Part shown: piece after piece, positions 1-39,688 of the stretch
Layout: every line of letters starts with the position of its first letter
Position numbering within the stretch: the first letter of the stretch is position 1
From: Bacteroidales bacterium
GTDB taxonomy: Bacteria > Bacteroidota > Bacteroidia > Bacteroidales > UBA932
NCBI GenBank assembly: GCA_017482565.1
Contig: JAFUMO010000032.1
Span: 1 to 39,688, forward strand
DNA length: 39,688 bases
Direction: 5' to 3'
The notes under the pieces: model-generated
What the model was told of the DNA's origin: nothing
Seen by the model: the letters and a program-made list of their open reading frames with translations, nothing else
Databases searched by the model: none
Position numbers and translations under genes: made by a program

Positions 1-656
1 AACTCCCCATGCCCAACTTTCTCAAGCACACCACTGCTCACCCAACGGTTTATATATCTGTCAGCAGAGGGCACTGGAATACCCAAAGTTTCTGCTGTCT
101 GGAGGTAAGTTTGGCGGGAAAATGTAGTGTTCTCAGGCAGGACATTAAGGAACTGCTGCTGTCGGGAAGAAGAGAGATGGCCCGATGGGGTTTCTTCTAC
201 CTGGGGCAGGGTGCTGAATATTTTGCCGGTGTGGACCATTAGGGTGTTGCAGATGGTGAGGGCCGTGGTGAAGTCCTCATCTGTGCAGGTGAGTTTTGTG
301 GGGATTTCTCCGGTTTCCAGGATGCGGAGGGCGGAGAGGATGAGGATGATTCTGAAGGCTGAGAGGCCCAGGCGGCGTACGGATGCGATGATGTATTCTC
401 CGTGGGTGTTCATTTGGGAGGTTTGGACGGTAGAGAAGTAGTTGTTGAATTTGGTTTGTTGGACGGGTGTCATTTCTACTCTTATGGGGTTGATGGGTTG
501 TAACAGTTGGTATAGGGCGTGGAATTCTTCTCCCAGGGTGCGGAAGTGGTCGTCCAGAGCGATGTTGGAGTTGTTGCTGAAGACGTTGTGCCACTCAGTC
601 TTTGCATTGAGGCAGTAGAAGAGGAATCGGCTGAAGAGGCCGTTTTTATCTTGCAT
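1..656 (-). pseudogene. DUF3987-family protein, C-terminal remnant (runs off left edge)
   Basis: Reading the minus strand from 656 to the window edge gives about 218 uninterrupted codons with no stop. The stretch begins MQDKNGLFSRFLFY. The NGLFSRF motif followed by a long helical tail resembles the C-terminal part of DUF3987 proteins, which are primase/helicase-like and common on Bacteroidetes mobile elements. The P-loop part of the family is missing. In this frame a TAA lies only seven codons upstream of the ATG at 656-654, so the fragment is detached from any N-terminal domain. Its codons are mostly C-ending, unlike the AT-rich gene it abuts, which suggests two origins joined near 656-690. 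A short independent protein starting at 656 is possible but less likely. Confidence 0.5.
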
Positions 657-1315
657 ACCTTTTCTGTATAGGCCTTAGTCCAATATGTGGCATTGGCTAT
701 GGTTGCGTTTGTGAATTCTGTGGCGAGGGTTACGCCGCAGTATTGCTGATAATGGGACACAGTATTCCTTAAGCCGTTGGCATAGATGCAGCCTTGTAAG
801 AGGTTGGCAAATTTGCGTAAGGCCACTCCAATTTTAGCAATTGCCTGAAGGGATTCTCTATTCCATTTGCTGGTGGCTTCATTGGAGGAGAGGATCTCTT
901 CGTAGTCTGCCGGTGAATGGTTGGCTGTGGCTTTGAGGTACGTTTCTACAATACAGTTGAAGAGTTTGTTAATACTGTCATCTACTATTATTTCTGTTGA
1001 GGGAAAGAAATAACTTGCAACCTCCGTAAACTGCATAATGAGTTCAGAGATTTGGTTATCGAGAAAACTTTTGTCGGATTTGTTGTCCTTTATGAGTTTG
1101 GAGAGTTCCTTCCTAAGTGCCAGCCAGTCTGATTTGTTGTAGTCGTATTGCTGGGCATTGTCTGGTTTTTCAATGAGGAACTTATGGGCTTCGTATGGGT
1201 GTATGTCAACCCCTTGTATGTTCATAGAAGAATTGATATGGGCAATAGCCAAGTATTGACACAAATCAAGTGATTTGCGTCCACCAAATATCTCTATGAA
1301 CTTTTGTAAAGCCAT
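482..1315 (-). CDS. Hypothetical protein with a foreign out-of-frame C-terminus
   Basis: The frame opens with MALQKFIEIFGGRKSLDLC and reads as a normal, mainly helical soluble protein for about 220 residues. I do not recognise the family and see no signal peptide, membrane segment or nucleotide-binding motif. From about residue 221 (near 656) the sequence turns into Ser/Thr-rich low-complexity residues. That tail is the wrong-frame reading of the DUF3987 remnant beneath it, so only about 656-1315 is likely to be original coding sequence. The gene probably lost its own 3' end by deletion or recombination. A possible TAnnTTTG box lies upstream at 1403-1410. It sits between the Abi_2 module and the left part of the element and may be cargo. 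Function unknown. Confidence 0.5.
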   Translation of the reverse strand: MALQKFIEIFGGRKSLDLCQYLAIAHINSSMNIQGVDIHPYEAHKFLIEKPDNAQQYDYNKSDWLALRKELSKLIKDNKSDKSFLDNQISELIMQFTEVASYFFPSTEIIVDDSINKLFNCIVETYLKATANHSPADYEEILSSNEATSKWNRESLQAIAKIGVALRKFANLLQGCIYANGLRNTVSHYQQYCGVTLATEFTNATIANATYWTKAYTEKVCKIKTASSADSSSTASMQRLSGTTSSATTPTSLWTTTSAPWEKNSTPYTNCYNPSTP

Positions 1316-1402
1316 ATCTTCTAAAGTGGAAATTAATCTTGGTTATTATATTTTCTTCTTTCATTTTTCAATATATATCTTCCGTCACGTATATCCTCAA
1401 TG

Positions 1403-1410
1403 CAAAAATA
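1403..1410 (-). promoter_or_regulatory. Possible -7 box (TATTTTTG) for the hypothetical gene
   Basis: On the minus strand these bases read TATTTTTG, which matches the Bacteroidales TAnnTTTG box. Transcription would start near 1396 and give a leader of about 80 nt before the ATG at 1315. No TTTG at the expected -33 position was found. Confidence 0.35.
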
Positions 1411-1600
1411 CAAAATTTCCACCCCGCTTTATAGTGTTTTTGGGGCAATATTATGAACCTGGGGAAGTCCCCTTTGTTATAGCGTTGTCTGAGCAGGATT
1501 ATTGATTAAAATTTTTCAAACAAGAGATATAAAGTAGTTGTATAGATGTGTATTTTGAGGTATTATTTACTCATTATTAAATGAATAAACATATAATATT

Positions 1601-1651
1601 TTTTAGGTTAATATTGTTCAACAATATTATCACCTATTTATTAACCTAAAA
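1601..1651. repeat. Nested inverted repeat (11-bp outer arms, 9-bp inner palindrome)
   Basis: The outer arms are TTTTAGGTTAA at 1601-1611 and TTAACCTAAAA at 1641-1651, exact reverse complements. Inside lies AATATTGTT at 1610-1618 and AACAATATT at 1620-1628, a perfect 9-bp palindrome around one base. The two structures share bases 1610-1611. There is no T-tract typical of a terminator. A regulator site, a recombinase site or a remnant transposon end are all possible. Confidence 0.6.
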
Positions 1652-1746
1652 TTTATTTTAAGTCCATTCACAAAAATGTTCCGTTTTTGCGATGAAACAT
1701 ATACCGTATTTGGGTGTTGGGTATACATTCAAGATTTATACAATAA

Positions 1747-1777
1747 TTTGTTATTTTCATAATTGTTGCTACCTTTG
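1747..1777 (+). promoter_or_regulatory. Bacteroidales promoter for the Abi-linked small RNA
   Basis: TTTG at 1747-1750 is followed after exactly 19 nt by TACCTTTG at 1770-1777. This matches the Bacteroides consensus of a -33 TTTG and a -7 TAnnTTTG. Transcription should begin near 1784, immediately before the first arm of the small-RNA stem. Confidence 0.7.
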
Positions 1778-1783
1778 CATCAC

Positions 1784-1836
1784 TAGAACTCGCCGAGCCT
1801 CTTAACAATGCTTAAATAGGCGGGTCATTTTTTTTT
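1784..1836 (+). ncRNA. Predicted small structured RNA upstream of the Abi_2 gene
   Basis: ACTCGCC at 1788-1794 pairs with GGCGGGT at 1819-1825 (7 bp, one G-U) and a ten-base T-run with terminator character follows. The 24-nt loop contains TTAA at 1802-1805 and 1812-1815, which can form a weak inner stem, or the direct repeat CTTAA-CAATG-CTTAA. With the promoter at 1747-1777 this gives a transcript of about 50 nt ending 10 nt before the ATG of the HEPN gene. GC-rich stems of this type with a short loop are, as I recall, seen upstream of other Bacteroidetes Abi_2 genes, where an RNA antitoxin has been proposed. RNA sequencing would be decisive. An attenuator leader is the alternative. Confidence 0.55.
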
Positions 1837-1845
1837 ATTAATACT

Positions 1846-2739
1846 ATGGTCCGTTTTAACAAGACATATTATACATCTGCACAATTGGTGCAAGTCCTTA
1901 AGGAAAGAGGGCTGCAGATTTCTGATGATGCACGTGTTGAAAGGTATCTCAATAATATTGGTTACTATAGATTAAGTGCCTATATGCACCCTTTTCTTAA
2001 AGAGCCAAAGACTGACCATAAGTTTAAGGAAAATGTCTCTTTTGATAAGGTGCTCAGACTATATCGTTTTGACAAGAAGCTCAGAATGTTACTCTTCAAT
2101 GAGATTGAGAAGATTGAAATTGCATTTCGTCAGGCTGTGGCCAACATTACAGCTGAAATGAGTGGCAATATCTTTTGGATGACTGATGTTGCCTCTTATA
2201 GTAATGCTGCCAAGGCAGCAAAGTCTATCAGTCTTATCACTAATGAATACAATAAATCAAGAGAAGATTTTATTGAACACTTTAAGAATACATATTCAGA
2301 TCCTTTCCCTCCTGCATGGATAACAGCAGAAATCCTTCCTCTGGGAAATATGACTTTGCTTTATAGCAATCTTGCAGACCAGAAGGTCCGTAAAGCAATT
2401 GCAAGGGCATTTTATCTTCATGCACCTGTTCTTGATTCATGGATGACTGTGATAACCCTTACAAGGAATTCTTGTTGCCACCACGCTAGAATGTGGAACA
2501 AGACAAATCCAATCATTCCAAATGATATGAAGAAAATGTTGAGGCCCTGGATTGCCCATGCTACCAACAAAAGGAAAATTTACTATAATATATGTATCAT
2601 AAAGCATTTTTTGGATATAATTTCCCCAAACAATGATTTCAAGAATAAACTGCTTGGACTTTTGGCGCAGTTTCCTGAAATAGATTTGAGAGCAATGGGC
2701 TTTAATAATAATTGGGAAAACGAGCCTTTATGGAAGTAA
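1846..2739 (+). CDS. Abi_2-family (AbiD/AbiF-like) HEPN protein
   Basis: This 297-residue protein is full length for the Abi_2 (AbiD/AbiF) abortive-infection family. The N-terminal signature LNNIGYYRLSAYMHPF lies at about residues 35-50, and R207-N-S-C-C-H212 within TRNSCCHHARMWN fits the HEPN ribonuclease motif R-x4-H. The family is linked to phage defence and is thought to act by RNA cleavage. I infer that this protein is an RNase toxin; its target cannot be read from sequence. The ATG at 1846 is the first in frame and follows the T-run of the upstream small RNA, so expression probably depends on readthrough of that terminator. A strong hairpin terminator at 2743-2775 closes the unit, which makes it a self-contained two-part cassette inside the element. 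Confidence 0.85.
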   Translation: MVRFNKTYYTSAQLVQVLKERGLQISDDARVERYLNNIGYYRLSAYMHPFLKEPKTDHKFKENVSFDKVLRLYRFDKKLRMLLFNEIEKIEIAFRQAVANITAEMSGNIFWMTDVASYSNAAKAAKSISLITNEYNKSREDFIEHFKNTYSDPFPPAWITAEILPLGNMTLLYSNLADQKVRKAIARAFYLHAPVLDSWMTVITLTRNSCCHHARMWNKTNPIIPNDMKKMLRPWIAHATNKRKIYYNICIIKHFLDIISPNNDFKNKLLGLLAQFPEIDLRAMGFNNNWENEPLWK

Positions 2740-2742
2740 AGA

Positions 2743-2775
2743 AGAGTTCATCAGTTGTCTGGTGAACTCTTTTTA
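2743..2775 (+). terminator. Rho-independent terminator of the Abi_2 unit
   Basis: A 12-bp stem (2743-2754 with 2759-2770, one G-U pair) closes a TTGT loop and is followed by TTTTATTT. It lies three bases after the stop codon and separates the gene from the convergent integrase. Confidence 0.8.
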
Positions 2776-2799
2776 TTTGAATTTTTTCTGTTGTATAGG

Positions 2800-4185
2800 C
2801 TACATTTTCCAAGCATTATCTATAAGTTTCATTGCGTTGGATTTTGTTTTTTCTGCAATATCTATGTAGGGTTTCATTGCCTTGTAGTCTGAATGACCGG
2901 TCCATTTCATTACTACTTGTGGGGGAATTCCGTTTGAGAGGGCAAAGCAGATGAATGTTCTTCTGGCTGCATGGGTTCCTATAAGTTCATATTTGGGATA
3001 TATTTCATCTACACGCTGACCTGCACGGTAGCAGGTTTTTGAAATTGGGGTGTTGAATCCGCAGAGTTCTCCAAGGTCCTTCAGATATTTGTTCATTTTC
3101 TGGTTTGAAATAACGGGAAGGGCCAGACCTCTGGAAAATTCAGAGCCTTTGTGTTTTTCAAGTATGGCCTGGGCATTCTTGCTCAAATCTATAGGAAGAC
3201 GATCATTTGTCTTTTGTGTTGTTATGTAGAGTTTGTCTTCGGTTATATCTGTTCTCTTTAGCGCTGCCATATCTGAGTAACGGAGGGAGGTGAAAGCACA
3301 GAAACAGAAGAGATCTCTTGTTTTTGCAAGGGCTCCGGCTTCTTGTACAGTCTTTTCGTATTCAAGGCCGTTCATATCTGAGAGTTTTATCTTGGTCCCA
3401 TTGGTTGGAATCTCATAATGGTATAATTTGAGCAATTCTTCTTTTGTGAGAAAAATTACCGGTTTTTCAAGGACCTTGAATTTGGGCTTATATCTATTGA
3501 TTGTTTCCTCCTTACAATATCCCTTACGAATTGCCCAGTTTAGAAACCATTTTAGGTTTCAGTATTGTTTCTGAACGGTCTTTTCTTCCAGTTTCCTCAC
3601 TTTCCTAAGATGCATTATGAATCTGTTAATTCCGTTTTCATTAAAATCACTGAATTCTACGCAATATCCAAATGACTCCATGTGATTGGAAAATGTATGC
3701 CAGGCTTGTACAGTGGAATGGGCCCATTGATTAAGCAGGCTTTGCTCTTTAATGAATTCGTCCAAAAATTGGAAGATAGTTTTTATTGGAGCATCCTGTG
3801 CTACCTCCTGGGGTTTCAGGTCATCACCTAATGAAATGGCAATATTCAACTGCTCTTTTAACTCTTCTACTGTTGGCCTGCTTCTCAAGGATTGTTCGTA
3901 TTCTCCAAAGTGGATCTGAATCTTAAAAATTCTGCTGTTGATAATACGGGAGGTTATACCTTTTGAATTAGTGTATTTTGGCTTAACCTGGCCGGATTCC
4001 AACCAAGCTGAAGAATCTACACTATAGCCAAGTGTTGTGAGCAATCTGGTTTGACGGATAGAGATAGAGACTGTGATGGGAGCCTCATTTTTTTGTTGAC
4101 TTTTGGGTGCAGATAGAACTTGACTGACATACTTGTTTGCATTAAAAATACAAACAAATTTACAAACAGATTTTGAAAGATGCAA
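2800..4185 (-). pseudogene. Tyrosine recombinase (integrase) interrupted by an in-frame TGA
   Basis: One minus-strand frame of about 460 codons encodes an N-terminal arm/SAM-like part (3562-4185) and a C-terminal catalytic domain. The catalytic residues are visible: Arg in TSLRYSDM (near 3280), His/Arg in THAARRTF, His in TGHSDYKAM and the nucleophile Tyr in MKPYIDIAE. A single TGA at 3561-3559 splits the frame. The 42 codons between the stop and the next ATG still read as normal integrase linker (NLKWFLNWAIRKG and onward), so this looks like a recent nonsense mutation. Without suppression no complete enzyme is made. The true N-terminus is uncertain because the first 25 or so residues look non-conserved. 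It lies next to the tRNA fragment at 4265, where the integrase of an element normally sits. Confidence 0.85.
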
Positions 4186-4264
4186 GTATGTTGAATTGAA
4201 CCCCGTTGAATTATAAATCTAATTATCAGTTATTTATAAAACTCAAATAAACCGCTAAAAATAA

Positions 4265-4289
4265 GGGTTCGAGTCCGATATGCTCCACA
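4265..4289 (+). other. tRNA 3'-end fragment, probable attachment-site remnant
   Basis: The bases GGTTCGAGTCCGATATGCTC (4266-4285) followed by CAC resemble a T-arm, acceptor 3' strand and discriminator of a tRNA. TTCGAGT is a T-loop, CCGAT would be the 3' side of its stem and ATGCTCC the acceptor strand. The 5' half of the T-stem is wrong (AAGGG instead of ATCGG) and no tRNA body precedes it, so this is not a gene. It fits the duplicated 3' end left by integration into a tRNA gene. Two GTTGAATT direct repeats at 4190-4197 and 4205-4212 between it and the integrase could be recombinase arm sites. Confidence 0.6.
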
Positions 4290-4322
4290 AAAAGACTCCC
4301 GCAGCAATGCGGGAGTCTTTTT
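4289..4322. terminator. 15-bp bidirectional hairpin terminator
   Basis: AAAAAGACTCCCGCA (4289-4303) and TGCGGGAGTCTTTTT (4308-4322) are perfect complements around a GCAA loop. The A/T flanks allow termination in both directions. It directly follows the tRNA fragment and is probably the native terminator of the tRNA gene that served as integration site. It also ends the DUF3276 transcript from the right. Confidence 0.85.
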
Positions 4323-4360
4323 ACTTTTTAAAATATGTTATTACTTAGTTTCCTTATAGT

Positions 4361-4711
4361 TTATAGCTGGTCAAAATCAACGTCAGAGAAGTTCTTCTCG
4401 TCTGAGCCTTCTGTGTAGACCCTTTCAGTTACAGGGCATTTGTCCTTGATGAATTTGATTACCTCTTCCAAGCCCTCAGTAAACTTTTCAAAGTCCTCCT
4501 TGTATAGGAAAATTTTGTGCTTGTCATAGACAAATCTTCCGTCCTTATCCACTCTTCTTTTACTTTCTGTAACAGTGAGGTAGTAGTCGTTCCCTTTTGT
4601 TGCCTTAACATCAAAGAAATATGTTCTCTTGCCTGCTCTTACCGGTTTAGAGTAAACATCATCACCATTACGCTCTTGCGCTCCCGCATTATCAAAATCC
4701 TCGAAATACAT
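4361..4711 (-). CDS. DUF3276 family PUR-alpha-like nucleic-acid-binding protein
   Basis: This 116-residue cytoplasmic protein carries the conserved DUF3276 block YSKPVRAGKRTYFFDVKAT (residues about 20-38), then YYLTVTESKRR and KIFLYKEDFEKF. The family, found across Bacteroidota, has a PUR-alpha/Whirly-like fold that binds single-stranded DNA or RNA; its physiological role is poorly known. The acidic C-terminal tail (DEKNFSDVDFDQL) is typical. The gene is divergent from nusB, with facing -7 boxes at 4743-4750 and 4776-4783, so the two may share regulation. It is the first backbone gene beside the integrated element and is intact. Confidence 0.8.
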   Translation of the reverse strand: MYFEDFDNAGAQERNGDDVYSKPVRAGKRTYFFDVKATKGNDYYLTVTESKRRVDKDGRFVYDKHKIFLYKEDFEKFTEGLEEVIKFIKDKCPVTERVYTEGSDEKNFSDVDFDQL

Positions 4712-4742
4712 AATTTTTTACCGTTAATTTTAAAAAGTTTTA

Positions 4743-4750
4743 CAAATATA
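4743..4750 (-). promoter_or_regulatory. -7 box (TATATTTG) for the DUF3276 gene
   Basis: The minus strand reads TATATTTG, a full TAnnTTTG match, about 30 nt upstream of the ATG at 4711. A clear -33 TTTG is not present at the ideal spacing. Confidence 0.5.
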
Positions 4751-4775
4751 AAATAATTTTTTGAGGGTAAAGGAC

Positions 4776-4783
4776 TATATTTG
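4776..4783 (+). promoter_or_regulatory. -7 box (TATATTTG) for the nusB operon
   Basis: TATATTTG matches TAnnTTTG and predicts a start near 4790, about 20 nt before the nusB ATG at 4810. It lies back to back with the DUF3276 promoter. The -33 element is not obvious. Confidence 0.55.
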
Positions 4784-4809
4784 CAAAATATTATAAAAAT
4801 TGAAATTTT

Positions 4810-5748
4810 ATGTTGACCAGAAGATTAATTAGGGTTAAGGTATTCAAGGAGCTTTTCGGTAAGGTGGCATCTGGAGCGGATTCACTGGTGCAGGCGGAGA
4901 AGGAGCTTATGGCCTCGTGCAACAAGACAGTGGACCTTTATTGCTTCCTCCTGGGATTGCCTTCAGCCCTGAAGGGTGTGGCGGAGCAGAAGATAGAGGC
5001 TGGCCTTAAGAAATTCCATCCTACACCGCAGGAGGCGGATCCCAACAGAAAGTTTGTGGAGAACGGGTTCATTGAGATACTTGAGAATGATACAGTGTTC
5101 GGCAACCTTTGCAGCGGCAAGGGGCTCACTTGGGGAGAGTATGGTTCATTTGTGAAGAAACTATATGCATCTGTGGCGGCATCGGATTACTTCAAGGAGT
5201 ATATGGAGAATCCTCAGAGGTCTCTCCAGGAGGATATTGCCCTTGTTAAGGCAATCTATGAGAATGAACTGGAGGACAATGAGCTGCTGGAGGATATCCT
5301 GGAGGAGACAAGCGTATATTGGATGGATGATCTTGCCTATGTGGTGAACGTTATCCTCAAGAACATCCCAACCATTGCAAGGAAGAAGGTTGTGGATGTG
5401 CCAAAGACATTCCTCAAGGAGGATGACAGGGAATATGCCCTCAAGCTCCTCACCAAGTCAATTGTAAATTATGACGAATACACGGAGCTTGTCTCATCAA
5501 TGGTTTCAAACTGGGATCTGGACAGGCTTGTGGCCACAGACCTTGCCCTCATAGTGATGGGCGTTACCGAGGCCGTGACCTTCGAGTCAATTCCGCTCAA
5601 GGTTACCATCAATGAGTTTGTGGACATTTCAAAATATTACAGCACCCCTAACAGCAAGGTGTTCGTGAACGGACTTCTGGACCGTATTTTGCAGCAGATG
5701 CTCAAGGAGGGAAAGATAGTGAAGAGCGGACGCGGATTAGTTGGATAA
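4810..5748 (+). CDS. nusB: Transcription antitermination factor NusB
   Basis: The protein has 312 residues. The C-terminal 130 or so (from about DREYALKLLTKSI) form the NusB RNA-binding domain, ending in the family motif PLKVTINEFVDISKYYSTPN and SKVFVNGLLDRI. NusB binds boxA RNA together with NusE (S10) and promotes antitermination of rRNA operons. Enterobacterial NusB has about 140 residues; the helical N-terminal extension is usual in Bacteroidota. The ATG at 4810 begins MLTRRLIRVKVFKELF, a typical start for the lineage version. It heads an operon, with yajC 24 nt downstream. Confidence 0.9.
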   Translation: MLTRRLIRVKVFKELFGKVASGADSLVQAEKELMASCNKTVDLYCFLLGLPSALKGVAEQKIEAGLKKFHPTPQEADPNRKFVENGFIEILENDTVFGNLCSGKGLTWGEYGSFVKKLYASVAASDYFKEYMENPQRSLQEDIALVKAIYENELEDNELLEDILEETSVYWMDDLAYVVNVILKNIPTIARKKVVDVPKTFLKEDDREYALKLLTKSIVNYDEYTELVSSMVSNWDLDRLVATDLALIVMGVTEAVTFESIPLKVTINEFVDISKYYSTPNSKVFVNGLLDRILQQMLKEGKIVKSGRGLVG

Positions 5749-5772
5749 TAATCAAAATAATAAAGAGACGAT

Positions 5773-6084
5773 ATGAACGCATTTGTAATTTTACAGCAGA
5801 CAGCACAGGCAGGAGGAAACATGAGTTTCCTCATCATGATGGTACTTATCTTTGGTGTAATGTACTTCTTCATGATCCGTCCCCAGCAGAAGAAACAGAA
5901 GGAGCTCATGAAGTTCAGGGACCAGCTCCAGAAAGGTGACAAGGTTGTTACCATAGGCGGCATCTATGGAGTTGTTGCTGAGGTGAAGCCTGCATACATC
6001 CTTATGGAGGTTGATGCCAATGTAAAGATCAGGGTTGACAAGAATTCTATCGTAAAGGACGTTACTGACATCCCTGCAAAATAG
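5773..6084 (+). CDS. yajC: Preprotein translocase subunit YajC
   Basis: This small 103-residue protein has one N-terminal membrane segment (about residues 17-36, FLIMMVLIFGVMYFFMI) followed by the family motif RPQQKKQKE and a cytoplasmic domain with GDKVVTIGGIYGVV. YajC associates with SecDF and the SecYEG channel in protein export. Length and motif order are standard. It lies between nusB and a YbbR-like gene, an arrangement I recall from other Bacteroidetes. Confidence 0.95.
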   Translation: MNAFVILQQTAQAGGNMSFLIMMVLIFGVMYFFMIRPQQKKQKELMKFRDQLQKGDKVVTIGGIYGVVAEVKPAYILMEVDANVKIRVDKNSIVKDVTDIPAK

Positions 6085-6113
6085 TCTGGAGTGTAGGGAA
6101 CCAATTGTCGGGA

Positions 6114-7067
6114 ATGGAATTCTTGAAAAAAATCAATTTGATGGGAGAGGGGAGAAACTGGGTAATCCTGGTTTTCTCTCTTCTCCTTGCCTTTTTCATG
6201 TGGGGGATAATGAAGCTCTCGGACAGCTATTCCTCATATGTGAAATACCGTCTTGAGGTAACTTCAAACATAGAGGGACGCAAGAATGCAGCGCAGTCTG
6301 CGGATGTCCTCATCATTGGGGCAAAATCTTCCGGGTTCAAGATATTGCAGAATGACGGAGGAAATCTCCTGCGTATTGAGGATGTGGATTCAAGGTTCTT
6401 CCACAGGTACTATCAGGCCCCGGACATGTTCTATCTTATTCCCGATGACATAAAGCAGTCTATCCAGGATGCACTTGGAGCAGACATTACGGTGGAGATG
6501 TTTGCTACAGATACTCTTTTCTTTGAGTTTCCTATCCAGGCGAACAAGAAGGTGCCGGTAACTGCAGCAAGCATGATAACCTGTGCAGGGCAGTTCATGC
6601 CATATTCTTCCCTGCAGCTCAAGCCGGACAGTATCCTCATCTATGGGGATGAATCAGTGATATCCCTTGTGGAGGAGGTTTCAACCGGGGTGATAAAGGT
6701 CAGGAATGCAGACAGGACAATAACCGGAATGGTGAGGATAAATCCTCTCCAGGGGGTGAGGTTCTCAGAGGCGGAGGTGATGTACACACAGGAGATAGGG
6801 CGGTATGTGGAACATGTGGTGAAGGTACCGGTTACAATTGACAACGCTCCGTCTTACGCAAATGTTGCGATTATCCCGCAGGAGGTTACAGTGAGGTACC
6901 GCCAGCCGTTCGGTAGCGTGCAGCGCTTTACCGTAAAGGATTTTACGGTGATGCTGGATTACAATGACGTGCTCAGGAAAGATGTGCTGAAGCCTGTGAT
7001 GAAGAGTATTCCGGAGGGAGTGCTGCAGGTGGAGATTGAGCCAAAGTTTGTGGAGTGTGTGCTATAA
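6114..7067 (+). CDS. YbbR-like (CdaR-related) membrane-anchored protein
   Basis: The protein begins MEFLKKINLMGEGRNW and has one membrane segment at about residues 17-37, then an extracytoplasmic region of repeated beta-rich YbbR-type units (for example KVPVTAASMITCAGQF and KVPVTIDNAPSYANV). In Firmicutes, YbbR/CdaR proteins modulate the diadenylate cyclase CdaA; the role in Bacteroidota is not established and no cdaA lies nearby. An upstream in-frame TTG at 6105 would add three residues. I prefer the ATG at 6114, which directly follows a TGTCGGGA octamer (6106-6113). It lies in the run nusB-yajC-this gene-coaE, with short gaps suggesting one transcript. Confidence 0.75.
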   Translation: MEFLKKINLMGEGRNWVILVFSLLLAFFMWGIMKLSDSYSSYVKYRLEVTSNIEGRKNAAQSADVLIIGAKSSGFKILQNDGGNLLRIEDVDSRFFHRYYQAPDMFYLIPDDIKQSIQDALGADITVEMFATDTLFFEFPIQANKKVPVTAASMITCAGQFMPYSSLQLKPDSILIYGDESVISLVEEVSTGVIKVRNADRTITGMVRINPLQGVRFSEAEVMYTQEIGRYVEHVVKVPVTIDNAPSYANVAIIPQEVTVRYRQPFGSVQRFTVKDFTVMLDYNDVLRKDVLKPVMKSIPEGVLQVEIEPKFVECVL

Positions 7068-7076
7068 CATGGGGAT

Positions 7077-7691
7077 ATGGAAAAAGTTTTGACATTGGGC
7101 ATTACCGGGGGGATTGGTAGCGGCAAGAGCTATGTTTCCCGCATCTTTTCAAAATTGGGGTATCCTGTGTATTTTTCAGATGACAGGGCCAAGTTCCTCT
7201 ATGATACCGATGATGTGCTGCTGCAGCAGATGGCATCCCTCCTTGGGGAGGATATCATAGTTGGGGGACGCCTGTGCAGGAAGACAGTTGCATCCAGGAT
7301 ATTCGGCAATGTGGAGCTGCTCAGGCAGGTGGAGGCCTTGGTGCATCCGGCTGTGCTGAGGGATTTCCAGAAGTGGAAGTGTGAGGAGTGTAACCGCCTT
7401 GCCGCAATTGGCAGGTCTCCGGAATTTGTTCTGTTTGAGAGTGCAATCATTCTGGAGACACCGTTTGTGAGGGGATGCGCGGACAAGGTGGTGAATGTGC
7501 AGGCTCCGTATGAACTCAGGATAGAGAGGGTGATGCGTCGTGATAATGCCACACGTGAAATGGTGGAGGCCAGGATTGCCCGCCAATGGAATGATGGGAG
7601 GAGGAATGCTTTGGCAGATTTTATTATCTTTGCAGATTCAAGGAGGGCATTGCTGCCCCAAATAGCATCTATAATTGAAAAAATGAGATAA
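7077..7691 (+). CDS. coaE: Dephospho-CoA kinase
   Basis: CoaE phosphorylates the 3'-hydroxyl of dephospho-CoA with ATP, the last step of coenzyme A synthesis. The 204-residue length is standard. The P-loop GGIGSGKS lies at residues 11-18 after LGIT. Further family features are the adenylate-binding FSDDRAK region, [10 protein letters not shown], and the RIERVMRRD lid segment. The gene starts nine bases after the YbbR-like gene and ends one base before the TerB/DnaJ gene. Confidence 0.95.
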
Positions 7692-7692
7692 G

Positions 7693-8430
7693 ATGGGTAT
7701 AGGAAAGTGGATAACAGGAGCAATAGGATGGGCATTGGGAGGTCCGTTGGGCGGTCTCGTGGGCTATCTTCTCGGCTCGCTTTTTGATGGGGACAGCAAT
7801 CAGGCACAAAGGGTGTACAGTCAGGGGGGATATTCTGCAGACGAGCAGAGGAACAGCTTCCTGGTGTCGCTGCTTGTCCTTTCGGCAGCTGTGATGAAAT
7901 CGGACGGGAAGGTGCTCAAGTCTGAGCTGGAGTATGTGAAGGGGTTCATAAGGAGGAATTTCGGTGAGGCTGCACTGCCTCAGGCCCTGCAGATACTCAA
8001 GGCTGCATTGGAGAAGGACATCAACCTTCCTGAGATATGTGCCCAGATAAAGCTCTATATGGAGCAGTCCCAGAGACTGCAGCTGTTCCACTACCTGGTG
8101 GGGATAGCCAATGCAGACGGGCATATGAGCCGGGTAGAGGTGAATGATCTCAAGAATATTGCAATGTATCTGGGAATTCCCGCTTCGGAGGCCGATTCCA
8201 TCCTTGCAATGTTTGGCGGAAGTGACCTGGATTCAGCATACAAGGTGCTGGAGGTTTCCCCTTCGGCTACAGATGAAGAGATAAAGAGAGCCTACAAGAA
8301 GATGGCCCTCAAGCATCATCCCGATAAAGTTGAGTCACTTGGTGAGGATGTGAAGAAGGCTGCCGAGGAGAAGTTCAAGTCAATTGTGGCAGCTTACGAG
8401 ACAATTAAGAAAGAGAGAGGTTTCAATTAA
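7693..8430 (+). CDS. TerB-like plus C-terminal J-domain protein (DjlA type)
   Basis: The 245-residue protein has three parts. A Gly-rich N-terminal segment ([26 protein letters not shown]) could be a membrane-associating hairpin. A helical TerB-like domain spans about residues 55-165 with [14 protein letters not shown] and [15 protein letters not shown]-terminal J domain follows, with the HPD motif at residues 209-211. The architecture matches DjlA-type co-chaperones, which stimulate DnaK ATPase activity. It follows coaE by one base, so the two genes are probably translationally coupled. The client is unknown. Confidence 0.85.
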
Positions 8431-8448
8431 ATAGAAAGATATACAGTT

Positions 8449-8871
8449 ATGAAAACAGATTTGAGAAAAGTGCTGTCAATCAGCGGACAGCCAGGATTGT
8501 TCCTTTATGTTTCACAGGCAAACCAGGGCGCCATTGTTGAGGCGTTGCAGACTAAGAAGAGGACCTGCTGCCCTATGAGCGCAAGGATGACATCGCTGGC
8601 AGATATCTCAATATATACAGATGAGGAGGAGGTGAAGCTCCAGGATGTATTTGAGAAGATGCATGCCCACTTGGGAGAGAATGATGCCCCAAGCGGAAAG
8701 AGTGATGCAAATACATTGAAGGCCTTGTTTGAGGCAGCCCTCCCTACATACGACAGGGACAGGTTCTATGTTTCACACATGAAGAAGGTTGTTGACTGGT
8801 ACAATATACTCAAGAACCATGCATCACTTGATTTTGAGGACCTTGATGCCCAGGAGGAGGTAGAGGAGTAA
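8449..8871 (+). CDS. DUF5606 family conserved protein
   Basis: The 140-residue protein starts LRKVLSISGQPGLFLYVSQA, the characteristic opening of the Bacteroidota-restricted DUF5606 family, and ends in an acidic tail (LDAQEEVEE). It has no signal peptide or membrane segment. No function is known. The conserved position between the J-domain gene and rimO suggests housekeeping expression. Eighteen bases separate it from the preceding gene and four from rimO. Confidence 0.75.
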   Translation: MKTDLRKVLSISGQPGLFLYVSQANQGAIVEALQTKKRTCCPMSARMTSLADISIYTDEEEVKLQDVFEKMHAHLGENDAPSGKSDANTLKALFEAALPTYDRDRFYVSHMKKVVDWYNILKNHASLDFEDLDAQEEVEE

Positions 8872-8875
8872 TCAG

Positions 8876-10237
8876 ATGCAGAGTGCGGATCTGACATATT
8901 GCAAGGTGCGTAAGGTACAGCTTGTAACTTTGGGATGCTCCAAGAACAGGGTTGATTCAGAGCACCTGCTCAGGCAGATGGAGAGTGCCGGAATTGAGAT
9001 TGTGGATTCCGGATATGAGCTCTCGTCCAAAAGTAGGGTGGATGCGGTGATTCTCAATACCTGCGGGTTCATCAAGGATGCCAAGGTGGAATCCATTGAG
9101 GCAATCCTGGCTGCAGTTGATGCCAAGAACAGAGGGTATGTGAAGCATGTGTTCGTGTTCGGATGCCTTTCCCAAAGGTATATGGATGAGCTGCCGGCGG
9201 AGATTCCGGAAGTTGACGGCTTCTTCGGGGCCTTTGACTGGAACGGGATACTAAAGGCAATGGGTGTGGAGAAGGACCGGACGCTTCTTCAGCAGAGGTA
9301 TCTCACAACCCCTAAGCATTATGCGTACCTGAAGATTTCCGAGGGATGCGACCGCACATGTTCATATTGTGCGATTCCCGGCATAAGGGGGAGACATGTT
9401 TCCGTTCCTATGGAGGAACTTGTTGAGGAGGCTCGCGGTCTTGCCGCAAAGGGAGTGCGTGAACTTATTGTAATCGCCCAGGATACAACATATTACGGGC
9501 TTGATCTCTATAAAAGGAGGGCTCTTGGGGAGCTCCTCGGGAAGCTTTGTGAAGTGGAGGGGATTGAGTGGATAAGGATACATTATTCATATCCTGACCG
9601 GTTTCCCGACGATGTGCTGGAAATCATGGCCTCCAACCCAAAGATATGCAAATACATAGACATTCCGCTGCAGCACTCTTCAACCAAGGTGCTCAAGATG
9701 ATGCGCCGTTCCATTGACGGACCGCAGACCCAGCAGGTGCTGGACCGCATAAGGGCAAAGGTTCCCGGAGTAGTGATAAGGACCACCCTCATTGTGGGGC
9801 ATCCGGGTGAAGACCGCAGGGAGTTTGACAACTTCCTCTCATTTGTGGAGAGGAACAGGTTCGACAGGCTCGGGGCATTCACATATTCCGAAGAGGAGGG
9901 GACATACGGTGCCATGCACTTCAAGGATTCTGTGAGGGAGAGTACCAAGCAGAGGCGTTATGATGAGCTTATGGAGCTGCAGAGCGGTATCTCCCTGGCT
10001 GCAAATGAGGCCCGCGTGGGGAGTGTGGAACGTGTGATTGTAGACAGCTTCACTGACGGGGTGCTTGTGTGCCGTTCGCAGGGGGAGAGCCCTGAGGTGG
10101 ACGGGGAGATACTCATCGGGAAGAAGAATTTGGGAGAATTTGTTCCTGAACAATTAATTGGTAAATTTGTAACTGCAAAAATTATCGGTGCAAATGAATA
10201 TGACCTTTTGGCCGAGATTGTTGCCGTTGAGAAATAG
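8876..10237 (+). CDS. rimO: Ribosomal protein S12 methylthiotransferase
   Basis: RimO is a radical-SAM enzyme with two iron-sulphur clusters that methylthiolates an aspartate of ribosomal protein S12. The order of domains is visible. The N-terminal UPF0004 domain has cluster cysteines C21 (TLGCSKNR), C63 (LNTCGF) and one in FGCLSQRYMDELP. The radical-SAM motif is C158-x3-C162-x2-C165 (CDRTCSYCAIPGIRGRH). A C-terminal TRAM domain follows (VIVDSFTDGVLVCRSQGESP). The opening LVTLGCSKNRVDSE separates RimO from MiaB. The first nine residues or so may be extra; a later start is possible but has no good alternative ATG. Confidence 0.95.
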   Translation: MQSADLTYCKVRKVQLVTLGCSKNRVDSEHLLRQMESAGIEIVDSGYELSSKSRVDAVILNTCGFIKDAKVESIEAILAAVDAKNRGYVKHVFVFGCLSQRYMDELPAEIPEVDGFFGAFDWNGILKAMGVEKDRTLLQQRYLTTPKHYAYLKISEGCDRTCSYCAIPGIRGRHVSVPMEELVEEARGLAAKGVRELIVIAQDTTYYGLDLYKRRALGELLGKLCEVEGIEWIRIHYSYPDRFPDDVLEIMASNPKICKYIDIPLQHSSTKVLKMMRRSIDGPQTQQVLDRIRAKVPGVVIRTTLIVGHPGEDRREFDNFLSFVERNRFDRLGAFTYSEEEGTYGAMHFKDSVRESTKQRRYDELMELQSGISLAANEARVGSVERVIVDSFTDGVLVCRSQGESPEVDGEILIGKKNLGEFVPEQLIGKFVTAKIIGANEYDLLAEIVAVEK

Positions 10238-10262
10238 AGTACTAACCTAAAATTTTGATTAT

Positions 10263-11009
10263 ATGAAATTATTGGAGGGAAAGGTTGCCCTTGTTACAGG
10301 TGCTGCCAGAGGAATCGGCAAGGCTATTGCCCTTAAGTATGCACAGGAAGGTGCAAATGTAGCATTTACAGATCTTGTAATTGACGAAAATGCTGAGAAT
10401 ACAAAGAAAGAGATTGAGGCATACGGCGTAAAGGTGCTTGCAATTGCTTCAAATGCGGCAAGCTTTGAGGAGGCCCATTCAACAGTTGAGCAGGTTGTGA
10501 AAGAGTTCGGACGCCTTGATATCCTTGTGAACAATGCAGGTATCACTAAAGACGGTCTTATGATGAGGATGTCTGAGGCTCAGTGGGATGCGGTAATTGC
10601 AGTTAACCTCAAGTCTGCATTCAACTTCGTGCACGCGGTTACTCCTGTGATGATGCGCCAGAGAAGCGGTTCAATCATCAATATGAGTTCTGTAGTGGGT
10701 GTTCACGGAAATGCCGGGCAGTGCAACTATTCAGCTTCAAAGGCAGGTATGATAGGCCTTGCAAAATCAATTGCACAGGAGCTCGGTTCAAGGGGTGTGA
10801 GGGCAAATGCAATTGCTCCGGGCTTCATCATCACTGAGATGACTGCAAAACTTCCTGAGGAGGTGCGTGAGAGCTGGAATGCAAAGATTCCTCTCCGCCG
10901 TGGCGGTACACCTGAGGATATTGCAAACGTTGCTACATTCCTTGCAAGTGATTTGAGCAGCTATGTTACCGGACAGGTTATTTCAGTTTGCGGAGGCATG
11001 CAAATGTAA
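10263..11009 (+). CDS. fabG: 3-oxoacyl-[acyl-carrier-protein] reductase
   Basis: FabG reduces 3-oxoacyl-ACP with NADPH in fatty-acid elongation. The 248-residue classical short-chain dehydrogenase shows TGAARGIG at residues 12-19 (cofactor binding), NNAGIT, and the catalytic S143, Y156 and K160 (INMSSVVG and YSASKAG). The C-terminus ends VTGQVISVCGGMQM. Because FabG-like enzymes are numerous the ACP substrate is inferred, but sequence and context fit the housekeeping enzyme. A hairpin repeat starting at the stop codon (11010-11131) probably ends the operon. Confidence 0.88.
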   Translation: MKLLEGKVALVTGAARGIGKAIALKYAQEGANVAFTDLVIDENAENTKKEIEAYGVKVLAIASNAASFEEAHSTVEQVVKEFGRLDILVNNAGITKDGLMMRMSEAQWDAVIAVNLKSAFNFVHAVTPVMMRQRSGSIINMSSVVGVHGNAGQCNYSASKAGMIGLAKSIAQELGSRGVRANAIAPGFIITEMTAKLPEEVRESWNAKIPLRRGGTPEDIANVATFLASDLSSYVTGQVISVCGGMQM

Positions 11010-11131
11010 TTATGGCGCTTAAAAGGGTAAATTCTGCGTTATGCTTCTTTCGGGCATCCTCATTTACAGGAGTAAACTCCGGTGCCAGAAAGTGTGCATG
11101 CCTTGAATTTCCACCTTTTAAGCATCCATAA
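11010..11131. repeat. Dispersed hairpin repeat, copy A
   Basis: The ends TTATGGCGCTTAAAAGG (11010-11026) and CCTTTTAAGCATCCATAA (11114-11131) form a near-perfect long stem. Inside are the family landmarks TGCGTTATGCT (11035-11045), ATCCTCATTTAC, AGTAAACTCCGGT and GCCTTGAATTTCCAC. The same landmarks occur in copies B (13574-13700, opposite orientation) and C (22214-22331). It starts right after the fabG stop codon and may terminate or stabilise that transcript. Confidence 0.75.
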
Positions 11132-11163
11132 TAAATTTGGACCTTTATAGTGAATATGGTTTA

Positions 11164-11185
11164 AGCTGTATTTAAATTTACAGCT
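11164..11185. promoter_or_regulatory. Small inverted repeat upstream of glmM
   Basis: AGCTGTA (11164-11170) and TACAGCT (11179-11185) are perfect arms around an 8-nt AT-rich loop, about 30 nt before the glmM ATG. It may be an operator or a chance AT-rich structure. Confidence 0.25.
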
Positions 11186-11215
11186 GGAATAAGAATTGAC
11201 AATTAACTTGAATAT

Positions 11216-12604
11216 ATGACACTGATTAAATCAATTTCAGGAATCAGGGGTACGATTGGTGGTGCCATCGGCGACAACCTTACTCCGCTTGATGCAGTGA
11301 AGTTCACTGCTTCGTATGCAAAATGGCTGGTGGGAAAGAATCCGGGCCGCAAGCTTACAGTTGTTGTGGGCAGGGATGCCAGATTGTCGGGAGAAATGGT
11401 TAATGACCTTGTGGAGGGAACTTTGCTTGGTTGTGGCGTGAATGTGATCAATGTAGGGCTTTGTACCACCCCTGGAGTTGAAATGGCGGTTGTTGCAAGA
11501 AAGGCTGATGGCGGTATTATCCTTACTGCAAGCCATAATCCAAAACAGTGGAATGCGCTCAAGCTGCTCAATGAGAGGGGTGAGTTCCTCAATGCGGCTG
11601 AGGGTGCCCAGATTCTGGATTATGCTGTGAAGGAGGAGTTTGACTTCGTTGAAATTGATGAGATTGGCAAGGTGCTCAGCCGTGAGCCATACGATGTGGA
11701 GCATATTGATGCTGTACTGGCTTTGCCGCTTGTGGATGTGGAGCTGGTGAAGAAGCAGAACTTCAAGGTTGCAGTTGATGCCGTAAACTCAGTTGGCGGT
11801 GTGGTTATCCCTGCATTGCTTGAGAGGATGGGCGTTGAGGTTGTGAAGCTCTATTGTGAGCCTACAGGAAACTTCCCGCACAATCCGGAACCTGTTCCTG
11901 AAAACCTTACAGAGATCTGCAAGGTTGTGAAGGAGAGCGGTGCTGACCTTGGTGTGATTGTGGATCCAGATGTGGACCGCCTTGCACTTGTAAGCGAGAC
12001 CGGCGAACTGTTCGGCGAGGAGTATACGCTTGTGGCAGTTGCTGACTATGTGCTTTCAAACACTCCTGGCAATACAGTTTCTAACCTCAGCTCTTCAAGG
12101 GCCTTGAGGGATGTTACTGAGAAACACGGAATGCAGTACAATGCATCTGCAGTGGGAGAGGTGAATGTGACCACCCTTATGAAGGCTACCAACGCCGTGA
12201 TTGGCGGTGAGGGTAATGGAGGTGTGATTTATCCTGAACTCCACTATGGCCGTGATGCTCTTGTTGGTGTGGCCTTGTTCCTTACACATCTTGCAAAGAA
12301 AGGTTGCAAGGTAAGCGAGCTCAAGGCAGAGTATCCAAGCTACTTCATTTCAAAGAACAAGATAGAGCTTACTCCAGATATCAATGTGGATGAGGTTCTT
12401 GTGAAGATGAAGGAGAAATATGCATCCGAGAAGGTGACAGACATAGACGGCGTGAAGATTGATTTCCCTGCTGAGTGGGTTCACTTGCGCAAGTCAAATA
12501 CGGAGCCAATCATCAGAATCTACAGCGAAAGCAAGGATGAAGAGAGTGCAAGTGCACTTGCAGCAAAGATAGTTGGTGAGATTAAGGAAATCTGCGGATT
12601 GTAA
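11216..12604 (+). CDS. glmM: Phosphoglucosamine mutase (alpha-D-phosphohexomutase)
   Basis: This enzyme interconverts glucosamine-6-phosphate and glucosamine-1-phosphate for UDP-GlcNAc synthesis. All four phosphohexomutase signatures are present in the 462 residues: phosphoserine S106 in TASHNP (104-109), the metal loop D250-P-D-V-D254-R, the sugar-recognition GEGNGG, and the phosphate-binding RKSNTEPIIRIY near the C-terminus. The Bacteroidota and archaeal-type sequence cannot fully exclude phosphomannomutase activity, so the glucosamine substrate is inferred. The stop codon overlaps an upstream in-frame ATG of the following lipoprotein gene, suggesting cotranscription. Confidence 0.85.
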   Translation: MTLIKSISGIRGTIGGAIGDNLTPLDAVKFTASYAKWLVGKNPGRKLTVVVGRDARLSGEMVNDLVEGTLLGCGVNVINVGLCTTPGVEMAVVARKADGGIILTASHNPKQWNALKLLNERGEFLNAAEGAQILDYAVKEEFDFVEIDEIGKVLSREPYDVEHIDAVLALPLVDVELVKKQNFKVAVDAVNSVGGVVIPALLERMGVEVVKLYCEPTGNFPHNPEPVPENLTEICKVVKESGADLGVIVDPDVDRLALVSETGELFGEEYTLVAVADYVLSNTPGNTVSNLSSSRALRDVTEKHGMQYNASAVGEVNVTTLMKATNAVIGGEGNGGVIYPELHYGRDALVGVALFLTHLAKKGCKVSELKAEYPSYFISKNKIELTPDINVDEVLVKMKEKYASEKVTDIDGVKIDFPAEWVHLRKSNTEPIIRIYSESKDEESASALAAKIVGEIKEICGL

Positions 12605-12615
12605 TGTATTTGCCA

Positions 12616-13533
12616 ATGAAGCGTCTGTTTCCCCTGTTTGCTGCACTTATGTTTGCATCATGTGCTCCCCAAGCTGCCTTCTTTCAGGTGGACGTGAGGG
12701 ATATGCAGGGAAGTGACCTTGATATTTCAGGCAAGCAGGCGGCTGTGTTTTCATTGGTGGGGAATAATGCGGCAGACAGCGTGAGGGGCGGCAATGCAGC
12801 TTTGGCGCTGGCTGGAAAATTGGAACAGGACAGGGGATTGGAGAATCCTCTGCCTGTTTTTTCTTTGCCTCTGCTGGATTTTGCAGGCTTTGGGGAGGCC
12901 GGTTATGATAAGGAGTATCTTAAGGAGCTGATGCTTTCAACCGGAGCCGACCTGCAGATTTTTGTAAATTCCCTCAAGTTCGGTTTCTATGAGGTGCAGG
13001 AGACTGGAGGATATATCGGGGAGTATGGTGAGAGGCTGGTGATGCTCCCTTATTCTGTGGATATGCATATCTATGATGCACTGAATGATACGCTCCTTGT
13101 GCAGCACTCTTCAAGGGATACGGTGTATATGGCAGTGCTGGCCCAGGCAAACAGAAAGGAGTACGGTGCCCTGGTTGCAGACAAGCTGCCGGAAGTGTGC
13201 AAGGTTGTGGGAGAATCGTTGGGTTCAACCCTTACAAGACAATGGAGCCGTCAGGAGAGGATGCTTGTGAACTATGAAGGTAATGAGAAATGGGAGAAGC
13301 CGCTGGCCCTGGCGCTTGACTTCAAGTGGAAGGAGGCTGTGGAGCTTTGGATGCCGCTGGTGTCTGATCCCAATTCCCGCAAGGCTTCCTATGCTGCATA
13401 CAATATTGCGGTGGCATGTGATATGCTGGGGCAGAAGATGCTGGCTGGAGAGTGGGCTGCTTATTCAGTAAAGAGATACAGTTTCAAGGAGAATGTGGAG
13501 CTGCTGAGCCAGCTGCACAGTAAGCTCAAATGA
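12616..13533 (+). CDS. DUF6340-like lipoprotein
   Basis: The protein starts MKRLFPLFAALMFASC, a lipoprotein signal peptide with lipobox FASC, so it is expected on the outer or inner membrane facing the periplasm. An ATG at 12604 that overlaps the glmM stop is in frame but would put four extra residues before the signal, so I prefer 12616. The middle region (GADLQIFVNSLKFGF, VDMHIYDALNDTLL) and the C-terminal tetratricopeptide-like part (WKEAVELWMPLV, KASYAAYNIAVACDMLG) resemble the Bacteroidota DUF6340 family. Function unknown. It is followed by hairpin repeat copy B, which separates it from convergent yicC. Confidence 0.65.
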   Translation: MKRLFPLFAALMFASCAPQAAFFQVDVRDMQGSDLDISGKQAAVFSLVGNNAADSVRGGNAALALAGKLEQDRGLENPLPVFSLPLLDFAGFGEAGYDKEYLKELMLSTGADLQIFVNSLKFGFYEVQETGGYIGEYGERLVMLPYSVDMHIYDALNDTLLVQHSSRDTVYMAVLAQANRKEYGALVADKLPEVCKVVGESLGSTLTRQWSRQERMLVNYEGNEKWEKPLALALDFKWKEAVELWMPLVSDPNSRKASYAAYNIAVACDMLGQKMLAGEWAAYSVKRYSFKENVELLSQLHSKLK

Positions 13534-13573
13534 TGCGGCTGCAGCGCGTTGCGGCTGCTCCAATATGAAGGAA

Positions 13574-13700
13574 AAAGAGGGTGACTCAAAAGGTGGAAAT
13601 TTCAGGCTTGCACAGGTGAGCAAACCGGAGTTTACTTAGGTAAATGAGGATTTCCGAGGCAAGCGTAACGCAAAATTTACCCTTTTGGGTCACCCTCTTT
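13574..13700. repeat. Dispersed hairpin repeat, copy B (between convergent genes)
   Basis: AAAGAGGGTGACTCAAAAGG (13574-13593) pairs with CCTTTTGGGTCACCCTCTTT (13681-13700) over 20 bp with one G-U. The interior carries the family landmarks in reverse orientation, for example AGCGTAACGCA at 13662-13672 and GGTAAATGAGGAT. It sits between the DUF6340 gene and convergent yicC and could terminate both. Confidence 0.8.
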
Positions 13701-13703
13701 GCT

Positions 13704-14564
13704 TTACAGTATGTTAAGACTTTGTTCCTTTATCTTCTCAAGTTCGTCTTTCATCTTTACCACCCATTTCTGTATCTCTGCATGGTTGGCCTTTGAACCC
13801 ATTGTGTTTATCTCGCGTCCCATCTCCTGTGCTATGAAGCCGAGTTTCTTGCCGGGATTGGGTTCGTTGTCTATGGTCTCCATGAAATACTTGCAGTGCT
13901 GGCGGAGCCTTACTTTCTCCTCGTTGATGTCGAGCTTCTCTATGTAGAAGATGAGTTCCTGCTCAAGACGGTTCTCGTCAGGCTTTGCTCCAAGTTCCTC
14001 AATCCTTGCAAGAATCCTCTCCCTTACTGCCTGTACGCGGCTCTGCTCGTGTTTTTCCACCTCTTCCACAAAGGATTCAATGAGGGCCACGCGGGAGGTT
14101 ACATCCTTGTAGAGTATCTCTCCCTCCTGGCTGCGGAATGTGTTGAGGGCTGCTACAGCCTCCTGGATTGCCTTGTAGAGGGTTTCCCAACCTTCGTCGG
14201 TGAGCTCCTGTTTCTTGGCCTCAACTACATCCGGAAGGCGGAGTATGGTCTGGAGGATTGTATCAGTGCATGTCGGGAAGCCAAGCTCCTTTATCTGGGC
14301 CATGTAGCTGCCAAAAATCTCCTTGTTTATCTGTTTTGCCTGTTCTGCAGCATTTTGCTCCATTGTGGCAAAAAGGTCTATGTTGCCCCTCTGCAGCTCC
14401 TTCGCAATATACTGCCTTACCTCCATCTCCTTCTCTCTGGGGATAAGGGATGACTTTATGCTGATGTCTGCATTCTTGCCGTTGAGGGAACGGATCTCTA
14501 TTGTCATTTTGCTGTCGGGAAGGAGGCATTCCGCCTTTCCGTAGCCGGTCATTGATCTTATCAT
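13704..14564 (-). CDS. yicC: YicC family endoribonuclease
   Basis: The 286-residue protein begins MIRSMTGYGKAE, the invariant YicC_N opening. It ends with the DUF1732 block (REINTMGSKANHAEIQKWVV), whose glutamate and histidine-rich segments are the conserved active-site region. YicC proteins are ribonucleases that in E. coli act on small RNAs such as RyhB. Length is standard. It is divergent from glnS; the 127-bp gap has opposing -7 boxes and two palindromes, so joint regulation is likely. Confidence 0.92.
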   Translation of the reverse strand: MIRSMTGYGKAECLLPDSKMTIEIRSLNGKNADISIKSSLIPREKEMEVRQYIAKELQRGNIDLFATMEQNAAEQAKQINKEIFGSYMAQIKELGFPTCTDTILQTILRLPDVVEAKKQELTDEGWETLYKAIQEAVAALNTFRSQEGEILYKDVTSRVALIESFVEEVEKHEQSRVQAVRERILARIEELGAKPDENRLEQELIFYIEKLDINEEKVRLRQHCKYFMETIDNEPNPGKKLGFIAQEMGREINTMGSKANHAEIQKWVVKMKDELEKIKEQSLNIL

Positions 14565-14581
14565 TTCAGTATTATTTGCTG

Positions 14582-14589
14582 CAAATGTA
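14582..14589 (-). promoter_or_regulatory. -7 box (TACATTTG) for yicC
   Basis: The minus strand reads TACATTTG, a TAnnTTTG match, about 18 nt upstream of the yicC ATG at 14564. The expected -33 region overlaps the imperfect palindrome at 14602-14620. Confidence 0.5.
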
Positions 14590-14601
14590 TGGATTTTTTT
14601 T

Positions 14602-14647
14602 GAAGTCGTGACACGGGTTCATTGTAAGTCGTGACACGACTTACAAT
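14602..14647. promoter_or_regulatory. Two GTCGTGACAC palindromes between yicC and glnS
   Basis: ATTGTAAGTCGTG (14621-14633) and CACGACTTACAAT (14635-14647) form a perfect 27-bp palindrome around one base. Immediately before it GAAGTCGTG-A-CACGGGTTC (14602-14620) repeats the core with seven of nine arm positions matching. The pair sits between the two divergent -7 boxes, where a dimeric regulator could cover both -33 regions. I cannot assign the regulator. Confidence 0.65.
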
Positions 14648-14664
14648 TGTTACTAAAAAATGAT

Positions 14665-14672
14665 TATCTTTG
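14665..14672 (+). promoter_or_regulatory. -7 box (TATCTTTG) for glnS
   Basis: TATCTTTG matches TAnnTTTG and predicts a start near 14679, which supports the glnS ATG at 14692 over an upstream in-frame TTG at 14647. It lies 17 nt downstream of the 27-bp palindrome. Confidence 0.6.
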
Positions 14673-14691
14673 CGTGTTAATTTTTACTGAA

Positions 14692-16362
14692 ATGGAAGAG
14701 GTTAAAAATGAGGTGGCGCAGGAGCGCCAGTTGAACTTTATTGAAGAGATTATTGAGAACGATCTGGCAACCGGGAAACACAAGGCAGTGCTCACCCGTT
14801 TCCCTCCGGAGCCTAACGGTTATCTGCATATAGGGCATGCGAAGAGCATCTGCCTGAATTTTGGTACCGCCAAGAAGTATGGCGGAAAGACAAATATCCG
14901 CTTTGATGACACAAATCCTACCAAGGAGGATGTGGAGTATGTTGATTCAATCAAGGAGGATGTGAAGTGGCTGGGCTTTGAGTGGGCCAACGAGTTCTAC
15001 GCATCAGATTATTTTGAGCAGCTGTATGTGTGGGCGCAGGAGCTCATTAAGAAAGGCTTGGCTTATGTGGATGACCAGAGCCAGGAGGAGATTAGGGCTA
15101 CCCGCGGTACAGTTAACCAGCCGGGCATAAACAGTCCTTACAGAGACCGCAGCGTTGAGGAGAACCTGAGGCTGTTTGAGGAGATGCGTCAGGGAAAATA
15201 CAAGGAGGGCGAGAAGGTGCTCCGTGCAAAGATTGATATGGCACACCCTAACATGATGTTCAGGGACCCCCTCATGTACAGGATAAACTACTCGCACCAC
15301 CACCGTACAGGTGACAAATGGTGCATCTATCCTATGTATGACTATGCACATGGCCAGAGCGATTCAATTGAGGGTATCACACACTCAATCTGTACACTGG
15401 AGTTTGACGTTCACAGGCCGCTTTATGACTGGTTTATTGAGAAGCTGGAGATTTTCCCTTCTCACCAGTATGAGTTTGCCCGCCTGAATCTCACTTATAC
15501 CGTAATGAGCAAGAGGAAGCTCCTTGAGCTTGTGAAGAATAACTATGTACGCGGATGGGATGACCCCCGTATGCCAACCATCTGCGGTATTCGCAGAAGG
15601 GGTTATACACCTGAGAGTATCCGCCTGTTTGCAGAGAAGGTGGGTGTTGCAAAACGTGACAATACAATTGACCTCTCTTTGCTGGAGTGGTGCGTACGCG
15701 AGGATTTGAACAAGCGCTCGAACCGATATATGACTGTGCTCAATCCTGTGAAGCTGGTAATCACCAACTGGGAGAAGGGGAAGATTGAGGAGTTCCAGGC
15801 ACCGCTCAACCCTGCAGACCCAGACGGCCCTAAACGTACCGTGAAGTTCGGCGGAGAGCTTTACATAGAGCGTGATGACTTCATGGAGGAGCCGCCTAAG
15901 AAGTATTTCCGTCTGAAACCGGGCGGGGAGGTGCGTCTGAAATACACCTACATCATCAAGTGTGAGGAGGTTGTAAAGGATGAGGCCGGAAACATTGTGG
16001 AGATCCGCTGTACATACGACCCTACCAGCAAGCCTGGTGCAGGAGAGTGGCGCTCAGTTAAGGGTACAATCCACTGGGTTGCATGCTCGCAGGCCAAGGA
16101 GATTGAGGTAAGGCTTGTAGACCGCCTCTTCACCGAACCGTATATGGACCAGATTCCTGAGGGTACAGATTACAAGGATTACCTGAACCCAGATTCAATG
16201 AACATTGTAACAGGCTATGCGGAGCCTGCATTGCTGGAGGACAACAGCGGCATTGCAGTGCAGTTCGAGCGCCTCGGCTACTTTGCAAAGGACCAGGATT
16301 CAACCCCTGAGAAGGCAGTGTTCAACAAGACCACAGGACTGAAGGATACCTTCAAGAAGTAA
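14692..16362 (+). CDS. glnS: Glutaminyl-tRNA synthetase
   Basis: GlnRS charges tRNA-Gln with glutamine using ATP. The 556-residue class I synthetase shows the HIGH motif H46-I-G-H49 in PPEPNGYLHIGHAKS and a KMSKS-type motif at about 272-275 (VMSKRKL). The Gln-specific region FDDTNPTKEDVEYVDSI and the C-terminal anticodon-binding beta-barrels follow (CTYDPTSKPGAGEWRSVKGT). An upstream TTG at 14647 is in frame, but it lies before the predicted transcription start, so I use 14692. No GlnRS-specific YqeY-type appendage is present. Confidence 0.95.
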   Translation: MEEVKNEVAQERQLNFIEEIIENDLATGKHKAVLTRFPPEPNGYLHIGHAKSICLNFGTAKKYGGKTNIRFDDTNPTKEDVEYVDSIKEDVKWLGFEWANEFYASDYFEQLYVWAQELIKKGLAYVDDQSQEEIRATRGTVNQPGINSPYRDRSVEENLRLFEEMRQGKYKEGEKVLRAKIDMAHPNMMFRDPLMYRINYSHHHRTGDKWCIYPMYDYAHGQSDSIEGITHSICTLEFDVHRPLYDWFIEKLEIFPSHQYEFARLNLTYTVMSKRKLLELVKNNYVRGWDDPRMPTICGIRRRGYTPESIRLFAEKVGVAKRDNTIDLSLLEWCVREDLNKRSNRYMTVLNPVKLVITNWEKGKIEEFQAPLNPADPDGPKRTVKFGGELYIERDDFMEEPPKKYFRLKPGGEVRLKYTYIIKCEEVVKDEAGNIVEIRCTYDPTSKPGAGEWRSVKGTIHWVACSQAKEIEVRLVDRLFTEPYMDQIPEGTDYKDYLNPDSMNIVTGYAEPALLEDNSGIAVQFERLGYFAKDQDSTPEKAVFNKTTGLKDTFKK

Positions 16363-16388
16363 TTTCTTCTTCCCGACAGATAATGCAA

Positions 16389-16460
16389 GAGGGTGACCCA
16401 AAGGGTTGCCCTTTCCTGTTTGTGCATATCCGGGGGTAGAATTGCACAAATTTGTCGGGA
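16389..16460. repeat. Partial copy of the hairpin-repeat border plus inverted repeats
   Basis: GAGGGTGACCCAAA (16389-16402) matches the border of repeat copy B, but the family core is absent. AAAGGG-ttg-CCCTTT (16400-16414) and TTTGTGCA (16419-16426) with TGCACAAA (16443-16450) form small stems. TGTCGGGA octamers flank it at 16371-16378 (reverse) and 16453-16460. It lies between glnS and nfo. Confidence 0.45.
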
Positions 16461-16535
16461 ATAAAGGTTTTGACAATGGAAGGAGTGGCAATGTGATTTT
16501 TTTGTAACTTAGCGGAAAGAAAACAGGAATTACAG

Positions 16536-17378
16536 ATGAAATACATAGGAGCACATGTGAGTGCGAGCGGAGGGGTGTTCAATGCCCCCGTGAATGCACA
16601 TAGTATTGGGGCAACGGCCTTTGCCCTCTTTACAAAGAACCAGAAGCAGTGGGTGGCAAAGCCTCTTACAGATGAGGAGATAGGATTATTCAAGGATAAT
16701 TGTGCCAAGTATGGGTATACAGCGGCGCAGATTCTGCCGCATGACAGTTATCTGATCAATCTGGGAAGTCCGCGTGAGGAGGGGCTGCAGAAGTCCCGTG
16801 CGGCGTTCATTGATGAGATGCACCGCTGTCAGCAGCTGGGGCTGGACCGTCTGAACTTCCATCCGGGGAGCCATCTGAAGGAGATTTCCGTGGATGAGTG
16901 CCTTAAGACAATTGCCCATTCCATAAATCTGGCCCTGGAGAAGACTCAGGGGGTTACAGCCGTGATTGAGAATACTGCAGGGCAGGGGAGCAACCTGGGC
17001 TATACATTTGAGCAGATTGCACAGATTATTGAGCAGGTGGAGGACAAGAGCAGGGTGGGGGTGTGCATTGATACCTGTCACAGCTTTGCAGCCGGGTACG
17101 ACCTTTCAACCGAGCTGGGCTTTACCCAGGTGTTTGAGCATTTTGAGAATGTGATAGGGTTCAAGTATCTGAAGGGAATGCACCTGAATGATGCAATGAA
17201 GCCTCTTGCCAGCAAGGTTGACCGCCACAGCACGCTCGGTAACGGTGTACTTGGTATGGTGCCTTTCCAGATGATCATGAAGGATTCCCGTTTTGACGGC
17301 ATCCCGCTCATCCTTGAGACCCCTGATCCGGATATCTGGGCGCAGGAGCTGGATATGCTGAGAAGTTTCCAAAAGTAA
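16536..17378 (+). CDS. nfo: Endonuclease IV (AP endonuclease)
   Basis: Nfo cleaves DNA 5' to abasic sites in base-excision repair and uses three zinc ions in a TIM barrel. The 280-residue protein has the family signatures [13 protein letters not shown] at the N-terminus, FHPGSH (about residues 107-112), [22 protein letters not shown] and [16 protein letters not shown], which contain the metal ligands. The length is standard. It lies about 30 nt upstream of recG and the two may be cotranscribed as DNA-repair genes. Confidence 0.95.
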
Positions 17379-17408
17379 TCTGAATAACAGGTATTTGTCG
17401 GGAAGAAG

Positions 17409-19523
17409 ATGGCTGAAATCCTTGATACAGAAATAAAGTTCCTTCCGGGGATAGGGCCCAAGAGGGCTGAGCTCCTTGGTAAGGAGCTTGGTATCTTTAC
17501 CTTCAGGGATATGCTCTACTTTTTCCCGTTCCGCTATATAGACCGCAGCAAGGTTTACACCATAAGGGAGCTGCAGCCTACGATGGCGTATATACAGGTG
17601 CGGGGGAAGATAACCGGTACCGCAACTGTGGGGGATTCGCCCCGCAGCAAGAGGTTTGTGGCAACCCTGCAGGACCCTACCGGAAGGATAGACCTGGTTT
17701 TCTTCAAGGGATTGAAGTGGATTCAGGAGAAGGTAAAGGTGGGGCAGGAGTATATAGCGTTCGGCAAGCCTTCAGAGTTCAACGGTGTGCTGAACATGGT
17801 GCATCCGGAACTGAATCTCCCTACAGATGAAATCCTTTACGGTGGAAGCTCCATGATGGGGGTGTATCCAAGTACGGAGAAGCTCAAGAACAGCGGGATA
17901 GGGAACAAGCAGATTTCAAGGTTCCAGCTCACAATCCTGGAGAAATGGCTTGATTCCATTCCCGACAGCCTTCCGCAATATATCCTGCAGAAAAGGAACC
18001 TCTGCCCCTTGAAGGAGGCGCTCAGGAACATTCATTTCCCTACCAGCAATGCAACCCTTGCCCGTGCCCAACTGAGGCTCAAGTATGAGGAGCTTTTCTA
18101 TCTGCAGCTGGGGCTCCTGAAGCAGAAGAGCATCAGGATGAGGCGTGATGGAGGCCTCCTTATGCCAAAGGTGGGTGATGGGTTCAACAAATGTTATTCT
18201 TCGCTCCCTTTCCCCCTTACCGGGGCCCAGAAGAGGGTGATAAAGGAGATGCATGCAGACATGAAGAGCGGCAGGCAGATGAACCGTCTGCTGCAGGGGG
18301 ATGTGGGCAGCGGAAAGACACTGGTGGCAGTCCTTACCTCCCTGCTTGCTGTGGACAACGGATATCAGGCGTGCATAATGGCCCCAACTGAGGTGCTCGC
18401 ACAGCAGCATTTCAAGGGGATTTCCAGGCTGCTGGCCCCTACGGGAGTATCTGTAGCCCTCCTTACCGGCAGTACAAAGGCCAAGGAGAGGAAGGAGCTG
18501 CTCCCTGCGCTGGCCAATGGGGAGATAAAGATACTTGTAGGGACCCATGCACTCATTGAAGATGCCGTGGTTTTCAGGAATCTTGGGCTTGCGGTGATTG
18601 ACGAACAGCACAGGTTCGGGGTGGAACAGAGGTCCCGCCTGTGGGACAAGTCCCCTGTCCCTCCGCATATTATGGTGATGACGGCAACTCCAATTCCGCG
18701 TACTCTGGCAATGACCCTGTACGGGGATCTGGATGTCTCTGTGCTGGATGAGCTCCCTCCGGGGAGGAAGCCGGTGCAGACCACGCACGCAACGGAGGTG
18801 CAGAGGGGGAAGATCTTTGCATTCATGAAGCAGCAGATAAAGGCCGGAAGACAGATATTTGTGGTGTATCCTCTGATAAAGGAGAGCGAGAAGATGGACT
18901 ACAAGAACCTGCAGGAGGGGTATGAGACCATTATCCAGGAGTTTCCCGCCCCTGAGTATGTGGCGGCTGTAGTGCACGGAAAACAGAAGAATGAGGACAA
19001 GCAGCATGATATGAATCTCTTTGCCAGCGGCAAGGCCCATATCCTTGTGGCCACTTCTGTAATTGAAGTGGGGGTGGATGTGCCCAATGCCTCGGTTATG
19101 ATAATTGAGAGTGCGGAAAGGTTCGGGCTGAGCCAGCTCCACCAGCTCCGCGGCAGGGTGGGGCGCGGCTCGGAGAAGTCGTACTGCATACTTATGACCG
19201 GCTACAAGCTGAGCAAGGAGAGCCGCCAGCGGATTGAGCTTATGTGCCAGACATCGGACGGCTTTGAACTGGCGGAGGCAGACCTGCGCATGCGCGGCCC
19301 TGGAGACCTTGAGGGTACATCCCAGAGCGGCCTTGCCATGGACCTGCATATCTCCAACCTTGCCAAGGATTCCCAGATCCTTGAAGATGCACGCCGGCTT
19401 GCACTTGATGTCCTTGAAGGGGACCCGTTGCTGGAGCACCCTGCAAATGCCATTCTGCGCAACCAGCTCGCTGCCCTTAAGAAATCCGGCAAGGCTCCTG
19501 CTGATTACTCCCAAATCAGCTGA
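17409..19523 (+). CDS. recG: ATP-dependent DNA helicase RecG
   Basis: RecG remodels stalled replication forks and branch-migrates Holliday junctions. The 704-residue protein has the N-terminal wedge/OB domain (about residues 1-180), Walker A GDVGSGKT at about 297-304, Walker B DEQH at 398-401, MTATPIPRTLAMT, and the RecG-specific QLRGRVGRG motif VI followed by DGFELAEADLRMRGPGDLEGT. The ATG at 17409 follows a TGTCGGGA octamer (17396-17403) by five bases. Length matches Bacteroidota RecG. Confidence 0.97.
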   Translation: MAEILDTEIKFLPGIGPKRAELLGKELGIFTFRDMLYFFPFRYIDRSKVYTIRELQPTMAYIQVRGKITGTATVGDSPRSKRFVATLQDPTGRIDLVFFKGLKWIQEKVKVGQEYIAFGKPSEFNGVLNMVHPELNLPTDEILYGGSSMMGVYPSTEKLKNSGIGNKQISRFQLTILEKWLDSIPDSLPQYILQKRNLCPLKEALRNIHFPTSNATLARAQLRLKYEELFYLQLGLLKQKSIRMRRDGGLLMPKVGDGFNKCYSSLPFPLTGAQKRVIKEMHADMKSGRQMNRLLQGDVGSGKTLVAVLTSLLAVDNGYQACIMAPTEVLAQQHFKGISRLLAPTGVSVALLTGSTKAKERKELLPALANGEIKILVGTHALIEDAVVFRNLGLAVIDEQHRFGVEQRSRLWDKSPVPPHIMVMTATPIPRTLAMTLYGDLDVSVLDELPPGRKPVQTTHATEVQRGKIFAFMKQQIKAGRQIFVVYPLIKESEKMDYKNLQEGYETIIQEFPAPEYVAAVVHGKQKNEDKQHDMNLFASGKAHILVATSVIEVGVDVPNASVMIIESAERFGLSQLHQLRGRVGRGSEKSYCILMTGYKLSKESRQRIELMCQTSDGFELAEADLRMRGPGDLEGTSQSGLAMDLHISNLAKDSQILEDARRLALDVLEGDPLLEHPANAILRNQLAALKKSGKAPADYSQIS

Positions 19524-19588
19524 TTCTATGGGTAGAATCGTATTTTTCGTATTTTTTTATTATCTTGCAAAGTTTTAAATGGATTTAT

Positions 19589-20674
19589 ATGACACGCAAG
19601 ATAGTAGTAGGAATTACGCAGGGGGATACCAACGGAATCGGTTATGAAGTAATTATAAAGGCTTTGTCTGATGCCAGGATTCTGGAGTTGTGTACACCTG
19701 TAGTTTACGGTTCTTCAAAGGCTTTTGGCTTTTACAGGAAGAATATCCCTGAAACGGAGAATATAAACACTAATATAGTTTCATCAGCCAAGGATGCCCA
19801 TCCCAAGAGGGTGAATATTGTGAACTGCCTTCCCGACAATATCCAGATTGAGCCCGGGCAGTGTACCAATGACGGTGCAAAGGCTGCAATTACAGCTTTG
19901 GAGAAGGCTGTGCAGGAGATGAAGGAGGGGTATATTGATGCCCTGGTTACTGCCCCTTTCAACAAAAGGTCGGTTAACGAGGAAACCTTCAAGTATGCAG
20001 GCCATACCGAGTATCTGACAAATGAGTTCAATGCACAGGACGGTCTTATGTTCCTCTGCTCGGACAAAATGAGGGTAGGTGTGGCCACAGGCCATATTGC
20101 ACTTTCAAAGGTTCCCGGAGTGCTTTCATCTGAACTTATTGTGAGAAAGCTCAAGATAATGAACGAGTCGCTCAAGAGGGATTTTGGCATTGTAATGCCA
20201 AAACTCGCAGTGCTGGGCCTCAACCCCCACTCCGGTGACAAGGGGCTTATGGGAGATGAGGAGAAGGCAATAATTGCTCCGGCAATAAAGATGGCAAATG
20301 AGCAGGGAATACTTGCATTCGGCCCATATCCGCCTGACGGCTTCTTCAGTGTGAACATGCAGTACAAGTTTGATGCGGTGCTGGCAATGTACCACGACCA
20401 GGGGCTGATTCCTTTCAAGTCGCTCGCATTTGACAGCGGTGTGAACTTTACGGCAGGCCTCCCTATAGTGAGGACATCTCCCGACCATGGAACTGCATTT
20501 GACCTTGCAGGGGAGAACAAGGCCAACCCTCAGTCAATGATAAGCTCAATATATCTGGCAGTTGATGTGTTCAGGAATAGGGAGAGGTATGAGGAAATGA
20601 ATGCGAACCCCCTCAAGGTAAAGGAGTTTGAAACACAGCAGAAGGAGAGGCCCGGAAAGCCTGTAATTGCGTAA
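19589..20674 (+). CDS. pdxA: 4-hydroxythreonine-4-phosphate dehydrogenase
   Basis: PdxA oxidises 4-phosphohydroxy-L-threonine with NAD in the DXP-dependent route to pyridoxal phosphate. The 361-residue protein opens MTRKIVVGITQGDTNGIGYE and has the conserved DALVTAPFNKRSVN, AGHTEYLT, GLNPHSGDKG, AMYHDQGLIPFK and TSPDHGTAFDLAG motifs, which include the zinc-binding histidines. An in-frame TTG at 19565 would add eight residues and is less likely than the ATG at 19589. A weak TATCTTG box lies at 19561. No other pdx gene is in the window. Confidence 0.94.
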   Translation: MTRKIVVGITQGDTNGIGYEVIIKALSDARILELCTPVVYGSSKAFGFYRKNIPETENINTNIVSSAKDAHPKRVNIVNCLPDNIQIEPGQCTNDGAKAAITALEKAVQEMKEGYIDALVTAPFNKRSVNEETFKYAGHTEYLTNEFNAQDGLMFLCSDKMRVGVATGHIALSKVPGVLSSELIVRKLKIMNESLKRDFGIVMPKLAVLGLNPHSGDKGLMGDEEKAIIAPAIKMANEQGILAFGPYPPDGFFSVNMQYKFDAVLAMYHDQGLIPFKSLAFDSGVNFTAGLPIVRTSPDHGTAFDLAGENKANPQSMISSIYLAVDVFRNRERYEEMNANPLKVKEFETQQKERPGKPVIA

Positions 20675-20687
20675 CAGCATTTGCTTG

Positions 20688-21155
20688 ATGGAGCCTATCA
20701 ATCTATATACGGACGGATCTTCAAGAGGCAACCCCGGCCCTGGCGGCTATGGGGTTGTACTTGTTTGTGGCCCGCACAGGAAGGAGCTGAGCGGAGGATT
20801 CTCCTGTACTACCAACAACCGTATGGAACTGTTGGCGGTAATAGTGGGGCTTGAGGCCATAAAGAGGCCGAACGCCCAGGTGAACATATATTCAGATTCA
20901 TCGTATGTTGTGAAGGCCATAAATGAGGGATGGCTGGCCAACTGGCAGAGGAAGGGGCTGCACAAGCAGAAGAATGCGGATTTGTGGGAGAGATTCCTCA
21001 GGATAGCCTCCAGGCATCAGCTCAGGTTCTTTTGGATAAAGGGACATGCCGGGCATCCTGAAAATGAACGGTGTGATGCATTGGCAGTTGAGGCGGCTAC
21101 CGGGTTGGAGCTTGCTGAGGATGCGGGATATTTAGCCGATAATTTGTTTCAATAA
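20688..21155 (+). CDS. rnhA: Ribonuclease HI
   Basis: RNase HI degrades the RNA strand of RNA-DNA hybrids. The 155-residue protein carries the catalytic set: D8 in LYTDGSSRGNPGPGGYG, Glu in NRMELLAV, Asp in IYSDSSYVVKA and Asp in ENERCDALA, plus the GHAGH histidine loop. I place the start at ATG 20688. A TTG at 20667 overlapping pdxA is in frame but adds seven non-conserved residues. The gene follows pdxA by 13 nt. Confidence 0.95.
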   Translation: MEPINLYTDGSSRGNPGPGGYGVVLVCGPHRKELSGGFSCTTNNRMELLAVIVGLEAIKRPNAQVNIYSDSSYVVKAINEGWLANWQRKGLHKQKNADLWERFLRIASRHQLRFFWIKGHAGHPENERCDALAVEAATGLELAEDAGYLADNLFQ

Positions 21156-21169
21156 TTGACTAAAAATGT

Positions 21170-21177
21170 TATATTTG
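21170..21177 (+). promoter_or_regulatory. -7 box (TATATTTG) for gpsA
   Basis: TATATTTG matches TAnnTTTG, lies after the rnhA stop, and predicts a start near 21184, about 19 nt before the gpsA ATG at 21203. A TTTG at 21143-21146 is slightly too far away for an ideal -33 box. Confidence 0.5.
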
Positions 21178-21202
21178 TACTTTGTACAAACCTAATGTTT
21201 TT

Positions 21203-22216
21203 ATGATTACATTTTTTGAGAATGAGAATCTCAGATATGCCATGATTGGGAGCGGAAGCTGGGCAACAGCCCTTGTAAAGCTTCTCCTGAACCATCAGCA
21301 GAGCATATCGTGGTTCATGCGGAATCAAAAGAATATAGACAATATCAGGGAAAACCACCACAGCAGGTCCTATCTGCAGTCCGTATTGCTTGACCCTACC
21401 AGGCTCTACATGAGTACGGACATAAATGAAGTTATAGAGAGCGCGGATGTACTTGTCTTCTGTGTGCCGTCCGCCTACTTCATGAGCGTGATGAATAACT
21501 TCACCGGTTCCCTGGACAACAAGTTCATCATCTCTGCAATAAAGGGGTTTGTGGATGAGAAGAACCTTACGATTGCAGAGTATTTCAATCAGGTATATAA
21601 TGTACCGTTTGACAGGATAGGCATCATCAGCGGCCCGTGCCATGCGGAGGAGGTTTCAATGGAGCGCCTTTCGTACCTCACCCTCACCAGCAAGCATATA
21701 GAGGTGGCAAGGGCATTGTGTGATGTGTTCGCATGCCGCTATATCAAGACAACCCCAAGTACAGATATCTACGGAGTAGAGTATGCTGCAGCACTCAAGA
21801 ACATTTATGCAATTGCTGCAGGAATATGCCACGGTCTGGGATACGGGGACAACTTCATGGCAGTGCTCATGACAAATGCATTCCACGAGCTTGCCTCATT
21901 CCTCAATGCCACACATCCCGACAGCAACAGGGTTGTAAAGTCTGCCGCCTACCTTGGAGACCTCCTTGTTACAGGATATTCCCAGTTCAGCAGGAACAGG
22001 ACATTTGGAAACATGATTGGCAAGGGGTATTCTGTAAAGAGCGCCCAGGTGGAGATGAGCATGGTGGCGGAAGGGTACTATGCCAGCAAGTGCATACATG
22101 AGATAAACAAGGAGTACAGGATTGACATGCCTATAGCAGATGCCGTTTATCTGATACTTTATGAGGAGAGGTATCCTCCGTTTGTTATCAAGCAGCTCAC
22201 AGAAGAACTGTTCTGA
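21203..22216 (+). CDS. gpsA: Glycerol-3-phosphate dehydrogenase [NAD(P)+]
   Basis: GpsA makes sn-glycerol-3-phosphate from dihydroxyacetone phosphate for phospholipid synthesis. The 337-residue protein has the nucleotide-binding MIGSGSWATALVKLL near residues 13-27, the ISGPCHAEEV segment, and the substrate-binding GVEYAAALKNIYAIAAGI, where the lysine is catalytic, followed by RNRTFGNMIGKG. I start at ATG 21203; an in-frame TTG at 21182 lies at or before the predicted transcription start. A hairpin repeat begins right at its stop codon. Confidence 0.93.
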   Translation: MITFFENENLRYAMIGSGSWATALVKLLLNHQQSISWFMRNQKNIDNIRENHHSRSYLQSVLLDPTRLYMSTDINEVIESADVLVFCVPSAYFMSVMNNFTGSLDNKFIISAIKGFVDEKNLTIAEYFNQVYNVPFDRIGIISGPCHAEEVSMERLSYLTLTSKHIEVARALCDVFACRYIKTTPSTDIYGVEYAAALKNIYAIAAGICHGLGYGDNFMAVLMTNAFHELASFLNATHPDSNRVVKSAAYLGDLLVTGYSQFSRNRTFGNMIGKGYSVKSAQVEMSMVAEGYYASKCIHEINKEYRIDMPIADAVYLILYEERYPPFVIKQLTEELF

Positions 22217-22331
22217 TGCCTTTTATGGAAAAATCCTGCGTTACGCTCCTTCTTCAGATCCTCATTGCCATAAGGTGACTCCGGTTTCCAGAAGTTAGCA
22301 ACCCTTGAATTTTCCACTTGAAGAATCATCA
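22214..22331. repeat. Dispersed hairpin repeat, copy C
   Basis: The interior holds TGCGTTACGCT (22237-22247), GATCCTCATT, GTGACTCCGGTTTCCAGAAG and CCCTTGAATTTTCCAC, which match copy A in order and spacing. The end arms are an imperfect stem (TTATGGAAAAATC against GAATTTTCCACTTGAA). It starts at the gpsA stop codon and ends about 45 nt before pgi. Confidence 0.7.
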
Positions 22332-22375
22332 GAAAAAATGTAAGGAAAGGAAAATATAATATAAAAGACAATATA

Positions 22376-23704
22376 ATGGTTTCAATCAACTTGAAAGCTG
22401 CTGAAGGCTTTATTTCAGAGACTCTTTTGAATGGGCAGATAGAGAAGGCATATGCGGGCCTTGATACAGTATTGGCAGGAAACGGCGCGGGAAATGACTT
22501 CCTCGGATGGGTTAATCTCCCTTCTGAGATTGACGGCACTCTCATTGACGCATGCAACAGCATAGTGAAGAGATGGGTAGGCAAGGTGGATGTAGTGGTG
22601 GTTGTAGGTATAGGGGGGTCCTATCTGGGCGCAAAATGTGCAATTGAGGCACTTTCCCACACATTCTCTGCAAGCATGCCAAATACGCATCCGCAGATTG
22701 TATTTGCAGGACACAATATTTCTGAAGATTATGCCGGGGAACTTCTTGAATTCCTCTCAAACAGGACATATGCTACAATAGTGATTTCAAAATCTGGTAC
22801 AACCACAGAGCCGGCAATCGCTTTCCGTATCTTAAAGGAGAATATGGAGAAGAGATTCGGAAAGGAGATTTGCAAGGAGAGGATTGTTGCAATTACAGAT
22901 GCATCAAAGGGTGCGTTGAGGACCCTGGCAAATCAGGAGGGCTACACAACCTTCATCATTCCCGACAACGTGGGTGGCCGTTTCTCGGTACTTACACCGG
23001 TGGGCCTGCTTCCTATTGCAGTTGCCGGCTTTGATATCAAGGCTCTTGTTGAGGGTGCAAGGCACATGCAGGAGGTTTGTTCAAGGAAAGAGGCCTCAAA
23101 CCCTGCAATCCTTTATGCAGCCGCACGCAATGCCGCATATTCATTGGGCAAGAAGATAGAGATTCTGGTAAACTATAACCCTAAGCTCCAGTATCTTGGC
23201 GAGTGGTGGAAACAGCTTTACGGCGAGAGTGAGGGCAAGGATGGCAAGGGTATCTTCCCTGCTTCAGTGAACTTCTCTACAGATCTGCATTCAATGGGCC
23301 AGTATATCCAGGATGGTGAGAGGACATTGTTTGAGACAAACGTGCTTGTGAAGAAGGCCTTCCACACAGTGAAGATTGAGAGCGACAGGCAGAATCTGGA
23401 CGGCTTGAACTTCCTTGCCGGCAAGCGTGTTGAGGAGGTTAACAAGATGGCCCAGCTGGGTACGCGCCTTGCACATACAGACGGAGGTGTCCCTAACTTT
23501 GAGATAGAGATTGAGCAGATTGACGAGTACAACCTTGGAGAGCTCTTCTATATGTTTGAGATAGCATGTGGTATCAGCGGATACATGCTTGGCGTTAATC
23601 CTTTCAACCAGCCTGGCGTTGAGGACTACAAGAAGAACATGTTTGCACTCCTTGACAAGCCGGGATACGAGGAGGCATCAAGGGCTATCAGGGCAAGACT
23701 GTAA
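22376..23704 (+). CDS. pgi: Glucose-6-phosphate isomerase
   Basis: Pgi interconverts glucose-6-phosphate and fructose-6-phosphate. The 442-residue length is that of the shorter bacterial form. Substrate-binding signatures are [43 protein letters not shown] (PGI signature 1) and [18 protein letters not shown] (C-terminal lysine signature). The leader between copy C and the start codon is AT-rich with no clear -7 box. A terminator-like hairpin follows at 23731-23760. Confidence 0.96.
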
Positions 23705-23730
23705 CATTTGCAGGATCATTGCGTAATCTT

Positions 23731-23760
23731 AAGGGGTAGCTGATGAAGTTACCCCTTTTG
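23731..23760 (+). terminator. Hairpin terminator after pgi
   Basis: AAGGGGTAGCT (23731-23741) pairs with AGTTACCCCTT (23747-23757) with one mismatch and is followed by TTG. It lies 27 nt after the pgi stop codon. Confidence 0.6.
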
Positions 23761-23860
23761 CGGATATTGGGCAGGACTGATCTTGTGCCGTAATTCCGTG
23801 CAGGATGGAATGATGGTGGATGATAATTGTTTTGATGATAATTTGTCGGGAGGAGACTAT

Positions 23861-24523
23861 ATGGAATGGACATTGGTTTTAAGGTTGCTGGTGGCAGGGA
23901 TGCTTGGAGCTGTCATTGGGCTTGACAGGGAGTACAGGGCCAAGGAGGCGGGTTTCAGGACCCATTTCCTGGTGAGCCTTGGAAGTGCACTCTTCATGAT
24001 TGTTTCACAGTATGGTTTTGGTGAGGTCATGAAGGCCGGCGGGGCCAATTATGACGGGGCCAGGGTGGCTGCACAGATTGTGAGCGGCATAGGTTTCCTT
24101 GGGGCCGGTACCATCATTTTCCACAAGCAGTTCATCAGGGGGCTTACTACGGCGGCCGGATTGTGGGCTACTGCAGGCATAGGTATGGCTGTGGGCGGGG
24201 GAATGTATTTCATAGGGGTTGCATCCACTGTCCTTGTGCTGATAGGGCTTGAGGCCCTTACGCTTGCTTTTGGGAAGATAGGGCTGAGTTCGGTATCAAT
24301 ATCATTCTATACATCCGAGAAGAGGAATCTGGAACTGGTTACGGAGGAGATACACAAGAGGAGGTATCACCTGGTATCGTACACTTCCGCAGAGGAGGCG
24401 CATGGCGGGGTTCTGGTATACAAGGCGGAGATAATCATGAAGGTGAGGGGGCACAGGGAGCAGAACGCCCTGTTTGTCTTTATCCAGTCCCTCAACAATA
24501 TTTCACAACTGAAGGTGGATTAA
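23861..24523 (+). CDS. MgtC/SapB family membrane protein
   Basis: The 220-residue protein starts MEWTLVLRLLVAGMLGAVIGLDREYRAKE, with the MgtC signature. Four or five membrane segments are visible (about 6-24, 38-55, 68-90, 95-110, 118-140), followed by a soluble C-terminal domain of about 75 residues. MgtC proteins affect intramacrophage survival and magnesium homeostasis in pathogens; in commensals the function is unclear and transport itself is not proven. Upstream in-frame codons to 23783 lack the family pattern. A TGTCGGGA octamer at 23844-23851 lies nine bases before the ATG. The next gene, addB, starts 16 nt downstream. Confidence 0.85.
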   Translation: MEWTLVLRLLVAGMLGAVIGLDREYRAKEAGFRTHFLVSLGSALFMIVSQYGFGEVMKAGGANYDGARVAAQIVSGIGFLGAGTIIFHKQFIRGLTTAAGLWATAGIGMAVGGGMYFIGVASTVLVLIGLEALTLAFGKIGLSSVSISFYTSEKRNLELVTEEIHKRRYHLVSYTSAEEAHGGVLVYKAEIIMKVRGHREQNALFVFIQSLNNISQLKVD

Positions 24524-24539
24524 AAATGGAGGTGAGAGG

Positions 24540-27377
24540 ATGGAGACGAACTTCTTAAGGAGCGTTGCGGGGGCTTATGTGGAGCATGGTGCCCTGGACA
24601 GTGTATTTGTGCTTCCAAACAGGAGGTCCCTCAAATTCTTCCAGATGCATCTCGGCAGGGAGTATGGGAAAAGGACGGGAAAACCGCTGTTTGCACCGGA
24701 AATAATTACCATCAACGATTTCTTTGGCAACCTGTGCGGCCTGGTGCCGGCAGACAAGGTGGAGCAGCTGTATATCCTTTACAGGGAGTATATTGCCTTG
24801 AAGTATGAGGAACTTGGAGAAGAAGAGGCTATGGCAAGGGAGCCGTTTGATGATTTTGTCCACTGGGGGGAGACCATTCTCAGCGATTTCAATGATGTGG
24901 ACAAGTATATGGTGGATCCCCGCCAGCTGTTTACCAACATTAGGGAACTCAAGGAGATTGATAGTGATTTCTCTTTCCTTTCACCAAGGCAGCTGGAGGC
25001 TGTGAGGTGTTTCTGGACAAATTATCTCAAGGGGGGAAGCTTTTCTGAAAAGAAGGAGTTCTTCAGCTCGGTCTGGGGAATAATGTACCCACTTTATTGT
25101 AATTTCAATGCTGCATTGGAGAAGAAGGGGACAGGATATGAGGGGCAGATTTACAGGAGAGCTGCGGAAGATGTGGCGGGGCATGATTTCCCAAAGAGGG
25201 TGGTGTTCATAGGTTTCAACGCTCCCAACATGTGTGAGAGGAGGGTGATGAAGTATCTGAGGGAGGCAGGCAAGGGGGATTTCTATTGGGATTTTTATGG
25301 AGAGCTCCTTACCGATCCCAGAAACGGGGCTTCTGCAATCATCAGTGAGTGTGTGAAGGAATACCCTTCCTTGTACAGGATTGAAGGGGGAGCAATGGAT
25401 CCACGTGAACAGAAGTTCAAGGTATATGCATCACCTTCAGGTGTGGGGCAGGCATTTGTGGTGCAGGAGATTCTTGAACAGCTCTACCCCGCAGCTCAGG
25501 TACCCCAGGAGGCTGCATTTTCAACTGCCGTTGTCCTTCCCGACGAAAACCTGCTCATGCCGGTGCTGAATTCCATTCCAGGAAAGTTCCGCTCAATAAA
25601 TGTAACCATGGGATATCCCATAGCAACCACCTCCCTCAATTCATTCATGCAGCAGCTCCAGCAGCTGCAGCAGGATGCCAGGAGCCGGGGGGGGAAGTGG
25701 TGCTTCTACCACAAGTCATTGCTGGATATCCTTTCGCATGAATATCTGAAGAAGATAGCCCCGCAGGCTGCCGCTTCCATAAGGGAGAAGGTTATTGCAG
25801 GTAACATGATATATGTGCCTCAGGAGAGCGGCATGCTGCATGATGACAGCTTCATATCACTGATTGTGCAGCCTGTAAGGGAGCCGGCGGAGATTGCCGT
25901 ATGGCAGATGGAGATACTGAAGGTTCTGGATGAGAAGCTTGGGGCATGGGACAGGGAGTTCATCTACCAGTACTGGCAGAGGATAAATTCTCTTGCCGGG
26001 CTTGGGATACCCATGGGGGCCGCTACATATTTCAGGCTTGCCGGCAGGCTTTGCAGCAGCATAATTGTTCCGTTCAAGGGGGAGCCCCTTGCAGGGCTCC
26101 AGGTGATGGGAACCCTTGAGACAAGAGCCCTTGATTTTGAGAATGTGATAATCATTTCTGCCAATGAAGGGAAGTTCCCCTCATCCAATGTGGGGCAGTC
26201 CATAATCCCTTATAACCTGAGGGTGGGGTTCGGCCTCCCTACCTACGAGCTGCAGGATGGCATTGCGGCCTATCATTTCTACAGGAGCATCTGCAGGGCC
26301 AGGAATGTGTTCATGGTTTATGATACGAGGAACGAAGGGCTTGGCAGCGGTGAGGCCAGCAGGTATGTGAAGCAGCTGAAGTACCATTTTGGGCTTGATG
26401 TTGAAGAGATTGCAGTATCTGCACCTCCTGCTCCGGATTCCGCAAGGGAGCCCTTGAAAGTTGAGAAGACTCCGGAGGTTATGGGGAGGCTCATCTCAAT
26501 GTTTACCGGGGCCGGAGAGAAATCCTTGTCGGCATCCGCCATAAACAATTATATAGCATGTCCCCTGAAGTTCTATGTGGAGAACGTGGAGGGGATGCAG
26601 GAAGAGGAGGAGGTATCCGAGAGCGTTGAGAGCAATGTGTTCGGAAGCATTTTCCACCATGTGATGGAGGGACTGTACAAGGAATATGAGGGAAAGGTTG
26701 TAGGGAAGGGGGAGGTCTCTGCCCTGGCAGGAGAGAAGGGACTCATAGGAAAGCTGATATTGGAGGGATTTGCGGAGTATATGCATATTGAGGAGCTGGG
26801 CGGGCAGCACAGGATTGTGGAGGCACTCATAAGGAAATATGTGGCCCTTGCACTGAAGGAGGATGAAAACCTGGCTCCGTTCAGATATATTGCGGGGGAG
26901 AGGCGCTTCAGGTACAGGCTCCCAATAAGGGGCGGGGAACTGCAGGTGAATTTCAAGGCTTTCATAGACAGGATTGACACCCTTGTAGAAGGGAATTCAA
27001 TAAGGATAGTGGATTATAAGACGGGAAGCGTTACAGCTCCGGGAAGCAGCTTTGGATTGGGACAACTGTTTGACAAGGAAGGGGATGGCAGGTATAAGGC
27101 AATCCTGCAGCTGTATCTCTATGCCGTGATATATTTTGCGGAGAAGCTGGAGAAGGGGGATGCGGTTGAGGATGCAATACTGGCCATATATCCGCTGAAG
27201 AAGATTGCAAGGGAGCATCTGGTGCAGCTGCTGATGGATAACGCTTCCCTTGTGGAGTTCCGCAGGCTCCTCACTGAGTGTGTTGAGGAGATATTCAACA
27301 AGGATGTGCCGTTTTTTGCAAATCCGCAGGAGAAGCACTGCAGTTATTGTTCACTTGCCGCAATATGCGGAAAATAG
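24540..27377 (+). CDS. addB: AddB-like helicase-nuclease subunit (iron-sulphur PD-(D/E)XK nuclease)
   Basis: The 945-residue protein is the AddB-type partner of the AddA gene that follows. The N-terminal half is an inactive UvrD-like scaffold (FVLPNRRSLKFFQMHLG, where AddB carries a Walker-like loop; METRALDFENVIIISANEG). The C-terminal RecB-type nuclease has FIDRIDT and D825-Y-K827. The four iron-sulphur cysteines C674, C934, C937 and C943 give the C-xn-C-x2-C-x5-C AddB pattern. AddAB resects double-strand breaks and responds to Chi. A purine-rich GGAGGTGAGAGG precedes the ATG, which is unusually Shine-Dalgarno-like for this phylum. Confidence 0.88.
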   Translation: METNFLRSVAGAYVEHGALDSVFVLPNRRSLKFFQMHLGREYGKRTGKPLFAPEIITINDFFGNLCGLVPADKVEQLYILYREYIALKYEELGEEEAMAREPFDDFVHWGETILSDFNDVDKYMVDPRQLFTNIRELKEIDSDFSFLSPRQLEAVRCFWTNYLKGGSFSEKKEFFSSVWGIMYPLYCNFNAALEKKGTGYEGQIYRRAAEDVAGHDFPKRVVFIGFNAPNMCERRVMKYLREAGKGDFYWDFYGELLTDPRNGASAIISECVKEYPSLYRIEGGAMDPREQKFKVYASPSGVGQAFVVQEILEQLYPAAQVPQEAAFSTAVVLPDENLLMPVLNSIPGKFRSINVTMGYPIATTSLNSFMQQLQQLQQDARSRGGKWCFYHKSLLDILSHEYLKKIAPQAAASIREKVIAGNMIYVPQESGMLHDDSFISLIVQPVREPAEIAVWQMEILKVLDEKLGAWDREFIYQYWQRINSLAGLGIPMGAATYFRLAGRLCSSIIVPFKGEPLAGLQVMGTLETRALDFENVIIISANEGKFPSSNVGQSIIPYNLRVGFGLPTYELQDGIAAYHFYRSICRARNVFMVYDTRNEGLGSGEASRYVKQLKYHFGLDVEEIAVSAPPAPDSAREPLKVEKTPEVMGRLISMFTGAGEKSLSASAINNYIACPLKFYVENVEGMQEEEEVSESVESNVFGSIFHHVMEGLYKEYEGKVVGKGEVSALAGEKGLIGKLILEGFAEYMHIEELGGQHRIVEALIRKYVALALKEDENLAPFRYIAGERRFRYRLPIRGGELQVNFKAFIDRIDTLVEGNSIRIVDYKTGSVTAPGSSFGLGQLFDKEGDGRYKAILQLYLYAVIYFAEKLEKGDAVEDAILAIYPLKKIAREHLVQLLMDNASLVEFRRLLTECVEEIFNKDVPFFANPQEKHCSYCSLAAICGK

Positions 27378-27389
27378 GAGGGGAAAAGG

Positions 27390-30300
27390 ATGTTGGACAT
27401 TTACAAGGCATCGGCAGGAGCCGGCAAGACACATAAGCTTACAGGTGAGTACATAAAGCTCCTTTTTTCACAGCCAAATGCTTACAGGCACATTCTGGCC
27501 GTGACATTTACCAACAAGGCCACTGATGAGATGAAGCAGAGGATACTGCAGGAACTGTACCTTTTGCAGAAGCCTGGTTCCGCTTCCGATTATCTGGGGG
27601 GAATAATGGAATATACAGGGAAGGATGAGGCCCTGGTAAGGGGTGAGGCAAGGGAGATACTTATTTCAATCCTCCATGATTACACTTCATTCAGGGTGAG
27701 TACCATTGACAAGTTCTTCCAGATGGTGATGAGGGCCTTTGCCCGGGAACTGGGAAGGATGGCAACCTACAATGTGGAACTGGACAGGGACAGCGTGCTT
27801 GCCAAGGCGGTTGACAGGATGTTCTCTGATTTGGATGACCCCAAGAACAGGAAGCTCCTGGAGTGGCTCATTGAGTATTCGCTGGATGCTGTTGACAAGG
27901 GAAGTTCATGGAATGTGAAGGGGGAGATACTCAAGTTGGGGAACCAGCTTTTCTCTGAAGCCTACAAGCTGGCAGTGGAAAAGTGCGGGGAGGCAGGAGA
28001 GGGAATTTCAGTGGATGTTGTGGCAGGGTACAAAAAGAACCTGAAGAGGGGGGTAGGGGAGTTTGAGGCTGCAGCGGTGGCATTGGGCAAGGCCGGGATG
28101 GAATGCATCTCAAGGCATTCTCTGGAACTGGGGGATTTCAAGGGAGGGAGCAGGACTCCTTTCAACTACCTCAGGACTCTGGCCAACTGCCGCAGGGGGG
28201 ACGCGGTTCCTTATCCCGGGATGACTTTTGTAGCATTGCATGGCAACATTGAAATGTGGTACACAGGGAAGAGGTGCCCTGCTGCAATAGAGGCAGTGCA
28301 TGTGGAGCTGGATGGGATTGTCGGGAAGATAATAGACCTGTTTGAGGATGGCTACAGGGAGTATGCCACATCCCTTGCAATCCTGCGGAACGTGAATGTG
28401 ATGGGTATTCTCAATGACATAAGGGCAAGGGTGGTGGATTACTGCAGGGAGAAGAACATAATCCTGTTGTCTGAATCTACGGAGCTGCTGGGGAGGATAA
28501 TAGACAGGGATGATACACCTTTTATATATGAAAAGATTGGGGTAAGGCTGGATAATTTCATGTTGGATGAGTTCCAGGACACTTCTTCAATGCAGTGGAG
28601 GAACTTTTATCCGCTGCTGCAGAACAGCCTTGCTCAGGGTGGACGCAACCTCATAGTGGGGGATGTGAAACAGAGCATCTACCGCTGGAGGGGCTCGGAC
28701 TGGAAGATATTGAATGAGGACATTTACGGCCAGTTCAGGAAAGATGAACTGAAGGACCATAATCTTGGATGCAACTATAGGAGCGGTGCTCATATTGTGG
28801 AGTTCAACAACAGCTTTTTTGAGTGGTGCGCGAGGGCTGCAGGGCAGCTTTATGGCGAAGGTGGGGATGTGATTGGAAAGATATATGAGGGGTTCCGCCA
28901 GGAGGTATCGCGCAAGGGAGAGAAGACCCCTGGTTGTGTGCAGGTGGATTTCCTTTCAAATGAGGAGGGGGCCTTTATGGATAATGCCCTTGATGCTCTG
29001 CCCGGAAAGGTGGAACAGCTGCTTCAGGGAGGTTGGCGGCTCAAGGATATTGCAGTGCTTGTCAGAACCGGGAAACAGGGTAATGCAGTTGCCCGCAAGC
29101 TGATTGATGCGGGCTATGAAATCATCTCCAGTGATTCGCTTTATGTCTCATCATGTGATGCGGTACAGAAGGTTGTGAATATACTCAGGCAGATGGATAA
29201 TCCTGAGAGCGGCTCCCTCAGGGTGCTCAGGCAGTTCTGCAGCATTCCGGATGCCGTGGAGATGGAGAAGTATTCCCTTTACCAGCTTTGTGAGAACATA
29301 ATAAGGGAGACACTGGAGCCCGGTGAGCGGGCAGAGGTGGCATACCTGCAGGCATTTTTGGACCTTGTGCTGGAGTTTGCCGCTGATGAGGGAACCAATA
29401 TCTCCAGGTTCATAAAATGGTGGGATGAGTCGGGGGTGAGATGTACAATCTCTGCACCTGACGATATGGATGCCATAAGGATAATGACAATACACAAATC
29501 CAAGGGATTGGGATTCAATGTGGTGATAATTCCGTTCCTTAAAGAGAATCTGGACCACCAGGCAACAATGGCGCCGGACCTGTGGTGTGTGCACGAAGGG
29601 TATCCTGTTCCTGTAAGATACAGCAAGGGGCTTGTGGAGACCTCGTTTGCGGATGAATATCTCAATGAACGGCTGTGTGCATATATAGACAGCCTAAATA
29701 TGGTATATGTGGCATTTACAAGGCCCAAGAGGGAACTCCATGTGTTTGCCCCTGTACCCAAGACTCTCAAGGGGGGCAAGTATGCGGAACCTTCTGCAGT
29801 TTCTGACATCCTTTTTGCCTACTGGCAGCAGCATGCAGCGGAGAAGGGATGGGAAGATGGGATAAGGACAGGTGAATGCGGCACCATTCCGGCAGGGGGT
29901 GAGGAAACTGGAAAATGTAGCCTCGGAAGGGCTTTTGCGGAGAAGGTTGATGCAGCCAGAACCGGGACAGTAGCCAGGGGAGGGAGCATAGGGGACGGGG
30001 AATCCATCAGGGAGCATGGTATAGCGATGCATTATGTCTTTTCCCTCATAGATTATCCCCAGAGTGTGGATGCGGCTGTTGAGAGGGCATGCCTGGAGGG
30101 GGTGGCATCATGCAGCGCAGGGCAATTGAAGGGTATGGTTGTGGAGAAGATAGAATCCGTGGCGGAGTATGGCTGGTTCAGTGATGCATACAAAGTATTC
30201 AACGAGTGCAGCATCATAACCCCGCAAGGGGAGGAGAAGCGTCCCGACAGGGTTCTTGTGGATGGGGACAGGGCTATAGTGATAGACTACAAGTTCGGGG

Positions 30301-30443
30301 AGCATACCTCAGGTGATGCTTCCCTGCACAATAGGTATAAAAAACAAGTGGGCAGATACATGGAACTGCTCACTTGTATGGGATTCCGCAAAGTTGAGGG
30401 ATATCTCTGGTATGTCTCCTCAGATGAAGTCATATCCGTCTAA
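27390..30443 (+). CDS. addA: AddA-like UvrD helicase with C-terminal nuclease
   Basis: The 1017-residue protein begins MLDIYKASAGAGKTHKLTGE, with Walker A at residues 7-14. It has the motif II block DEFQD (393-397), KQSIYRWRGSDW, motif V IMTIHKSKGLGFNVV and motif VI VYVAFTRPKRELHV. The C-terminal RecB-type nuclease contains RPDRVLVDGD and D966-Y-K968. It would be the motor and second nuclease of the AddAB break-resection complex. It lies 12 nt after addB behind AGGAGGGG. Its stop codon overlaps that of the convergent DUF4251 gene by two bases. It is shorter than the Bacillus enzyme (about 1230 residues), as usual for Bacteroidota. Confidence 0.9.
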   Translation: MLDIYKASAGAGKTHKLTGEYIKLLFSQPNAYRHILAVTFTNKATDEMKQRILQELYLLQKPGSASDYLGGIMEYTGKDEALVRGEAREILISILHDYTSFRVSTIDKFFQMVMRAFARELGRMATYNVELDRDSVLAKAVDRMFSDLDDPKNRKLLEWLIEYSLDAVDKGSSWNVKGEILKLGNQLFSEAYKLAVEKCGEAGEGISVDVVAGYKKNLKRGVGEFEAAAVALGKAGMECISRHSLELGDFKGGSRTPFNYLRTLANCRRGDAVPYPGMTFVALHGNIEMWYTGKRCPAAIEAVHVELDGIVGKIIDLFEDGYREYATSLAILRNVNVMGILNDIRARVVDYCREKNIILLSESTELLGRIIDRDDTPFIYEKIGVRLDNFMLDEFQDTSSMQWRNFYPLLQNSLAQGGRNLIVGDVKQSIYRWRGSDWKILNEDIYGQFRKDELKDHNLGCNYRSGAHIVEFNNSFFEWCARAAGQLYGEGGDVIGKIYEGFRQEVSRKGEKTPGCVQVDFLSNEEGAFMDNALDALPGKVEQLLQGGWRLKDIAVLVRTGKQGNAVARKLIDAGYEIISSDSLYVSSCDAVQKVVNILRQMDNPESGSLRVLRQFCSIPDAVEMEKYSLYQLCENIIRETLEPGERAEVAYLQAFLDLVLEFAADEGTNISRFIKWWDESGVRCTISAPDDMDAIRIMTIHKSKGLGFNVVIIPFLKENLDHQATMAPDLWCVHEGYPVPVRYSKGLVETSFADEYLNERLCAYIDSLNMVYVAFTRPKRELHVFAPVPKTLKGGKYAEPSAVSDILFAYWQQHAAEKGWEDGIRTGECGTIPAGGEETGKCSLGRAFAEKVDAARTGTVARGGSIGDGESIREHGIAMHYVFSLIDYPQSVDAAVERACLEGVASCSAGQLKGMVVEKIESVAEYGWFSDAYKVFNECSIITPQGEEKRPDRVLVDGDRAIVIDYKFGEHTSGDASLHNRYKKQVGRYMELLTCMGFRKVEGYLWYVSSDEVISV

Positions 30444-31033
30444 ATTGACTGGCCCTGAAACACATCTGACTGCTCATAAGGGACAAGCCTGCCTGTCATT
30501 GTGAGGTTGTTGCTGTTGAAGTTAGGGTAGATGGTAACGGTTGCCCTGTTGCCGTCTCCCGAGAGCTGGATGTTCACGGTTGCAGATACGGCAACTCCCT
30601 GGTCCATGAAATTGTAGTATACAATCCCCTTCTTGCTTGTACTCATTGTGATGTTTGATGCGTTGCCGTTTACGGTAATGCCGCCCAAACCGTTAGGACC
30701 TGGTGCATAGAAGCTGGTTGCAATCTGGATTACAGCCTTCCCCTCATTCATTGATACAAAATTTGTAAGGCTTGATACAAATTTTGTATTTCCGCCCGGA
30801 AACAGCAGCTGGTCTGCCTCAATTACAAAGGATCCATCCTTAAGGGCCTGTACAGCCTCCTGGAACATCAGCTGCTGCTCGGCAGCCATGGCTTTCTTGT
30901 GGGCAGCCCTTGCCGCTTTCCTGGCTTCTTGTCTTGTCATTGTTGTCTCAGATCCAAATTCCTGTGCATACAGGCCGGAACCGAGGCATAGTAAGGTCAA
31001 TAGGGCAATTGTCATCAAATAAAACTTTTTCAT
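30440..31033 (-). CDS. DUF4251 secreted protein (paralogue 1)
   Basis: The 197-residue protein has a signal peptide (MKKFYLMTIALLTLLCLGSGLYAQ, cleavage near residue 24), a short basic helical segment (RQEARKAARAAHKKAMAAEQ) and a beta-rich domain with FVIEADQLLFPGGNTKFVSS and FYAPGPNGLGGITVNGNASN, typical of DUF4251. The family is a Bacteroidota periplasmic or surface domain of unknown function. It is a tandem paralogue of the gene at 31089-31691, transcribed in the same direction about 55 nt downstream. Its stop codon overlaps the addA stop. Confidence 0.82.
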   Translation of the reverse strand: MKKFYLMTIALLTLLCLGSGLYAQEFGSETTMTRQEARKAARAAHKKAMAAEQQLMFQEAVQALKDGSFVIEADQLLFPGGNTKFVSSLTNFVSMNEGKAVIQIATSFYAPGPNGLGGITVNGNASNITMSTSKKGIVYYNFMDQGVAVSATVNIQLSGDGNRATVTIYPNFNSNNLTMTGRLVPYEQSDVFQGQSI

Positions 31034-31088
31034 CTCAAATATATTGAATCAAATTACCCTTTAGAAACAAACAAAGCTGTGTAATGTT

Positions 31089-31691
31089 CTAAAGTGCACG
31101 CCCTTTGAAAACCCTGGAATTCTCAGGGGCAACAACCGTCCCGTGCAGGGTGACCTCGTTGTTGCTGTAGTTAGGATATACTGTTGCACTTGCCTCGGCA
31201 GATCCTTTCGGGAGCTGTATCTTCACTGTTGCAGAGAGCCCTATTCCCTGTACCGAGTAAGAATATATAAGTGCGCCGTTCTTTGACTCTGTTACCTGTA
31301 CGTTGGAAACGTTTCCGTCAACGGTAATGCCCCCCACACCGTTGGGACCGGCAATATGGTTGCTAGGAGCAATCTGTACAACCGATTCCCCATCCTCCAC
31401 GGAGATGAAATTGGTATTTGAGGAGACATTTGTAATCCCTCCCCTTTGTGACTGTATTCTTGACGCTTCAATTACAAAGTTGCCGGACCTGATGCATTGG
31501 GCAGCCCTTTCGAATGCCAGGGTGGAGCCTATTGCAGAGATTTTCTTCTTCATCTCCTTCTGCTGTTTCTTCTGCTGTTTCTTCATCTCTTTCTGCTCTT
31601 TTTTTGAAGGAGCCTGTTCCTGTGCATTGGCAGGACCGGCAATACATATGAATGCCAATGCTGCTACTGTAGCCAAAAAGAATCTTTTCAT
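31089..31691 (-). CDS. DUF4251 secreted protein (paralogue 2) with Lys/Gln-rich segment
   Basis: The 200-residue protein has a signal peptide ending at about AGPANAQ, then a highly charged low-complexity stretch (KKEQKEMKKQQKKQQKEMKK, about residues 31-50) that is likely a long helix, then the DUF4251 domain (FVIEASRIQSQRGGITNVSS, IAGPNGVGGITVDGNVSN). The domain matches the neighbouring paralogue almost motif for motif. Function unknown; a periplasmic location is inferred. It is divergent from the OmpA-family gene at 31804 across a 112-bp AT-rich gap. Confidence 0.82.
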   Translation of the reverse strand: MKRFFLATVAALAFICIAGPANAQEQAPSKKEQKEMKKQQKKQQKEMKKKISAIGSTLAFERAAQCIRSGNFVIEASRIQSQRGGITNVSSNTNFISVEDGESVVQIAPSNHIAGPNGVGGITVDGNVSNVQVTESKNGALIYSYSVQGIGLSATVKIQLPKGSAEASATVYPNYSNNEVTLHGTVVAPENSRVFKGRAL

Positions 31692-31803
31692 ATTTCAAAA
31701 TGTTTTAAATCCGCCCGTTAAGTTAAGATTTTGTTGCTGGAAAACAAAATATGAGGATATCTGTTTTGTGTAATAAGGATGAATTAATTTAAAATTCAAA
31801 GTC

Positions 31804-32988
31804 ATGAAAAAGTTATTTTTATTTCTAATTGCTTCTTTTTTAGGTATTTCTTTATTTGCACAAGATGAAACGGTAATAGAGGTGCAGAATAGGAAAGGTC
31901 CGTATGTGACCAACGGTTTCTGGGACAACTGGTTCCTTTCGGCAGGAGGCGGAGCCCAGGTATATTTTGGCAAAAGTGACCTGCATGGCAACCTGGGTGA
32001 CCGTATAGCCCCGGCTCTGGACATCTCTTTGGGTAAATGGATAACCCCTACAGCCGGAGTGAGGATGCAGTACTCAGGATTGAAGGCAAAGGGCTGGACT
32101 CTCGGCCAGCTGCCATACTCCTACGGCAATGCGGACAGGAGAGGCTTCTATAAGGAGAAGTTCAATACCATGAACCTCCATGCAGATTTTCTATGGAACA
32201 TTTCCAATGCAATTGGCGGTGAACGTACAGACAGGTTCTGGTCATTTGTCCCATATGTGGGCTTCGGCTGGGCAAGGTCATCCGGAAATGATGTCCATAA
32301 GAATGAAATTGCTGCAACCGCAGGTCTGCTGCATAATCTTAGGATCTCGGACGCCCTTGATATAAATATTGAGATGAAATCCATGTTTGTGGAGCAGAGG
32401 TTTGCCTATACCCAGGGAGGCAAGGGATTGAATGCATTGGGTACCATTACTGCAGGCCTTACATACAAGTTCAACACAAGGGGTTTCCAGAGGGCTTCAG
32501 ACCTTATAGTCATTGAGGACAATACCCGATATGTTGAGCAGATAGCAATGCTTGAGCAGATGCTCCAGAAGGCAGAAAGCAGGCGTGCAGAGCTGCAGAA
32601 TACAATGGAGACCCAGCAGATGCAGCTCAATGAAGAGCTTAATGAGGAGCCGGTGATTCCGGTATTGCCTAACCTTGCCATCTTCTTTGAGATAGGAAAG
32701 GCAGACCTTACAGAGAAATCAATGATAAACATAGGTTATCTGGCAGATGTCCTCAAGCAGTTCCCTGAGAAGAAGTTCGTTTTGTTTGCATCTGCAGACA
32801 AGGAGACCGGTACACCGGAGTTCAATATGGAACTGAGCAAGAAGAGGGGCGAGGCTGTCTACAATGCAATGGTAGAAAAATATGGTGTAAGTCCTGACCA
32901 GTTGAGGATTGAGGCTGTAGGTTCTACCCGGCAGAAATTTGATGGGGCACAGCTCAATAGGGTGGTTGTTATTGAAGATAAGGAATAG
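31804..32988 (+). CDS. OmpA-family outer membrane protein
   Basis: The 394-residue protein has a signal peptide (ASFLGISLFAQ), an eight-stranded-type beta-barrel region (about residues 30-225, WDNWFLSAGGGAQVYF to TITAGLTYKFNTRGF), a coiled coil (about 235-280, IAMLEQMLQKAESRRAEL) and a C-terminal OmpA peptidoglycan-binding domain (LAIFFEIGKADLTEKSMINI and NMELSKKRGEAVYNAMVEKY). It probably links the outer membrane to the cell wall. Homologues are among the most abundant Bacteroidota surface proteins. The following porin gene starts six bases after its stop codon. Confidence 0.9.
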   Translation: MKKLFLFLIASFLGISLFAQDETVIEVQNRKGPYVTNGFWDNWFLSAGGGAQVYFGKSDLHGNLGDRIAPALDISLGKWITPTAGVRMQYSGLKAKGWTLGQLPYSYGNADRRGFYKEKFNTMNLHADFLWNISNAIGGERTDRFWSFVPYVGFGWARSSGNDVHKNEIAATAGLLHNLRISDALDINIEMKSMFVEQRFAYTQGGKGLNALGTITAGLTYKFNTRGFQRASDLIVIEDNTRYVEQIAMLEQMLQKAESRRAELQNTMETQQMQLNEELNEEPVIPVLPNLAIFFEIGKADLTEKSMINIGYLADVLKQFPEKKFVLFASADKETGTPEFNMELSKKRGEAVYNAMVEKYGVSPDQLRIEAVGSTRQKFDGAQLNRVVVIEDKE

Positions 32989-32993
32989 AGATC

Positions 32994-34229
32994 ATGAAAC
33001 ACTTTAAATTTATGGTGGCTGCACTATTTGTGGCCACCATTTCTGTCCTGCAGGCAAGGGGACAGGATACATTGGTGCTTAAGGTACTGGAGGAGAATGC
33101 ACCAAAATATTTCAACGCTCCTGGAATGCCGAGGTTCTCGGTAATAGGCAAGGATCAGGAGTTCTATCTGGGTATAGGTGGATATATAAGGGGGACCGCC
33201 TCCTATGATTTTGGCAATCCTATAGAGAGCCCGCTCTATTTCATCCCTTCTGCAATTCCAATGAATCCGAAGGGGGGCAACGGCGGCCTGCTGCAGATGA
33301 GTGCGGCATCATCCAATATCTTCTTCAACTTTGTGGCGCTGCCGCAGACTCAGGATAAGGTGGGTGCCTATGTTGATTTTGGCTTTGCAGAGGGGATGGG
33401 AGATTATGGATTCTCCCTCAAGGCTGCCTATCTTACATACCGGAACCTGGTTGTGGGATATACCACAAGCCTTTTTACTGACGGCTCGGCAGCGGCATAT
33501 ACAATTGACCAGCAGGGCCCCAATGCAATGACATTCCTCTTCAATACGGTGATAAACTACCGTCTTGCCCTTACACGCCACTGGAGCATAGGTGTGGGGC
33601 TGGAGAGGCCATCTGTGAATGCTTCATATCATACATACACCTCTGGGGTAAGCCAGAGGCTTCCCGATATCCCTTTCTATCTCCAGTATGGATGGAAGGA
33701 GGGGAAAGGATGGCTAAGGCTGTCGGGAATAATAAGGAACATGTATTACAGGAATGAACTTGAAGGGAGGAATGTGGATGAAGTGGGATGGGGAGTGAAG
33801 CTGAGCGGTGCATCCCCTTTGAGCCACAAGCTCACCTTGTACAGCCAGACTGTATTTGGAAAGGGAATTTCATCATATGTGCAGGACCTGCAGGGGCTTG
33901 GGCTGGATATGGTGCCGGTGGATCCCGAGGGTGGGAGGATGAAGCCTGCCCAGGTGGTGGCTTCCTATTGCGGACTGCAGTGGAATGTTTCTCCAAAAGT
34001 TACAACCTCGGCAACTTTCAGTGAGGTGAAATGCTTCCTCCCAGAGGAAGTGGAAGGAATGGGGGGAGACACCTATAAGGAGGGAATCTATTTTGTATCA
34101 AATGTCATCTATGATGTCTCTCCGGTACTTTCAACAGGAATTGAGTATCTGTGGGGAAGCAGGAAGAACAGAAGTGAGGAGACCAGGCATGACAACAGGA
34201 TCCAAGTTTCGCTGAGGGTGAACTTCTGA
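32994..34229 (+). CDS. DcaP-like outer membrane porin
   Basis: The 411-residue protein has a signal peptide (MKHFKFMVAALFVATISVLQARGQ) and a beta-barrel of alternating aromatic and hydrophobic strands. The IGGYIRGTASYDF motif near residue 62, followed by a long series of strands and a C-terminal phenylalanine (IQVSLRVNF), fits outer-membrane insertion by the BAM complex. The N-terminal layout resembles DcaP-type trimeric porins, but I hold that assignment loosely; the substrate is unknown. It is probably cotranscribed with the OmpA-family gene. A strong hairpin at 34265-34297 follows. Confidence 0.65.
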   Translation: MKHFKFMVAALFVATISVLQARGQDTLVLKVLEENAPKYFNAPGMPRFSVIGKDQEFYLGIGGYIRGTASYDFGNPIESPLYFIPSAIPMNPKGGNGGLLQMSAASSNIFFNFVALPQTQDKVGAYVDFGFAEGMGDYGFSLKAAYLTYRNLVVGYTTSLFTDGSAAAYTIDQQGPNAMTFLFNTVINYRLALTRHWSIGVGLERPSVNASYHTYTSGVSQRLPDIPFYLQYGWKEGKGWLRLSGIIRNMYYRNELEGRNVDEVGWGVKLSGASPLSHKLTLYSQTVFGKGISSYVQDLQGLGLDMVPVDPEGGRMKPAQVVASYCGLQWNVSPKVTTSATFSEVKCFLPEEVEGMGGDTYKEGIYFVSNVIYDVSPVLSTGIEYLWGSRKNRSEETRHDNRIQVSLRVNF

Positions 34230-34264
34230 TGTGTGCGGCCTGCAATGTTGTACAGGATAAATGG

Positions 34265-34303
34265 AATCCCCGCTGGAACAGTGCTCCGGCGGGGATTGCC
34301 TTT
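34265..34303 (+). terminator. Hairpin terminator after the porin gene
   Basis: AATCCCCGCTGGA (34265-34277) pairs with TCCGGCGGGGATT (34285-34297), 13 bp with one G-U, followed by GCCTTTT. It lies 36 nt after the stop codon and separates the porin from the convergent HdeD-like gene. Confidence 0.7.
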
Positions 34304-34338
34304 TGGAATGGGGCATTTGGAGCTGCCCATGATACCCC

Positions 34339-34872
34339 TTATTCCTCCTCATTATAATCCTTCAGCTTGAATGCGTAGTTCATTAGGGTACAACCTCCTA
34401 TTATGAATGATATTGCACTCCACCAGATTACAGCCTCAACTCCAAATACAAGCGGCTGAAGCAGTATTATGGCACCGCAGATGACCAGGATTATGGCAGA
34501 GAAGATGGTCCAGCCCCATCCGCTTCCCTTTATCCCGCTCTGAGCCGAGCCTATGCCAAGGAGGGAGAACCCCTTGAACAGGAGCCAGAATCCAAGGAAC
34601 AGAGGAAGTGTGAGGGCAGACACTGCAGGTGACAATGTAAGGAAAATGCCAAGTGCAATCTCAATTATTCCGCAGATAATGAGCCATACCCTCCCTTTTA
34701 CCTCCTTGGAAAAGCCCATCCCAAGGTTCATTATTCCCGACACTATCACTACAATGCCCAGAAGCAGTGTCATGGTGAAATAGCTTGTGGCCGGAAAAAG
34801 GAAGATGACAATACCAAGAGCCAGAAGGATGATTCCCAGAATCAGGGGGCTCCACCAATGTTTTTTTTCCAT
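34339..34872 (-). CDS. HdeD family (DUF308) membrane protein
   Basis: The 177-residue integral membrane protein has six evenly spaced hydrophobic segments (starting near residues 10, 34, 62, 87, 118 and 146) in the DUF308 repeat pattern (LILGIILLALGIVIFLFP, IICGIIEIALGIFLTLSP). In E. coli, HdeD is linked to acid resistance; in Bacteroidota the role is not known. It ends in a short acidic cytoplasmic tail (LKDYNEEE). It is divergent from the DUF3575 gene across a 153-bp A-rich gap in which I see no clear TAnnTTTG box. Confidence 0.82.
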   Translation of the reverse strand: MEKKHWWSPLILGIILLALGIVIFLFPATSYFTMTLLLGIVVIVSGIMNLGMGFSKEVKGRVWLIICGIIEIALGIFLTLSPAVSALTLPLFLGFWLLFKGFSLLGIGSAQSGIKGSGWGWTIFSAIILVICGAIILLQPLVFGVEAVIWWSAISFIIGGCTLMNYAFKLKDYNEEE

Positions 34873-35025
34873 TTCTTTAAATTTTTAAAAGATTAATAAA
34901 TTTTGCCTTTTGCTGAAAAAGCAATAAAAAAACTATAAAAGAAAAACTTTTCAGGCTGTCCTGTCTTTTTTCTTTTTCAGGTCCGGTACAGGGAAAAGGG
35001 ATGATATTTTCGCAGAAAAAAAAAG

Positions 35026-35580
35026 ATGAAGCGAATCATTGTTTTTCTGGTGGCGCTCAGCGCCCTTCTTATCCCAAAGCCTGTAGCCGGGCAGAATATG
35101 TATGTTGCAACAAATCTGCTGGATTACCTTAATTTGGGAACAATCAATGCGGAATTTGGTTTAAGTCCGTGGCCTGAATGGACATTATATCTGAAGGGAA
35201 GGTATTGTCCCTTCTCCCACAATCTGGGCGGGAGGCTGCAGAATAGGGTGGCAGGTGGCGCAGCAGGCGCCAGGTACTGGTTCTGGTATTCACATGCAGG
35301 CTGGTTTCTGGATGCCCACGCAGGCTATTCCAAATATAATACCGGAGGCATATTTGATTCATATGCTTATGAAGGGGATGCCTTCTCAATTGCCGCAGGA
35401 GGCGGGTATTCGCTCATGCTGAACAGGCGTTGGAACCTTGACTTCGGCCTGGGGCTCCAGGCAGGACATACATCGTATGTGAAATATGCCTGCCCAAGGT
35501 GCGGCAAGGTGGTTGGCAGGGACAAGAAGATATTCGTGGCTCCGGCAAATGTGCTGGTGCAGCTTTCACTTATGCTTTAA
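35026..35580 (+). CDS. DUF3575 outer-membrane protein of a fimbrial cluster
   Basis: The 184-residue protein has a signal peptide (ALLIPKPVAGQ) and the DUF3575 pattern NMYVATNLLDYLNLGTINAE followed by beta strands ending in a hydrophobic QLSLML terminus, suggesting a small outer-membrane barrel. DUF3575 proteins in Bacteroidota are frequently encoded beside Mfa/FimB-type fimbrial genes, as here, and a role in assembly or anchoring is inferred. Two cysteine pairs (YACPRCGKVV) near the C-terminus are notable. It is followed after 11 nt by the OmpA-like lipoprotein gene. The start is preceded by a poly-A stretch. Confidence 0.75.
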   Translation: MKRIIVFLVALSALLIPKPVAGQNMYVATNLLDYLNLGTINAEFGLSPWPEWTLYLKGRYCPFSHNLGGRLQNRVAGGAAGARYWFWYSHAGWFLDAHAGYSKYNTGGIFDSYAYEGDAFSIAAGGGYSLMLNRRWNLDFGLGLQAGHTSYVKYACPRCGKVVGRDKKIFVAPANVLVQLSLML

Positions 35581-35591
35581 GATTAACTGGT

Positions 35592-37496
35592 ATGGTAAGG
35601 ATTGTGAAACTGATGGTTGTATTCCTCCAGGCATTCTTCATTTTATCGTGTGCCGGGGGAAGGAAGCTGGCTGTTCTTGAGAAGAACGGGATAACGGCTG
35701 CAGTGGCGGCGGGAAGCCTTGAGGATGTGGCTCCCGTGGAAAGTTCCGGTGGAAAGTCCGGAGGCCCGCAGGTAGTGGAGGTGCAGGACCTGCAGGGAAA
35801 GAGCATTATAATGAATGCTGTCCTTGATGAGGAGAGTGGAGAGATGGTGGCATCAGAACAGCTGCAGGAGATTGTGGTTGAGGCCAGGTTCAGGCATGTG
35901 GCGGAGAGGAACGGACAGGTGGATCTGGTGTTTGAACTCTCTGTTCCGGTGCAGCTGCAGGAGAGGGTGTGGCAGATAAGGTTCACACCTGAATACCGGT
36001 TCCTGGGTGATACGCTTATAAGTGACAGGGTATTTGTTACCGGAAAGAAATTCCGCAAGGTGCAGCAGTGGGAGTATTTCATGTACAATAATTATATGGG
36101 ACGCCTTGTACAGGAAGAGGATGTAATGGAAAAGTTCGGACGGGAGAGGCAGAAGAAAGTTTTCCTTTCAAGATTTGGGGAAGGGAAATCTGATGAGGCC
36201 TCAGCCCACTACAGGAAGCATCTGCTGGAGGGGATTAACAGGGGCAAGCTGGCTGCGGGGGAGAGGATATTCAGCCGTTTTGTAGTGGACCCGTATCCCA
36301 GTGGAGGCATAAGGCTAGATTCTGTTGTGTCGGACAACTCTTCGGAGGCTGTAAGGTACCATTATGTGCAGGGTATAAGGACAAGGGCCGGATTGAAGAA
36401 GGTGGAGATGGTGCTCAAGGGCGAGGTGTATACAAATGGAAAGAAGCTGTGCAATCTGGCTGCGGCAGGCCCCGTTACATTCTATATTAGTTCAATATCC
36501 TCCTTTACAGACCCTTCGGAGAGGTATCTGAAGAAGGTTGTTTCAAGGGACCTGCACTTGAGTACACTCTACGATATAGGGTTTGCAAAGGGCAGATGGA
36601 ACGTTGACCCCTCTTTGGGCGGCAATGCCTTGGAACTGGCTGCCATAAGGAGGAACATTGCAGAGATTCTGGAAAATGATGACTTTGTGATGGACTCACT
36701 CCTTATAACGGCGGCCTGTTCCCCGGAGGGAAAGCTTCATGTGAACGAAAAGCTGTCGGGACAAAGGGGAAATGCCATAAGGGAATATGTGCTGGAATAT
36801 GTGGAGGCATACAGGGATTCAGTGGAGGCCGGTGTATGGGAGATAAATGAGGATAAGGGCTATAGGGAGGATGCTGCAGAATTTGAATTTGATGGGAACA
36901 GCATTGCAATAACGGAGGTATCTGAAGACTGGGATCAGCTGCATGCCCTTATAGAGGCGGATACTGTGCTGCAGGGAAAAGGGAGGCTGCTAGGGTACTG
37001 GAAGATAGCGGATCCGGATACCAGGGAACGGGAACTTGTGAAGGGCAGCCAGGGTGAATATATAAGGGAGGAACTTTACCCCAAACTGCGTAGTGTGAAG
37101 TTCAATTTCAAGCTGCACCGCAAGGGAATGCTCAAAGATACGGTACATACAACGGAACTGGATACGGCATATATGAACGGCGTGGAGGCACTGCTTGAGA
37201 GGGACTACAAGAGGGCGGTAACACTTCTGAGGCCATATAACTGTTACAATACAGCAGTGGCTTATGTGTGCATGGACTACAATGCCTCAGCCCTTGAGGT
37301 ACTCAATACCCTCCCTAGGGATGCCAGGCGGGATTACATGCTTGCCGTGGTGCACAGCAGGCTGGGGGATGAGAGGCTTGCAGTGGAGTATTATCTGGCA
37401 TCAGTGCAGCAGGATGGCTCAATGCGGCATAGGGGTAATCTGGATCCCGAAATAAGTGCCCTCATAAAGAAGTATGGAATATTCAATAATCAATAA
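35592..37496 (+). CDS. OmpA-like lipoprotein with TPR-like C-terminus (fimbrial cluster)
   Basis: I start at ATG 35592, giving MVRIVKLMVVFLQAFFILSC, a lipoprotein signal with lipobox ILSC; upstream in-frame codons to 35499 overlap the DUF3575 gene and precede the signal. The 634 residues contain a beta-rich domain (about 95-200, VEARFRHVAERNGQVDLVFE), an OmpA-like segment (about 365-400, LLITAACSPEGKLHVNEKLS) and TPR-like helices at about 535-615 (LLERDYKRAVTLLRPYN). Similar OmpA-like proteins lie between DUF3575 and Mfa/FimB genes in Bacteroidota fimbrial loci, where they may anchor the fibre to peptidoglycan. That role is inference. Confidence 0.7.
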   Translation: MVRIVKLMVVFLQAFFILSCAGGRKLAVLEKNGITAAVAAGSLEDVAPVESSGGKSGGPQVVEVQDLQGKSIIMNAVLDEESGEMVASEQLQEIVVEARFRHVAERNGQVDLVFELSVPVQLQERVWQIRFTPEYRFLGDTLISDRVFVTGKKFRKVQQWEYFMYNNYMGRLVQEEDVMEKFGRERQKKVFLSRFGEGKSDEASAHYRKHLLEGINRGKLAAGERIFSRFVVDPYPSGGIRLDSVVSDNSSEAVRYHYVQGIRTRAGLKKVEMVLKGEVYTNGKKLCNLAAAGPVTFYISSISSFTDPSERYLKKVVSRDLHLSTLYDIGFAKGRWNVDPSLGGNALELAAIRRNIAEILENDDFVMDSLLITAACSPEGKLHVNEKLSGQRGNAIREYVLEYVEAYRDSVEAGVWEINEDKGYREDAAEFEFDGNSIAITEVSEDWDQLHALIEADTVLQGKGRLLGYWKIADPDTRERELVKGSQGEYIREELYPKLRSVKFNFKLHRKGMLKDTVHTTELDTAYMNGVEALLERDYKRAVTLLRPYNCYNTAVAYVCMDYNASALEVLNTLPRDARRDYMLAVVHSRLGDERLAVEYYLASVQQDGSMRHRGNLDPEISALIKKYGIFNNQ

Positions 37497-37504
37497 AACA
37501 AGGT

Positions 37505-38530
37505 ATGAGAAAAGTATTATTTGCATTGGCAGTGGTCCTGTTGGCGGGCGGCTGCAGCAAGGAGGCACTGAAAAATGAAGTGGAACCTCTTCAGGAGAGC
37601 CTTCTTTATATAAACCTGAAGAATGGAGGTGTAACGAAGGCAACCGGTGCGGGGCATGGGGTGCAGGCTGATGACAACAATATGCAGACACTTGAGGTCT
37701 TTGTCTTCAGGATAAATGAGGGGAAACCTGATGACGGGGTGCTGGACGGGTACAGGAAATTTACGGCTCCGGAACTGGCAGTCCTTTCAAATCTCGAGAT
37801 CAGGACAACCACCGGCATGAAGATGATATATGTGGTGGCCAATGCCCATAGGGAGAATTGGAGGGGTGTGAATACCAGGGAAATCTTTGAGCAGCAGACG
37901 GCCCTGCTTGCAGAGGACAATGTGAGGGATTTCATCATGACCGGGAGCCTTGAAACAGAGCTTCAGCTTGCATCAACTGTGGAGATTCCAATCAAGAGGC
38001 TTGTCTCCAGGATACAGGTGGGGCCCATAAGGACCGCTTTTGACGGAGGACCGTACGAGGGGCTGCTGCTGGAGGATGTAAAGGTTTACCTTACAAATGT
38101 GCAGGCTCAGAAGTTCATTCATGATGGCAGCGGGAGCAATCTTAAGGTGTTGGGCAATAATGGGTACAATGCGGAGGATGCCATCTCGTGCGTGATGCCT
38201 GGAATGATTTATGAAGACCTGGATACGGGCATATCTGATGTGGGCTACAACAGTCCTGTATATTTCTATTGTTATGAAAACATGCCGGAAAAGGAGACTG
38301 ATACGGAAAAGTTTACAAGGGTTGTAATAGAGGGGGTGCTTGATGGTGTAAGATATTACTATCCCATAATGTTGGAGAAGGTGGAAAGGAACAACTGCTA
38401 TTCGTTAGAAGTTACAATCAGCAGACCAGGGGCTCTCAGCCCTGATTCAGGACTTGAAAAGGGAGTACTTGTGGCTAATCTGGATGTCCTGGAATGGAAT
38501 GCCATTGACGGCAGTGTGGTGGAATTCTAA
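37505..38530 (+). CDS. Mfa-like / fimbrillin family lipoprotein
   Basis: The 341-residue protein has a lipoprotein signal (MRKVLFALAVVLLAGGC) and a two-lobed beta domain typical of Bacteroidota fimbrillins: MQTLEVFVFRINEG early, KMIYVVANAHRENWRGVNT, then RLVSRIQVG and a C-terminal strand pattern LVANLDVLEWNAIDG. Fimbrillins are exported as lipoproteins, cleaved by an Arg-specific protease and polymerised by strand exchange. Candidate cleavage arginines exist (for example in VSRIQV), but the site is not certain. Whether it is a shaft or an accessory subunit cannot be read from the sequence. It lies nine bases after the OmpA-like gene. Confidence 0.75.
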   Translation: MRKVLFALAVVLLAGGCSKEALKNEVEPLQESLLYINLKNGGVTKATGAGHGVQADDNNMQTLEVFVFRINEGKPDDGVLDGYRKFTAPELAVLSNLEIRTTTGMKMIYVVANAHRENWRGVNTREIFEQQTALLAEDNVRDFIMTGSLETELQLASTVEIPIKRLVSRIQVGPIRTAFDGGPYEGLLLEDVKVYLTNVQAQKFIHDGSGSNLKVLGNNGYNAEDAISCVMPGMIYEDLDTGISDVGYNSPVYFYCYENMPEKETDTEKFTRVVIEGVLDGVRYYYPIMLEKVERNNCYSLEVTISRPGALSPDSGLEKGVLVANLDVLEWNAIDGSVVEF

Positions 38531-38540
38531 ATCTTTGGTC

Positions 38541-39380
38541 ATGAAGAGGTTGTTTTTATTGTTGGCAGCCACGGCTGCGGCCGGATGCACAATCCTTGAA
38601 GACAGGAATATCTGTCCCAGTTATCTTACTGTTGACATGAGCGGGGTAGACAAAGGGATAAAGGAGTGGCATATGTGGCTCTTCAATGACTCTGGAGAGC
38701 TGTTGCATAAAGATACAATACATAGGAGGGATTATTCCGTACCATATGTGGCAGGAGTACCCCGCGAAGAGAAGGTAAGGTGCTTCATGTGGGGGAATAT
38801 CAGGGGGGCAACATCCCTTAATGAGGATTATTCACTGGGAACCTTCCTTCTCAAGGAGGACGGCCTTCCTGCTGATTCGCTTTATTGCTGTACAGACATG
38901 ATAGACACTTCGGGAGAGGAATCATATCTGAAGGTGCTCCCATGCAAGGAGTTTGCAACCGTTGACATATATATGGACGGCTGGATAGGGGTGGACTATC
39001 AGGTACGGATGACAATCCAATGTGCAAGTTCCGGATTTTTCGTGGACAGGAGAATGTGTGGGGGCACCACGGAGACAGACTTGGAAATAAGTGATATAGG
39101 GAATTATTACACCCGTTTCAGCGGAAGGATACTCAGGCAATATGATACGGAAAACCTGCTTCTGAAGCTCCATGTAAAGGAACTGCTTGCAAACGGGGAG
39201 GAGGGGGAGCTGCTGTATGACATGAGTATCCCTATAGGTGATTACCTTGAAGAAAACGGGTACAACATGTATGAAGGGGGGATGGAGGATATCTCAATGG
39301 AACTTGATTTTTCCTACAACCGCTTCCTGATAAGGGCGGAGGACTGGAGTGCGGAATACAAGATTGTGGAGGAGATGTGA
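38541..39380 (+). CDS. FimB/Mfa2 family fimbrial anchor subunit
   Basis: The 279-residue protein begins MKRLFLLLAATAAAGC, a lipoprotein signal, and continues with the FimB/Mfa2 features CPSYLTVDMSGVD, HMWLFNDSGELL, FMWGNIRGA, ATVDIYMDGW and a C-terminal FSYNRFLIRAEDWSAEY. Members cap and anchor fimbriae at the outer membrane and control length. In-frame codons from 38454 overlap the preceding gene and precede the signal, so I use 38541. The set ends here: a tRNA-Lys gene follows with no further fimbrillin gene. Confidence 0.78.
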   Translation: MKRLFLLLAATAAAGCTILEDRNICPSYLTVDMSGVDKGIKEWHMWLFNDSGELLHKDTIHRRDYSVPYVAGVPREEKVRCFMWGNIRGATSLNEDYSLGTFLLKEDGLPADSLYCCTDMIDTSGEESYLKVLPCKEFATVDIYMDGWIGVDYQVRMTIQCASSGFFVDRRMCGGTTETDLEISDIGNYYTRFSGRILRQYDTENLLLKLHVKELLANGEEGELLYDMSIPIGDYLEENGYNMYEGGMEDISMELDFSYNRFLIRAEDWSAEYKIVEEM

Positions 39381-39405
39381 TTTTGGTATGGAACTGTAAA
39401 TAAAA

Positions 39406-39436
39406 TTTGTTTATTGGAAAAAAAACTATACTTTTG
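39406..39436 (+). promoter_or_regulatory. Promoter of tRNA-Lys
   Basis: TTTG at 39406-39409 and TACTTTTG at 39429-39436 are separated by exactly 19 nt, an ideal Bacteroidales promoter. It predicts transcription from about 39443, ten bases before the tRNA. Confidence 0.75.
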
Positions 39437-39452
39437 CAGTCCCAAAACGGGA

Positions 39453-39525
39453 GATTCGTTAGCTCAGCAGGTAGAGCACAACACTTTTAATGTTGGGGTC
39501 CTGGGTTCGAGCCCCAGACGGATCA
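39453..39525 (+). tRNA. tRNA-Lys (anticodon TTT)
   Basis: The 73-nt cloverleaf has acceptor stem GATTCGT/ACGGATC, D-arm AGCTC..GAGC, anticodon stem AACAC/TGTTG-type around CTTTTAA with anticodon TTT, and T-arm CTGGG-TTCGAGC-CCCAG. The discriminator is A and CCA is not encoded, as in other Bacteroidota. Confidence 0.95.
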
Positions 39526-39531
39526 CAAAGA

Positions 39532-39547
39532 GAGGGTGACCCAAAAG
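39532..39547. repeat. Border of another hairpin-repeat copy, cut by the IS element
   Basis: GAGGGTGACCCAAAAG equals the outer arm of repeat copy B (reverse orientation) up to the point where the IS end TGATATGAACCCC begins. The remainder of the repeat, if present, is beyond the right edge. Confidence 0.55.
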
Positions 39548-39554
39548 TGATATG

Positions 39555-39590
39555 AACCCCGAAAGTTAGACAAAAAACTTTCGGGGTTTT
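39555..39590 (+). terminator. Hairpin in the IS left end
   Basis: AACCCCGAAAGTT (39555-39567) and AACTTTCGGGGTT (39576-39588) are perfect complements with loop AGACAAAA, followed by TT. Many IS elements carry such an end hairpin to block impinging transcription. Confidence 0.6.
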
Positions 39591-39593
39591 GTT

Positions 39594-39688
39594 ATGTCTA
39601 TAAAACACAATTACGAAGATCGCCTAAAGTATATGGCGTTACTAGAAGATGGATATAGTTATGCATATATTCATCGGACATATGGTAT
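39594..39688 (+). CDS. IS3-family transposase OrfA, partial
   Basis: The frame from ATG 39594 reads MSIKHNYEDRLKYMALLEDG and continues YSYAYIHRTYG to the window edge. It is the start of a helix-turn-helix OrfA-type protein that binds IS ends. Only 31 residues are visible, so the subfamily is uncertain. The downstream catalytic DDE subunit is not in the window. Confidence 0.65.
   Translation, partial: MSIKHNYEDRLKYMALLEDGYSYAYIHRTYG

Follow-up and report, generated by a model that had tools for sequence, protein, structure and literature searches.

The window, by which we mean the whole stretch of DNA analysed here (39,688 nucleotides of a Bacteroidales contig), very probably carries an AbiF RNA-antitoxin system, made up of a small RNA of the abiF family and, directly downstream of it, a gene for a HEPN toxin-like protein. 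For the window copy, the parts of the module, their homology, the conserved layout and the covariation of the RNA stem were obtained directly. RNAs of the same family also occur on viruses that carry no toxin gene, and we consider it moderately probable that phages use them as a counter-defence.

Layout of the module and its genomic setting

A preliminary description of this DNA had proposed that a promoter, a stem-loop RNA, a T-run, an Abi_2 gene and a strong terminator follow one another closely, and the sequence, the open reading frames and a terminator scan bear out each of these parts at the positions given in Table 1. The TTTG and TACCTTTG elements upstream of the RNA form what we take to be the Bacteroidota promoter pattern; a sigma-70 scan returned 3 sites versus 5.0 expected. 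The RNA matches Rfam family RF03085 and scores 50.1 bits where the gathering score is 37 (whole-window E 1.7e-6), and this match is the single one that an Rfam scan found in the window and in the genome. The transcript would begin near position 1783 and end near position 1836. Upstream of the module, a 277-aa frame at 482-1315 has no match in Pfam or PADLOC. The same genome holds a second, partial Abi_2 gene (L003 1501-1803; C17:12942-13244), and no abiF RNA was found in the 3.3 kb around it.

Table 1. Coordinates of the module and of the adjoining island features in the window.
Feature	Position	Strand	Details
Bacteroidota-type promoter	1747..1777	+	TTTG at 1747-1750, 19 nt, then TACCTTTG at 1770-1777
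abiF antitoxin RNA core	1788..1826	+	Rfam RF03085 at 1789-1825
abiF RNA helices	1788-1794/1819-1825; 1796-1798/1810-1812	+	outer stem; inner helix
T-run, attenuating terminator tail of the RNA	1828..1836	+	nine T; 9 nt before the toxin ATG
abi_2, AbiF HEPN toxin-like protein	1846..2739	+	297 aa; ATG at 1846; Abi_2 domain
Strong intrinsic terminator 3' of abi_2	2739..2774	+	16 pairs; folding z -7.36
Tyrosine recombinase (integrase) frame	2800..4185	-	one in-frame stop; reading frame and domain match
Island attachment-site remnant	4266..4293	+	28 bp; identity to tRNA-Ala(GGC) end in relatives

The proposed location of the module on a tRNA island also holds. The attachment-site remnant has the same sequence as the final 23 bases of tRNA-Ala(GGC) plus the 5 bases after them in relatives of the same genus, and a whole tRNA-Ala lies near the same flank in 3 of the 19 relatives read (L022-L024), in one of which (L024) the tRNA runs directly into the same flank as in the window. 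No second copy of the tRNA end was found in the assembly, which is 89% complete, and the other end of the island lies beyond the contig. As the integrase frame is interrupted, the island may be decaying or immobile.

The AbiF protein

The window protein matches the Pfam family Abi_2 (PF07751, E 2.4e-54) as well as the AbiD model of PADLOC (E 1.1e-68), and it carries the HEPN Rx4H motif as RNSCCH starting at residue 207 (R207 and H212), in keeping with the earlier assignment of the gene as an Abi_2 HEPN gene. A search of the PDB returned one strong match, chain 8vz6_A, which extends over the full length (E 1.9e-109) with 158 of 295 positions identical. This entry contains PbAbiF with its RNA (PMC12737573), and the protein is reported to come from a Prevotellaceae bacterium (PMC12373285). 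R207 and H212 of the window protein align with R210 and H215 of PbAbiF, whose R210A+H215A variant is reported to be inactive (PMC12373285). A Cas13-like effector was considered and rejected, the protein having 297 aa and one Abi_2 match, not two HEPN domains. The link of Abi_2 proteins to the ancestry of Cas13, which had been put forward earlier, agrees with published reports that place AbiF at the root of Cas13 (PMC12373285, PMC12737573).

Conservation of the RNA beside Abi_2 genes

A scan of bacterial sequences for the loop and inner helix of the RNA gave at least 120 sites. Among the matches listed, an Abi_2-like frame lies downstream at 79 of 120 sites, and at 64 of the 96 that have at least 1 kb of downstream sequence. 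Promoter and T-run were counted in the 73 of the 79 Abi_2-linked loci, again among the matches listed, that offered enough flanking sequence: a TAnnTTTG -7 box lies 18-20 nt 5' of the RNA in 62 of them (random positions, 2.2%), and in 71 the stem is followed by a run of at least 4 T. The window has both. Of the genome sites listed that offer 1 kb or more of downstream sequence, 32 are orphans, with no Abi_2 match; seven of these 32 show Abi_2 fragments (two of them very weak) and 25 show none. Four genomes were searched whole, and Abi_2 was not found in the three that contain orphan sites, namely B. fragilis Q1F2 (L172), Prevotella histicola (L239) and an Alistipes MAG (L164).

Covariation was assessed on 39 Abi_2-linked RNAs, consisting of 38 non-identical genome sequences among the matches listed and the window. 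The stem that the preliminary description had singled out for such a check is exactly the helix that covaries, contrary to the lack of stem conservation that had been named there as refuting the idea: this outer helix is paired in 87.5% of cells, and two-sided changes are seen at all 7 of its 7 pairs. For the whole structure, 35 double-change cells were counted versus 9.3 in shuffles, with 4 of the 12 counted pairs uninformative because they are fixed by the search pattern. An extra loop pair outside the Rfam structure, formed by columns 16 and 20 (1803 and 1807 in the window), is C-G or U-A in 38 of the 39 bacterial RNAs among the matches listed.

Within the 199 genomes of the window's family, RF03085 is present in 14 (strict filters) and Abi_2 in 51. 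Sixteen RNA loci of the family, the window included, were compared with the window protein by tblastn; nine have a downstream match, one of them distant, and seven have none, one of the seven offering only 304 nt. From the 51 genomes with Abi_2, 30 of the best-scoring loci were opened. The abiF RNA lies just upstream in all six loci whose protein is at least 45% identical to that of the window, itself included, and the 24 loci with at most 40.2% identity gave one weak abiF RNA match only (L314, E 0.12).

A second class of RNA next to other Abi_2 clades

Upstream of 16 of these 24 more distant loci we recognised by eye another kind of small RNA, likewise arranged as promoter, hairpin, T-run and ATG, and in 8 of the 30 opened loci no RNA was recognisable by eye. 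One RNA class accounts for 14 of the 16, with a third form in the remaining two (L304, L311). The second class is closed by CGCT/AGCG in five loci (L294, L295, L299, L300, L305) and by a short SCA/TGS helix in nine (L301, L303, L307, L310, L313, L314, L316, L319, L321), and its loop TCCCRTNAGAWC is exact in 11 of the 14. A scan with Rfam 15 of 15 of the 16 loci with other small RNAs gave no match, so searches with RF03085 only miss AbiF-like systems of this second class. PMC12804078 names two covariance models for AbiF from Zilberzwige-Tal et al., and this RNA diversity may therefore already be known.

AbiF RNAs on viruses without a toxin gene

The viral scan used the loop and inner helix (AGCCTCTYNACRATGCTYAAA) and left the outer stem free. 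It found at least 120 stretches in IMG/VR (L040-L159), and the reversed pattern found 1. An Abi_2-like frame follows at 1 of the 101 sites with at least 1 kb downstream among the matches listed. Grouping by flank similarity reduced the 120 listed sites to 96 flank-distinct representatives, and PF07751 is absent from 95 of the 96 whole virus records among the matches listed, often fragments, each of the 95 thus carrying the antitoxin RNA without a toxin gene. Isolated phages matter here because many of the virus records are fragments. Searches of isolated phages, run at a loose limit at which several matches are weak or lie inside genes, returned Synechococcus and Arthrobacter phages, Acinetobacter phage Acj61, Roseobacter phage CRP-143 and others; mycobacteriophages make up 68 of the 80 records in one loose search, some phages being listed twice. 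Eleven records of isolated phages were chosen for examination (L280-L290), and a PF07751 search found no Abi_2 in any of the 11, which likewise carry the RNA without the toxin gene. Nine of them reach the Rfam gathering score. A model, R1, built solely from the Abi_2-linked bacterial RNAs and the window, finds all 11, including the two that miss the Rfam score (Pomar16 and Mimi: E 0.00055, and 2.9e-6 for a partial match).

The structure of the RNA is kept on these viruses. Among the matches listed, 95 toxin-less RNAs, 84 of them distinct, made up the viral covariation set, in which the outer helix is paired in 80.4% of cells and the whole structure in 88.6% versus 71.7% when shuffled; sliding the partner cuts pairing to 34-49%. 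Double-change cells number 177 versus 61 in shuffles, a count inflated by relatedness because 22 of the 95 listed loci form one group sharing neighbour genes. One of the five measures, the count of pairs that change on both sides, is not above shuffles (8 versus 7.6, 322/500). Outer stems with six or more pairs occur in 73 of the 94 toxin-less viral representatives among the matches listed and are missing from the other 21, and they occur in 92 of the 119 usable viral sites listed (shuffled partners, 21%). Each of the 84 viral RNAs among the matches listed has C-G or U-A as the loop pair of columns 16 and 20, under a search pattern that also permitted C-A and U-G, and in S-CREM1 and S-SRM01 one inner-helix pair is exchanged on both sides. 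Judged by these comparisons, the toxin-less viral RNAs are not relics and are under selection for structure.

A same-strand tRNA lies within 150 nt of 30 of the 96 viral representatives listed (random positions in these loci, 2.5%), and the bacterial set has a tRNA within this distance in 1 of 120 among the matches listed. In 17 viral representatives among the matches listed, 8 of them outside the group of 22, the tRNA starts 4-12 nt after the RNA. The RNA lies 4-5 nt before a tRNA in S-CREM1, S-SZBM1, S-SRM01, Lolly9 and Aziz (L280, L281, L286, L287, L290), and no tRNA abuts it in Thibault, LittleE, Acj61 and CRP-143, the other four phages with an Rfam match. Viral copies have a T-run in 26 of 115 cases and a Bacteroidota promoter in 2 of 115, among the matches listed.

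At 38 of 39 positions the RNA of the mycobacteriophage LittleE is identical to RNAs that lie beside Abi_2 in M. brisbanense and Frigoribacterium, though the Abi_2 match of M. brisbanense is divided between two frames. Among 148 genomes of the genus of M. brisbanense, Abi_2 was found in 8, and at two further mycobacterial Abi_2 loci there is no abiF RNA within 1.5 kb. The virus contig L060, which has genes for an endolysin and a DNA polymerase exonuclease subunit and no Abi_2 in its record, contains an RNA region identical to that of the window at 49 of 56 positions, with one stem pair broken and a fold no better than that of shuffles. In the stretch 1860-3416 of L060, the RNA has a PHROG 'RNA-binding protein' gene (phrog_850) in its vicinity, with a tRNA 0.3 kb away. 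On a 95-kb virus contig, L074, an abiF RNA with a Bacteroidota promoter was seen at 1359-1750; a short frame 3' of it resembles by eye the C-terminus of Fic (phrog_11900), and a DnaB-like helicase lies on the opposite strand. Five records came from a search of plasmids.

The cores of the second class were found in the viral collection as well, in 7 (L323-L329) and 93 (L330-L422) stretches; reversing the patterns yielded 1 and 0. Of the 49 flank-distinct sites of the larger set, 31 have a stem of six or more pairs, where shuffled partners reach a mean of 6 and a maximum of 12. These 31 and the 7 gave 38 second-class virus records that were searched whole, and Abi_2 is present in 1 of the 38; the 3 kb downstream of the 93 sites contain no Abi_2-like frame, as far as the sequence extends. 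A tRNA is near in 9 of the 49 and abuts in none. Of two second-class queries against isolated phages, one returned a single weak match and the other five (E 3 to 10), with no convincing RNA among them, and the second class is therefore known here only from IMG/VR contigs and bacteria. The toxin-less pattern thus holds for two RNA classes, and the tRNA slot for one.

Comparison with known systems

The RF03085 match and the full-length homology to PbAbiF make the module an added member of the known AbiF systems; it is not new in kind, a Prevotellaceae representative having been characterised earlier. PbAbiF-AbiFr (PDB 8vz6) is alike in the homology of the full-length protein and in the HEPN motif, and is reported to have one small RNA per toxin monomer (PMC12373285, PMC12737573). 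Unlike it, the window copy belongs to a tRNA-Ala island whose integrase is interrupted. RCd22-AbiFCd of C. difficile prophages shares with the window the order of abiF RNA, terminator and Abi_2 toxin, but is described with two abiF motifs and in a phage lysis module together with the toxin, whereas the window has one motif, on an island; readthrough is reported for RCd22-AbiFCd and would be expected in the window (PMC12373285). Classical type III systems (ToxIN, CptIN, TenpIN) were considered and rejected, as there is no tandem-repeat antitoxin RNA array, and the single RF03085 match in window and genome led us to file the module under AbiF and not under the ToxIN family.

For the viral RNAs, the nearest precedent is S-CREM1, whose abiF RNA inside a tRNA array is described in PMC9964418 and in the review PMC12197685 and is confirmed by the annotation of the record. 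The available parts of these two sources count three phage genomes with abiF RNA in Rfam, assign no antitoxin or counter-defence role to the RNA and contain no survey of toxin-less copies. In the literature searched, a toxin-less phage abiF RNA is described for S-CREM1 only, with its role unconfirmed, and an earlier mention elsewhere is possible. The pseudo-ToxI repeats of PhiTE are reported to be a phage RNA that mimics an RNA antitoxin, by which the phage escapes the system (PMC3475682), although ToxIN is a different toxin and RNA family and the AbiF mimics are candidates. Racr RNA anti-CRISPRs offer another parallel in that viruses are reported to carry a solitary RNA part of an immune system; their targets are CRISPR-Cas systems (PMC10651486), unlike the target proposed here.

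Discussion

In the mechanism that we propose for the module, one promoter would give rise to an RNA of roughly 50 nt. Transcription would mostly end at the T-run, with the toxin mRNA as the readthrough product, and because most transcripts would stop there, the RNA would be in excess. Folded as the abiF stem-loop, it would bind an AbiF dimer and keep the HEPN ribonuclease inactive; a shortage of the RNA, maybe upon phage infection or loss of the island, would allow the toxin to cleave RNA, and growth would stop. Transcription and toxicity are presumed for the window copy, and its readthrough, binding and neutralisation are predicted from homologues. The homologous RNA of C. difficile is reported to end mostly before the toxin gene, the toxin mRNA arising via readthrough; AbiF of this species is toxic in C. 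difficile and in E. coli, and the RNA neutralises the toxin in trans through direct binding and also reduces expression in cis (PMC12373285). The structure of a Prevotellaceae AbiF-RNA complex has been solved according to two reports (PMC12373285, PMC12737573). The RNA-antitoxin logic suggested in the preliminary description is supported by the identity of the RNA as Rfam abiF and by the toxin binding reported for the C. difficile homologue. Several features speak against the AbiF reading: the window RNA is a single motif (two are found in C. difficile, repeats in classical type III) with an ordinary folding energy, in bacteria the RNA is not always accompanied by a toxin gene, and the integrase of the island is interrupted.

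That an orphan HEPN gene has come to lie beside an unrelated hairpin by chance has next to no probability. The folding energy of the RNA is unremarkable on its own (z -1.32, with 21 of 200 shuffles folding equally well), as such a hairpin would have it, but the Rfam match above the gathering score, the covariation of the stem and the presence of the same RNA in all six close homologues refute this explanation. It is also improbable that the stem-loop is a cis-acting leader only, attenuator or riboswitch-like, that sets abi_2 expression with no separate antitoxin. The RNA does belong to the 5' leader, where 20 nt that include the T-run separate the end of its stem from the ATG, and the C. difficile RNA is reported to act in cis as well; yet the latter also binds and neutralises its toxin in trans (PMC12373285), the PbAbiF structure has RNA bound (PMC12373285, PMC12737573), and loop and stem are present on phages whose records lack Abi_2 and thus offer no toxin gene to regulate in cis. 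A pure cis leader was rejected on account of these phage copies, and we keep to the AbiF system as our reading of the module.

For the solo phage RNAs we favour, with moderate confidence, a role as counter-defence in which they would silence host AbiF by antitoxin mimicry, like the pseudo-ToxI of PhiTE. Such copies would be spread over phages of cyanobacteria, actinobacteria and proteobacteria and over Bacteroidota-type virus contigs, and their two loop classes appear to match two groups of Abi_2 clades. Many copies of the abiF class seem to sit like an extra tRNA in arrays, from which tRNA processing would excise and release them; the released RNAs would bind and silence host AbiF at infection, and a module of the window's type would be the kind of defence against which they evolved. 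We regard as possible, if somewhat doubtful, a function unrelated to any antidote, be it in the processing or spacing of tRNA arrays or together with a phage protein not yet recognised. The direct abutment of phage RNAs to tRNAs would suit it, as would the sporadic occurrence of the presumed target in the M. brisbanense genus and the two Abi_2 loci there that lack a nearby abiF RNA; many hosts may lack AbiF. However, the loop is the same as in the Abi_2-linked RNAs and the stem is kept by covariation, 66 of the 96 viral loci among the matches listed have no same-strand tRNA within 150 nt, nor do Thibault, LittleE, Acj61 and CRP-143, and the second Abi_2-linked RNA class is equally toxin-less on viruses. 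To look for a phage protein partner, we clustered the ORFs lying up to 2 kb from the 95 toxin-less viral loci among the matches listed, and the 19 ORF families present in at least 4 of these 95 all fall within the one linked group of 22, which argues against such a protein.

The module adds one Bacteroidales member to the AbiF systems, the presumed ancestors of Cas13, and the phage RNAs matter more than the module itself. If the counter-defence reading is true, they would represent an RNA-based phage counter-defence against a widespread HEPN ribonuclease, and would explain why phage tRNA arrays contain some of their RNA genes.
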